Shown in pieces: positions 1-64,000 of a stretch of DNA of 64,000 bases. The stretch spans positions 118,679,734 through 118,743,733 of the forward strand of contig OW121741.1 in the NCBI GenBank assembly GCA_933228675.1, read 5' to 3'. The notes below the pieces were generated by a model. It was not told where the DNA came from and did not search any database. It saw only the letters and a list, made by a program, of their open reading frames with translations. The DNA is from Stomorhina lunata. Its lineage: Eukaryota; Arthropoda; Insecta; Diptera; Rhiniidae. How positions within the stretch are numbered: the stretch's first letter is position 1; every line of letters begins with the position of its first letter. A program made the translations under genes and the position numbers.

Positions 1-3000
1 AAATTTTTGAAAAATTTACTAAAAGAAGCAAATTTTTGAAAAATTTACTAAAAGAAGCAAATTTTTGAAAAATTTACTAAAAGAAGCAAATTTTTGAAAA
101 ATTTACTAAAAGAAGCAAATTTTTGAAAAATTTACTAAAAGAAGCAAATTTTTGAAAAATTTACTAAAAGAAGCAAATTTTTGAAAAATTTACTAAAAGA
201 AGCAAATTTTTGAAAAATTTACTAAAAGAAGCAAATTTTTGAAAAATTTACTAAAAGAAGCAAATTTTTGAAAAATTTACTAAAAGAAGCAAATTTTTGA
301 AAAATTTACTAAAAGAAGCAAATTTTTGAAAAATTTACTAAAAGAAGCAAATTTTTGAAAAATTTACTAAAAGAAGCAAATTTTTGAAAAATTTACTAAA
401 AGAAGCAAATTTTTGAAAAATTTACTAAAAGAAGCAAATTTTTGAAAAATTTACTAAAAGAAGCAAATTTTTGAAAAATTTACTAAAAGAAGCAAATTTT
501 TGAAAAATTTACTAAAAGAAGCAAATTTTTGAAAAATTTACTAAAAGAAGCAAATTTTTGAAAAATTTACTAAAAGAAGCAAATTTTTGAAAAATTTACT
601 AAAAGAAGCAAATTTTTGAAAAATTTACTAAAAGAAGCAAATTTTTGAAAAATTTACTAAAAGAAGCAAATTTTTGAAAAATTTACTAAAAGAAGCAAAT
701 TTTTGAAAAATTTACTAAAAGAAGCAAATTTTTGAAAAATTTACTAAAAGAAGCAAATTTTTGAAAAATTTACTAAAAGAAGCAAATTTTTGAAAAATTT
801 ACTAAAAGAAGCAAATTTTTGAAAAATTTACTAAAAGAAGCAAATTTTTGAAAAATTTACTAAAAGAAGCAAATTTTTGAAAAATTTACTAAAAGAAGCA
901 AATTTTTGAAAAATTTACTAAAAGAAGCAAATTTTTGAAAAATTTACTAAAAGAAGCAAATTTTTGAAAAATTTACTAAAAGAAGCAAATTTTTGAAAAA
1001 TTTACTAAAAGAAGCAAATTTTTGAAAAATTTACTAAAAGAAGCAAATTTTTGAAAAATTTACTAAAAGAAGCAAATTTTTGAAAAATTTACTAAAAGAA
1101 GCAAATTTTTGAAAAATTTACTAAAAGAAGCAAATTTTTGAAAAATTTACTAAAAGAAGCAAATTTTTGAAAAATTTACTAAAAGAAGCAAATTTTTGAA
1201 AAATTTACTAAAAGAAGCAAATTTTTGAAAAATTTACTAAAAGAAGCAAATTTTTGAAAAATTTACTAAAAGAAGCAAATTTTTGAAAAATTTACTAAAA
1301 GAAGCAAATTTTTGAAAAATTTACTAAAAGAAGCAAATTTTTGAAAAATTTACTAAAAGAAGCAAATTTTTGAAAAATTTACTAAAAGAAGCAAATTTTT
1401 GAAAAATTTAGTAAAAGAAGCAAATTTTTGAAAAATTTACTAAAAAAAGGAAATTATTGAAAAATTTACTTAAAGAAGCAAATTTTTGAAAAATTTACTA
1501 AAAGAAGCAAATTTTTGAAAAATTTACTAAAAGAAGGAAATTTTTGAAAAATTTACTAAAAGAAGGAAATTTTTAAAAATTTACTATAAGAAGGAAATTT
1601 TGAAAAAATTTATATAAAGAAGGAAATTTTTGAAAAATTTACTAAAAGAAGCAAATTTTTGAAAAAGTTACTAAAAGAAGCAAATTTTTGAAAAAGTTAC
1701 TAAAAGAAGGAAATTTTTAAAAAAGTTACTAAAAGAAGCAAATTTTTGAAAAATTTACTAAAAAAAACAAATTTTTGAAAAATTTACTAAAAGAAGCAAA
1801 TTTTTGAAAAATTTACTAAAAGAAGCAAATTTTTGAAAAATTTACTAAAAGAAGCAAATTTTTGAAAAATTCATTAAAAGAAGCAAATTTTTGAAAAATT
1901 CACTAAAACAAGCAAATTTTTGAAAAATTTACTAAAAGAAGCAAATTTTTGAAAAATTTACTAAAAGAAGCAAATTATTGAAAAATTTACTAAATTAGAG
2001 AAGCAAATTTTTGAAAAATTTACTAAAAGAAGCAAATTTTTGAAAAATTTACTAAAAGAAGCAAATTTTTGAAAAATTTACTAAAAGAAGCAAATTTTTG
2101 AAAAATTTACTAAAAGAAGCAAATTTTTGAAAAATTTACTAAAAGAAGCAAATTATTGAAAAATTTACTAAAAGAAGCAAATTTTTGAAAAATTTACTAA
2201 GAGAAGCAAATTTTTGAAAAATTTACTAAAAGAAGCAAATTTTTGAAAAATTTACTAAAAGAAGCAAATTTTTGAAAAATTTACTAAAAGAAGCAAATTT
2301 TTGAAAAATTTACTAAAAGAAGCAAATTTTTGAAAAATTTACTAAAAGAAGCAAATTTTTGAAAAATTTACTAAAAGAAGCAAATTATTGAAAAATTTAC
2401 TAAAAGAAGCAAATTTTTGAAAAATTTACTAAAAGAAGCAAATTTTTGAAAAATTTTCTAAAAGAGCAAATTTTTGAAAAATTTACTAAAAGAAGCAAAT
2501 TTTTGAAAAAATTACTAAAAGAAGCAAATTTTTGAAAAATTTACTAAACGAAGCAAATTTTTGAAAAATTTACTAAAAGAAGCAAATTTTTGAAAAATTT
2601 ACTAAAAGAAGCAAATTTTTGAAAAATTTACTATAGAAGCAAATTTTTGAAAAATTTACTAAAAGAAGCAAATTTTTGAAAAATTTACTAAAAGAAGCAA
2701 ATTTTTGAAAAATTTACTAAAAGAAGCAAATTTTTGAAAAATTTACTAAAAGAAGCAAATTTTTGAAAAATTTACTAAAAGAAGCAAATTTTTGAAAAAT
2801 TTACTAAAAGAAGCAAATTTTTGAAAAATTTACTAAAAGAAGCAAATTTTTGAAAAATTTACTAAAAGAAGCAAATTTTTGAAAAATTTACTAAAAGAAG
2901 CAAATTTTTGAAAAATTTACTAAAAGAAGCAAATTTTTGAAAAATTTACTAAAAGAAGCAAATTTTTGAAAAAATTACTAAAAGAAGCAAATTTGTGAAA

Positions 3001-3409
3001 AATTTACTAAAAGAAGCAAATTTGTGAAAAATTTACTAAAAGAAGCAAATTTTTGAAAAATTTACTAAAAGAAGCAAATTTTTGAAAAATTTACTAAAAG
3101 AAGCAAATTTTTGAAAAATTTACTAAAAGAAGCAAATTTTTGAAAAATTTACTAAAAGAAGCAAATTTTTGAAAAATTTACTAAAAGAAGAAAATTTTTG
3201 AAAAATTTACTAAAAGAAGGAAATTTTTGAAAAATTTGCTAAAAGAAGGAAATTTTTAAAAATTTACTAAAAGAAGGAAATTTTGAAAAAATTTACTAAA
3301 AGAAGGAAATTTTTGAAAAATTTACTAAAAGAAGGTTAAACAAGCAAATTTTTGAAAAATTTACTAAAAGAAGCAAATTTTTGAAAAATTTACTAAAAGA
3401 AGCAAATTT
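1..3409 (+). repeat. 29-bp A/T minisatellite array (satellite A, copy 1)
   Basis: Head-to-tail array of a 29-bp unit: the odd palindrome AAATTTTTGAAAAATTT followed by a linker reading ACTAAAAGAAGC. Bases 1 to about 1410 (some 48 units) look identical by eye; the first clear variant is a C to G at 1411. A degenerate block (about 1411-1760) follows, then a moderately homogeneous stretch, then a degenerate edge (3180-3409). The array runs off the left end of the window, so its true length is unknown. Stop codons are frequent and no ORF is present. The phased A-tracts predict intrinsic DNA curvature, which is inference. Confidence 0.98.
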
Positions 3410-5094
3410 TTCTTTAGAATTTTTTACGTGTATAAGTTTGAAAGTTCTCTTTTATACACCTACGTCTTCCTATTTAAATACTGAGAAACATACACATACA
3501 TATTGTATATGAATAAACATAAATGCAAACACTTTTTGCATTTAAAAGTGTAGAAGGTTATAAAGTTAAAACACATACAAAGGTACATGTATAAATAAAA
3601 ATATACAAATACAAATGTATTTGTATATGCAAATTAAAGTGTCTTTGTGTATGTATAATTGCTGGTATAATTGTGAGTATGTTGTTTATTTGTTTGTATT
3701 TTTAGGTAAAAACATTGACATTTTAAGTAGTTATTTCGAAATTAAGAACAGCTCTGAATACGTTATTTTGAATGTTCACTTAATTTAGGTTTATAAGAGT
3801 GAGACAAACAGAATTTATATTATTTTTATATAAAATGCAAGTTTTATTTCTACTTATAAGAGGGAGTTTTTTTATAACTACCTCATTTCTGCAAATGACA
3901 AACAGACTTGATTTACACTTGTACTGAAAATTGTCTTTCTTCTTTTTTTTAAAAAGAAGAGTAGATATATAAGTACTAGTATAAAAGTGACCTAAATTTT
4001 TTTGTAAATATTTAAGTGCACTTTTCATAGTTTTTGAGGATTTGTGTAAATATCAAAACTGTTAATTGTGAGGTTCGTTCCTTTTATAAAAGTCATTCAT
4101 TACAGTATCATTTACCTTAAAATTTACAAGTGAAATTTTGAAGTTGCTGTTGACCTTGTTTGTAAATTTTAAGTAGTTCTTCTCTATGTGGCATAAGCCA
4201 GTTGGAAAAGTTTTTGACTTTGGAAATTTTTTTTTTAATTATCTCCCACTCTTGTAGTTCTTCTTGGAATTAAACTCTCGTTAATCAGATTTTTTCCCTA
4301 TAGGGCTTTTACTTGTTGGTTGTGTGTTAAAAAGAAATCAAAGAACAGAAAATCCTTAAATGTTTAACAGTACCAGCACAAATATTTTCGTAAATCTTGT
4401 TACATAGTTTCTTTTTTAAGGAAGTTCCAAAAAAGAACTGAAAGAAACAACCAAAAACAGATTGTATATGCATATATACATACATATATACGTTCAGATT
4501 GTGTAGAGTTCCAAATAGTACTCGTATGTAACATACTCATCTTCAGATGTATGAAATGTATATTTTGGTATTAACATGACATCCACTACAAGTTACGAGA
4601 CTTACATGAGTAACTAAGATTCATCAGCAATATGAAACATGCATACAAACATTCCAATATATACATATGTTCACCCAAACACCAAAATACATGCATATAT
4701 GTAACACATACATACATAAACATATTCAAGTGTTAGTTTATATATGCATATAAACCATAATTTAAACTTGACAAAAAAAAAGAAACTAAACTAAACTAAA
4801 GAACCAAAAACCAAACACTGTAAATCTTCCACATAAAGATGGTTTTTTGGTTTTTTAATTTTTGTTTTTGGCTTTTCCTTTTTGAGGACATCAGACAACT
4901 TATAAAATGTTTGCCTTAAAGATTTAAGAAAAAATGTTTGTAGAAAACTTAGTTGCTGAGATAAACATTTTTGTAATGATTTAACCAAACAAAAGAATAA
5001 TTGCCAAATTTATATGGCCAAACAAATAGGCTATATGGTTTTTCTATAATATATAGGGGAAAACAATGGAAAATTTCTTAAGTGAAGTTTTGTT
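3410..5094. other. AT-rich spacer without recognisable gene
   Basis: Low-complexity AT-rich sequence with short TATGTA-type and ACATATATACAT-type runs around 3480-3660 and 4440-4760. Reading frames here are short and have no recognisable domain or codon pattern. I see no RNA gene. Confidence 0.7.
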
Positions 5095-5957
5095 TAGTAA
5101 AATTTTCAAAAATTTACTTCTTTAGTAAATTTTTAAAAAATTTGCTTTTTTATTAAATTTTTCAAAAATTTGCTTCATTAGTAAATTTTTCAAAAACTTG
5201 CTTCTTTAGTAAATTTTTCAAAAATTTGCTTCTTTAGTAAATTTTTCAAAAATTTGCTTCTTTAGTAAATTTTTCAAAAATTTGCTTCTTTAGTAAATTT
5301 TTCAAAAATTTGCTTCTTTAGTAAATTTTTCAAAAATTTGCTTCTTTAGTAAATTTTTCAAAAATTTGCTTCTTTAGTAAATTTTTCAAAAATTTGCTTC
5401 TTTAGTAAATTTTTCAAAAATTTGCTTCTTTAGTAAATTTTTCAAAAATTTGCTTCTTTAGTAAATTTTTCAAAAATTTGCTTCTTTTAGTAAATTTTTC
5501 AAAAATTTGCTTCTTTTAGTAAATTTTTCAAAAATTTGCTTCTCTTAGTAAATTTTTCAAAAATTTGCTTCTTTTAGTAAATTTTTCAAAAATTTGCTTC
5601 TTTTAGTAAATTTTTCAAAAATTTGCTTTTTTTAGTAAATTTTTCAAAAATTTGCTTCTTTTAGTAAATTTTTCAAAAATTTGCTTCTTTTAGTAAATTT
5701 TTCAAAAATTTGCTTCTTTAGTAAATTTTTCAAAAATTTGCTTCTTTTAGTAAATTTTTCAAAAATTTGCTTCTTTAGAAAATTTTTCAAAAATTTGCTT
5801 CTGTAGTAAATTTTTCAAAAATTTGCTTCTTTAGTAAATTTTTCAAAAGTTTGCTTCTTTAGTAAATTTTTCAAAAGTTTGCTTCTTTAGTAAATTTTTC
5901 AAAAGTTTGCTTCTTTAGTAAATAGTAAATTTTTCAAAAATTTGCGTCTTTAGTAAA
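5095..5957 (-). repeat. Satellite A, copy 2 (inverted)
   Basis: Same minisatellite as at the left edge but on the opposite strand: the core reads AAATTTTTCAAAAATTT with a TGCTTCTTTAGT linker. Units are 28 bp (CTTTAG linker) in 5180-5480 and mostly 29 bp (CTTTTAG linker) in 5480-5760, so two length variants form separate blocks. The first units (5095-5190) and last units (5830-5957, core change to CAAAAGTTTG) are degenerate. Confidence 0.96.
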
Positions 5958-5975
5958 TAGTAAAATTTACTAAAG
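5948..5975. repeat. Head-to-head inversion junction in satellite A
   Basis: CTTTAGTAAA at 5948-5957 and its reverse complement TTTACTAAAG at 5966-5975 flank an 8-base spacer. This is the exact point where the array changes from minus to plus orientation. Confidence 0.85.
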
Positions 5976-6235
5976 AACCAAATTTTAGGAAAATTTACTT
6001 AAGAACCAAATTTTTTAAAAATTTACTAGAGAACCAAATTTTTTAAAAATTTACTAAAAAATCAAATTTTTTAAAAATTTACTAAAAAATCAAATTTTTG
6101 AAAAATTTACTAAAGAAGCAAATTTTTGAAAAATTTTCAAAAGAAGCGAATTTTTAAAAAAATTACTAAAAAAGCAAATTAAAAAAAATAATAAAGAAGC
6201 AAATTTAAAAAATCCTTTAAAGAGGAAAATTATTG
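5966..6235 (+). repeat. Satellite A, degenerate plus-strand tail
   Basis: About nine decayed units on the plus strand, with the linker changed to AAAGAACC or AAAAATC and increasing indels toward 6235. Divergence grows with distance from the inversion junction. Confidence 0.85.
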
Positions 6236-7468
6236 AGATGTCTTTAGGACACAAAATATAAAGAAAAATTCCTTAAAATTTATATTTTTAAGGTATTTTA
6301 TTTTCTGAATTTAAGTCTCAATTTATTTGAATTTAATGTTGCTTATAGTCATTCAAATAAATATTTTATTTATTTAGATTACAATTTTATGTCAACATTA
6401 ATTGAACATGGTTTTTTCCCATCTATTCTTGAAGAGCTGCCTAAAAGTATACATCTTAATATACATCGAAAGATTTTTTCCTATTAATATTTCCATAACA
6501 CCCACATTCCAATTTTATTTATAATAATGTCAAAATTCAAAAACGACAAATATGTTAAGATAGATAACCTACAACCCAAAAAGAAAAAGTCGAAAGAAAT
6601 GTACCAAAAACCTTGAACATATAGAATGATTTCGAGGGAAAAAGCGGAACTTATCAAAAAAAAAAAAAAAAAAAAATGAAAACGAAATGTAATGAAAATG
6701 AAAACAAGGACTAAAAAATGACAGTCACGTTCTTTGATTATGTAAAATGTAGAAAAAAAATAATAATAAAACGACATAAAAAAACCATTTGTATGTAAAT
6801 ATATTTGCTTTTAATATTAATAAATATTTTATATCGATTTTGAGAAACAGTTATTATGAAGATACCTATACATAGAAATAGAAATATGTATGTGTATACA
6901 AAACTCAAATATTAACATTTACAGACACAAATACCTACAAACACCTTTAGCTGGCGAACAGGAAATGTTTAAATTAACATTAAAGCCATAACTACAAATA
7001 TCAATGATATAATTTTCCATTTCCGGTATTGCCTATAAAAGCATTTACAAGCAAATAATAGAGAAGACTTAATAGATATAACGAGGGGGCATGAGTTGTA
7101 ATATTTTAAAAGGTTTTGCTCCTTTCAATTTTTCTAATGTAATCAATTTTAATAGAAGATTGATAAACTTAGAGATACAGCAAATCATCATTAGAGGAAA
7201 TCAATTTATTAAAACTTAATTGAATTAAAATACTGTCTCAGCAAAATTATTGTTATTGAAGACACGTTTTTTTTTTTTTTTGTAAATGAGAAATTACTAT
7301 TGGGATTGGGTTAAATAAATATAAAAGTTATTTAGTGTTCTGTCATTTTGAGTTTAAATATTTTTTCAATTATATATTGGACATAATCATTTAGAAATTT
7401 TATATTAATGAATGGATTTCCTGAAATATTTTATAACAGTTGGTGTTTATATAGTTTTACATTATAAT
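6236..7468. other. AT-rich spacer
   Basis: No gene recognised. Contains a poly-A run near 6655-6676 and a poly-T run near 7266-7280. A reading frame on the minus strand around 6484-6777 is a run of Phe/Tyr/Ile from T-rich sequence and is not supported as a gene. Confidence 0.7.
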
Positions 7469-9310
<1,842 letters not shown>

Positions 9311-10200
9311 TTTTTTTTTTTTTTGTAAAATCATTTTTATTTACAGTCATGTCATATATTTAGGTTACTATGTTTGAAAAGACCAAATCTTAGGTTCTCC
9401 TTAAATTTTTTTTTAACCCACCCCAACATTTCAATTTCATTGGCACAAAAATTAAAACTTTCACCAAATTTCTGCTACCAAATAAAAGAGAAACTGCATA
9501 TTTAAACATTTGACTAAAAGCAAAAGCTGCAAAGTAGAGTTGTCATGTCTTAAGATTCCTAAGTTCTATTAGACCTACTCCTCAGCTCTCCTCTACTTAT
9601 GAAAAAGCCACCCACCCCAACATTTCAATTTCATTGCCACTTAAGTTCAAAAAAAAAAAAAATTAAAACTTTCACTAAATTTCTGTTACCAAACGAAAAA
9701 GAGAAACTGCATATTTAAACATTTCAATTTAATTTCACATTTAAATCTCTACACTCGAGTGCAAAATACATACACTACAACTATAAATATTCAACGTATA
9801 TGTTGAATATATTATTTATTTAGTGTTGGTTCTTTTAGTTTTGTTGCTGCTGCATTTTTGGTTCTTGTTTTTTTTTTTAAGTTTTGGTCTCCTTCAAACC
9901 AAGTGATGGTGTTATTAAAAATATACAAGAATATATTTAACTATGCGAAATATTGGTTACCCTTCAATAAATTGCTATATATATACAATTGTAAATTGAT
10001 ATTTAGGTAATTCGTTTCCGATTCGTAATTCGTTTGACCGATTTAACAATTGTTGTCTTGGATTTTTAAATATTTAGTCATATTTTAATCACATTTCTTC
10101 ATAACAGAGGATATATTTGCAAAATATTTATTAATTTCGACATAATTAAACTGTAAATTCATTGTACTAAAATTTTGTTGTAGGTACTATTTAAAGTAAG
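9311..10200. other. AT-rich spacer with a direct repeat of about 100 bp
   Basis: Begins with the poly-T after the element at 7469-9310. Two diverged direct copies lie at 9417-9510 and 9610-9724: both begin with ACCCACCCCAACATTTCAA or close to it and end GAGAAACTGCATATTTAAAC. The second copy carries an inserted A-run at about 9648-9662. No gene seen. Confidence 0.65.
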
Positions 10201-10470
10201 CTTTTGTAAACATTTAAGTGACTGCGTCAGTGTCGGATCGAGCGACTCGTTATACAAACGTTCATCATTATTAAGAAAGCTATCAATTCTATCCAAAGAT
10301 ATCGGACTATAAGACATAAAATAATCATGAAGGAAACTGTGATGTTTGCGACATGGAATGTGAGAAGGTTATGCAAAACGGAAAAGGGTGGTACGCAACG
10401 AAAATACTGAGTTTCTTTACTACGATTACTCGGATGGCGATGAAACCTCGATCTATCCAATAAAATAAAA
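10201..10470 (+). pseudogene. Non-LTR retrotransposon 5' fragment (endonuclease start)
   Basis: From the ATG at 10342 the frame reads MFATWNVRRLCKTEKGGTQR. The TWNVR motif is typical of the first beta strand of the apurinic-like endonuclease (EEP) domain of non-LTR retrotransposons. After about 25 codons similarity is lost, and the sequence is cut by the element beginning near 10482. The reverse transcriptase fragment at 13060-15436 is on the same strand and lies in the expected order, so both may come from one insertion. That linkage is inference, as most of the endonuclease domain is missing. Confidence 0.45.
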
Positions 10471-11889
10471 AGGTTTACAATAGGGTGGGGCGAAAAACAA
10501 CTTTTATTGAAATTCGATGCGTCTGAGTTAAAAATCGATGCTCCACATCCTGAGATGCTCAAAAAAAAATGTTGTCTTCCTAGGCCAATTTCCTGAGGTA
10601 CGCACTAGGACCCATTTGTATGGGAAAAAATGGCAGTTTTTTCGGTTTTTGGTAAATTATAACCAATAAAGATATGTTTTTGATAAAACCAATAATTTTA
10701 TGTAAAAGACAACTAAATGAGACTTCAATAGAGCCATAAAAACTACAAATCCATGCAAAACGCCTAAGGATATGCAGCAAAACAAATTATTTACAAAAAT
10801 TGCAAACTAAGACATTCCTTATCATATTATGACTTATAAGTACTAAACTGTTGAAATTTATTAAAATATTATTAAATTTTCCTAGTTTTTTTTTATACTG
10901 GAAAATGGTACTTTTTTTCAGGACCGTTTCAAAACTCATTTTTTAAGTTTTAGAAAATTTTGCTAAAAAAATATTCAAAAGTTAAAAACTTTTGATTAGC
11001 ACATTAAAGTAGATAGATGTGGTAATAAAACTCAAAAACGTTGAGTTTGATATCTCATATGGTTTCGTCGCACCCTGCGACTTGAAATCGTAAAATTTTG
11101 CGAAAAAGTAAATTTTTGGATGTGTAGTAAATCTAATTTAAGTTTTCTTTTGGTTATGCTAATACAGAATTTTATTGTAAAGTCGTTGAGGAATATCCAC
11201 TTGAACTTTCTTTCAAATTCGGTGAGCTTAACCTTTTTTTCATCGGGGTCAAAGGTCAAAATTTGGATTTTTAGTGGCAAAAATACGAAATGTTATGAAT
11301 TTAGTGGCGAATTTCGATCAAAATTAATAAAAATAGTTACTTTTAAAAATGGTTGAATATTGTTTTGTTAAAAATATTTTGTTTAACCCTTAACAGACAC
11401 AGAGACTATTATGGCTAAACATTTTTTTTCTATAATTTATGAAGGAAAATCCCCAAAATTGTTTTAAACGTAAGCGTAAGGCAAAAGATTTAATAAAATA
11501 ATCACTAAAATACACCAAACATTTAAATTTTCGAAAAAAAAATCCTTTTATATCAGATACAGAAACTAGGTTTTAGACTGCAGTAGAAAATAAATTGACC
11601 TCGTTTGTAGTTTAGGAGATATCAAAAAAGCCCTAAAAATGTCAGTGTTTTTTTCTTTGGAAAAACTAAGTTGACTCGGCTTATCTCGATGCTTCGACCA
11701 TAATTATGTGAAAGGCTAAAGTCTCTTTTTCAGATTAAGCGAAAAAAATTCACCGAAATTTACCGATCGTAGAACAAAGTTTACAATTTTCCGAAAAAAG
11801 TCACGTACATTTTTATGTATAATTTAAGCAAAAAGTGTTGCAGCCGTTTAGGCGTAACTTGTTAATCAAATTAAATTTAAATGTAAGTC

Positions 11890-12240
11890 CCGTAGGAGAC
11901 GACGGATATCAACCAAAATTAGTAGAGGCCTTTGTTTGGGTCAACCAATATTTCATAAATTCAATTAAATTCTGTTGAGAATTGCGGCTTATATTGAGAT
12001 GAAAACTAAGTGAAAACTGGGAGTTCAAAGCAGGTACCCCAAGGAGTGGACGGATTTCAAAATTGGTTGAGCTCTTTGTTGGAAAAACTAATAGACGTGT
12101 GCCAAAATTTTTCAAATTCTGTTGAGAATTCCAGCTTATACATTGAGAACAATAAGTGAAAAATGGGGTTTCAAGGCAGGTACCTCAAAGGGTCAAGGGA
12201 TCCCAACCAAAATAAGTATAACTCGTTCTTCTACCAAAAT
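11890..12240 (+). repeat. Tandem repeat of about 148 bp
   Basis: GACGGAT starts at 11901 and 12049, and the corresponding AGGGATCCC lies at about 12197, a period of 148 bp. Each unit carries CCAAAATTAGTAGAG, a CAACCAATA or AACTAATAGACGTG block, TTCTGTTGAGAATTGCGGC and CAGGTACC. The units are clearly diverged from each other. Confidence 0.8.
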
Positions 12241-12344
12241 AAGATTAGGAAGACATGCTATACATTAATGGAAAGGGAATTTTATAAACTTTTAAGTGAG
12301 GTTAAAATTTTTTAGCAGTTTAGAAATTGATTTAAGACTTTTGT

Positions 12345-12720
12345 CAAAAAAGTGCAACAACAATAATTTTACATAATTTTTTAAAATTATTTTGTCATTT
12401 TTAGCAAAAACCTCTAAAACTAAATAAGGTATTATAATCATTTTTGAACACAGTATAGATCAAGATATTAGAAGTTCAGAAATATAAATTCTAGAACGAG
12501 TTCTGAAAGTTTTATTCAAATTTTTAAATACACAAAACCTACAATTTTTGTTATAAATTTATGTAATTTTTTACCATTACTTTGTAATTTTTTCCAAAAA
12601 TCTCTAAAACTGAACAAGGTATTATCACTATTTTCCGACGCAAGATAGATCACTATATTCAAAATTCAGAAATATAAATTTCAGAACAAGTTCTGAACTT
12701 TTAGTTAACACCCGGGAATA
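12345..12720 (+). repeat. 190-bp direct duplication
   Basis: CTCTAAAACTAAATAAGGTA near 12412 and CTCTAAAACTGAACAAGGTA near 12602 begin two diverged copies that also share CAGAAATATAAATT and GAACAAGTTCTGAA or a close match. Confidence 0.75.
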
Positions 12721-14248
12721 CAGAAGAGTATGCTTTTCGAAAATTTAAGTTTTTTTTTTTGGAAAAATGGGCCGTGTAACCCCATTTATGTCCCAGCCCT
12801 ATCATATTTTTGCACAGACCTAACGAACTTGATACTTAGTATAATTGAGTAAAGAATTTTAATTTGAAAGTCCATAATCAAAATTTTTTACAGTTACAGA
12901 ACTTAATTTTTTATTCAAATATTTCTGATTTGCGACCACCGCTGGTAATATGATTGCATGTCTAAAATTATTCTAAATATTATTTACACGTATCTCTGAA
13001 GCCTATCCTGAGTAGTAGCGGTACTCAATCCCATTGGATTAGAAGCGCTGACGGAAATGCAAAATGAAACCAACCATGACTGTTTATTCAGTGGAATTTC
13101 AGACGCCCACCAACAATACAAGAAGTGAAGAATGCCATTAAAATCCTTAAGCGCAACAAGGCCCCGGGCAGTGACAATATTTCAGTGGAGATGCTTTTAT
13201 GTGACGTTGAAGGATCGGCGAGACTGTGGCACCCATTTATGCGTAAAATATGAGAAGAAGAAGCTCCTGGAATGAAGGTATACTAGTCAAAATACAAAAA
13301 AAAGGGTGACTCCAAAGACTGCAATAACTACAGGGGAAAAACACTTCTTCCAATACCGAGCAAAATACCAAGTCGAGTAATTTTGAATAGAACGTCTGAC
13401 GCAATTTCTTAAACACTCCGCGAAAATCAGTTTGGGTTCCGAGAGAATAGATCTTGTGTTGATCTAATCAACACAGTAAAAATATTGTAATGAATTCCGC
13501 ACCCCCATTTATCTAGCGTTTATCGACTTTACAATAGCCTTCGATAGTGTCAACAGGTGCTATCTATGGAGAATTTTAGAAAACCGTAACATGCCAACGA
13601 AAATTCTGAACTTAATTCTACATAAAGGTAAATTGTCTAATCCGTTGAAAGTTACTACTGGTGTAAGACAAGGATGTATATTATCACCTATACTTTTTAT
13701 CCTTGTCATCGACAATATAATGCGCACGGCACTGAATGGTAGACATGGTATCCAATGGACACCATTTAAGTAACTCCAGGACTTGGAATACGCCGACGAC
13801 GTATGTCTTCTAAGCCAAAGACCAGCTCACCTTCAAGAAAACACTAGCGCTATTACTGTTGAATCTCGGGCACCTGGGCTGGAAATCAATATTTCCAAGA
13901 CAAAGATTATGCCTGGAGGCTATGGCGCAAACACGTCGCCACACATCAATGTGGATAATGAGGGTATTGGATGTGTAGGTACCTTTAATTATCTTGGTAG
14001 CTTGGTATCTACAAAAGGTGGCGCCGACAAGGATATTGAATCGCATATTAATAAGACAAAATCTGCATTCGGCATTTTCCGAACTATATGGAAATCTCGG
14101 CATATATAAACAACAACTAAGTTACGAATATATAACTCGAATGTCAAGTCCATCTTGTATTACGGGTGCGAAACTTGGAAACGCACAAATGCCATCGATA
14201 AGCGCCTACAAACCTTTGCAGACAAATGCTTGCGGCAAATCTTTAATA

Positions 14249-15138
14249 TCGGGTGGTTAAATTTCAAGGGCCGATGTTGATTTTGAATAAAACACAAACT
14301 ATTTGGGAAATTATTGTAATTTTATTTTATTATGATGTATTGGTATTACTCAATTATGTATGGAACAAAATATCGGCCAAATGGGCGCCGCGACCGCAGC
14401 GACACACCTCCATCCGATGGTCCAAATTTACGATGATCCTGAGGCATAATGGAGGTTCTATGCCGTTAATGTGATGAATTATCTCATCCTTTAGCTCTTG
14501 AATTGTTGCTGGAATATTTTCTTTCAAATAACCCCAAAGAAAAAAATCCAACGGTGTCAAATCACATGATCTTGGCGGCGAATTGACATCGCCATTACGT
14601 GAGATAACACGGCCATTGAATTTGTTGCGCAAAAGAGCCATTGTTTCGTTAGCTGTGTGGCAAGTGGCACCGTCCTGCTGAAACCACATATCGTCCACAT
14701 CCATATCTTCCAATTTGGGCCATAAAAAGTTCGTTATCATCTCACGATAGCGAACACCATTCACAGTAACTGCCTGACCGGCCCCAGCTACACTATCGAG
14801 AACAGCAGCAATATTTTCTGCAGTACGAGCTGTACGAGCATGCACTGGTGTTCTCACATCTTCTACAGACCCGGTTTGCTCGAATTTTTCCACGATTTTT
14901 GCGATTGTACGCACAAATTGACCAAAAAAATCACGAAGTGCACGATATGCATTTTGATTTGAACGCCCATTTTCATAATAAGTCTGGATAACTTTAACAC
15001 GTTGTTGGATTGTGTATCTCTCCATGGTTCAAATTGAGTAAGTCTGAAATAGAGAAATGTCAAATAAAATTCGGAAAAAAACTTGGCGTTTAGGTGTGGT
15101 TCACATTCAACATCGGCCCTTACAGTTTAACCACCCTT
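14249..15138 (-). mobile_element. Internally deleted mariner-like DNA transposon
   Basis: Terminal inverted repeats of about 33 bp: left 14249-14281 and right 15106-15138 share GGGTGGTTAAA and AAGGGCCGATGTTGA. A TA dinucleotide flanks both sides (14247-14248 and 15139-15140), the target duplication expected for the IS630/Tc1/mariner superfamily. The element is inserted in the reverse transcriptase pseudogene on the opposite strand. Removing the element and one TA restores the RT reading frame exactly, which fixes the boundaries independently of the inverted repeats. Confidence 0.95.
14354..15025 (-). pseudogene. Mariner-like transposase with a deleted middle (223 codons)
   Basis: Open from an ATG at 15025 to a stop at 14354. 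Residues 1-60 form the N-terminal helix-turn-helix region (MERYTIQQRVKVIQTYYENG start). The C-terminal catalytic half follows, with WFQQDGATCHTA (Asp118) and RSCDLTPLDFFLWGYLK (Asp155), 36 residues apart. Compared with the related copy at 61641-62519, about 130 residues are absent between residues 79 and 84. They include the second helix-turn-helix and the first catalytic acidic residue (SDEAHF-type motif). The frame is preserved across the deletion, but the enzyme cannot be catalytic. Full-length relatives are about 340-350 residues. The C-terminus ends GAHLADILFHT, as usual for the group. Confidence 0.92.
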
Positions 15139-15436
15139 TATATGGTGGCTAAATTGCATAAGAAATGAAGATCTACTAAACGCTACAAACCAAATCCCTT
15201 CTTCTATAGAGGTACGTCAACGGAAATGGCGGTGGATAGGCCACACACTTCAAAGGCCAAATAACAACATTGCTCGACAAGCGCTTCGTTGGAATAAACA
15301 AGGAAGCGGCCGTCGTGTTGGTGCACCTGTTAGAACGTGGAGAAGGTCAATTGATGCGGAGTTACAAGAAGCAAACTATTCATGGAATGATGTATGCCTA
15401 ACATCTGGCAATAGCTCCACTGGGAGTCAAGGATAA

Positions 15437-16652
15437 CAGAAGAAGAAGAATTACTTTTTCAAAGTAGATACAGGAGATATATCAATACAAATTTATTTAA
15501 GGGGCGATAGTGAAACACAACATACATGATAAGAAACCTATAAAACTACATCAACTTTTGGTGAAGCAAACCAAATAAAAAAGTAAAAGTTACAACAATG
15601 TTGCAGTACATTTTAATGTCAGTGTTGTTATTTTTTTTTATTTTTATTATTTCATTTATTTTTATATGCAACTTGTGCGAACGCAATGTTGTTGTTGTTG
15701 TTGCTGTTGTCGTTGATGTTGTTTTTACTCTTTTAATGTATGTATATTAATGTTGAAGTATTTCTATGCGAAAACGTTGGTAAAAACTTGTATATATGTG
15801 TATGTGTGTGTGTTTTTTTTTAAATGGCATTTTGCCAAAACAATTTTCAACATACGCTGTCTCAGTTGCCTTGATTTCACATCATATATACTATTTTTTG
15901 GGTGATAAAGTGCATTTAAAAAAAAAAAAGATATGGAAAGCCGAGAGTACAATTTTTAAGTTTAAATGCAGTACAAATCTTTACTTTTACTCCCCGAAAA
16001 AGGCTAATAAAAAGGCGAAATGAAAATAAACAAAAAACATGTTTTGGGTAAAGGCCAAAATACACACACTTATGTTGAGAGAATACACATAAACAAAACG
16101 GCAGCGGTAGTATATGTATGTTTATGTGAAAGCTTCATAATATTTGTTTATACATAAACATAAAGCCCAGTAGTTGAAAAGCTTTAAATAAAATCAAAAA
16201 AAAAAATCGTTACTTACAAATATTTTTAAAGTAAAGTTAGACCCAAGTTTAGCTTCTTTGAAAATCATAATTCTATTTGATGACCAATTTAAGTAATTTT
16301 GAAGAAAAAATTCATTTTAGAACCACTGGGCTTTAGTTCAGTTTTACATACCTACAAAAACTCTCACTCAGCTGCATATTGCAGCTTTGGGGCGAGCCAA
16401 AAATAACAATAAAGTGTAATAAACGAAATATAATTTTTTCTTTATTTTGGAAAAATTGTTAAATGAAAATAATAATCATAAAATTTAAAACAATTTATAC
16501 AAAAATTTCGATATATAAAAATATTAAATATTTCTACTGAAAAATTTTCTTTGTGCAAAAAAAAAAACATACATTTATTGTGTCATTTTAAATATTTTAT
16601 TTTAGTGTTATTAGCCGTAAATTAGTCTAAAATTTATATGCAATTGTATATT
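15437..16652. other. AT-rich spacer after the retrotransposon
   Basis: Starts with a GAA-repeat tail just after the RT stop (15438-15450), a plausible 3' end of the non-LTR element. Then come a GTTGTT-rich stretch (15685-15722), a GTGTGTATGTGTGTG run (15795-15815) and poly-A patches. Short frames of 60-75 codons here are not supported. Confidence 0.6.
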
Positions 16653-17530
16653 TATACCCTCCACCAGCAAAAGTGAAAATTTAATATGTGCTAATGTTTG
16701 TAACTCATCAAAATATTGGCCTGATACTTAAGGAGTATCGGTCGCTTCAGAGTCACTTCTAATTGATTTTGAGATGACTGTCTGTATCTGAGACGAGGTA
16801 TGACTTACTTCAATCTAAACTGATCACAAGACTATTTATTCCATCTGTATCCAACCGAAAGTTGAGTACAACTCCTATGCTTTAAAGTCTATTTTGGAGC
16901 TTTGGATCAAGTACAAGAAAGGGCGAAGGTGTTGAGCGGTGACAGCAGAGTCCCAACTCTATTAACTCACTGGAGCATCGTCACAATGTGAGTTGTTCTT
17001 TACTTTTCTGAAGCTACTTAAATGGAATGTGCTTAATCGAAACCATACATTCTTTTTGCACACAATTAAACAATAAATAGTGGACAGTAGATAGCATGAA
17101 GCCCTATAGAGAAACTTGGTCTTACCCGCACAATACGAATGTAGAACAAAGGTTCCCACAGCAGTCGCTACTGCATATCGGAACGATACGGAAATCTTAG
17201 GATTTCGACCAAGGACTGTCACTTCTGGAACAAACTTCTCTTCATTTCTTAAGATAAAAAAATTTCCATCGTTTTTAAAATCAAAAGACATCATGATATT
17301 TTGGTTTTAAAAACGATGGAAACGAATGGAAAAAAAATATATTTGTTTTCAAATCAAAACGAAAACATCATGATCTTTTGGTTTTAAAAACGATAGAAAC
17401 GAATGGAATAACCAAAAATATAGTTGTGTTGAAATCAAAACGAAAACTTTGATTTTTGTGAATAAATGTTATTGGTGTGGGGTATCCTATGGTCGGTTTT
17501 TACCTGCCATAAAAATTTCTTACTTGTTTT
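16653..17530 (+). mobile_element. Hairpin-ended dispersed element (mini-me/DINE-like, diverged)
   Basis: Starts TATACCCTCCACCAGCAAAA with AATATGTGCTAATGTTTGTA downstream, the same start as the elements at 44998 and 58287 (inverted). It ends with GGGTATCCTATGGTCGGTTT and TTCTTACTTGTTTT, the shared 3' terminus. The middle differs from the other copies and holds a palindrome (17263-17322) and a 77-bp partial duplication (17289 and 17366). No coding sequence. Confidence 0.65.
17263..17322. repeat. 18-bp perfect inverted repeat
   Basis: TTTCCATCGTTTTTAAAA at 17263-17280 pairs with TTTTAAAAACGATGGAAA at 17305-17322; the stem continues inward through TCAAAA/TTTTGG with one mismatch. The right arm region is repeated 77 bp downstream (CATCATGAT at 17289 and again at 17366). 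Confidence 0.9.
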
Positions 17531-17837
17531 ACTCTTTTAATAATAATAATTCGACTATAGAGTTATTTCAACTATTTATTCATAATAACAATTTAATAAA
17601 GTACTAGACAATTTTCATTTAATTTTTAACATATTTATTTGTATTTCAATTGAAATTATTTTAGTTACATTTAATTGGCAGAGGTAATTTTATTTGTATT
17701 TATTATTTTGTCATTAAATTAACAAATTATATAAATATTTGTATAAAGTTTTCAAATTATCAATATTTTATGATTTAAATAAATATTTTTAGTTTAAAAA
17801 TAAATAAATAAAATATTAGGATACAAATAAGCTTTTT
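17531..17837. other. AT-rich spacer
   Basis: Nothing recognisable; TAAATAAATA-like sequence leading into satellite A copy 3. Confidence 0.6.
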
Positions 17838-19781
17838 TTTACTTAAGAAGCAAATTTTTAAAAAAATTTTTGAAAAATTTACTTACGAAGCAAATTTTTA
17901 AAAAAGTTTTTGAAAAATTTACTTAAGAAGCAAATTTTTTAAAAAATTATTTAAGAAGGAAATTTTTGAAAAATTTACTTAAGAAGCAAATTTTTGAAAA
18001 ATTTTCCTAAAAGAAGCAAATTTTTGAAAAATTTACTAAAAGAAGCAAATTTTTGAAAAATTTACTAAAAGAAGCAAATTTTTGAAAAATTTACTTAAGA
18101 AGCAAATTTTTGAAAAATTTACTTAAGAAGCAAATTTTTGAAAAATTTACTTAAGAAGCAAATTTTTGAAAAATTTACTTAAGAAGCAAATTTTTGAAAA
18201 ATTTACTTAAGAAGCAAATTTTTGAAAAATTTACTTAAGAAGCAAATTTTTGAAAAATTTACTTAAGAAGCAAATTTTTGAAAAATTTACTTATGAAGCA
18301 AATTTTTGAAAAATGTACTTAAGAAACAAATTTTTAAAAAATTTACTTAAGAAACAAATTTTTGAAAAATTTACTTAAGAAGCAAATTTTTGAAAAATTT
18401 ACTTAAGAAGCAAATTTTTGAAAAATTTACTAAAAGAAGCAAATTTTTGAAAAATTTAATTAAGAAGCAAATTTTTGAAAAATTTTTGAAAAATTTACTA
18501 AAGAAGCAAATTTTTGAAAAATTTACTAAAGAAGCAAATTTTTGAAAAATTTACTAAAGAAGCAAATTTTTGAAAAATTTACTTAAGAAGCAAATTTTTG
18601 AAAAATTTACTTAAGAAGCAAATTTTTGAAAAATTTACTTAAGAAGCAAATTTTTGAAAAATTTACTTAAGAAGGAAATTTTTGAAAAATTTACTTAAGA
18701 AGCAAATTTTTGAAAAATTTACTAAAAGAAGCAAATTTTTGAAAAATTTACTAAAAGAAGCAAATTTTTGAAAAATTTACTAAAAGAAGCAAATTTTTGA
18801 AAAATATACTAAAAGAAGCAAATTTTTGAAAAATTTACTAAAAGAAGCAAATTTTTGAAAAATTTACTAAAAGAAGCAAATTTTTGAAAAATTTACTAAA
18901 AGAAGCAAATTTTTGAAAAATTTACTAAAAGAAGCAAATTTTTGAAAAATTTACTAAAAGAAGCAAATTTTTGAAAAAATTTACTAAAAGAAGCAAATTT
19001 TTGAAAAATTTACTAAAAGAAGCAAATTTTTGAAAAATTTACTAAAAGAAGCAAATTTTTGAAAAATTTACTAAAAGAAGCAAATTTTTGAAAAATTTAC
19101 TAAAAGAAGCAAATTTTTGAAAAATTTACTTAAGAAGCAAATTTTTGAAAAATTTACTTAAGAAGCAAATTTTTGAAAAATTTACTTAAGAAGCAAATTT
19201 TTGAAAAATTTACTTAAGAAGCAAATTTTTGAAAAATTTACTTAAGAAGCAAATTTTTGAAAAATTTACTAAAGAAGCAAATTTTTGAAAAAATTTACTT
19301 AAGAAGCAAATTTTTGAAAAATTTACTTAAGAAGCAAATTTTTGAAAAATTTACTTAAGAAGCAAATTTTTGAAAAATTTACTTATGAAGCAAATTTTTT
19401 AAAAATGACTTAAGAAACAAATTTTTGAAAAATTTACTTAAGAAACAAATTTTTGAAAAATTTACTTAAGAAGCAAATTTTTGAAAAATTTACTTAAGAA
19501 GCAAATTTTTGAAAAATTTACTTAAGAAGCAAATTTTTGAAAAATTTACTAAAAGAAGCAAATTTTTGAAAAATTTAATTAAGAAGCAAATTTTTGAAAA
19601 ATTTACTTAGAAGCAAATTTTTTAAAAATTTACTTAAAAAGCAAATTTTTGAAAATTTGCTTAAGAAGCAAATTTTTGAAAAATTTACTTATGAAGCTAA
19701 TTTTTGAAAAATGTACTTAAGAAACAAATTTTTGAAAAATTTACTTAAGAAGCAAATTTTTGAAAAATTTGTTTAAGAAGC
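17838..19781 (+). repeat. Satellite A, copy 3
   Basis: Plus-strand array of the AAATTTTTGAAAAATTT core with two linker types that alternate in blocks: ACTTAAGAAGC (28-bp unit) and ACTAAAAGAAGC (29-bp unit). Rare variants recur in the same order: ACTTATGAAGC near 18289, 19381 and 19686, each followed by ACTTAAGAAACAAAT, and a TTAATTAAG variant near 18457 and 19576. This shows duplication of multi-unit segments. Confidence 0.96.
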
Positions 19782-21025
19782 ATTAGTTGCAGAACTTGAA
19801 AATATTAGGTGTGCAACTTTGTTTTGCGGTTTTTTTTTTTCGAAATTCGATCGCTGGCTGCTACTATATTTCATCGTTTTGTCATCATGCGATAGGGTAT
19901 AAGCTGTTTTCACCCAGAATTTTTTAAATTGTCTTTCCAAGATCTATGAATAATATTAAATGGGTCGAAGACGACTCAGAGGTAGACAACGTGAGTTTTG
20001 TTAGAAGCAGATGAATTTAAAAAAAATTTGGTTAGCTTGTTTTTGGAAACATTTCTGGCTGGAGTCACGGTTTAATTTATCAAGTAAAAAAAGTGTACCC
20101 TAATGTATATAGCAACTTCTTTTATCAACATTACCTCACGCGTCAGATTATTTAAGCTATTTTCTAAATAAAGAAACACGTGGAACATAAAAGTAAACAA
20201 AACAAGGTAATAGACCCAGTTCGTTGTTTCCTCTTGACATAGCCAGTCTAGTGCAATTACAACCAAAACAAGAGTGAGTACGTCAGAGTCAGCAACAACA
20301 TTATCGTAGACACTTTTACTTACACATATGTTCTTATAAAGACCAAAATACAAACACACGCAGCTATTATAGATTTTGAAAGAAGGAAAAGAGATTCTTT
20401 AGTCATTGAATAGTAGAATTTTTTTTGTTTCCTCTCAACTTCCATGTAACTTTCTATTGATACTATTGTCATTATTGTCCTTTCTATAATCATTGATATT
20501 ATCAGATTCATCCTCCCCTGAAATGTAACGGCATTGTCCAATATTGAGTGTATAATTGTTTCCTTTTTTCCTCCCCATAAAAGCACAAGAAAATTTTGTT
20601 TGCTTTCATAACATGTTTTGTTGCTGTTTACCCAAAAACTGTTATCGTAGTGTTCACTTAAATTGATTTATGTAATACTTTGTTTATGTTCTATGTATGT
20701 ATCTTCATATCCATGTTTACTTTACACAAGTACGTATGCATGCATGTACGCTTATTTGCTAAGCCCTACATTGTGCGTGTTTTTGTATGCTTAAACGTGC
20801 ATACACAGGTAATTGCTAATAAATGTCCCCAAAAAAAGAAAATCGTTTGGTTAATGTAACTGTCTGTTGCAATATAAATTCTACTGTTCGTTGTCGCCTT
20901 TTTGTTATTCATTTAATTTATGTTGTAATTTTATTTGGGTTTACATAGACAATTTTGTTATTTTGTTGATATTATTGTTATCGTTATTATTATTATTAAA
21001 GACCAGCATAATTTTAGAGGGTTTG
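19782..21025. other. Spacer with a relic of an inverted-repeat element
   Basis: Around 19988-20020 the sequence GGTAGACAACGTGAGTTTTG followed by AGCAGATGAA matches the right end of the element at 25891-26619, so a fragment of that family lies here. No gene is recognised in the rest; minus-strand frames at 20072-20586 (88-95 codons) have no recognisable motif. Confidence 0.5.
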
Positions 21026-23720
21026 TGATCAAAATGTGACTTTATTAAAATTTGATCAAAATTTGTATTCAGTAAAGTCTTGTTCAAAAATTGTCTTCAG
21101 AAAACTTTGTGTCAAAATTTTTTTAGTAAAATTTTTATCAAAATTTGTCTTTGGCAAAATTTTGATTGAAACTCGTCTTTAGTAAAATTTTTATCAAAAT
21201 TTGTTTTAATAAAATTTTGATCAAAATCTGTCTTTAGTAAAATTTTGATCAAAATTTGTTTTGAGTAAAATCTTTACAAAAAAATTGTCTTTAGTAAAAT
21301 TTTGATCAAAATTTGAGTTTTGTAAAATTATGGTCAAAATTGTTTTTTGTAAAATTTTCCTTAAAATTTGTCTTTAGTAAAATTTTGTTTAAAATTTGTC
21401 TTTAGTAAAATTTTATTTAAAATTTTTAGTAAAATTTTGTTTAAAATTTGTCTTTAGTAAAATTTTGATCGAAATTTTTCTTTAGTCAAATTTTGATCAA
21501 AATTTGTCTTTAGTAAAATTTTGATCAAAATTTGAGTTTTGTAAAATTTTGATCAAAATTTGAGTTTTGTAAAATTATGGTCAAAATTATTTTTTTGTAA
21601 AATTTTCCTTAAAATTTGTCTTTGGTAAAATTTTGTTTAAAATTTGTTTTTAGTAAAATTTTGTTTAAAATTTGTCTTTAGTAAAATTTTGTTTAAAATT
21701 TGTCTTTAGTAAAATTTTGATCGAAATTTTTCTTTAGTAAAATTTTGATCAAAACTTGTCTTTAGGAAAATTTTGATCAAAATTTGTCTTTGGTAAAATT
21801 TTGATCAAAATTTGTCCTTTGTAAAATTTTGACCAACATTTTTCTTTAATAAAATTTTGATCAAAATTTGTCTTTAGTAAAGTTTTTATCAAAATTTATC
21901 TTTAGTAAAATTTTTATCAAAATTTGTATATAGTAAAATTTTGATCAAAATTTGTCTTTAGCCAAATTTTGATCAAAATTTGTCTTAAGTAAAATTTTTA
22001 CCAAAATTTGTCTTCAGTAAAATTTTTATCAAAGTTTGTCGTTAGTAAAATTTTTATCAAAATTTGTCTATAATAAATTTTTTTTTTCATAATGTGTCTT
22101 TAGTAAAATTTTTATCAAAATGTGTCTTTAGTAAAATTTTGATCAAAATGTGTGTTTTTTAAAATTTTGGTCATAATTAGGTTTTTGTAAAATTTTGTTT
22201 AAAATTTATCTTTAGTAAAATTTTATTTAAAATTTGTCTTTAGTTAAATTTTGTTTTAAAGTTTGTCTTTAGTAAAATTTTAATCAAAATTTGCCTTTAG
22301 TAAAATTTTGATCAAAATTTGTCTTTAATAAAAATTTGATAAAAATTTGTATTTAATAAAATTTTGATCAAAATTTGTCTTTAGTAACATTTTGATCAAA
22401 ATTTGTCTTTTGTAAAATTTTGATCAAAATTTGTCTTTAGTAAAATTTTGATCCAAATTTGTATTTAGTAAAGTTTTGGTCAAAATTTGTCTTTAGTAAA
22501 ATTTTTATCAAAATGTGTCTTTAGTAAAATTTTGATCAAAATGTGTGTTTTTTAAAATTTTGGTCATAATTAGGTTTTTGTAAAATTTTGTTTAAAATTT
22601 ATCTTTAGTAAAATTTTATTTAAAATTTGTCTTTAGTTAAATTTTGTTTAAAATTTGTCTTTAGTAAAATTTTAATCAAAATTTGCCTTTAGTAAAATTT
22701 TGATCAAAATTTGTCTTTAATAAAAATTTGATAAAAATTTGTATTTAATAAAATTTTGATCAAAATTTGTCTTTAGTAACATTTTGATCAAAATTTGTCT
22801 TTTGCAAAATTTTGATCAAAATTTGTCTTTAGTAAAATTTTGATCCAAATTTGTATTTAGTAAAGTTTTGGTCAAAATTTGTCTTTAGTAAGATTTTGAT
22901 CAAAATTTGTCTTTAGTAAGATTTTGATCAAAATTTGTCTTTAGTAAGATTTTGATCAAAATTTGTCTTTAGTAAAATTTTGATCCAAATTTGTCTTTAG
23001 TAAAATTTTGATCAAAATTTGTCTTTAGTAAGATTTTGATCAAAATTTGTCTTTAGTAAGATTTTGATCAAAATTTGTCTTTAGTAAAATTTTGATCCAA
23101 ATTTGTCTTTAGTAAAATTTTGATCAAAATTTGTCTTTAGTAAGATTTTGATCAAAATTTTTCTTTTGTAAAATTTTTATCAAAATTTGTTTTAATAAAA
23201 TTTTGATCCAAATTTGTCTTTAGTAAAATTTTGATCAAAATTTGTCTTTAGTAAGATTTTGATCAAAATTTGTCTTTAGTAAAATTTTGATCAAAATTTG
23301 TCTTTAGTAAAATTTTGATTTAAATTTGTCTTTAGTAAAATTTTGATCAAAATTTGACTTTAGTAAAATTTTGATCAAAAAAAGTATTTAGTAAAAGTTT
23401 GATCAAAATTCGTCTTTAGTAAAATTTTGATCAAAATTTGTCTTTAGTAAAATTTTGATCATAATTTGTCTTCATTAGAATTTTAATCAAAATTTATCTT
23501 TAGTTAAATTTTAAACAAAATTTGTCTTAAGTAAAATTTTAATCAAAATTTATTTTAGTAAAATTTTAATAAAAATTTGTCTTTAGTAAAATTTTAATCA
23601 AAATTTGTATATAGTATAATTTTGATCAAAATTTGTAAAATTTTGGTCAAAATTAGTTGTTTGTAAAATTTTGTTTAAAATTTGTCTTTAGTAAAATTTT
23701 GACTAAAATTTGTCTTTGAA
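21026..23720 (+). repeat. 28-bp minisatellite array (satellite B)
   Basis: Unit of 28 bp: AAAATTTTGATCAAAATTT plus a GTCTTTAGT linker. The core TTTTGATCAAAA is a perfect palindrome centred on GATC. Units are diverged, with frequent substitutions in both core and linker. At least two larger duplications are visible: a 393-bp segment (ATTTTGGTCATAATTAGG at 22164 and 22557) and a 247-bp segment (GAGTTTTGTAAAATTATGG at 21315 and 21562). Confidence 0.96.
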
Positions 23721-25890
23721 TATTTTGTCTTTGAATATTTTTCGGAGGCCTCAAAGAATTTCAAATAAATGGATAATGATTGGTAGTTCTTTCAGTTTAG
23801 TTTTTATTTAATATTTAGTCCATATCTTAGTTAATATCATAATACATAGTACATATCTTGGTATACATATGTTTTTTTTATAGTTTAAACTATTTTAGTC
23901 TCTATGCAAAGGTCAAAATTGCTATTATTATACTAAAAATATAAATAAAAATTCCAAAATTCTTAAATTATGAACTGAATTTTATTAACAATGACATTCA
24001 TTTATCTTAATTACTTTTATGTTGCCTTCGAAAATTTTTCACATACACATTTTAATTTCTTCTTAGAAAAACTTCATAATAAACTTACCTTAAAATAAAC
24101 TTCCATAAATTTTAATTAATCTTAATGTCTTCGACTATTCTTCTTTTAAGAAAAGAAAAAGAATAATATAGAAAATTTTTAGCCTTAATTAAAAGAAAAC
24201 TAAAGAAAGCAACAAATACTTGCAAAGTTTAACTTTTAATTTATGAACCTAAAGAAAGAATTTACAATTGCATACTTGCAAAAATTCACACAAAGGCCAT
24301 AACACGTACATAAGTGAATACATGGTATAAGTATTTGCCAAGTACTTACAGTTATTAATGCACAAAGACAAACAAATATAATATAATGAAAATAAACTAA
24401 TGATTTCAATTTAAAATTTAGTGTTAATAAAGAAGAAACTTAAGAAAATATTCTTTCTATATTAAATGAACACATTAAGAAAACCTAAGGATATTTTTAA
24501 AACAAAGAACACTATTTCCATTACTAAGCAAATAATAAAGCTCTTTATATTTTTAAATTATTGGCTACAAGATATCTCTACAATTTCCTCTCTAAATGGT
24601 GCAAATTGCAACAAACTCCTATTTTTCTTTATTTCTGCTTCATAAGAATTCTCTTAACTCTTTTATTTTTACACTTTTAAATATTCGTTTTACTTACAAG
24701 TATTTTTCCAAACAACTGCTCCTTTTGTTATTTCTACATAACCAAATACAATCCTATCCTTGAACACTTGGATAATATTTATGTTTAAAACAAACCAAGG
24801 AGAAAATGTGTCAACAATCTTATAATACAATAATTATTTTTAATATCTTCGTTTTTATTTTTGAATTCATTTACACTTCAACAGAATTATTAAAGCCATT
24901 TATCTTTTAATTTTAAAGGTAAAGGACTAAAAATTAAATAAGAAATTTAGTTTTATTTTAGGAAAAAAATTTAAGTAAATTTTTGTTTTAATAAATAGGG
25001 TTGGATTTTTGGTATTGTATATCAAAAGTTTACAAAATTTGACTTTTTTGGTTTTGTTTTGATTATTACTATAGTTTTTTTTTTATTCATTGTAAACTTT
25101 TGATTATAAAATCGCCAGGGAAATTTAGCGTTGATTGATTTAAAAGACTTTTTTATTAGTCATTTTTAAGAAGCCTGATCATTGATTTTGTCATACCTTG
25201 GGAACGCTATGCTCGATTTTTCGAAAATCACAGAATATAATAGCAAACACTATTAACTTTAAGTCACTTAAAACCAATTTTGTTATATGATTACATAATT
25301 CGAAAATTGTTTCTAATTTTATGTAAAAAAAAATAATTTTTGTAAAAAAATTTCCATTTTAGAAAAATCGAAAAATCGCAGATGGTAAAAACCTAGTAAC
25401 TTTTTACATCATCTATATTTAACAAATATTTATTTTCTTAAAAATCATGATTTAATCGTGATTTTATAAAAAATAAAATAAAGTAAGTCAAAACAATTTG
25501 CAATATAAGACACGTCCGTCTCTGGGTCTTATATGGGAGGTCAAATGGGAATGTAAAATTAAAATTTTGTAGAAATAAAACAGCCTTACCAGAACAAATG
25601 CTAAAGTCGATTTTAGATGAGCAATTTCAATAAAATTTGATATAGTGTTTTTTTGTAAATATCAGCAATATTTCTTCTAATTTTCATAAAACTATAGTAA
25701 AATTTGTCCCATCTCAATTTAGGAAATTGATACTAAAAAAATGGATTTTTTTCTCAATTTCAATAGTAATGGTCATAGTGCAAAAAAAATGCCTGTGCAA
25801 AATTGTATAAATATTAAGTAAATTTGTGGCTTTCAGCGTAAAACCTTTCTCCGCGAATTTTTTTTATATTTTTAACGATTTTGTTGTTTT
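23721..25890. other. AT-rich spacer
   Basis: Unique-looking AT-rich sequence with no recognisable gene, RNA or transposon end. A mild GTCTTTGAATATTTT duplication lies at 23711-23741, at the edge of satellite B. Confidence 0.6.
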
Positions 25891-26619
25891 TTAACCTTTA
25901 TCTGCTCCTAAAATAAAAATTACGTTGTCTACCTTTGCGTAGGTTTTTCTACGCATGAAATATTATTTATAGTTTTTGGTATAAAATTTTAAAAACTCTG
26001 GGAGGAAACAGTTAGGAAAAGTAATTTATATATATTTGGTAGACGAAGTCTTAAATTAAAACAATTACCCAATGTCATGAACTTAGTTCAAAACTTCACG
26101 TTGGTACTTTTTTTGATAGCATAAGCTTCTACTCCATAGTACGCTGGCCGAAAGGTGGAAATAGTAGTGGTCAGCGATGGACAGCACCCTATAATAATGC
26201 CTTGAATTTCGGAAAAAAAACAACAGAAGTCAAGTTGTAAACCTAATATTTTGAAGGTTTGAAAGGTAAAAAGGTAGCAAGCACCTTTTATATAACTAAC
26301 AGATGTATCACTTTACTAGATTATGAAGATTCTGGCACTAATTCTTCTTCATCTTCTTTTTAGTTTTTCTTGTAAATGGTGTAAAAAAATAATCAAAAAG
26401 AACTTTTCCATGTGTTAAAATCAAAATGATTGAAAAAAAATACCATGACATCAAAAAATCCCACCAACAACGTATGTTTTTTACACATGCGTAGAAAACT
26501 ACGCAAGGGTAGACAACGTAACTTTTGTGATCCAATCTATAAAAAAGAAAATTTCGGAGTAAAAAATGTCTTGTGTACCGTTTGCGTAGTTTTCAACGCA
26601 AAGAGCAGATGAAGGTTAA
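25891..26619. mobile_element. Small terminal-inverted-repeat element (MITE or foldback type)
   Basis: Ends are TTAACCTTTATCTGCTC (25891-25907) and GAGCAGATGAAGGTTAA (26603-26619), 16 of 17 pairs matching. A second, inner inverted pair is longer: ACGTTGTCTACCTTTGCGTA (from about 25922) against TACGCAAGGGTAGACAACGT (to about 26519). The core holds no transposase. A matching fragment near 19988-20020 supports a repeat family. Confidence 0.7.
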
Positions 26620-26728
26620 TAGACTTTGTTTTTGCAGAAAGGAAATAATTAAATTTTATTGAAATTTTGTTTATACATTTTCTAGCTCATACAATTTTTA
26701 GAGTTCTCCAAAATTTTGAATATGTGAC

Positions 26729-26912
26729 AGCGCATAGAGAAAGGGACCTAGAAGTATTTTGCGCTCATAGAGAAAGGGACCTTAGGGTAAAAATGGTTTT
26801 GTTCAGGAGATGCATTTAAAAAGATTTAAATATTATTTTTTACCTTATTTTTATACTTTTAAGTCCCTCTCTATCCACGCAAACTACCCTTAGGTCATTT
26901 TTTCTACGCGCT
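26729..26912. repeat. 184-bp inverted-repeat hairpin element
   Basis: Left arm AGCGCATAGAGAAAGGGACC (26729 on), with an internal partial duplication (GCGCTCATAGAGAAAGGGAC near 26761), faces a right arm AGTCCCTCTCTATCCACGC ... CTACGCGCT ending near 26912. The reverse complement of the right arm reads AGCGCGTAGAAAAAATGACC, then CTAAGGGTAG. The arms are imperfect. Confidence 0.6.
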
Positions 26913-27963
26913 TGTTAAATTTATTTTTATATATCTGGGTATATCCTGTAGTTTCATATCCTTTTAATAAAAAATGTAACCAAGTATTGGAAAATAAGGG
27001 ATATCAGTTATGTCCTTGACTGAGGGATATCTCAATAAGCATATTTTCTATTTTCTTTATCCTTCCCTCAAATAGTGAATATAGTGTTGGAAAATAATAG
27101 AATTTTGTAAAACTGCTCATACTATTTCAGTACAAATTTTGGAATTTAAATTTTTTTTCAAGAATTTTCTAAATTTTAAAGCAAAAAAAATATAAAAAAA
27201 ACATTCTAATGATTCATGCAAAAAATTTTAAAATTTGTAATGACATAATATGAGTAGTTTCACAAAAAATATATTATTTCGCCATCTGCCCACATTTTCG
27301 AATTTGGTATTTTGATGCCGACGCTATATTTGAGAGAAAGACAAAGAAAATGGATGATTGGTTTATTGAGATATTCTTGAGCCATAATTGAAATATAATT
27401 GAGATCGTTTGTTCTATAATACATGATATTAAATTTTCTAATTAAAACAATGTAGGATTACCGGACATATGCTATAATATAAGCCTATCTTCATACAAAT
27501 CCGATAAACATATCATGAGTTATAGGAATATAAAATGGATATATTTTAAAAAAAATGGCTATTGCTACTTCTACTTCAAAAAGTTGGAGCTGTAGCCGTA
27601 GCGGTAATTAAAAAAATGGTAGCTAAAGTAGAAATTCAAACATTGCGCATAAGTATATACAAAATTTCATCAAAGTCAGAGGTGGTAAGGTTAAAAATTC
27701 GTATTTTTCGTTCGAAAAATTTTAATTTCAGCCGAATATTTAAATAATAAAATTTTTTAAGTCTGCACAAGTCTATGTTGAAAAGTTAAGCTGAAAAGTT
27801 TGTAGGATGTTAATCCAAGATTTTGTTTTTTATATGCTTCAACAACAATACGCATTAGTCGCTATTGATATTGTGTAAACAAGTTAACAACATAGAATCT
27901 TTTGGTTGACACATCATTCCGTCTGGTGCGATTTCAAAAGATCATAATCAAAATAACCTTCTA
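26913..27963. other. AT-rich spacer
   Basis: No gene recognised. A 61-codon frame at 27562-27747 is low complexity and unsupported. Confidence 0.6.
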
Positions 27964-29400
27964 GTCCCACTAAAATTTCAAAAATTTCTTATTTTTATAG
28001 GAAATTTTTCAAAATTTTTTTACGAAATTTTTGAAAAATTTCTTATTTTTATAGGAAATTTTTCAAAAATTTCTTATTTTTTTAGGAAATTTTTCAAAAA
28101 TTTCTTATTTTTATAGGAAATTTTTCAAAAATTTCTCATTTTTATAGAAAATTTTTCAAAAATTTCTTATTTTTATAGGAAATTTTTCAAAAATTTCTTA
28201 TTTTTATAGGAAATTTTTCAAAAATTTCTTATTTTTATAGGAAATTTTTTCAAAAATTTCTTATTTTTATAGGAAACTTTTCAAAAATTTCTTATTTCTA
28301 TAGGAAATTTTTCAAAAATTTCTTATTTTTATAAGAAATTTTCCAAAAATTTCTTATTTTTATAGGAAATTTTTCAAAAATTTCTTATTTTTATAGGAAA
28401 TTTTTCAAAAATTTCTTATTTTTATAGGAAATTTTTCAAAAATTTCTTATTTTTATAGAAAAATTTTGAAAAATTTCTTATTCGTATAGGAAATTTTTTA
28501 AAAATTTCTTATTTTTATAGGAAATTTTTGAAAGATTTCTTATTTTTATAGGAAATTTTTGAAAAATTTCTTATTTCTATAGGAAATTTTTCAAAAATTT
28601 CTTATTTTTGTAGGAAATTTTTCAAAAATTTCTTATTTTTAAAGGAAATTTTTCAAAAATTTCTTATTTTTATACGAAATTTTTCAAAAATTTCATATTT
28701 TTATAGGAAATTTTTCAAAAATTTCTTATTTTTATAGGAAATTTTTCAAAAATTTCTTATTTTCATTGGAAAATTTTCAAAATTTTCTTATTTTTATACG
28801 AAATTTTTCAAAATTTTTTATTTTTATAGGAAATTTTTCAAAAACTTCTTATTTTTATAGGAAATTTTCAAAAATTTCTTATTTTTATAGGAAATTTTTC
28901 AAAAATTTCTTATTTTTATAGGAAATTTTTGAAAAATTTCTTATTTTTATAGGAAATTTTTAAAAAATTTCTTATTTTTATAGGAAATTTTTCAAAAATT
29001 TCTTATTTTTATAGAAAATTTTTCAAAAATTTTTTATTTTTATCATAAAATTTTCAAAAATTTCTTATTTTTATAGGAAATTTTTCAAAAATTTCTTATT
29101 TTTATAGGAAATTTTTCAAAATTTTTTTATTTTTATACGAACTTTTTCAAAATTTTTTTATTTTTATACGAAATTTTTCAAAAATTTCTTCTTTTTATAG
29201 GAAATTTTTCAAAAATTTCTTATTTTTATAGGAAATTTTTAAAAAATGTCTTATTTTTATAGGAAAGTTTTCAAAAATTTCTTATTTTTATATAAAAATT
29301 TTCAAAAATTTCTTATTTTTATTGGTAATTTTTTACAATTTTTTTATTTTTATACGAAATTTTTCAAAAATTTCTTATTTTTACAGGAAATTTTTCGAAA
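27964..29400 (+). repeat. 31-bp minisatellite array (satellite C, copy 1)
   Basis: Unit of 31 bp: GGAAATTTTTCAAAAATTTC plus a TTATTTTTATA linker. The palindrome GAAATTTTTCAAAAATTTC has 9-bp arms around a single C. Single-base changes are common, and a few units have the centre base G instead of C. An 86-codon frame at 29246-29506 is Phe/Leu/Ile-rich translated repeat. Confidence 0.96.
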
Positions 29401-30480
29401 ATTTGGTCTAAATATTATCTCAGGAATAGTCTATGGTTTAGTATATGACTTAGTATTTGTGTTAATTGTTGCAAAACTTTCAAGTGCATATAAAACTAGA
29501 ATTTAAAATTGCATTTAAGCTTTTATTTTCTTTTTAACTGATTGCAAAACTTACTTCTCATTTAGTAATTATAATTAGATAAGTGTGTGCTGCAGGATTT
29601 AAAATAGATAAAATTGTGTTTATATAAAATTAAGAGTTTCTCTAATTTTCACAAAGACACGTTTACATCTACTAAATACTTATTATATACAACCAAACTC
29701 AAGGTTGTTGTAAATTATGTAAACTACAATCTCAGTCACATCTAGTTTTTCATCCATATGAAATAAATTTACAGGGTGTTTGTTAGTGGTTTTACAAAAA
29801 CTATGTTTCTAGGAAATTTTTAAATCTAAAACTTCAAGAGAACTTAAAATCCTTTCCCATTTTTTCTAAATATAGTATGTGAGTCAATGTAAGTACATTA
29901 TTCTTTTTATTGTTTTTTCGTATTTCTTTATATTTAAATCTTTGCATCACAAAAGTAGGAATGAGTGTATATAAGAGTCTATGAATTTGGGTGAGTGTGT
30001 GTGCGTGTGCTAAAGCAAATGTGTTTGAGTGTAATTGCATTTTGTGTTTGAGAATTTTGTAATTAAAATCGCTTTGAAATGCAATTATTTAATTTAATTG
30101 CTTTTGTATGCTGAAGTTTATGAAAATTTATGCACAATTTTCCTTAACAATGCATTAGACAATTTTATTTTAAATGAAATTAAAACAAATAAATATTTTT
30201 TGAAAAATTCAAATAAAGATCTTGAAAATGAATTAGAATCTCTTTATAAAAATTTGTTTGTTTGGTTTTCTTTTGTTTTTTGAAAAACAAAAAACAAATA
30301 TTTCATAAATTAAGGCACACTTTAAAGTATAAATTGCTTTTTTTAAACAAAATGAAAAATATACGAGGTAGGTTTGATATGCACTAAAAAAAACTACGCA
30401 ACATTTAAAGAAAAATCTTAAATAACTTTAAATGACAACCAAGTTAAAAAGTGACGAAGATTGCTGAGCTATAGATGTTT
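29401..30480. other. AT-rich spacer between two satellite C arrays
   Basis: No gene recognised. Contains GTGTGTGCGTGTGC (29996-30010) and an inverted A/T stretch near 30268-30298 (TTTGTTTTTTGAAAAACAAA). Confidence 0.6.
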
Positions 30481-32710
30481 GGTTTTTATAAAAATTTTTC
30501 ACTTTTTTTTTGCAAATTTTTCAAAAAAAATTTATGAAACATTTTCAAAAATTTCTTAGTTTTATAAAAAATTTTTAAAATATTCTTATTTTTATAGAAA
30601 ATTTATACAAAATTTGTAATTTTTTAGGAAAAATTCAATATTTTTATAAGAAATTTTTCAAAAATTTCCTATTTTTATAAAAAAATTTTCAAAAATTTCC
30701 TATTTTTATAGGAACTTTTTCAAAAATTTCCTCTTTTTATAAGAAATTTTTTAAAAATTTCCTCTTTTTATAGAAAATTTTTCAAAAATTTTCTCTTTTT
30801 ATAGGAAATTTTTTAAAAATTTCAGTTTTTTTATAGGAAAAATTTTCAAAAATGTCCTATTTTTATATAAATTTTTTTAAAAAATTATTATTTTTTTTAG
30901 AAAATTTTTCAAAAATTTCTAATCTTTTAGGAAAATTTTCAAAAATTTCTTATTTTTATAGGAAATTTCCTATAAAAATAAATTTTAAAAATTTTTTATG
31001 TTTAAAGGAAATTTTTCAAAAATGTCTTATTTTTATAGGAAATTTTTCAAACATTTCATTTCTTTTTATAGGAGATATTTCAAAAATTTCATATTTTATA
31101 GAAGATTTTTTAGAAATTTCTTATTTCTATAGGAAAATTTTTAAAAATTTCCTGTTTTTATAGGACATTTTTCAAAAATTTCTTATTTTTATAAGAAATT
31201 TTTCAAAAATTTCTTATTTTTATAGGAATCTTTCAAAAATTTCTTATTTTTATAGGATATTTCATATTTTATAGGAAAATTTTACAACATATTTTCTTTT
31301 TTTATTGGAAATTTTGTCAATATTTCTTATTTTTAAAAGAAAGTTTGTCAAAGTTTCTTATTTTTGTAGAAACTTTTGTCGAAATTTTTAATTTTGATAA
31401 TAAATTTTGTTATAATATCTTTTATGGGAAATTTTGTCAAAATTTCTTAATTTTATAGCACACTTTTCAAAAAATTCTTATTTTAATAGCAAATTTTTTA
31501 AATTTCTTATTTTTGTAGCAAATTTTTAAAAATTTCACTATTTTATAGCGAATTTTTAAAAAATTTCGTAGCAAATTTTTTAAAAATTACTTTTTTCTAA
31601 GAAATTTTTCAAACATTTCTCATTTTATATAAAATTTTTCAAAAAATTCTTATAAATTTTCTTATCACTGGAGGAAATTAAAATTTTTTTTTTTTTATTT
31701 TGTAGGAATTTTTTAAAAAATTTCCTATTTTTATACGAAATTTTTCAAAAATTTCCTATTTTTTTAAACATTTTTCAAAAGTTTTTTATATTTATAGAAA
31801 ATTTTCAAAAAAATTTCTTATTTGTATAGGAAATTTTTTCAATTTTTTTTATTTTTATAGGAAATTTTTCAAAAGATTCTTATTTGTATAGAAAATTTTT
31901 AAAACTTTCTTATTTTTCAAAAGTTTCTTATATTTGTAGGAAATTTTTCGAAAATTTCTAATTTTTATAGAAAATTTTTCAAATTTGTTTTTATTGAAAA
32001 TTTTTCAAAAATTTATTATTTTTTACGAAATTTGTTCAATATCTTTTATTTTCAAAGAAAATTTTTGAATAATTTCTTTTTTTTATAAAAAATTTAGAAA
32101 AAAAATTTTTAATAGAAGATTTTTCAAAAAATGTAATAAGACATTTTTGTAGAATTTTTTTTTTTAATTTTTTAATTTTATATCAAATTTTTCAAAAATT
32201 TCTTATTTTTAAAGGAAAATTTTTAAAAATTCTTATTTTATAATAATTTTTTTAAAAAATTTCTTTTTTTTTATAGGTTATTTTTAAAAAATTTTTTATT
32301 TTCACTGGAAAATTTTCAAAAATTTCTAATTTTAATAGAAAATTTTTAAAGAATTTCTTATTTTTGTAGGAAAATTTTCAAAATTTTTTTATTTTTATAG
32401 GATATTTTTCAAAAATTTCTTATTTTTGTAGGATTTTTTTCAAAAATTTCTTATTTTTATAGGAAATTTTTCAAAAATTTCTTATTTCCATAATAAATTT
32501 TTCAAAAGTTTATAATTTTTATGGGATTTTTTTTTGAAAAATTTCTTATTTTTATAGAAAATGTTTAAAAAATTTCTTATTTTTAAAGAAAGTTTTTAAC
32601 AAATTTCCTATTTTTTAGGAAATTTTTTAAAAATTTATTTTTTTATAGAAAATTTTTCAAAAATTTCTTATTTTTATCGAAATGTTTCAAAAATTTTTTA
32701 TTTATATAGG
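30481..32710 (+). repeat. Satellite C, copy 2 (heavily diverged)
   Basis: The same 31-bp pattern (AAATTTTTCAAAAATTTC plus TTATTTTTATAGG) with many substitutions and indels. An internal fold, AGGAAATTTCCTATAAAAATAAAT near 30960, marks a local inversion. Much older-looking than copy 1 at 27964. Confidence 0.9.
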
Positions 32711-33897
32711 AAATTAAGTATGTACTTGTATTGGAAAATTTCAAAAAGTTTCTTATTTCAAAATTAGTATAGGTATTTTATGAAGCGTATGATTAATAAT
32801 TTATTACCCTGTTAAGTATACGCAGGAATGTTGTACTTCAAATCTAAAATTGCGTATTTGTACATATTCATGTACAAAGGAGGATTATTTTGTATTTTAC
32901 TTTGTGTTTGTGTATATTTACTAGATCTTTTATTTTTTTATACATTGCTACCACCACTACATACCATAACCCTGAACTAAATATAGTTATTTCTTATTTA
33001 CTACCCGGTTTGTTAATTTAATTTTCTGATTGTGTTATTTTATAAACTATTTCAATGATTTCTTTTTTTAGTTTTTGTACCCAGTTCTGTTTTCTTGAAA
33101 ACAGCAGTAGAAAAAATGCATTTCATGTCGTTTTGTCTAGTATTTTAACCTTGTAGTTAAATTATGGGACTCTTGGTGAGACAAATGTTAAGAATTTTAA
33201 TTAAACGATAGTGGAGGGAAGAAATATATTATGTTGGGAGTTTTTCGTAAGTTTCTGTATAGTTTGATAAAATAATAATAGATTTTTTTATTGTAAGGAA
33301 AAATCTTACTAGTATGGGAGAAAATTAAATTAAAATTGTTTCCCATACTAGTAAGGTTTTCCCTTACTACTCCTACACACCAAATCTAACAATTTCGTAT
33401 ATTAACTATCATGATTCGACTGTAATTCAAATTTCATTTATTGACCTGTTTTTTGTGTAAAGTCGAGAAGTTGTAGTAAATTGAAATATTTAATTATAGC
33501 AATTAGCGCATTCGTCTATTATAAACCGTTTCAAAAAGAATTAATAATTGGACGCTTTTGTGGTCATAATATTGTTTAGTTCGCATTTAATGTTGTGTGG
33601 CATGCGTGACTAAATATTTTGTATAATTATTATACGTATTATTAATCCTTTTTGTAAGATTTGAATCGCCATTTATATATTTGTATACAAATCATTCCGA
33701 GAAAATCTAAACACGTTTTTCAACCTCATCAAATATGTTTGTATGGATTATGGGATGGCACTTCAAATTGACTGTACTTTTAACAAAGACAACCAAAGCA
33801 GAAAGTCTATAGCTGAAAGGCAGCAATGGTTTTTTTGAAGCCAATAGTAAAGAATTTATGGACACAGTATGATAATATCAGATTTATAGCAAAGTTT
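32711..33897. other. AT-rich spacer with one strong hairpin
   Basis: No gene recognised. The only clear structure is the inverted repeat at 33292-33369. Confidence 0.6.
33292..33369. repeat. Inverted repeat of about 33 bp
   Basis: AATCTTACTAGTATGGGAGA (from about 33302) faces TTTCCCATACTAGTAAGG (from about 33338); the outer part GTAAGGAAAA faces TTTTCCCTTAC. The central perfect core is CTTACTAGTATGGGA / TCCCATACTAGTAAG. The loop is about 15 bases of A/T. Confidence 0.85.
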
Positions 33898-34570
33898 ACT
33901 ACTTTAAGTAAAATTTTCAAAATTTTACTATTTTTGTAAAATTTTATTCTTTTTAGTAAAATTTTCAAAATTTTACTCTTTTTAGTAAAATTTTCAAAAT
34001 TTTACTCTTTTTAGTAAAATTTTCAAAATTTTACTATTTTTAGTAAAATTTTCAAAATTTTACTATTTTTAGTAAATTTTTCAAAATTTTACTATTTTTA
34101 GTAAAATTTTCAAAATTTTACTATTTTTAGTAAAATTTTCAAAATTTTACTATTTTTAGTAAAATTTTCAAAATTTTACTTTTTTTTGTAAATTTTCAAA
34201 ATTTTACTATTTTTAGTAAAATTTTCAAAATTTTACTTTTTTTTGTAAATTTTCAAAATTTTACTATTTTTAGTAAAATTTTCAAAATTTTTCTATTTTT
34301 AGGAAAATTATCATAATTTTACTATTTTTAGGAAAATTATGAAAATTTTACTATTTATAATACAATTTGCAAAATTTTACTATTTTTAGTAAAATTTTCA
34401 AAATTTTGCAATTTTTATTAAAATTTTCAAAATATTATAATTTTAATAAAATTTTACTGTTTTCTGTCAAATTTTTAAAATTTTAATGTTTTTAGTAAAA
34501 TTTTTGATACTACATATTTGTAAATTTTTGTAAGTTTTTCAAAATTTTACTATAAAAATTTTCGAAATTT
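33898..34570 (+). repeat. 29-bp minisatellite array (satellite D)
   Basis: Unit of 29 bp: AGTAAAATTTT C AAAATTTTACT (11-bp arms around one C) plus a short T-rich linker. The whole unit is nearly self-complementary. It sits between two satellite C arrays (30481-32710 and 34571-35760) and decays toward the right. Confidence 0.94.
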
Positions 34571-35760
34571 TTCTATTTTCGAATTAATTAGGAAAAAAAA
34601 AATATTTTTAAAGAAAATTTTTCAAAAAATTCTTATTTTTAAAAGAAATTTTTATGAGATTTAAAAAAAAATATTTTTATTTACAATTTTCATAGTTTTA
34701 TGTAAATTTTTTAAAAATTTCTTATTTTTACAGGAAATCTTCAAAAATTTCTTAATTTTAAAGAAAATTTTTCAAAAATTTCTTATTTTTATAGACATTT
34801 TTTTAAAGATTTCTTATTTTTATAGGAATTTTTTTAAAAAATTTTATTTTTATAGGAATTTTTTAAAAAATTTCTTATTTCTATAGGAAATTTTTTAAAA
34901 ATTTCTCAGGTTTTTAGGAAATTTTTAAAACATTTCTTATCTTGATAAGAAATCTTCCAAAAATTTTCTTTTGTTTAGAATATTTTTTTAAATTTTTTTA
35001 ATATTTATAGGAAATTTATCAAAAAGTTCTTATTTTTATAGGAATTTTTTAAAAAATTTCTTATTTTTAGAGAAAATTTTTTTATTTTTATTAAAAATTT
35101 TTTAAAAATTTTTTTATTTTTATTTAAAATCTTTTAAAAATTTCTTATTTTTGTAAGAATTTTTAAAAGAAATTTATTTTTATATGAATTTTTTCAAAAA
35201 TTTCTTAATTTTATAGGAAATTTTTAAAAAATTTCTAATTTTTATAAGAAATTTTTAAAAAATTCCTTATTTAAACAAGAAGTCTTCAAAGAACTTTCTT
35301 TTGTTTAGAATATTTTTAAAATTTTTTTAATTTGTATAGCAAATTTTTCAAAAATTTCTTATTTTTATAGAAATTTAAAAAAAATTCTTATTTTTATAAA
35401 AAAAAATTTTAAAAAATTTCTTATTTTTATAAGAAATCTTTCAAAAATATCTTATCTTTGTAAGAATTTCCTTAAAATTTTCTTATTTTTATAGGAAATT
35501 ATTCCAAAATTTATTTTTTCATAGAAAATTTTTCAAACATTTCTTATTTTTATAGCAATTTTTTTAAAACTTTCTAACATTTATAGGAAAATTTTCAAAA
35601 ATTTCTTATATTTAGAGGAAATTTTTAAAAAATTTATTTGTTTTATAGCAAATTTTTCAAAAATTTCTTATTTTTATAAAAAATTTTTCAAAAATTTCTA
35701 ATTTTTTTAGGAAGTTATTAAAAACTTCCTTTCTTTTATAGGAAAAATTTGCAAGACTTT
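34571..35760 (+). repeat. Satellite C, copy 3 (diverged)
   Basis: Diverged 31-bp units with ATAGGAAATTTTT and AAAAATTTCTTATTTTTA parts. It follows directly on satellite D without unique sequence between. Confidence 0.88.
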
Positions 35761-37065
35761 ACTATTTGTGAACCAGTCTTTTTTTTTTGTGGCTTTCTCA
35801 AAAACAAAATTTCTGAAATTTTTGAAATTTTACCTTTATAGTAAAATTTTTGAAATTTTACCTTTATAGTAAAATTTTTGAAATTTTACTATTTAAGGAA
35901 GGTTTTGAGAATATGAATATTTTTAGTAAAATATTCGATATGTTAAAATTTCTATATGAAATAAAATTAAATAATTTTGATATTTTAAACTTTTGTTAGT
36001 AGAAGTTTGCTATTTTCAAAAAATTCAAGAATGTATTTTTTTTTAATAACGGTAAGAATTTTGAATTGTTAAAGCTCTAAACAGACATTGAAAGTATTAT
36101 AATGGCAACTCTAGTTGTTAACTACATCATGTTCCTCTTCGAAAGTAAAAGCAAACACTAAAAGAAAGTGTTTTAACATATCTCACACAACTACAATGCA
36201 ACAAAAATGTAGACATCCATATAACAAAAAGTAACTATTTATGTTAAAATGTTATTTGTTTTCGCACCACAAACTATCAGAAACAATAGAAATAGAAAAT
36301 AATAACAAAAGCAAATGTAACATTAGCAGCAACAACTTAAATGCAAAAATAAGCAACAAAAACAAATAAAAAGTAACCTCGAATAACTTACGAAATTGGA
36401 TGAATGTTTTCTCTTAAGTATTCGCTAGTTCCTTTTTCTAAGCAGAAAAAGTCAAGAGAAAAAGTTCACTAAAGAATTTTCCTCAAACGCATACAAGTAG
36501 CAACACTTAAACGCTAGCGTTCGTTTATAGTTAAAATCTGATAAAGGAATGTAGTATAACTATTTTTAGTTTAAGCAATTATTTAGAAAATTTCAAGCTT
36601 GGCATAAAAAGGCTGCAGGCAGTGATTCAGAAATAAAACGCACATACATACTTAAATACATATATTGTATATGCGAAATATTTCAAAATTCAAACCTCGA
36701 AACTTTATGACGTAAATTTTTGGGTAAAGTTCTTTTTTCAACTTTAAGATATATGAGTCAAATACGTAAAAAGGTATAAAACTCGTATAGTTTTACCTTT
36801 AGTAGAGTTTGCCTCTATCTTGGCTTTGTATATTTTCATGCGTATGCATTCAGTATATGTATTTTTGAATTATGTAAAACATTCGTTGTCTACAGAAATT
36901 CTCAAGAAACAGCTCAAGTGCTAGTGGCACAGTTTTCCATAATGTTCAGCTTAGGAGTCAAGGTAGTCGCAGTTTTATATAAAAATAATGTTCTTAAAGT
37001 TATATGTTAAAATAATTTTTTATATAAAGAATTATTGTGTTTAAAGGGTTTAAAATATAAATTAT
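35761..37065. other. AT-rich spacer
   Basis: Has three short GAAATTTTACCTTTATAGT repeats at 35817-35895, then AT-rich sequence with scattered AACAA and CATACATA runs. No gene recognised. Confidence 0.6.
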
Positions 37066-38448
37066 TATACCCACCATCAAAAAGAATGGGGGGTATATTG
37101 AGATTGTCATTCCGTTTGTAATTTCCTTAATATTGGTTCAAAAATCAAAAACGATATATATTCTGAATCCTTATGAAATTCTAAGACGATTGAGCTATGT
37201 CCGTCTGTCTGTCCGTCTGTCTGTCTGTCCGTCTGTCTGTCTGTCTGTCTGTCTGTTGAAATCACGATAACGTCTAAACGAAAAGAGCTAGCTAACTGAA
37301 ACTTAGCAAAAACATTTTTTATCTATGAGAAAATTTTGGTATTGAAATTGGGCAAAATCGGTTAGCATTTGGCCATAGCTCCCGTATAACCTCGTCTAGG
37401 CTAATCGCTTATTTGCTAATAAATGACAAATTATGACAGTTATGATGACAAAATTTGGTATCTAGAAGTTTTAGATAAGCACTAGGCAGCATATAAAATT
37501 TCATCGAAATCGGTTCACATTTAGCCATAGCTCCCATACAAAAAACTTACGAAAACAGGCTAAATTTCACCCAAAATACACTTTAATGCCAATAAATCTA
37601 AAAGTATAACAGATATAACCACTAAATTTGGCACAAGAAAGTCTTATATCAATGCCAGCCAGTGTGCAAAATTTTGTCACAATCGGTCACTATTTGACCT
37701 AGCTCCCATATAAAAAAACTTACGAAAACACAAAAATTCAAAAAGAAAAGGGGATTTATGTCCGTCTGTCCGTCAGATAAAATCGTGATAGCTCCTTAAC
37801 TACAAGAGCTAGTAAGACTAAATTAAGCACAAAGAAGTCTTATGTCAATGCCAGCCAGTGTGCAAAATTTCGTCACAATCGGTCACCATTTGACCATAGC
37901 TCCCATATAAAAAACTTATGGAAACACAAAAATACATAAAGAAAAGGTTGTTTATGTCCGTCTGTCCGTCAGATAAAAGCACGATAGCGCCTTAACGAAA
38001 AGAGCTAGAGGGACAAAATTTTACAAAAGTATTTTGGATATCTTGAAAAAGATGTGTGTTGAAAATGGACAAAATCGGTTCAAATTTAGTTAGAGCTCCC
38101 ATATAACCCCGCCCCGGGAAACACATTAATGCTGATAAATTGAATACAATTGTAATAGCTATGACGATTAAATTTAAAATAGGGAAGTTTTATGCAATTT
38201 TTGATCAGTTTATCAAATTTTATAGGAATCAGTCCATATTTGACTTTAGCTTTCTTGTGAAAAACACTCACGGAAACCAAAAATTTTAGCAAAGGCCAGT
38301 TAAAAGCTATTAAATTAGAAACTATGATAGCTATGGTCACTAAATTTTGCAAGAATAAGCTCTCTATATATACCAGCCAGTGCGTAAAATTTTGTTATAA
38401 TCGGTCAACATTTGGCTATAATTCTTATATATATAACATCCCCTTTTT
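37066..38448 (+). repeat. Array unit 1 (1383 bp)
   Basis: Full unit with the 5' block, a short GTCY run and two tandem internal modules of 196 bp (GTCTTATATC at 37641 and GTCTTATGTC at 37837). Confidence 0.93.
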
Positions 38449-39821
38449 TATACCCACCATCAAAAAGAATGGGGGGTATATTGAGATTGTCATTCCGTTT
38501 GTAATTTCCTTAATATTGGTTCAAAAATCAAAAACGATATATATTCTGAATCCTTATGAAATTCTAAGACGATTGAGCTATGTCCGTCTGTCTGTCCGTC
38601 TGTCTGTCCGTCTGTCTGTCTGTCTGTCTGTTGAAATCACGATAACGTCTAAACGAAAAGAGCTAGCTAACTGAAACTTAGCAAAAACATTCTTTATCTA
38701 TGAGAAAATTTTGGTATTGAAATTGGGCAAAATCGGTTAGCATTTGGCCATAGCTCCCGTATAACCTCGTCTAGGCTAATCGCTTATTTGCTAATAAATG
38801 ACAAATTATGACAGTTATGATGACAAAATTTGGTATCTAGAAGTTTTAGATAAGCACTAGGCAGCATATAAAATTTCATCGAAATCGGTTCACATTTAGC
38901 CATAGCTCCCATACAAAAAACTTACGAAAACAGGCTAAATTTCACCCAAAATACACTTTAATGCCAATAAATCTAAAAGTATAACAGATATAACCACTAA
39001 ATTTGGCACAAGAAAGTCTTATATCAATGCCAGCCAGTGTGCAAAATTTTGTCACAATCGGTCACTATTTGACCTAGCTCCCATATAAAAAACTTACGAA
39101 AACACAAAAATTCAAAAAGAAAAGGGGATTTATGTCCGTCTGTCCGTCAGATAAAATCGTGATAGCTCCTTAACTACAAGAGCTAGTAAGACTAAATTAA
39201 GCACAAAGAAGTCTTATGTCAATGCCAGCCAGTGTGCAAAATTTCGTCACAATCGGTCACCATTTGACCATAGCTCCCATATAAAAAACTTATGGAAACA
39301 CAAAAATACATAAAGAAAAGGTTGTTTATGTCCGTCTGTCCGTCAGATAAAAGCACGATAGCGCCTTAACGAAAAGAGCTAGAGGGACAAAATTTTACAA
39401 AAGTATTTTGGATATCTTGAAAAAGATGTGTGTTGAAAATGGACAAAATCGGTTCAAATTTAGTTAGAGCTCCCATATAACCCCGCCCCGGGAAACACAT
39501 TAATGCTGATAAATTGAATACAATTGTAATAGCTATGACGATTAAATTTAAAATAGGGAAGTTTTATGCAATTTTTGATCAGTTTATCAAATTTTATAGG
39601 AATCAGTCCATATTTGACTTTAGCTTTCTTGTGAAAAACACTCACGGAAACCAAAAATTTTAGCAAAGGCCAGTTAAAAGCTATTAAATTAGAAACTATG
39701 ATAGCTATGGTCACTAAATTTTGCAAGAATAAGCTCTCTATATATACCAGCCAGTGCGTAAAATTTTGTTATAATCGGTCAACATTTGGCTATAATTCTT
39801 ATATATATAACATCCCCTTTT
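38449..39821 (+). repeat. Array unit 2 (1373 bp)
   Basis: As unit 1 but with a shorter GTCY run. Ends at the junction CATCCCCTTTT/TATACCCACC. Confidence 0.93.
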
Positions 39822-41205
39822 TATACCCACCATCAAAAAGAATGGGGGGTATATTGAGATTGTCATTCCGTTTGTAATTTCCTTAATATTGGTTCAAAAA
39901 TCAAAAACGATATATATTCTGAATCCTTATGAAATTCTAAGACGATTGAGCTATGTCCGTCTGTCTGTCCGTCTGTCTGTCTGTCTGTCTGTTGAAATCA
40001 CGATAACGTCTAAACGAAAAGAGCTAGCTAACTGAAACTTAGCAAAAACATTCTTAATCTATGAGAAAATTTTGGTATTGAAATTGAGAAAATTTTGGTA
40101 TTGAAATTGGGCAAAATCGGTTAGCATTTGGCCATAGCTCCCGTATAACCTCGTCTAGGCTAATCGCTTATTTGCTAATAAATGACAAATTATGACAGTT
40201 ATGATGACAAAATTTGGTATCTAGAAGTTTTAGATAAGCACTAGGCAGCATATAAAATTTCATCGAAATCGGTTCACATTTAGCCATAGCTCCCATACAA
40301 AAAACTTACGAAAACAGGCTAAATTTCACCCAAAATACACTTTAATGCCAATAAATCTAAAAGTATAACAGATATAACCACTAAATTTGGCACAAGAAAG
40401 TCTTATATCAATGCCAGCCAGTGTGCAAAATTTTGTCACAATCGGTCACTATTTGACCTAGCTCCCATATAAAAAACTTACGAAAACACAAAAATTCAAA
40501 AAGAAAAGGGGATTTATGTCCGTCTGTCCGTCAGATAAAATCGTGATAGCTCCTTAACTACAAGAGCTAGTAAGACTAAATTAAGCACAAAGAAGTCTTA
40601 TGTCAATGCCAGCCAGTGTGCAAAATTTCGTCACAATCGGTCACCATTTGACCATAGCTCCCATATAAAAAACTTATGGAAACACAAAAATACATAAAGA
40701 AAAGGTTGTTTATGTCCGTCTGTCCGTCAGATAAAAGCACGATAGCGCCTTAACGAAAAGAGCTAGAGGGACAAAATTTTACAAAAGTATTTTGGATATC
40801 TTGAAAAAGATGTGTGTTGAAAATGGACAAAATCGGTTCAAATTTAGTTAGAGCTCCCATATAACCCCGCCCCGGGAAACACATTAATGCTGATAAATTG
40901 AATACAATTGTAATAGCTATGACGATTAAATTTAAAATAGGGAAGTTTTATGCAATTTTTGATCAGTTTATCAAATTTTATAGGAATCAGTCCATATTTG
41001 ACTTTAGCTTTCTTGTGAAAAACACTCACGGAAACCAAAAATTTTAGCAAAGGCCAGTTAAAAGCTATTAAATTAGAAACTATGATAGCTATGGTCACTA
41101 AATTTTGCAAGAATAAGCTCTCTATATATACCAGCCAGTGCGTAAAATTTTGTTATAATCGGTCAACATTTGGCTATAATTCTTATATATATAACATCCC
41201 CTTTT
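39822..41205 (+). repeat. Array unit 3 (1384 bp)
   Basis: As unit 2 but with a private tandem duplication of about 23 bp near 40062-40107 (GAGAAAATTTTGGTATTGAA repeated) and a still shorter GTCY run. Confidence 0.93.
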
Positions 41206-42372
41206 TATACCCACCATCAAAAAGAATGGGGGGTATATTGAGATTGTCATTCCGTTTGTAATTTCCTTAATATTGGTTCAAAAATCAAAAACGATATATA
41301 TTCTGAATCCTTATGAAATTCTAAGACGATTGAGCTATGTCCGTCTGTCTGTCCGTCTGTCTGTCTGTCTGTCTGTTGAAATCACGATAACGTCTAAACG
41401 AAAAGAGCTAGCTAACTGAAACTTAGCAAAAACATTCTTTATCTATGAGAAAATTTTGGTATTGAAATTGGGCAAAATCGGTTAGCATTTGGCCATAGCT
41501 CCCGTATAACCTCGTCTAGGCTAATCGCTTATTTGCTAATAAATGACAAATTATGACAGTTATGATGACAAAATTTGGTATCTAGAAGTTTTAGATAAGC
41601 ACTAGGCAGCATATAAAATTTCATCGAAATCGGTTCACATTTAGCCATAGCTCCCATACAAAAAACTTACGAAAACAGGCTAAATTTCACCCAAAATACA
41701 CTTTAATGCCAATAAATCTAAAAGTATAACAGATATAACCACTAAATTTGGCACAAGAAAGTCTTATGTCAATGCCAGCCAGTGTGCAAAATTTCGTCAC
41801 AATCGGTCACCATTTGACCATAGCTCCCATATAAAAAACTTATGGAAACACAAAAATACATAAAGAAAAGGTTGTTTATGTCCGTCTGTCCGTCAGATAA
41901 AAGCACGATAGCGCCTTAACGAAAAGAGCTAGAGGGACAAAATTTTACAAAAGTATTTTGGATATCTTGAAAAAGATGTGTGTTGAAAATGGACAAAATC
42001 GGTTCAAATTTAGTTAGAGCTCCCATATAACCCCGCCCCGGGAAACACATTAATGCTGATAAATTGAATACAATTGTAATAGCTATGACGATTAAATTTA
42101 AAATAGGGAAGTTTTATGCAATTTTTGATCAGTTTATCAAATTTTATAGGAATCAGTCCATATTTGACTTTAGCTTTCTTGTGAAAAACACTCACGGAAA
42201 CCAAAAATTTTAGCAAAGGCCAGTTAAAAGCTATTAAATTAGAAACTATGATAGCTATGGTCACTACATTTTACAAGAATAAGCTCTCTATATATACCAG
42301 CCAGTGCGTAAAATTTTGTTATAATCGGTCAACATTTGGCTATAATTCTTATATATATAACATCCCCTTTTT
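41206..42372 (+). repeat. Array unit 4 (1167 bp, one module deleted)
   Basis: Only one of the two 196-bp modules is present. The retained sequence switches from the module-1 upstream flank (GGCACAAGAAAGTCTTAT) to module 2 (GTCAATGCCAGCC with CATTTCGTCAC-type sites), as expected for homologous recombination between the modules. Confidence 0.93.
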
Positions 42373-43745
42373 TATACCCACCATCAAAAAGAATGGGGGG
42401 TATATTGAGATTGTCATTCCGTTTGTAATTTCCTTAATATTGGTTCAAAAATCAAAAACGATATATATTCTGAATCCTTATGAAATTCTAAGACGATTGA
42501 GCTATGTCCGTCTGTCTGTCCGTCTGTCTGTCCGTCTGTCTGTCTGTCTGTCTGTTGAAATCACGATAACGTCTAAACGAAAAGAGCTAGCTAACTGAAA
42601 CTTAGCAAAAACATTCTTTATCTATGAGAAAATTTTGGTATTGAAATTGGGCAAAATCGGTTAGCATTTGGCCATAGCTCCCGTATAACCTCGTCTAGGC
42701 TAATCGCTTATTTGCTAATAAATGACAAATTATGACAGTTATGATGACAAAATTTGGTATCTAGAAGTTTTAGATAAGCACTAGGCAGCATATAAAATTT
42801 CATCGAAATCGGTTCACATTTAGCCATAGCTCCCATCAAAAAACTTACGAAAACAGGCTAAATTTCACCCAAAATACACTTTAATGCCAATAAATCTAAA
42901 AGTATAACAGATATAACCACTAAATTTGGCACAAGAAAGTCTTATATCAATGCCAGCCAGTGTGCAAAATTTTGTCACAATCGGTCACTATTTGACCTAG
43001 CTCCCATATAAAAAACTTACGAAAACACAAAAATTCAAAAAGAAAAGGGGATTTATGTCCGTCTGTCCGTCAGATAAAATCGTGATAGCTCCTTAACTAC
43101 AAGAGCTAGTAAGACTAAATTAAGCACAAAGAAGTCTTATGTCAATGCCAGCCAGTGTGCAAAATTTCGTCACAATCGGTCACCATTTGACCATAGCTCC
43201 CATATAAAAAACTTATGGAAACACAAAAATACATAAAGAAAAGGTTGTTTATGTCCGTCTGTCCGTCAGATAAAAGCACGATAGCGCCTTAACGAAAAGA
43301 GCTAGAGGGACAAAATTTTACAAAAGTATTTTGGATATCTTGAAAAAGATGTGTGTTGAAAATGGACAAAATCGGTTCAAATTTAGTTAGAGCTCCCATA
43401 TAACCACGCCCCGGGAAACACATTAATGCTGATAAATTGAATACAATTGTAATAGCTATGACGATTAAATTTAAAATAGGGAAGTTTTATGCAATTTTTG
43501 ATCAGTTTATCAAATTTTATAGGAATCAGTCCATATTTGACTTTAGCTTTCTTGTGAAAAACACTCACGGAAACCAAAAATTTTAGCAAAGGCCAGTTAA
43601 AAGCTATTAAATTAGAAACTATGATAGCTATGGTCACTAAATTTTGCAAGAATAAGCTCTCTATATATACCAGCCAGTGCGTAAAATTTTGTTATAATCG
43701 GTCAACATTTGGCTATAATTCTTATATATATAACATCCCCTTTTT
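42373..43745 (+). repeat. Array unit 5 (1373 bp, joined to the true 3' end)
   Basis: Full unit with two modules. Where earlier units restart with TATACCCACCATCAAAAAGA, this one continues TATATCTACAATCAAAAAGA and on into the 3' part of the element. Confidence 0.93.
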
Positions 43746-44240
43746 TATATCTACAATCAAAAAGATTTGGAGGTACATTCATTATATTAAGATTGCACCT
43801 ACGAAATTATGTAGGCATCAATCAATGTTCAGTCCAGACTTTATATATGATGAATGCATTAGGAACTCATAACGAAATATATGGACCTGTCGTATTACTA
43901 TTAACGTGTTTAGCCTAACTACATATTAATCACAACGAAAAGTATTTAACAACTTATTAATGTAAAACTATACCTGGTTATGAGACCGAATTTTGATCAA
44001 AGTAAATACTGGGGAAACCACTAAAATATTTTTGAATGTTGAACTATAAAGCTACGGAAACCTAATTTAGTCCAAAGGTTTTACCAACAATACCAAATAG
44101 CTTAGCGATTTTTCCAGTTTTGGTGCAGATTTTGAATTAGCTGCACCCTTGTAGATATATGAGATATGTTTCTAAATTTAACACAACTTGATGGTGGGTA
44201 TATAAGATTCGGCACAGCCGAATATAACACTCTTACTTGT

Positions 44241-44997
44241 TTTTAGATGATATTTTTCATATGTAAGTGAGAAAATTGGAAATAAATTAGATTTTTGTTT
44301 TCTTAAAGGCATTTATTTTAAGTTAGCTGCAGTTTTAAATTTCTAACAATAATATTGTTATAATAGTTTTTAAGGGTTTTTTCAAAACCGAATGCAGGAA
44401 GATTACTCCACATTAGTGTTGTGCGGCTAAAAATTGAGTTTTCTCTATAGTACGTCGCAAAGTGATATTTCCTCATACAACTGCAAAAATGGAAGGAGTA
44501 ATCTTACAACAATGAAACTTGACACACTTATTTAGTTTTATATAGATAAGATAAATTCAAAAAAAACCTTGAAAACTGTCTATTCCTTCGGCTACCTCCA
44601 TTGAACCCCCATTTTTTCACTTATATTCTTCTCAATGTATAACCCGCAATATTCAATAGAATTTGATAATCCAAGAAAAAGTTCTACTAATTTTGATTGA
44701 AGTCCGTCGATCTCTTGGGGTACCTGTCTTGGACCCCTATTTTTCATGTATTTTTATTCTTAATGCATAAGGCGAACTTCTCAACAAAATTTGGTGAAAT
44801 TCGTCGCATAGCTATTACTTGATCCAAGAAAGAACTCTGCTAATTTTTATTGAAATCCGTAGACTCTTAGAGGTACTTCGTAAATCCTAAGATAATGTAA
44901 TCTGAACTAATGTTAGGATTAATAGCTGCAATTTGATTAAAAAATTAAGCCTGAAGGTATGCAATGCTTTTTTATTATAAGCAATATTCCTTGCTTT
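44241..44997. repeat. Spacer plus inverted fragment of the 148-bp repeat family
   Basis: 44560-44900 matches, on the minus strand, the 148-bp tandem blocks at 11890-12240: CTTGGGGTACCTGTCTTGGA, AACTTCTCAACAAAATTTGG and TTTTTATTGAAATCCGTAGA are recognisable reversed pieces. The rest is AT-rich with no gene. Confidence 0.65.
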
Positions 44998-45814
44998 TTA
45001 TACCCTTCACCACCATAGGTGGAAAGGGTATTATAAGTTTGTGCTGATGTTTGTAACGCATAGAAATATTTGTCTTAGACCCACCTTTTAGTATACCAAT
45101 AGACTTAGAATCACTTTCTGAGTCGTTTTAGCAATGTCCGTCCGTCCGTCCGTCAGGCTGGACGGCTGGCTGGACCCCCATGTAAACCTTGTTATCAAAT
45201 TACAGGTCGCAATTCTAAAGATAATTTGATGGAATTTGGCACAGATAATTTTCTTGATAATGGGACCATGGCTATTGAAACTGGTCAAAATCGGTCAATT
45301 ATTAATGGTACCTCCCATAGGTCCCACTTTCCGGAATTGCTATATTGGCCTCAAATATCAATGTTTTTTCATGAAATTTAAAACAAATATTGCTTATGTA
45401 AACTTAAATCACTGTACTAAATTTCGTTGAAATCGGTCTACATTTAACCATAGCTCCCATATAAACTTTTCTTTAAAAACGCACTAAATGAGACAAAAAA
45501 TCACTAAAACGCTCGTAAATCTCGTAAACAGATAATGAAAATTTTGAGTTTATTTTTTGCATACATAATTTTTGTAACAACTGTAATCAATTTGCCAAAT
45601 TTCGGGATAATCGGTCTACATTAGACCCTAGCTCTCATATAAGTCCAAATGACGGAAAAAGCTTGAATATATAAGTTTTGAGAAAATGTTTGTATGATGG
45701 CAAAATTTAGCAAATATTTGTCTTTATACAGAAAAAATAACACCTTTGACCTTAGTGGTGAAGGGTACCGTATGGTCGGCTTGACCGACTATAGCGCTTT
45801 CTTACTTGTTTTTA
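44998..45814 (+). mobile_element. Hairpin-ended dispersed element (mini-me-like), copy on plus strand
   Basis: The 5' end is a hairpin: TACCCTTCACC, ACCATA, GGTGGAAAGGGTA (45001-45030). A short GTCC run follows at about 45137-45155. Internal blocks include AAATCGGTC and ACCATAGCTCCCATATAA. Near the 3' end is GTGGTGAAGGGTA, an inverted copy of the start, then a hairpin GGTCGG CTTGA CCGAC, and the end TTTCTTACTTGTTTTT. A 3' hairpin followed by a short tail is typical of Helitron/Helentron-derived elements. No ORF of interest. Confidence 0.78.
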
Positions 45815-46129
45815 TTAAATTTATATTTTTTTAGAAGATTGACAAAAGTTAAATTTTTTTAGCTCGATTCGAAAGAAAAGCCTTTTGCCTTTCATTTAAT
45901 TATACTAACTGACTTTTTGTCCAACAAAAACAGCCAATGCTGAATTTTAAAGGACAAACTACGTATACAATAAACTTTTTTGCTTTTAAACAAAAACAAG
46001 ATCTCAGACTTAAATAAAATTGATTACTACATTTTCCAGTTAAAATATCTTTGTTACATAGGTCTTTAAATTTCAATAATTTTGCCATACATTTTTATTT
46101 CACAATATTCTGCTGACTTCAACCGATTT

Positions 46130-46132
<3 letters not shown>

Positions 46133-46192
<60 letters not shown>
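46133..46192. repeat. TA dinucleotide microsatellite
   Basis: A near-pure TA run with one TACATA interruption near the right end. It lies just left of the repeat copy starting near 46230. Confidence 0.97.
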
Positions 46193-46229
46193 TAGCAACA
46201 AAATATAAATTTTTCAGTGTCAGACTCTT

Positions 46230-47540
46230 CTCTATAAAATGGAATTAGTAGATTTTTGAAAAGTGATAGTCAAAAAATGACTTTTGTGCAGCAGAAATAC
46301 GATAGTGCGTCGTACTGTAGAGATTTCTGCTGCAAAAAAGCCATTTTTTGACCACCGTTTTTGAAAAATTTAATGATGCAGTTTTAAAGAGAAGAGTCTA
46401 ATATTAGTGATTAATAATTTTTTTTAAGAATAAGGTGTATTATGCGTTATCAAAAAGATATTGAAATGTGCTTAATGTTCAAAAACGAAAAGTGATGAAA
46501 TTTTTCATCACATTTGTAGCTTATGCCCCGAATATAATTTCACAGCTTGATGACTTGATGTCGATTTGATTTGGTTTTAGTCTGCAGAAGAAAATAAGGT
46601 AATCTCGTTTATGGTTTAGGAAATGTCAGAAAATCAAAAAAAAAGCTCTAAAAATTCAGTGTTTTAATTTTTCTTTGAACAAAAACTAAGTTGGCCCGAT
46701 TTTGATCGGTGCTACTACTATAAATATAAAAAAGGTTAAAGTCTCTTCTTTAGATTTAGTGAAAAAAATTCACCGAAATTTACCGATTGTAGAATAAAGT
46801 TCAAAATTTTCTGAGAAAGTCACTTAAATTGTTACCATTATTCAAGCAAAAAGTGTTGCAGTCATTTAGGAGTAACTTTTTAATCAAATTGAATTTAAGT
46901 GTAAGTCCCCTAAGAGTAGACGGATTTTTACCAAAATTACTAGAGCTCTTTTTTGGGTCAACCAATAAATGTAAAACGAATTTAATTAAATTCTGTTGAT
47001 AATTGCATCTTATATTGAGAAGAAAAATAAATTAAAAATAGGAATGCAAAGCAGATACCTCAAGGAGTGGAAGGATTTTTACCAAAATTTGTTGAGCTCT
47101 TTGTTGGATAAACTAATAGACGTGTTAAGTTCTGTTTAGAATTTCGGTTTGTACACTGAGAACAATGATAAATGAATCCAAGGCAAAGAGTCAAGGGATC
47201 TAATAAAAAATTAGTGTAACTCTTTCTTGGATCAATTAATAGACGTGTGTAGAATTCTGACGAGAATTGCGGCTTATACGTTAAAAAAAACAATTGGTGA
47301 ATAATGGGAGCCCAATATTCATCCAACGAGTCAACTGATTTCAACCAAAATAAGCAGACATCTTTCCTAAATCAATTTATTGATGTATATCGAATTTCAT
47401 CAAATTGTGTTAAGAATTGCGGATTGTACATAAGAAAGAAAAATAGGTACAAGATGTGGGTCCCAGACAGGTACCCCCAAAATGAGTAATACTTTTTCTT
47501 GAATTAATTAATAGACGTCTGTTGAATTTAATTAAATTCT
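46230..47540 (+). repeat. Plus-strand copy of the 10482-12807 repeat family
   Basis: 46560-46860 matches 11560-11860 (GGTTTTAGTCTGCAG, CACCGAAATTTACCGAT, AAGCAAAAAGTGTTGCAG). 46910-47540 is a run of four to five diverged units of about 140-148 bp (GACGGATTT, CAACCAATA, TAATAGACGTG blocks). Leftward, 46250-46420 includes GCAGCAGAAATACGATAGTG and TCTGCTGCAAAAAAG, which face each other as a local hairpin. Confidence 0.8.
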
Positions 47541-47560
47541 TGTGAGGATGGCTAGATAAT

Positions 47561-47801
<241 letters not shown>

Positions 47802-47821
47802 CAATTTACTCTTTCAAGTGG

Positions 47822-47925
47822 GTCTGGACAGGGATCCAATTTGAGACATCTGGTAAGCTAGGCGGATGACTAACCTGCTATACCATGACTAACCTGCTAT
47901 ACCATGAACTCAACTTCGAAGCAAA
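47822..47925 (-). other. tRNA-like sequence, possible relic of a tRNA-derived SINE
   Basis: On the minus strand the sequence reads CATGGTATAGCAGGTTAGTC, which resembles a Pol III A box (TGGTATAGNGGTTAGT of tRNA D-arms). About 35 bases further on is AAATTGGATCCCTG, which resembles a T-arm or B box (GGTTCGATTCCC type) but has lost the invariant TTC. The A-box part is duplicated (a 20-bp repeat at about 47867-47906). No full cloverleaf with sound acceptor pairing is visible, so this is not a functional tRNA. It sits next to the GACA microsatellite and between the facing repeat copies. Confidence 0.4.
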
Positions 47926-48599
47926 AACACTTGAGGGGAAATGTTAATTAAACTTGAAACAGTTTTAAATAAATGCAATAATTTTTTGCCTTATTACTCT
48001 TTCATAAAATAATATTTATAAGCATAAATTAAAATTGTTGATGTTTTGTATTCTTTTTCTTTTTTTTTTTTTTGAGACAAAATTTTAATATAAAATTTTT
48101 ATGCATAGAAATGAAAACGTCATCATTTTATCAATATCACAAAGTGATGCTGTTGTTGCTGATGATGATGATGATGAAGATTATCAGCGACATCAGATGG
48201 ATGTTTGATTTAATATGCATACTCATAACCTATTGTTTTTATTCAAGAAAAAAATTTTTGCTTTAGAGTTCTTTTAATGATCTTTAGAGTATATTGGTTT
48301 TTTTATTATATTTTTTGTCTTTTTTCCCACTAAATTAGTCTTGTTCTAAAAACTCTGAAATATTGCCACAATTTTTTATGACTCCTATTAAAACACTAAG
48401 CTCTGGAAAAAAAATTATAGAAGCAAAAAATGTTTTAATAGCCAGAAAATATATCATCAACAAAAAAACATTAATACGAGGGTGGGCAAAACATTTACTT
48501 TCTAGAACTTTTATTTGCTGAAAACCACATTGAAAAAAGAATAGTAATCTTGTCAATTAGACCAAATGGAGAAATAACTGATTTAAAAATAAGTTGATT
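47926..48599. other. AT-rich spacer
   Basis: No gene. A GATGATGATGATGATGA stretch lies at 48160-48177 and a poly-T run at 48058-48073. Confidence 0.6.
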
Positions 48600-49720
48600 T
48601 AAAAAGAGGTCTGGTTTAAAAAGAGGTTTGGTTGAAATCAGTTGACTCCTGCCTTGGGCCCCATTCTTCACCAATTTAATTGTTCAATGTATAGGCCGTA
48701 ATTCTCATCAGAATTTAAAAAAAATTAAAAAATTCACAAGTCTATTAATTGATCCAAGAAAGAGTTATACTAATTTTGGTTGAAATCCTTTGACTCTTTG
48801 AGGTACCTGCCCTGGACCCTCATTTTTCATTTATAATTTTTCTCAGTGTATAAGCCGAAAATTTTAACAGAATTAAAAAAAATTTAGCACACGTCTATTA
48901 GTTAGCCAAGAAAGAGCTCAGTGAGCTCAGCTCACAAACTTTTGGTTGAAATCCATCCACTCCTTGGAGCATCTGCTTTAGACCCCTATTTATCACTTAT
49001 TTTTCTTTTCAACATAAGCCGGAAATCTCAACAAAATTTAACTTAATTAGGCATACATCTTTTAGTTGACCCAGAAAAGAGCTCCAGTAATTTTGGTTGA
49101 AATCTGTCAATTCCTTGAGGACCTACATTTACATTCAATTTATTTTAATTACGCCTAAATGACTGCAACACTTTTTGCTTAAATTAAGCATAACAATTTA
49201 TGTGACTTTTTTCAGCAAATTTTAAACTTTGTTCTACGATCGGTAAATTTCGGTGAATTTTTTTCAAAAAATCTAAAGAAAAGACTCTTACCTTTCACAT
49301 GATTAAGGTGGGAGCACCGAGCAAAACCGAGCCTTAAACTTAGTTTTTGTCCAAAGAATAACGGAAATGCAAAATTTTGTAGAGCTTTTTTGATTTTCTA
49401 ATATCTCCTAAGCCATATGCGAGATTAAGTTATTTTCTGCTGCAGACTTAAACCAAGGTTCCGTGTCTTAACCGAATCGACATCAAGGCATCAAGGTGTG
49501 AAACTATATTCGAGGCATAAGCTTCTGGTTTGATGAAAAATTTCATCGCTTTTCGTTTTTGAAAATCAAACACATTTCAGTACCCTTTTTAAGGTATTAT
49601 ATAAGTTTTTCTCTATAGGACTGCATTTTTATAGGACTGCATTATTAGATTTTTTAAAAGCGGTGGCCAAATATTGCTTTTTTGCAGCAGAAATATTATA
49701 GTGCGACATCTCTCTGGTAG
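48600..49720 (-). repeat. Minus-strand copy of the 10482-12807 repeat family
   Basis: Reverse complement of the order seen at 46230-47540: 148-bp-type units first (48620-49140, e.g. GGTTGAAATCC, GAGGTACCTGCC), then TGCAACACTTTTTGCTTAA, ATCGGTAAATTTCGGTGAA, CTGCTGCAGACTTAAACC, and last GCAGCAGAAATATTATAGTG near 49687. With the plus-strand copy it makes an inverted pair with arms of over 1 kb and a spacer of about 1 kb. Confidence 0.8.
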
Positions 49721-51102
49721 CTACCGAATGGAAGCCACTGTTAAGTCAAAGATGTAAAAGACCTGTCCATAGTATATAGATAAGGAATCGGTAGCTCAAA
49801 GGATGTTTAGAAGATAATTTGACTTATAAGCAATTAACACACATCAGTAGGAACATTTTCCTATGATCCTATAAGGAACGAATATCTGAAAATAGAAGTC
49901 TATTATATAAAATTTAGTAATGTAACACATTTTTCAAAGATTTCACTAGAATACATTTAAACTGAATTCCATACCCTAGTCCTCGTATTTCTAAAATAAA
50001 TATTTAATTTAACTTTTATATCTGATTTCAATCATATACAGAATACAAATCAGCAAAAGATATGTCTACAAAAAAATTATAAAAACTCTATTTAAATATT
50101 ATTTTAATATACGGAATCATTCACATTCTCACTGGACTTAAAAAATTTCCCACCCCTGCATTAAACCTTCAAAAACAATAAATTCTAATAACAAATATTG
50201 CAATATTTAAATACATTTTTTGGTTACTTTTTATTAGAATTATTTATGACATTACTTAAAATTTTACACCCCAGTGTGCTTGGAATATTTGATGAGAGTT
50301 ATTAGCGTAAAATCAATATTATATGGCCATAACTTAGTTTTTATTATCCGCTTTTTTTTATAACATTTTACCAAATTTTGTTTAACCACTTTTATCAATT
50401 CGGATTTATATACATATTTTTTTTTAATTTATTTATGAAAATATTTTTTTTTAGTTTAATATAAATAAGGATAAAAAAGGTACACATGTTTACACCCTAC
50501 TAATGAAATTTATTGTATGACTATAAAAAAGTCTTCCAAGTTCATTACATGGCAAAGATATTCTTCATTTTATTTGTCTTTCTGTCTCTGTATTGTAATA
50601 TATGTGTATCTGTATTTTTGTGTATGTGTCTCTCTATAACTGTATGTTTTTCATAAACAAATTTAGTGTTAAAATTCAGATAGAAATTAAAGTTTTTTCC
50701 GGGAATTAATTTTCATTTTTTTTTCTAATTATTAACCCTTACTAATAGTCACCCATGACCGACTATACCTCCTTTACACATTCTTTTCTATACTTAATAC
50801 TCTTCACTTGTAAAAAAATAGAATTTAATAATAAAATCCATAAAAATATATTTATTTATCAATGTTATATTTTACATGCTACTTGTTTAATACCCGGATT
50901 AAGGATTTTTGTTAGTTAAAATAGAGATTAACTAACGGAGATTTTTATGTGTATAATTAAATATTTAGAGCGAATATAGTAGGGCATTTAACGACATTTA
51001 ATGTTTTAGATGTCAAAGGAAATATTTAGTTTATAAATTATTTAAGGCAAAACGTTATTTATTTTAAAGTTAAACTTTTGTTTGCAAAATAAAAACCCTA
51101 AC
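49721..51102. other. AT-rich spacer
   Basis: No recognisable gene or mobile element end. Confidence 0.6.
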
Positions 51103-51390
51103 AATTTTTTTATTCATTTAAATGAATAAAAAAATTAAAACGCCCTCAAGGCGTTTCCCCATAATATCCATCAATTTATCCAAGATCGATTTTGACAATA
51201 TAAAGCTAAAGGCGAGATGAGGCCTTTTGACATTAACAGATAACAATATAAATCAATGTATTTACAATTTTTCAATTGCACTTAAACCCTCAAGGCGTAT
51301 GATTGATATAAATAAATTTGCTCTCACATAATATCAATCATACGTACCCAAGACCGATTGATAACAACCTAAAGCGCTTCATATCCTGGG
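51103..51390. repeat. Cluster of palindromes with a diverged direct repeat
   Basis: 51103-51136 is a perfect 34-bp palindrome centred on CATTTAAATG. It is followed by a GC-rich hairpin AACGCC CTCAA GGCGTT (51140-51156) and by CGTATGATTGATAT (51296-51309), which faces ATATCAATCATACG (51331-51344) as a perfect 14-bp stem. The phrases CCCTCAAGGCGT and CCAAGA(T/C)CGATT occur twice (51142 and 51287; 51180 and 51350), so the block is a partial direct duplication. Probably a decayed small transposon; function unknown. Confidence 0.6.
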
Positions 51391-52094
51391 GTCGGCACAA
51401 AGGCAACAGAACAAAAATATCGGCTGCAGAGTTGCCCTTTTTTTAAACTTTTAACTAAAATAGGTACTTTTCCAATGTATAAGTAGTTCTAATGTTATAA
51501 AAATAAAAAGTTTTCCATTTTTTATAAATATTTTAATCAAACATTTTTCTATTGAAAATTTTTTATCAAAAATTTTTCAAAATTTTTTGTAGAAGATTGT
51601 GAGTTCGAGTCAAGCCATTAGCAAAACTGGAAAAAATCGAAGGAGTTATGGTAACATAATGAAATTTTTAACATATATGTCTCTTTTTTTACTGTTTTTA
51701 AATTAACATTTTTAGAAATTCTTTTAATTTTCCGGTGCGGAGGCAATTAAATACCCAAAATTCTCTCATCTTAGTAATAATTATTTTTTGAATTTCAATC
51801 TCATTTCACATAAGTAAAGATAAAGCGTGATAGTTTTTTTATATAAAATATAGCTAATCTCTATTTATTTGGGGTTGTCTTTTAGGAATATAACATTATT
51901 TTAAACAATTAAGAATTGTTATTGTTTAAAGTATTGAAAGTACTAATAACTATTGCCTTTTATTTTCATACATTCTCAAATATTTAAATATTCTGGTTGA
52001 CCTATTCTTGCTCGGAGCTTCATGATAAGCATTTCGAGGCAAGTTTTAAACTTTTCATATAATTTATTTTATAAAGTATAAGTTGTACCCTGAG

Positions 52095-52400
52095 CCACCA
52101 GCAAAAATAAATTAGAGTAATTTTTAGTGGCACGAACTGTCGAAAATTGTTCATACCAAAAGAAGCCTTCGTCGGATCATCCGCAACAACTTTGCTAAAA
52201 ATCATAGCATGATCAAATGCACGGTTTAAGATTTAATTTATTTTGAGTAATTTTCAGTGTCGCCTCCTTAGAAACCTTCGTCGGCTCATGCGCAATAATT
52301 TTAGTATAGATCATAGCGTGATCAAAAGCACAGTTTACTATTTAATTCACTTTGAGTAATTTTCAGTGGCGCCACCTGTCGAAAATTGTTCATACCAACT
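52095..52400 (+). repeat. Short tandem repeat of about 110-130 bp, three copies
   Basis: GAGTAATTTT(T/C)AGTG begins at 52114, 52245 and 52354. Copies share CTTCGTCGG(A/C)TCAT, GATCATAGC(A/G)TGATCAAA and CTGTCGAAAATTGTTCATAC (the last is missing in the middle copy). The flanks 51391-52094 and 52401-52799 are AT-rich with nothing recognised. Confidence 0.75.
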
Positions 52401-52799
52401 AAAAACAACCTCCAAATAACGTGATCAAATAAAAGTTTAAAGGACAAATATATATAGATGGACACAGATATACCTATTATTTTAAGAGCTATAACGTTAC
52501 CAAAATTTCCTCCCTTTATCACTTAATTTCAAAAAAGTTATATATGCATATTTGGTACTTTATAAAAACCCAGTTAATATATTGTTCCTATTTATATAAC
52601 TTTATGAGATGTTAATCTGTCATTTAATCGCTTTTTACCCATTTCGGCCCCCGAAATAAAAAAACACCAAATATTTATTTAATATCTTTTTCATATTTAT
52701 TGATTTCAGTACAAAGTTTATTTTTATATTTTTTGGATCAAAGGATAAGAGTGGCTTGAAATAGTACCAAAAAACTATTTTCAAACTTTTTTACCTTTT

Positions 52800-54060
52800 T
52801 ATTGGACACAGTTTTTAAGAATTTTTTTTATCCAAAATTCTTCTTTAGAAAATGTTTTTATCAAAAATTTTTCGATATAAAATTTGCTTATCAAAATTTT
52901 TTTTAGAAAATTTTTCGACAGAAAATATCTTTATCGAAATTTTTTTTATCCAAAATTATCCTATAAAAAATTTTTTTATCAAAAATTTTTCTAAAGAAAA
53001 TTTTTTTAACCAAAATTTTTCTTTAGAAATTTTTTTTAATTTAAAATTTTTCTATAGAAAATTTTTTTTTATTAAAACTTTTTCTAAGAAGATTTTTTAT
53101 ATAAAATTTTTCTATAAAAATTTTTTTAATCAAAAATTTTTCGATAGAAAATTTGTTTATTAAAAATATTTTTAAAAGTTTAAAATATTTCTATACAAAA
53201 TTTTGTTATCCAAAATTTTTCTGTAGAAAATTTTTTTATTCAAAATTTTTATATAGAAACATTTTTTTTATTAACAGTTTTTATAAGAACATTTTTTTAT
53301 CCAAAATTTTACTATAGAAAATTTATTTTATCAAAAATTTTTCGATAGAAAATTTGTTTATCAAAAAGTTTTCTGTAGAAAATTTGTTTATTAAAAATTT
53401 TTTAAGCAAATTTTTTTAAGAAAATTTTTCTAAAGAAAATATTTTTATCGATTTTTTTTTAATTCTTATCGAAATTTTGTTACCAAAACTTTTCTATAGA
53501 AAATTTTTATATTAACAATTTTTCTAAGAAAACTTTTTTATCCAAAATTATTCTATAGAAAAGTTTTTTATCAAAATTTTTCGATAGAAAATTTGTTTAT
53601 CAAAAATTTTTTGGTAGAAAATTTGTTTATCAAAAATAATTTTAAGCAAATTTTTTTAAGAAAATTTAGGAAAAATATTTTAGTCGAAGATTTTTTTTAA
53701 AAAAATTTTTTATCGAATTTTTTTTAACTTAAATTTTTCTATAGAAAATTTTTTTATCAAAAATTTTTCTATAGAAATTTTTTTTTCTTCACAATTTTTC
53801 TATAGAAAAGTTTTTTATCAAAAATTTGTTTATGAAAAATCATTTTAAAAGTTTTTTCTAAAGAAAATATTTTGATCGAAAATTCTTGTTAGAAAAACAT
53901 TTTTTTTAAATTTTCAAAAAAAATTTTATCGAAAAATTTAATAATAATTTTTAACAAAAAATTTAATAATAATTTTTAATAAAAAATTTTCGAAAGAAAA
54001 AAATTTTCGTCAAAAGTTTTTCTATAAAAAAATATTTGTATCGAAAATATACTTTTTAGA
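52800..54060 (+). repeat. Minisatellite array of about 29 bp (satellite E, copy 1, diverged)
   Basis: Units built on ATTTTTCTATAGAAAAT with a TTTTTTATCAAAA linker; the core TTTTCTATAGAAAA is a perfect palindrome. Heavily diverged. The 103-codon frame at 52852-53163 (Phe/Lys/Asn/Ile-rich) is repeat-derived. Confidence 0.88.
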
Positions 54061-56914
54061 CATTTTCCGACTCTGTTAACATCTAAATTCCAATTGATTT
54101 AATACTCATTTTCATGAGTTTCATTAACGATCGTGATCGAAAATTACAAAAAGTCATCGGCTTCTGGTCTTATGGGCTCGCTGCTCCTGTTCATATCAAT
54201 AAGTTATAAAAAAAACTTTTTTGTTGTGAAAAATATAACTCTGGGGTTAAAGAAATTATGTTTGTTCAGCGACGTCTTTGTTTCTGAATTCTGTTGAAAG
54301 ATGGCGCTATTTTTAGGTTACCTACGGAAATCACATTTCTAATAATTAAAACTTAAAAATATAGTTTCGTTCAGGAGTATTTGGTCTAATTTTATTCTGA
54401 GTGTAAAAACATCGAAAAAGATCCAAATAAAATGCATATGATACATTAGTAAGAAACATGTCAATCCCGCCATCTGGCGTCATTTTTCCCCGTTTTCAGA
54501 AACGCAAAAACAGATAATGTCAAAAACTTTCAATAGAGGTATCTCTGTTTTTTACGTGCTTTAATTTGATAATAAATTTAAATTTGCTGGCAGAATGGAG
54601 TTTTATGACCTATCTAGACACGTTCAGATTATATTGGTGTATTCACAAAAGTTGTTTAGTTTTACCATGGCTACAATTTTCCTAAATATAGTGAGGAAAA
54701 ATCAGGATTTCCAAAAAGTTACGATAAAAAAAATAAAAACAAAAAAAATGTTCTTTATCTTAAAAAAAAAAAACTAAAATAAAATATATTTTTATCATAT
54801 GATTTTAGCAAGAAATATTTGCCATACTTTTGGCTACATTTTTGTCAAACTTAGTTAATCGATATTTTTAAGTTCTGATAAGCTATTTGGTAGAAACTGA
54901 TTGCACCTTTTTTAGGCATCATTATAAACTAAATGTAGGGTTTTACTACATTTTGATAGTAAATGAGTACCCATATAGTTACGAACTTGCACTTTTTTTA
55001 CTCTTGTGCAATGTTAAAAAACTACTAAACATTACATCAACGTTGTAATATCAGATATATTTAAACACTATTTTAATATTTTTAAAAATGCCATGAAAAT
55101 AAGAAAATAACATTTATGATACTAAAAAATTATTTTAAAAAAGTTATGGAAAAGTTTCTAAAAAATTTCCACAGTAAAGTCAAAAAGAAAAATTACTTTC
55201 CATATTAAAAAATTTTCCAGGTTGTCATTTGACAACTACATATATGTTACTAAAACTTTCCAAAATCTCACCTAAATTTTATTAAGTTATCACTTTACCC
55301 TTATCTTATATAGTTTATATATCTAATAAACTAATTTTAACCTTGTTTTTCTCAATAATAAATACCCTCTTCTATTTTTTTTTTTTTTTTTTTGTAAAAC
55401 AATCACGGAAAAAAAATTGCTTAATATACGAAAAGCAACCCTTTTTTGCTGGTCGTTGCAGCAGCTTTTGGGTTTCAAAAGAAAAAGTTGTGATTTAAAA
55501 TTAAAAAATTTGTATTTTATATGTAAAACTAACAATGACTGGGGCGAAATCTACAAACATTTGTTTGAGTTTGTACAATACAAAATTACACAAAATCAAA
55601 TTTCTATGAATATGAAAGTCTTTTACATGGAAATTCTAGCATATATGGAATAAAATCTGGTTTTTGTTTTTTTTTTTTCAGCATATTTTTTTTTTACTAT
55701 TTTTTGTTGTTTTGTTATTAAAGTCAAGTTAAAAAGTTTTACAAAAGGGTAATTTCATACATGGTTAGCTTTTATTAGAATAGCAATTCTCACAATTTGC
55801 TGCATACAATTACAAATAAATACGTATGTATATATGTGTGTGTGTGTGTTTGTTCATTTGTAGATGTAGAAACATATAAATACTTACAATCACTTTTACA
55901 TATGAACATGAACAAATAGTTACAGAATATATTCACATCCGTTAAAGCAAATGTTTTAGAATAACGTTTGAATTTACTTACATTTATATGGAAATTTTAC
56001 AAATACTAGAAAAAGTTTTACACAAGAGTACATGAAAGGATTACCTCTACAGCATTTATGTATGTATATAAATCTGTGTGTTTTAAATTTAGTGGTATTA
56101 GTCTTAACTTTGTAGATGTGTATGTGTTTTAGCAGAATTTAACGGAAATCATTTTCCGCTTTTTCAACTACCATTTTTCTCCCTTTTCTTTTACTCATAC
56201 AATAGCAAATGATTACAAAGTTCTTCCTCTCTCTTTCGCTCTCTCTTTTACTCTTTAAAGCTTTAACATTGTGGGAGTTATGATCAAATTTGTTAAAATT
56301 TGTATGCTCTAGAATATATTTTTCTAATATTGTTAGTAAAACTTATATTGAAACAAATTTAAATTGCATAATTTTAGCTTAGAGATTTTTGAATACAAAT
56401 TATATATGAATGTTGTGGTGGCTAATTGTTGCAAGTTTAAACTACATTATTAAAATAGTTTCCAACATATGCTGTTAGTTGTTGCAACTAATAATGTTTA
56501 CAGGGTATTTTATATTTTAGAACTATTTCTGGTCAGCCACAATGAATAAAGTACATTAGATTGATGCTACACTAATCAGGCTTATAATCAAAGATACGTA
56601 GTCCATACCACCGGGAGCCGAAGACTTTTTGCAATTTTCGTATATGTCACGAATATTAATAAAACTCGTAAAAATTTGTATTAAAATCATTCAGTTGCGA
56701 TTTGGATGTTAACAACTTGGGTTGATGAAGCCTTGTTAAAGAAAAGACAACAACAAAATACTAAAGCAACAACAAGTCAAAATTCAATTAATAGCAACAA
56801 TATATGGTTCGAGAGAACAATAAAAATTAATCTAGAACATTGTTGACACAATACTATTAGTTTTGTAAACATTGTCTGATTTGGGATACTCCCAATTCAA
56901 ACTTTATAATTTTA
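54061..56914. other. AT-rich spacer
   Basis: No gene recognised in 2.8 kb. Contains poly-T at 55375-55393, a GTGTGTGTGTGTG run near 55837-55850 and a CT-rich run near 56226-56258. The short frames at 54595-54777 and 55417-55653 have no recognisable motif. Confidence 0.6.
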
Positions 56915-58285
56915 CTTAAAATTTTTTTTCAAAAATTTTTCTATAGAAATTTTTTTTTTTTAAATTTTTGGGAATGTTTTTTCTGTAGAAAAATATTGGA
57001 TAAAAAAATTTTCTATAGAAAAATTTTCAAACGAAAAAAAATTTTAAAAAATAAATTTTTTTAGAAACTAATTTTTTTAAAAAAAAATTTCTGTGGAAAA
57101 TTTGTTTATCAAATTTTTTTTTCTACAGAAAAACACTGTTATATCAGATTTTTATATTACAAAATATTTTTATCGAAAATTTTTCTGTTTTGAATTTTAA
57201 GTAAAAATATTTTTCAATAGAAAATTTTCGATAAAAATATTTTTCTGTAAAATAATTTTTCATAAAAAAACTTTTCCGTAAAAACATTTTAGATAAAAAG
57301 TTTTCTATAGAAAAATTTTCGAAAAAAATTTTCTATAGAAAAATTTTTGATAAAGGAATTTTCTAAGAAAAATTTTTGATAAAAAAATTTTCTATAAAAA
57401 ATTTTTGTAAAAAAATTTTCTATAAAAAATTTTTGATAAAAAAATTTTCTATAAAAAATTTTTGATAAAAAAATTTTTTATAGAAACATTTTAGATAATA
57501 AATTTCTATAGAAAAATTTTTGAAAAAAAAAAATTTAAGTAAAAATATTTTTCAATAGAAAATGTTCGATAAAAGTATTTTTCTGTAGAATCATCTTTCA
57601 TTAAAAAGAAGTATTTTAGATACAAAATTTTCTATATTTTCCATGGAAAATTTTTGATAAAAAAAATTTTCTATAGAAAATTTTTTAGATTTAGATAAAA
57701 AAATGTTCTATAGAAAATTTTTTGATAAAAAATTTTCTATAGCAGAATTTTTGATAGAAAATTTTCTATAGAAAAATTTTTGGTAAAAAAGTTTTCTATA
57801 GAAAAATTTTTGATAAATTTAGTTTTTAATTTTTGATAAAATCAAAAAAATGTTGATAAAATTTCCTATAGAAAAATGCTTGATAAAATTTTCTATAGAA
57901 ACTATCTTCTTAAAATTTTCTTTAGAAAGATTTTTGAAAAAAAAGTTTTTATAGAAAAATTTTTGATAAAAATTTGTTAAAGAAAAATTTTTGATAAAAA
58001 TTTGTTAAAGAAAAATTTAAAAAAAAAAACTTTTTATAGAAAATTTGTTGATAAAAATTTTTTATAGAAAAATTTTTGATAAAAATTTTTTATAGAAAAT
58101 TTTTTGATAATAATTGTTTAAGAAAAATTGTTGATAAAAATTTTTTATAGACAAATGTTTGATAAAATTTTTTTATAGAAAAATGTTTGATAAAAATTTT
58201 TTATAGAAAAATGTTTGATAAAATTTTTTATAGAAAAATTTTTAATAAAAAAAAATTGTCTATAGAAAAAGTTGAATAAAAATAT
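56915..58285 (-). repeat. Satellite E, copy 2 (inverted)
   Basis: AAAATTTTCTATAGAAAAAT with a TTTTGATAAAAA linker, which is copy 1 on the opposite strand. Diverged, more regular in 57300-57800. Confidence 0.9.
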
Positions 58286-58286
58286 T

Positions 58287-59067
58287 AAAAACAAGTAAGA
58301 AAGCGCTATAGTCGGTCAAGCTCGACCATTCGATACCCTTCACCACTATGGTCAAAAGTGTTCCTTTTCCTGTATAAAGACAAATATTTGCTAAATTTTG
58401 CCATCATACAAACATTTTCCCAAAACTTATATATTTAAGTTATTTCCATCACTTAGATATATATAAGAGCCAGGGTCAAATGTGAACCATTTACCTCAAA
58501 ATTTGTCAAATTGATTAAAGTTGTTACAAAATTTATGTATACACTTAAAATTCTGATTATTTCCAGATTTACGAAAGTTTAAGTGATTTTTGTCTCATTT
58601 GATTTGAGCTATGGTCAAACGCAGACCGATTTCAACGAAATTTGATGCTGTGATATTGGTTTGCATAACCAGAATTTTTTTTAAGTGTCATGAAAAAATT
58701 TTTGTATATGTGGAGAAAACATCAATTCCGGGAAGTGGAACCTATGGAAGGTACCATAAATAATGGACCGATTTTGACAAATTTCAATAGCCATGAAAAA
58801 AAATCTGTGTCTAATTTCATTAAATTATTTTTAGAATTGCGACCTGTACTTTAATTACATGCTTTATATGGGGGTCCAGCAAGCTGACCAGCCAGCCGTC
58901 CAGATGGATGGACGGACTTACGAACTGACATAGCTAAATCGACTCAGGAAGTGATTCTAAGCCAATTGGTATAATAAAAGGTGCGTCTAAGATAAATATT
59001 TCAATGCGTTACATATAACAGCATAAACTTATAATACCCTTTCCACCTATGCTGGTGAAGAGTATAA
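58287..59067 (-). mobile_element. Hairpin-ended dispersed element (mini-me-like), copy on minus strand
   Basis: Reverse-oriented relative of 44998-45814. It begins AAAACAAGTAAGAAAGCGCT, then the hairpin around GTCGGTCAAGCTCGACCA, then CCCTTCACCACTATGG. It ends TACCCTTTCCACC TATGCT GGTGAAGAGTA (59035-59065), the 5' hairpin of the family. Its left end directly abuts satellite E copy 2. Confidence 0.78.
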
Positions 59068-59205
59068 ATATATGAATTAAACGCCTATAAGAATATAATC
59101 AAAACACTTTGCTTAGATCCAGTAACGTCAAAATGTATGTATATTTAGTTTTTGAGAAATTGAAATCTTCCGAAATTAAAGTTCGAAAATGAAAAAAAAA
59201 GTTGC

Positions 59206-59490
59206 ATCCATCCATTCATTCATCCATCTATTTATCCATCCGTTCATTCATCCATCTATTTATCCATCCATCCATCCATCCATCCATCCATCCATCCATC
59301 CATCCATCCATCCATCCATCCATCCATCCATCAATCCATCAATCCATCCATCCATCCATCCATCCATCCATCCATCCATCCATCCATCCATCCATTCATC
59401 CATCCATCCATCCATCCATCCATCCATCCATCCATCTATCCATCCATCCATCCATCCATCCATCCATCCATCCATCGATCCATCCAACCA
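59206..59490. repeat. CATC tetranucleotide microsatellite
   Basis: About 285 bp of CCAT repeats with some CTAT, CAAT and TCAT variants at the left. The His-Pro-Ser-Ile and Met-Asp-Gly-Trp reading frames on the two strands are repeat translation. Confidence 0.97.
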
Positions 59491-61254
59491 TTTATCAATA
59501 AACGTATACTTAAATGTGGGTCTCAGACCAGTATTTGTAACATACATCAACACATACTTACTATGATCTGGTGAATGTGGTGTAAGTATAAAAATTTCCG
59601 GATGACACCTTAAAATCTACCAAAATTCTTTTCAGGGTAACACCCTACGTTAAGTGTTTCTCTCATCCAACTCTAAGATAAATATATTGAAAATGACAAA
59701 ATAAAATTAAAAACCATCAAACCCATTCATGCATGTCGACCAAAGAACAACAACAAATCTTAAAAAAATATCTAGAAATATTCATACCTATACAAATATA
59801 ACTGCTAATAGCTGTGATAGTGATTGTGATAATAATGGTAATGATAACATTGATGGCGGTGTTGATGATGACAAGGTTGTTGCTGCTACAATTTGTTGTT
59901 GATATTGCCATTGTTCGTCTCCTCTTTGTTTTGATGAAGGTATTGGGCTGGCAGTTAAGTGCCAAAATAATCTTATATATTTACACATGTAGACTATAAT
60001 CAAAGTAGAAGAGAGAAAAAAACGTATGTTAAAAGGCAGAATTTGCTTTATCAGCTAAAATAGAAACAAAAAGGAGACAACAAAAAATGAAAAACAAAAA
60101 TAACTTGGCAATAAAGCTACTTAAATTTATTGGCTGACACTTCAAATTGTTATTTTAGGAATAAATAGAAGAAACAAGCTTGCAAATATAGGAAAATAGA
60201 AGGTGTTTAAATTGCAGACAGAGGTCAAGACAAATGCTATTAATATAGGACGTCGGAGAGATTGAGTAAAGATGATATTGAGTTTTTTGTTATCAATTTT
60301 GAAAATAATTTGACAACGATTTTACAAAAGATATAGATGTATTGCATTAAAGGTCGTCGATTGTATCTATAATAGTAATGTACTATAATAGTAATATACC
60401 ATTAGCAAAATAAACTTGAAAAATATGTTTTCATTTTGAAATGAGTTACACTTTGTTCCTCATATCCCACATTAACAGGACAGCAATAAAATCTCCATAA
60501 ATATTTGCTCTGAGCTTCTAACACTTTCATTAGTTCAAAACTAATTTCATAACCTTTAAGTGTTTTAATTTTTGGTCAATTTGATAACCAAAGGAACCGG
60601 AAATCAAATATTTAACTTCTGTTAGTTTACACAATTTTCTGTTTACCCAACAAATATTACATTATATCTATAAATGTATATCTGTATGACAACATATATG
60701 CATATACCCACTTATCTACATAAGTATTTCAGTTATATATAAATTCATATTTTCTCTATGTATTAGTTACATACAAATGTAATTTAACATAATATTGTTG
60801 CTAACAATATTTTGTTGTTAATACTTTTTACATGTTAGCAAAACGAAAAGAAAGACACATGCGGACTTACAAACACACTTAAGATAACTACATTTTTACA
60901 TATACAATAATAAATATTGGTTTAATATCCTGTCTACAATTGAATTGTTGTGTCTATTGCCTGCTTCTTTCTCTCTAGACATTTATTGTAGTTAACAACA
61001 GCAACAGAATAATATTGTTATTTTTTTTTTTGGGGCAATAAATGTTGCAATGTTGTAGATTTATATATAAATTTACTTACACATATTGAAGTACATTTAC
61101 AATCAAATTACGTACTTGTGTGTGTTGTTACACCTACACGTGGAGATAGGACATGATCTCGTCAATATAGAAATACAGTCAACAAAATCTATAGTAAGAT
61201 TTGAAGTTATCAACAATTTATATGAACAAAAACTTTTATATAAAACTGTCTCAT
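59491..61254. other. AT-rich spacer
   Basis: No gene recognised. Overlapping frames on both strands at 59717-60003 come from an ATAATG/GTGATTGTGATA low-complexity stretch. Confidence 0.6.
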
Positions 61255-61353
61255 TATAAAAATTTTTCCATACTAAATATTTCCAGGTATAAACATTTTT
61301 CTATATAAAATTTTTTACGGTATAAACATTTTTCGTTGAAAATATTTTTAGTA
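61255..61353 (+). repeat. Satellite F, left fragment
   Basis: Two to three decayed units (AAATTTTTTACGGTATAAAC). Cut at the TA (61352-61353) by the mariner-like insertion. Confidence 0.85.
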
Positions 61354-62625
61354 TCGGGTGTTTTTTATTGAGGTATAGAACTTTAAGTTGGCATCACTTT
61401 TTTAACTGGCGGCCATTTTGTCAGCTGTTAAGTGATTAATATTTAGTTTGGTTTGCCATTTCATCATGAACAGGTTGACAAAAAAACAACGCTTGCAAGT
61501 CGTGCAAATTTATTTCGAAAATAATAGTTCAGTTCGCGAAGTTTACCGCAAGCTCCGTCCATTTTATGGTCGACATAATCGTCCATCAGAACAATTAATT
61601 CGGTTAACCATGGATCGTTTTCGCACTACGTTTACTCTATGTGCGCACCGAAGAAACAATTGCCGCTGTAGAGCAAAGTGTTGAAGAGGACCCGAATGAA
61701 TCGATTCGCCACCGTGCACAGCAATTGGAGCTTTGTCCATCAACTTTATGGAAGATTTTGCACAAAGATCTTGGCTTGCGACCTTACAAGATCCAGCTTG
61801 TGCAAGAATTAAAGCCGCGAGACAATGCAATGCGTCGTGATTTTGGTGTATGGGCCGAAAATGAGATTGATCTCGATGCTGATTTTCATCGCAAAATTTT
61901 GTTCAGTGGTGAGGCTCATTTTTGGTTGAATGGCTACGTCAACAAGCAAAATTGCCGCATTTGGAGTGAAGAGAATCCACATGAGACCCTTGAGACGCCA
62001 TTACATCCACAAAAACTGACTGTTTGGTATGCTCTATGGGCTGTTGGAGTCATTGGGCCATACTTCTTCCGAAATAATGCTGGAGAGTCAGTTACCATAA
62101 ATGGAGACCGGTATAGAGCCATGATAACCGACTATTTTGTTCCCCAATTGGATGAAATGAATGTGGATGAGTTGTGGTTCCAACAAGACGGCGTTACATG
62201 CCACACAGCGCACGTCACAATTGATTTATTGAAGGAAACATTCGATGAGCGCATAATTTCGCGGAATGGACCTGTCAATTGGCCACCAAGATCGTGCGAT
62301 TTGACACTACTGGATTATTTTCTTTGGGGATATGTGAAGTCGCTCATCTACGACAACAAACCAGAAACGTTAGGGGACTTGGAAGCCATTATTCGTGGCT
62401 TTATTGCCAACATACGGCCCCATATGCTCGAAAAAGTAGTTGAAAATTGGACCTGTAGAATTGGCTTTATTCGAGCCAGCCGCGGCGGCCACATGCCCGA
62501 AATCATATTTAAACATTAATGGCATAAAATTATCCTTCCAATAAAGCCAAATTGATGGAAATTAAAACGATTTTCTTGTGTTTTATTTCAATTCGAAGTT
62601 CTATACCTCTAAAAAAAACACCCAT
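61354..62625 (+). mobile_element. Mariner-like DNA transposon, nearly full length, inactive
   Basis: 1272 bp with terminal inverted repeats of about 33 bp: left TCGGGTGTTTTTTATTGAGG and right, read inward on the minus strand, ATGGGTGTTTTTTTTAGAGG; both continue TATAGAACTT. TA lies on both sides (61352-61353, 62626-62627). The flanks join to a satellite F unit when the element and one TA are removed, so the target was the satellite. The outer GGGTG is shared with the element at 14249-15138, but the rest of the repeat differs, so these are different subfamilies of one lineage. Confidence 0.95.
61448..62519 (+). pseudogene. Mariner-like transposase with frameshift and lost catalytic Asp
   Basis: The N-terminal part (61448-61630; MNRLTKKQRLQVVQIYFEN at the second Met, then RRK-type helix-turn-helix) ends out of frame. 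The rest continues in the frame of 61641-62519 (292 codons) from RTEETIAAVEQSVEEDPNES. A small deletion near 61630-61645 explains the shift and the loss of about ten residues. In the long frame are a second helix-turn-helix (STLWKILHKDLGL, about 35-47), the first catalytic motif changed to FSGEAHFWLNG (Gly90 where the family has Asp), WFQQDGVTCHTA (Asp183), and RSCDLTLLDYFLWGY (Asp220, 36 residues later). It ends GGHMPEIIFKH, close to the usual C-terminus. Two independent lesions make it inactive. Confidence 0.94.
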
Positions 62626-62946
62626 TACAAACATTTTTCTATAAAAAATTTTTCCTTAGAAATTTTTTTAATGCATTTTTTTATAAAAAATATTTTATAT
62701 CATACACATTTTTTTTTTCGAAAACTTTTCATGGTATGAAAATTTTTCTATAGAAAATTTTTTTTGGTATAAAAATGTTTCTATAGAAAATTTTTTATTG
62801 TATAAAATTTTTTCTATAGAAAATTGTTTATGCTATAAAAATTTTTCTATAGAAAAATTTTTGTGGCATAAAAAATTTTCTATAAAAAATTTTTTATCGT
62901 ATAAATATTTTTCAAAAAATAACAAATTAGTCGGGATGTAAATATT
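62626..62946 (+). repeat. Satellite F, middle block
   Basis: 32-bp units (TTTTTCTATAGAAAATTTTT plus a TATGGTATAAAAA linker) from 62628 to about 62918, then about 28 bases of other sequence (AACAAATTAGTCGGGATGTA) before the palindrome. Confidence 0.9.
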
Positions 62947-63229
62947 ATTCAAAAAGAAGTGTATTTGCATTTGATCCCAAATCTGTTACATTTATTTATT
63001 AATGTAACAGACCAATTTATTGATAAAAAGCCAAAAAATGTTTGCGGAGAAACTGTCTAAATTAGGGATAATCCTCCTGAAGAGATGGCTTAACCAACCA
63101 TCGAAACGCGTCGAGGAATTTGGTTTCTCCGCAAACATTTTTTGGCTTTTTATCAATAAATTGGTCTGTTACATTAATAAATAAATGTAACAGATTTGGG
63201 ATCAAATGCAAATACACTTCTTTTTGAAT
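62947..63229. mobile_element. Perfect 107-bp inverted repeat element with ribozyme loop
   Basis: Left arm 62947-63053 and right arm 63123-63229 appear to be exact reverse complements over 107 bp (outer ends ATTCAAAAAGAAGTG and CACTTCTTTTTGAAT; inner ends TTTGCGGAGAAAC and GTTTCTCCGCAAA). The loop is 69 bp (63054-63122). The arms are not satellite sequence and carry no ORF. The element sits inside satellite F, whose units resume right after the right arm. No certain target duplication; AAATATT occurs on both sides. A hammerhead-like motif fills the loop. It may be a solo terminal piece of a Penelope-like retroelement or a foldback element; this is inference. Confidence 0.85.
63059..63121 (+). 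ncRNA. Type I hammerhead ribozyme candidate
   Basis: All conserved core bases are present in order: CTGAAGA at 63077-63083 (CUGANGA box); stem II GATGG (63084-63088) with CCATC (63098-63102) and a 9-base loop; GAA at 63103-63105; A63106-T63111 as the obligatory first pair of stem III; and C63112 at the cleavage position. Stem I pairs TCCTC (63072-63076) with GAGGA (63113-63117), then an internal loop on the 5' side (63063-63071), then AAAT/ATTT. Stem III is minimal: A63106-C63107 with G63110-T63111 and a 2-base loop, or ACGCGT pairing with itself between two molecules. Short-stem-III hammerheads are known in Penelope-like retroelements and were reported to act as dimers. Predicted cleavage follows C63112. 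Activity is untested. Confidence 0.85.
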
Positions 63230-64000
63230 AAATATTTTTCTATAGAAAATTTTTTATGGTATAAAAATTTTTCTATAGACAATTTTTTATACCATAAAAC
63301 ATTTACCATAAAACTTGTTTAGCTTAAAATGATCTTGTTTAGCTTAAAATGTTTTATGGTATAAAAATTTTCCTATAGAAAATTTTTATGGTATACAAAT
63401 TTTTCTATAAAAATTTTTATGGTATACAAACTTTTCTATAAAAAAAATTTTATGGTATAATATTTTTTCTATAGAATTTTTTTTTTATGGTATAAACATC
63501 TTTTAGAGATAATTTTGTATGGTATAAACATTTTTTTATAGAAAATTTTTTAATGGTATAAAAACGTTTCTATAAAAAATTGTTTATCATATAAAAATGT
63601 TTCTATAGAAAATTTTTTATGGTATAAAAATTTTTCTATAGAAAATTTTTATGGTACAAAAATTTTTCTATAGAAAATGTTTTATGGTTCAAAAATTTTT
63701 CTATAGAAAATTTTTTATGGTATAAAATCGTTTCTATAAAAATATTTTTATGGTATAAAAATTTTCTTTAGAAAATTTTTAATGGTATACAAATTTTTCT
63801 ACAGAAAATTTTATATCGTACAAAAATTTTTTATAGAAAATTTTTTATGGCATAAAAATTTTTCTATTGAAAATTTTTTATGGTATACAAATTTTTCTAT
63901 AGAAAATTTTTTATGGTATAAACATTTTTCTATAGAAAATTTTTTATGGTTAAAAAATTTTTCTATAGAAAAATTTTTATGGTATAAAAATTTTTCTCTA
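63230..64000 (+). repeat. 32-bp minisatellite array (satellite F, right block)
   Basis: Units of about 32 bp: core TTTTCTATAGAAAA, then TTTTTTATGGTATAAAAA. It shares the palindromic core with satellite E but has TATGGTATA in the linker instead of TATCAAAA. Runs off the right edge of the window. Confidence 0.95.
63284..63367. repeat. 21-bp inverted repeat with internal 18-bp duplication
   Basis: TTTTTATACCATAAAACATT plus T (63284-63304) and its exact reverse complement at 63347-63367 mark an inverted satellite F piece. Between them CTTGTTTAGCTTAAAATG occurs twice in tandem (63314-63331 and 63333-63350, separated by one or two bases). Confidence 0.85.

Follow-up and report, generated by a model that had tools for sequence, protein, structure and literature searches.

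A type I hammerhead motif between the arms of a palindromic, probably Penelope-like insertion in Stomorhina lunata satellite DNA

A 314-bp insertion with inverted arms in a 33-bp satellite

The 64-kb stretch of Stomorhina lunata DNA that was analysed here (the window) contains a satellite with a repeat unit of 33 bp. Directly to the left of the satellite lies a transposase-like frame of 292 amino acids on the plus strand (61641-62519) with 7613 relatives, named DD41D or Tc3 transposase. Among the best 120 of these the closest was 95% identical, three from Musca autumnalis aligned with the entire query (100%) at 79-83% identity, and many of the named ones came from the spider Trichonephila clavipes. 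A comparison of the frame with Pfam at E-values up to 0.001 yielded no family.

The satellite is interrupted by an insert that is bordered by two copies of the 13-mer ATAAATATTTTTC (Table 1). In the 64 kb this 13-mer starts at 62901 and 63228 only, and it does not occur on the minus strand. On both sides of the insert the satellite consists of the same 33-bp unit in the same orientation. When the flanks were joined through a single 13-mer, 46 bp across the join matched the satellite unit at 96%, and the period-33 identity of 0.85 was the best among 61 shifts tried, the next best being 0.82. Because the satellite continues in phase once the flanks are joined, we concluded that 62914-63227 is an insertion with a 13-bp target-site duplication. 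About 85 bp to the right of the insert the satellite is interrupted once more, by a perfect 20-bp tandem duplication of 1.9 copies (63314-63351, CTTGTTTAGCTTAAAATGAT).

The insert is composed of a 35-bp tail, a 105-bp arm, a 69-bp segment with the hammerhead motif and a 105-bp inverted arm. The right arm abuts the duplication exactly, while the left arm is 35 bp away from it. Perfect complementarity extends over 109 of 109 bp (62945-63053 and 63123-63231) with 69 nt in between, just as the sequence-only reading had placed the motif, in the loop of a perfect palindrome. Among the perfect inverted repeats of the window whose arms are separated by no more than about 2 kb it is the longest; the runner-up has 46 bp and is located in AT-rich repeats. 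The outermost 4 bp of the 109 belong to the tail on the left and to the duplication on the right (63228-63231), so that the arm of the element itself measures 105 bp. A near-palindrome inside the arms (62983-63012, TCTGTTACATT...AATGTAACAGA) means that each arm alone is also able to fold as a hairpin.

In the window no further copies of the tail or of the 174-bp direct unit were found except the inverted arm and a short self-palindromic stretch of the arm. The arm pattern occurred at two loci in viral contigs, where no palindrome was visible by eye within 150 bp on each side. We discarded the identification of the palindrome as a microRNA precursor, since the best score was 117.2 bits with a cut-off of 245 and the matches reflect the long hairpin.

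Table 1. Positions of the features in and around the insertion, including the pLTR-like units (a comparison-based reading) and the parts of the hammerhead motif. PLE, Penelope-like element.
Feature	Position	Strand	Remarks
Target-site duplication, left copy, ATAAATATTTTTC	62901..62913	+	13 bp
Insertion in 33-bp satellite	62914..63227	+	314 bp; flanks rejoin in phase
Unpaired PLE-like tail	62914..62948	-	35 bp; outer end of inverted unit, between left duplication copy and left arm
Open frame through tail	62914..62970	-	19 codons; weak evidence
Inverted, shorter pLTR-like unit	62949..63053	-	105 bp; without hammerhead; exact reverse complement of 63123-63227
Direct pLTR-like unit	63054..63227	+	at least 174 bp; hammerhead near 5' end; pLTR reading by comparison with published PLEs
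Stem I, weak distal extension, AAAT/ATTT	63059-63062/63118-63121	+	
Type I hammerhead motif	63072..63117	+	core, stems and comparison with Rfam RF00163
Stem I, TCCTC/GAGGA	63072-63076/63113-63117	+	5 bp; open stem
C3-A9, CTGAAGA	63077-63083	+	direct reading
Stem II, GATGG/CCATC	63084-63088/63098-63102	+	5 bp; 9-nt loop CTTAACCAA
GAA	63103-63105	+	direct reading
Stem III, ACGCGT	63106-63111	+	self-complementary; zero loop
A15.1; U16.1; C17	63106; 63111; 63112	+	direct reading
Right arm	63123..63227	+	105 bp of direct unit; exact complement of left arm
Target-site duplication, right copy, ATAAATATTTTTC	63228..63240	+	13 bp

The hammerhead motif and its predicted folding

The segment between the arms carries on the plus strand the complete invariant core of a hammerhead ribozyme, i.e. 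CUGANGA, GAA, the pair A15.1-U16.1 and H17 (63077-63112). Every core position could be read directly, in agreement with the sequence-only reading, and the predicted cleavage site is the same as proposed there, between 63112 and 63113 after C17. Since stem III is self-complementary and has no loop, a single molecule forms only the A-U pair closed by a CGCG loop. In trans, ACGCGT could pair with a computed energy of -7.5 kcal/mol.

A descriptor that combined the core with three stems was applied to both strands of the window and detected a single motif. In window-like Markov sequence, 1910 Mb contained 44 motifs when stems I and II were at least 4 bp and stem III at least 2 bp, and 3 motifs when stems I and II were at least 5 bp. 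A Markov model of the segment 36001-50000 gave 13 and 3 motifs per 1620 Mb with the looser and the stricter stems, respectively; a smaller simulation gave 1 and 0 per 40 Mb, or 2 and 1 per 40 Mb at 50% GC. The number expected by chance in 2 x 64 kb is about 0.003 with the looser stems and about 0.0002 with stems I and II of at least 5 bp, and the earlier statement that a chance occurrence is unlikely was borne out. The core pattern by itself, with no stems required, turns up frequently by chance, with a mean of 12 per shuffled window.

The covariance model RF00163 (type I hammerhead) scored the motif with 23.1 bits. A match above threshold, proposed as a check in the sequence-only reading, was thus not obtained, the gathering cut-off being 34 bits. 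The E-value was 5.1e-4 on 73 nt against 4227 families and 4.1e-4 on 59 nt; as the former includes all 4227 families, the single-family estimate for the whole window is by arithmetic about 1e-4. The whole window compared with Rfam at gathering gave no match, and the hammerhead was absent among the matches listed for a search with 361 nt at E-values up to 10. In viral contigs the core pattern was found at eight loci, two of identical sequence. One of them (L001:1359-1414, IMG/VR contig IMGVR_UViG_3300028326_000328) is a hammerhead-like motif with stems I, II and III by eye and scored 23.0 bits with RF00163, likewise below the cut-off. Because this viral motif scores like the one in the insert, the RF00163 score neither proves nor excludes a hammerhead. 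The other seven loci had no Rfam match at gathering, where a 23-bit match would escape too, and the prokaryote genomes searched gave no match. Taken together, a hammerhead-type motif beyond chance at 63072-63117 is supported.

Folding predictions differed between the isolated loop and the insert. In the 69-nt loop alone stems I and II paired with predicted probabilities of 0.61-0.73, while in the 314-nt insert these were 0.08-0.12 and the minimum-energy fold contained neither stem. With the core kept unpaired, the hammerhead ensemble was worse than the whole ensemble by 1.2 kcal/mol in the loop and by 2.5 kcal/mol in segments of 101 and 287 nt, energies that take no account of tertiary contacts. 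The arms are thus predicted to favour a fold other than the hammerhead within the insert. The z-score of -4.24 for 63040-63140 was not used as evidence, because the arm ends account for at least part of it and the minimum-energy fold of the segment is not a hammerhead.

For two copies of the loop the minimum-energy structure was a double hammerhead with pair probabilities of 0.36-0.42 for stem I, 0.45-0.46 for stem II and 0.58-0.98 for stem III. Yet 199 of 500 shuffles reached the energy of this dimer, and it was dismissed as special evidence. In a dimer of the whole insert the arms paired between the molecules and four of the six stem III pairs formed, but stems I and II were absent. After a cut the arm duplex would still hold both halves together. 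Classic dimers need stem I in trans, and 105 bp of pairing in cis would hinder such a dimer. The earlier description as a functional-looking RNA found no backing: a loop is missing from stem III, and for stems I and II the predicted pairing drops from about 0.7 in the loop to about 0.1 in the insert. The hammerhead in this copy is probably weak or idle.

Relation to Penelope-like elements and alternative origins

The sequence-only reading held that no ribozyme family label follows from the surrounding sequence. On the contrary, the target-site duplication, the tail and the inverted arms point to the insertion of a Penelope-like retroelement (PLE). PLEs have inverted pLTR-like units arranged head to head with a palindromic junction, seen here in 105-bp exact inverted arms. 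The optional tail of 30-40 bp at one end has a counterpart in the 35 bp at the left end only, and the short target-site duplication in an AT-rich target in the 13 bp between flanks of 83% AT. Thus we favor the view that the AT-rich satellite received a short insertion of a PLE, or of a non-autonomous unit that PLE enzymes mobilised. Because the insert resembles a PLE fragment dropped into satellite DNA, the hammerhead probably belongs to an established family as a new member and is not a ribozyme of a new kind. Among the 25 open reading frames of at least 90 amino acids listed for the window, three of which were scanned against Pfam, no PLE reverse transcriptase or GIY-YIG domain was recognised.

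The accessible text of PMC3846280 describes a Penelope of Adineta vaga with a direct pLTR joined to a shorter inverted pLTR and a tail of 31 bp that extends one inverted pLTR at its 3' end. The duplications have 8-10 bp, or are missing in some copies, the targets are AT-rich, and palindromes at the head-to-head junction are attributed to self-priming. For PAc of Anolis the available part of PMC11167929 reports reverse transcription from two internal sites, the stretch between them being the 30-40-bp tail; PAc cuts and extends both target strands, and the element contains a hammerhead. Going by these texts, Pen2a_Av of A. vaga (PMC3846280) and PAc (PMC11167929) share with the insert a direct and a shorter inverted unit head to head, the palindromic junction, a one-ended tail of about 31-40 bp, a target duplication, an AT-rich target and a hammerhead. 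In contrast to both, the insert has neither an open reading frame nor a second direct pLTR. Its duplication is longer than those given for Adineta (PMC3846280), and its hammerhead lies about 105 nt upstream of a possible ATG, whereas that of PAc is described as overlapping the start of the open reading frame (PMC11167929). This ATG, 22 nt before the arm end, opens the 19-codon frame that runs through the tail. The frame resembles a rotifer pLTR plus tail as far as the latter is described in the accessible text; equally good frames occurred in 1942 of 18270 random stretches (10.6%), and we did not take it as special evidence.

Hammerheads in the pLTRs of PLEs have been published, e.g. in PMC11167929, and are described in the accessible literature as minimal and lacking helix III. 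The motif of the insert carries CGCG between A15.1 and U16.1, i.e. four extra bases in stem III when compared with this type. The type I hammerheads of axolotl retrozymes and amphibian satellites have the same single A-U pair and palindromic tetraloop and are of the dimer type, but are located in tandem repeats according to the part of PMC7229834 at hand, while the insert carries a single one at the tip of its palindrome. The repeat-type hammerheads of Aedes aegypti (PMC3088659) are also from an insect, reside in an interspersed repeat and have a palindromic stem III that permits a dimer. Their stem III is longer with a 10-bp dimer stem, and a palindromic insertion is not mentioned in the available portion of that paper. 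Type III hammerheads of Diptera, e.g. Musca domestica, are likewise from fly genomes; according to the accessible part of PMC7936874 stem III is open in these, unlike the type I motif of the insert with its open stem I. According to the accessible sources, each of three features has been published before: Penelope hammerheads, insertions with inverted pLTRs, and a stem III of the dimer type.

The insert could instead be the monomer of a metazoan non-LTR retrozyme, a small non-coding element that spreads via circular RNA, which folded back on itself at insertion. We consider this rather unlikely. The 314 bp, the low GC content, the lack of a long open reading frame and a target duplication of more than 4 bp would fit, and axolotl retrozymes, in the accessible text of PMC7229834, likewise have a stem III made up of a single A-U pair with a palindromic tetraloop. 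Yet retrozymes are described there as lying in tandem hammerhead repeats. The feature of tandem repeats of about 150-450 bp was not found, as the window has one motif and the size alone agrees; moreover, tail and inverted unit are marks of PLEs. Because PLEs are suggested, in the literature as far as available, to be helpers of retrozymes, the retrozyme and PLE readings overlap.

Arms that are 100% identical could also mean that a single-copy insertion became a palindrome later, by template switching during replication or by a fold-back error of the assembly, with GAAAC/GTTTC and stem I as a possible switch point. This is very improbable, since there is no gap between the right arm and the target duplication, and the satellite keeps its phase when the flanks are rejoined.

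Even less credible is a fold-back DNA transposon or MITE with the motif in its spacer. Long perfect inverted arms within a target duplication are to be expected from such an element, but inverted repeats that reach both copies of the duplication are not present since the left arm stops 35 bp short of it, the length of the tail. Besides, the spacer is a hammerhead, and a target duplication of 13 bp is long for a DNA transposon. A chance look-alike in an unrelated palindrome, for which the sub-threshold Rfam score, the presumably many windows read and the equal score of 23.0 bits for a motif singled out of a large set of phage sequences may be quoted, deserves equally little credence with about 2e-4 motifs expected in the window, the motif sitting in the spacer of the one long palindrome of the window and the insert being retroelement-like, of a class known to carry hammerheads.

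A possible part of stem I in integration

As a PLE-type insertion would explain the palindrome, the arms may be regarded as a by-product of integration. A PLE reverse transcriptase would have cut both target strands, and cDNAs would have started at two internal start sites, with and without the tail. Two antisense cDNAs, or one self-primed cDNA, may then have formed a head-to-head joint where stem I provides an inverted repeat, which would have left the perfect palindrome. If the source transcripts were tandem, the hammerhead would separate the units by cutting the RNA between them, probably in a dimer that pairs through ACGCGU. Penelope-associated hammerheads that act as dimers were reportedly described in a paper of 2017. 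The insert adds a probable insect example of the dimer-type hammerhead.

With its inner end at 63123, the inverted copy stops at the outer margin of stem I, and the predicted cleavage site is 10 nt away. Because stem I is an inverted repeat, it offers a pairing site for antisense cDNAs that started at the two cut strands of the target. It is conceivable, if distinctly unlikely, that the PLE hammerhead matters at the joining of DNA, with stem I pairing the antisense cDNAs and thus closing the head-to-head insertion. The 5' end of the RNA made by the ribozyme would also set where the inverted copy stops. If general, this idea would supply a function for the hammerheads, whose conservation in PLEs is puzzling, and would explain the shorter inverted pLTR of these elements. 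In the accessible part of a review, what hammerheads do in PLEs is described as unknown, and in vitro insertion by PAc did not need cleavage according to the available text of PMC11167929. A link of hammerhead stem I to the inverted junction was not found in the accessible open-licence literature. The insert comprises little beyond the joining region, with two units, one hammerhead, one tail and clean duplications, so that a stop of the inverted copy at the cleavage site or stem I can be tested in PLE-rich genomes.

Elsewhere in the window, a tandem array at 37062-43779 consists of units of about 1.4 kb with mutual identities of 94-99%; more diverged relatives of these units (83-85%) lie at 8235-9313. 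A frame on the minus strand (14354-15025) has a DUF4817 helix-turn-helix domain with 45.1 bits, and beside it on the plus strand lies a fragment of a reverse transcriptase (13783-14109), which scored 24.4 bits with a Pfam cut-off of 29.6 bits.
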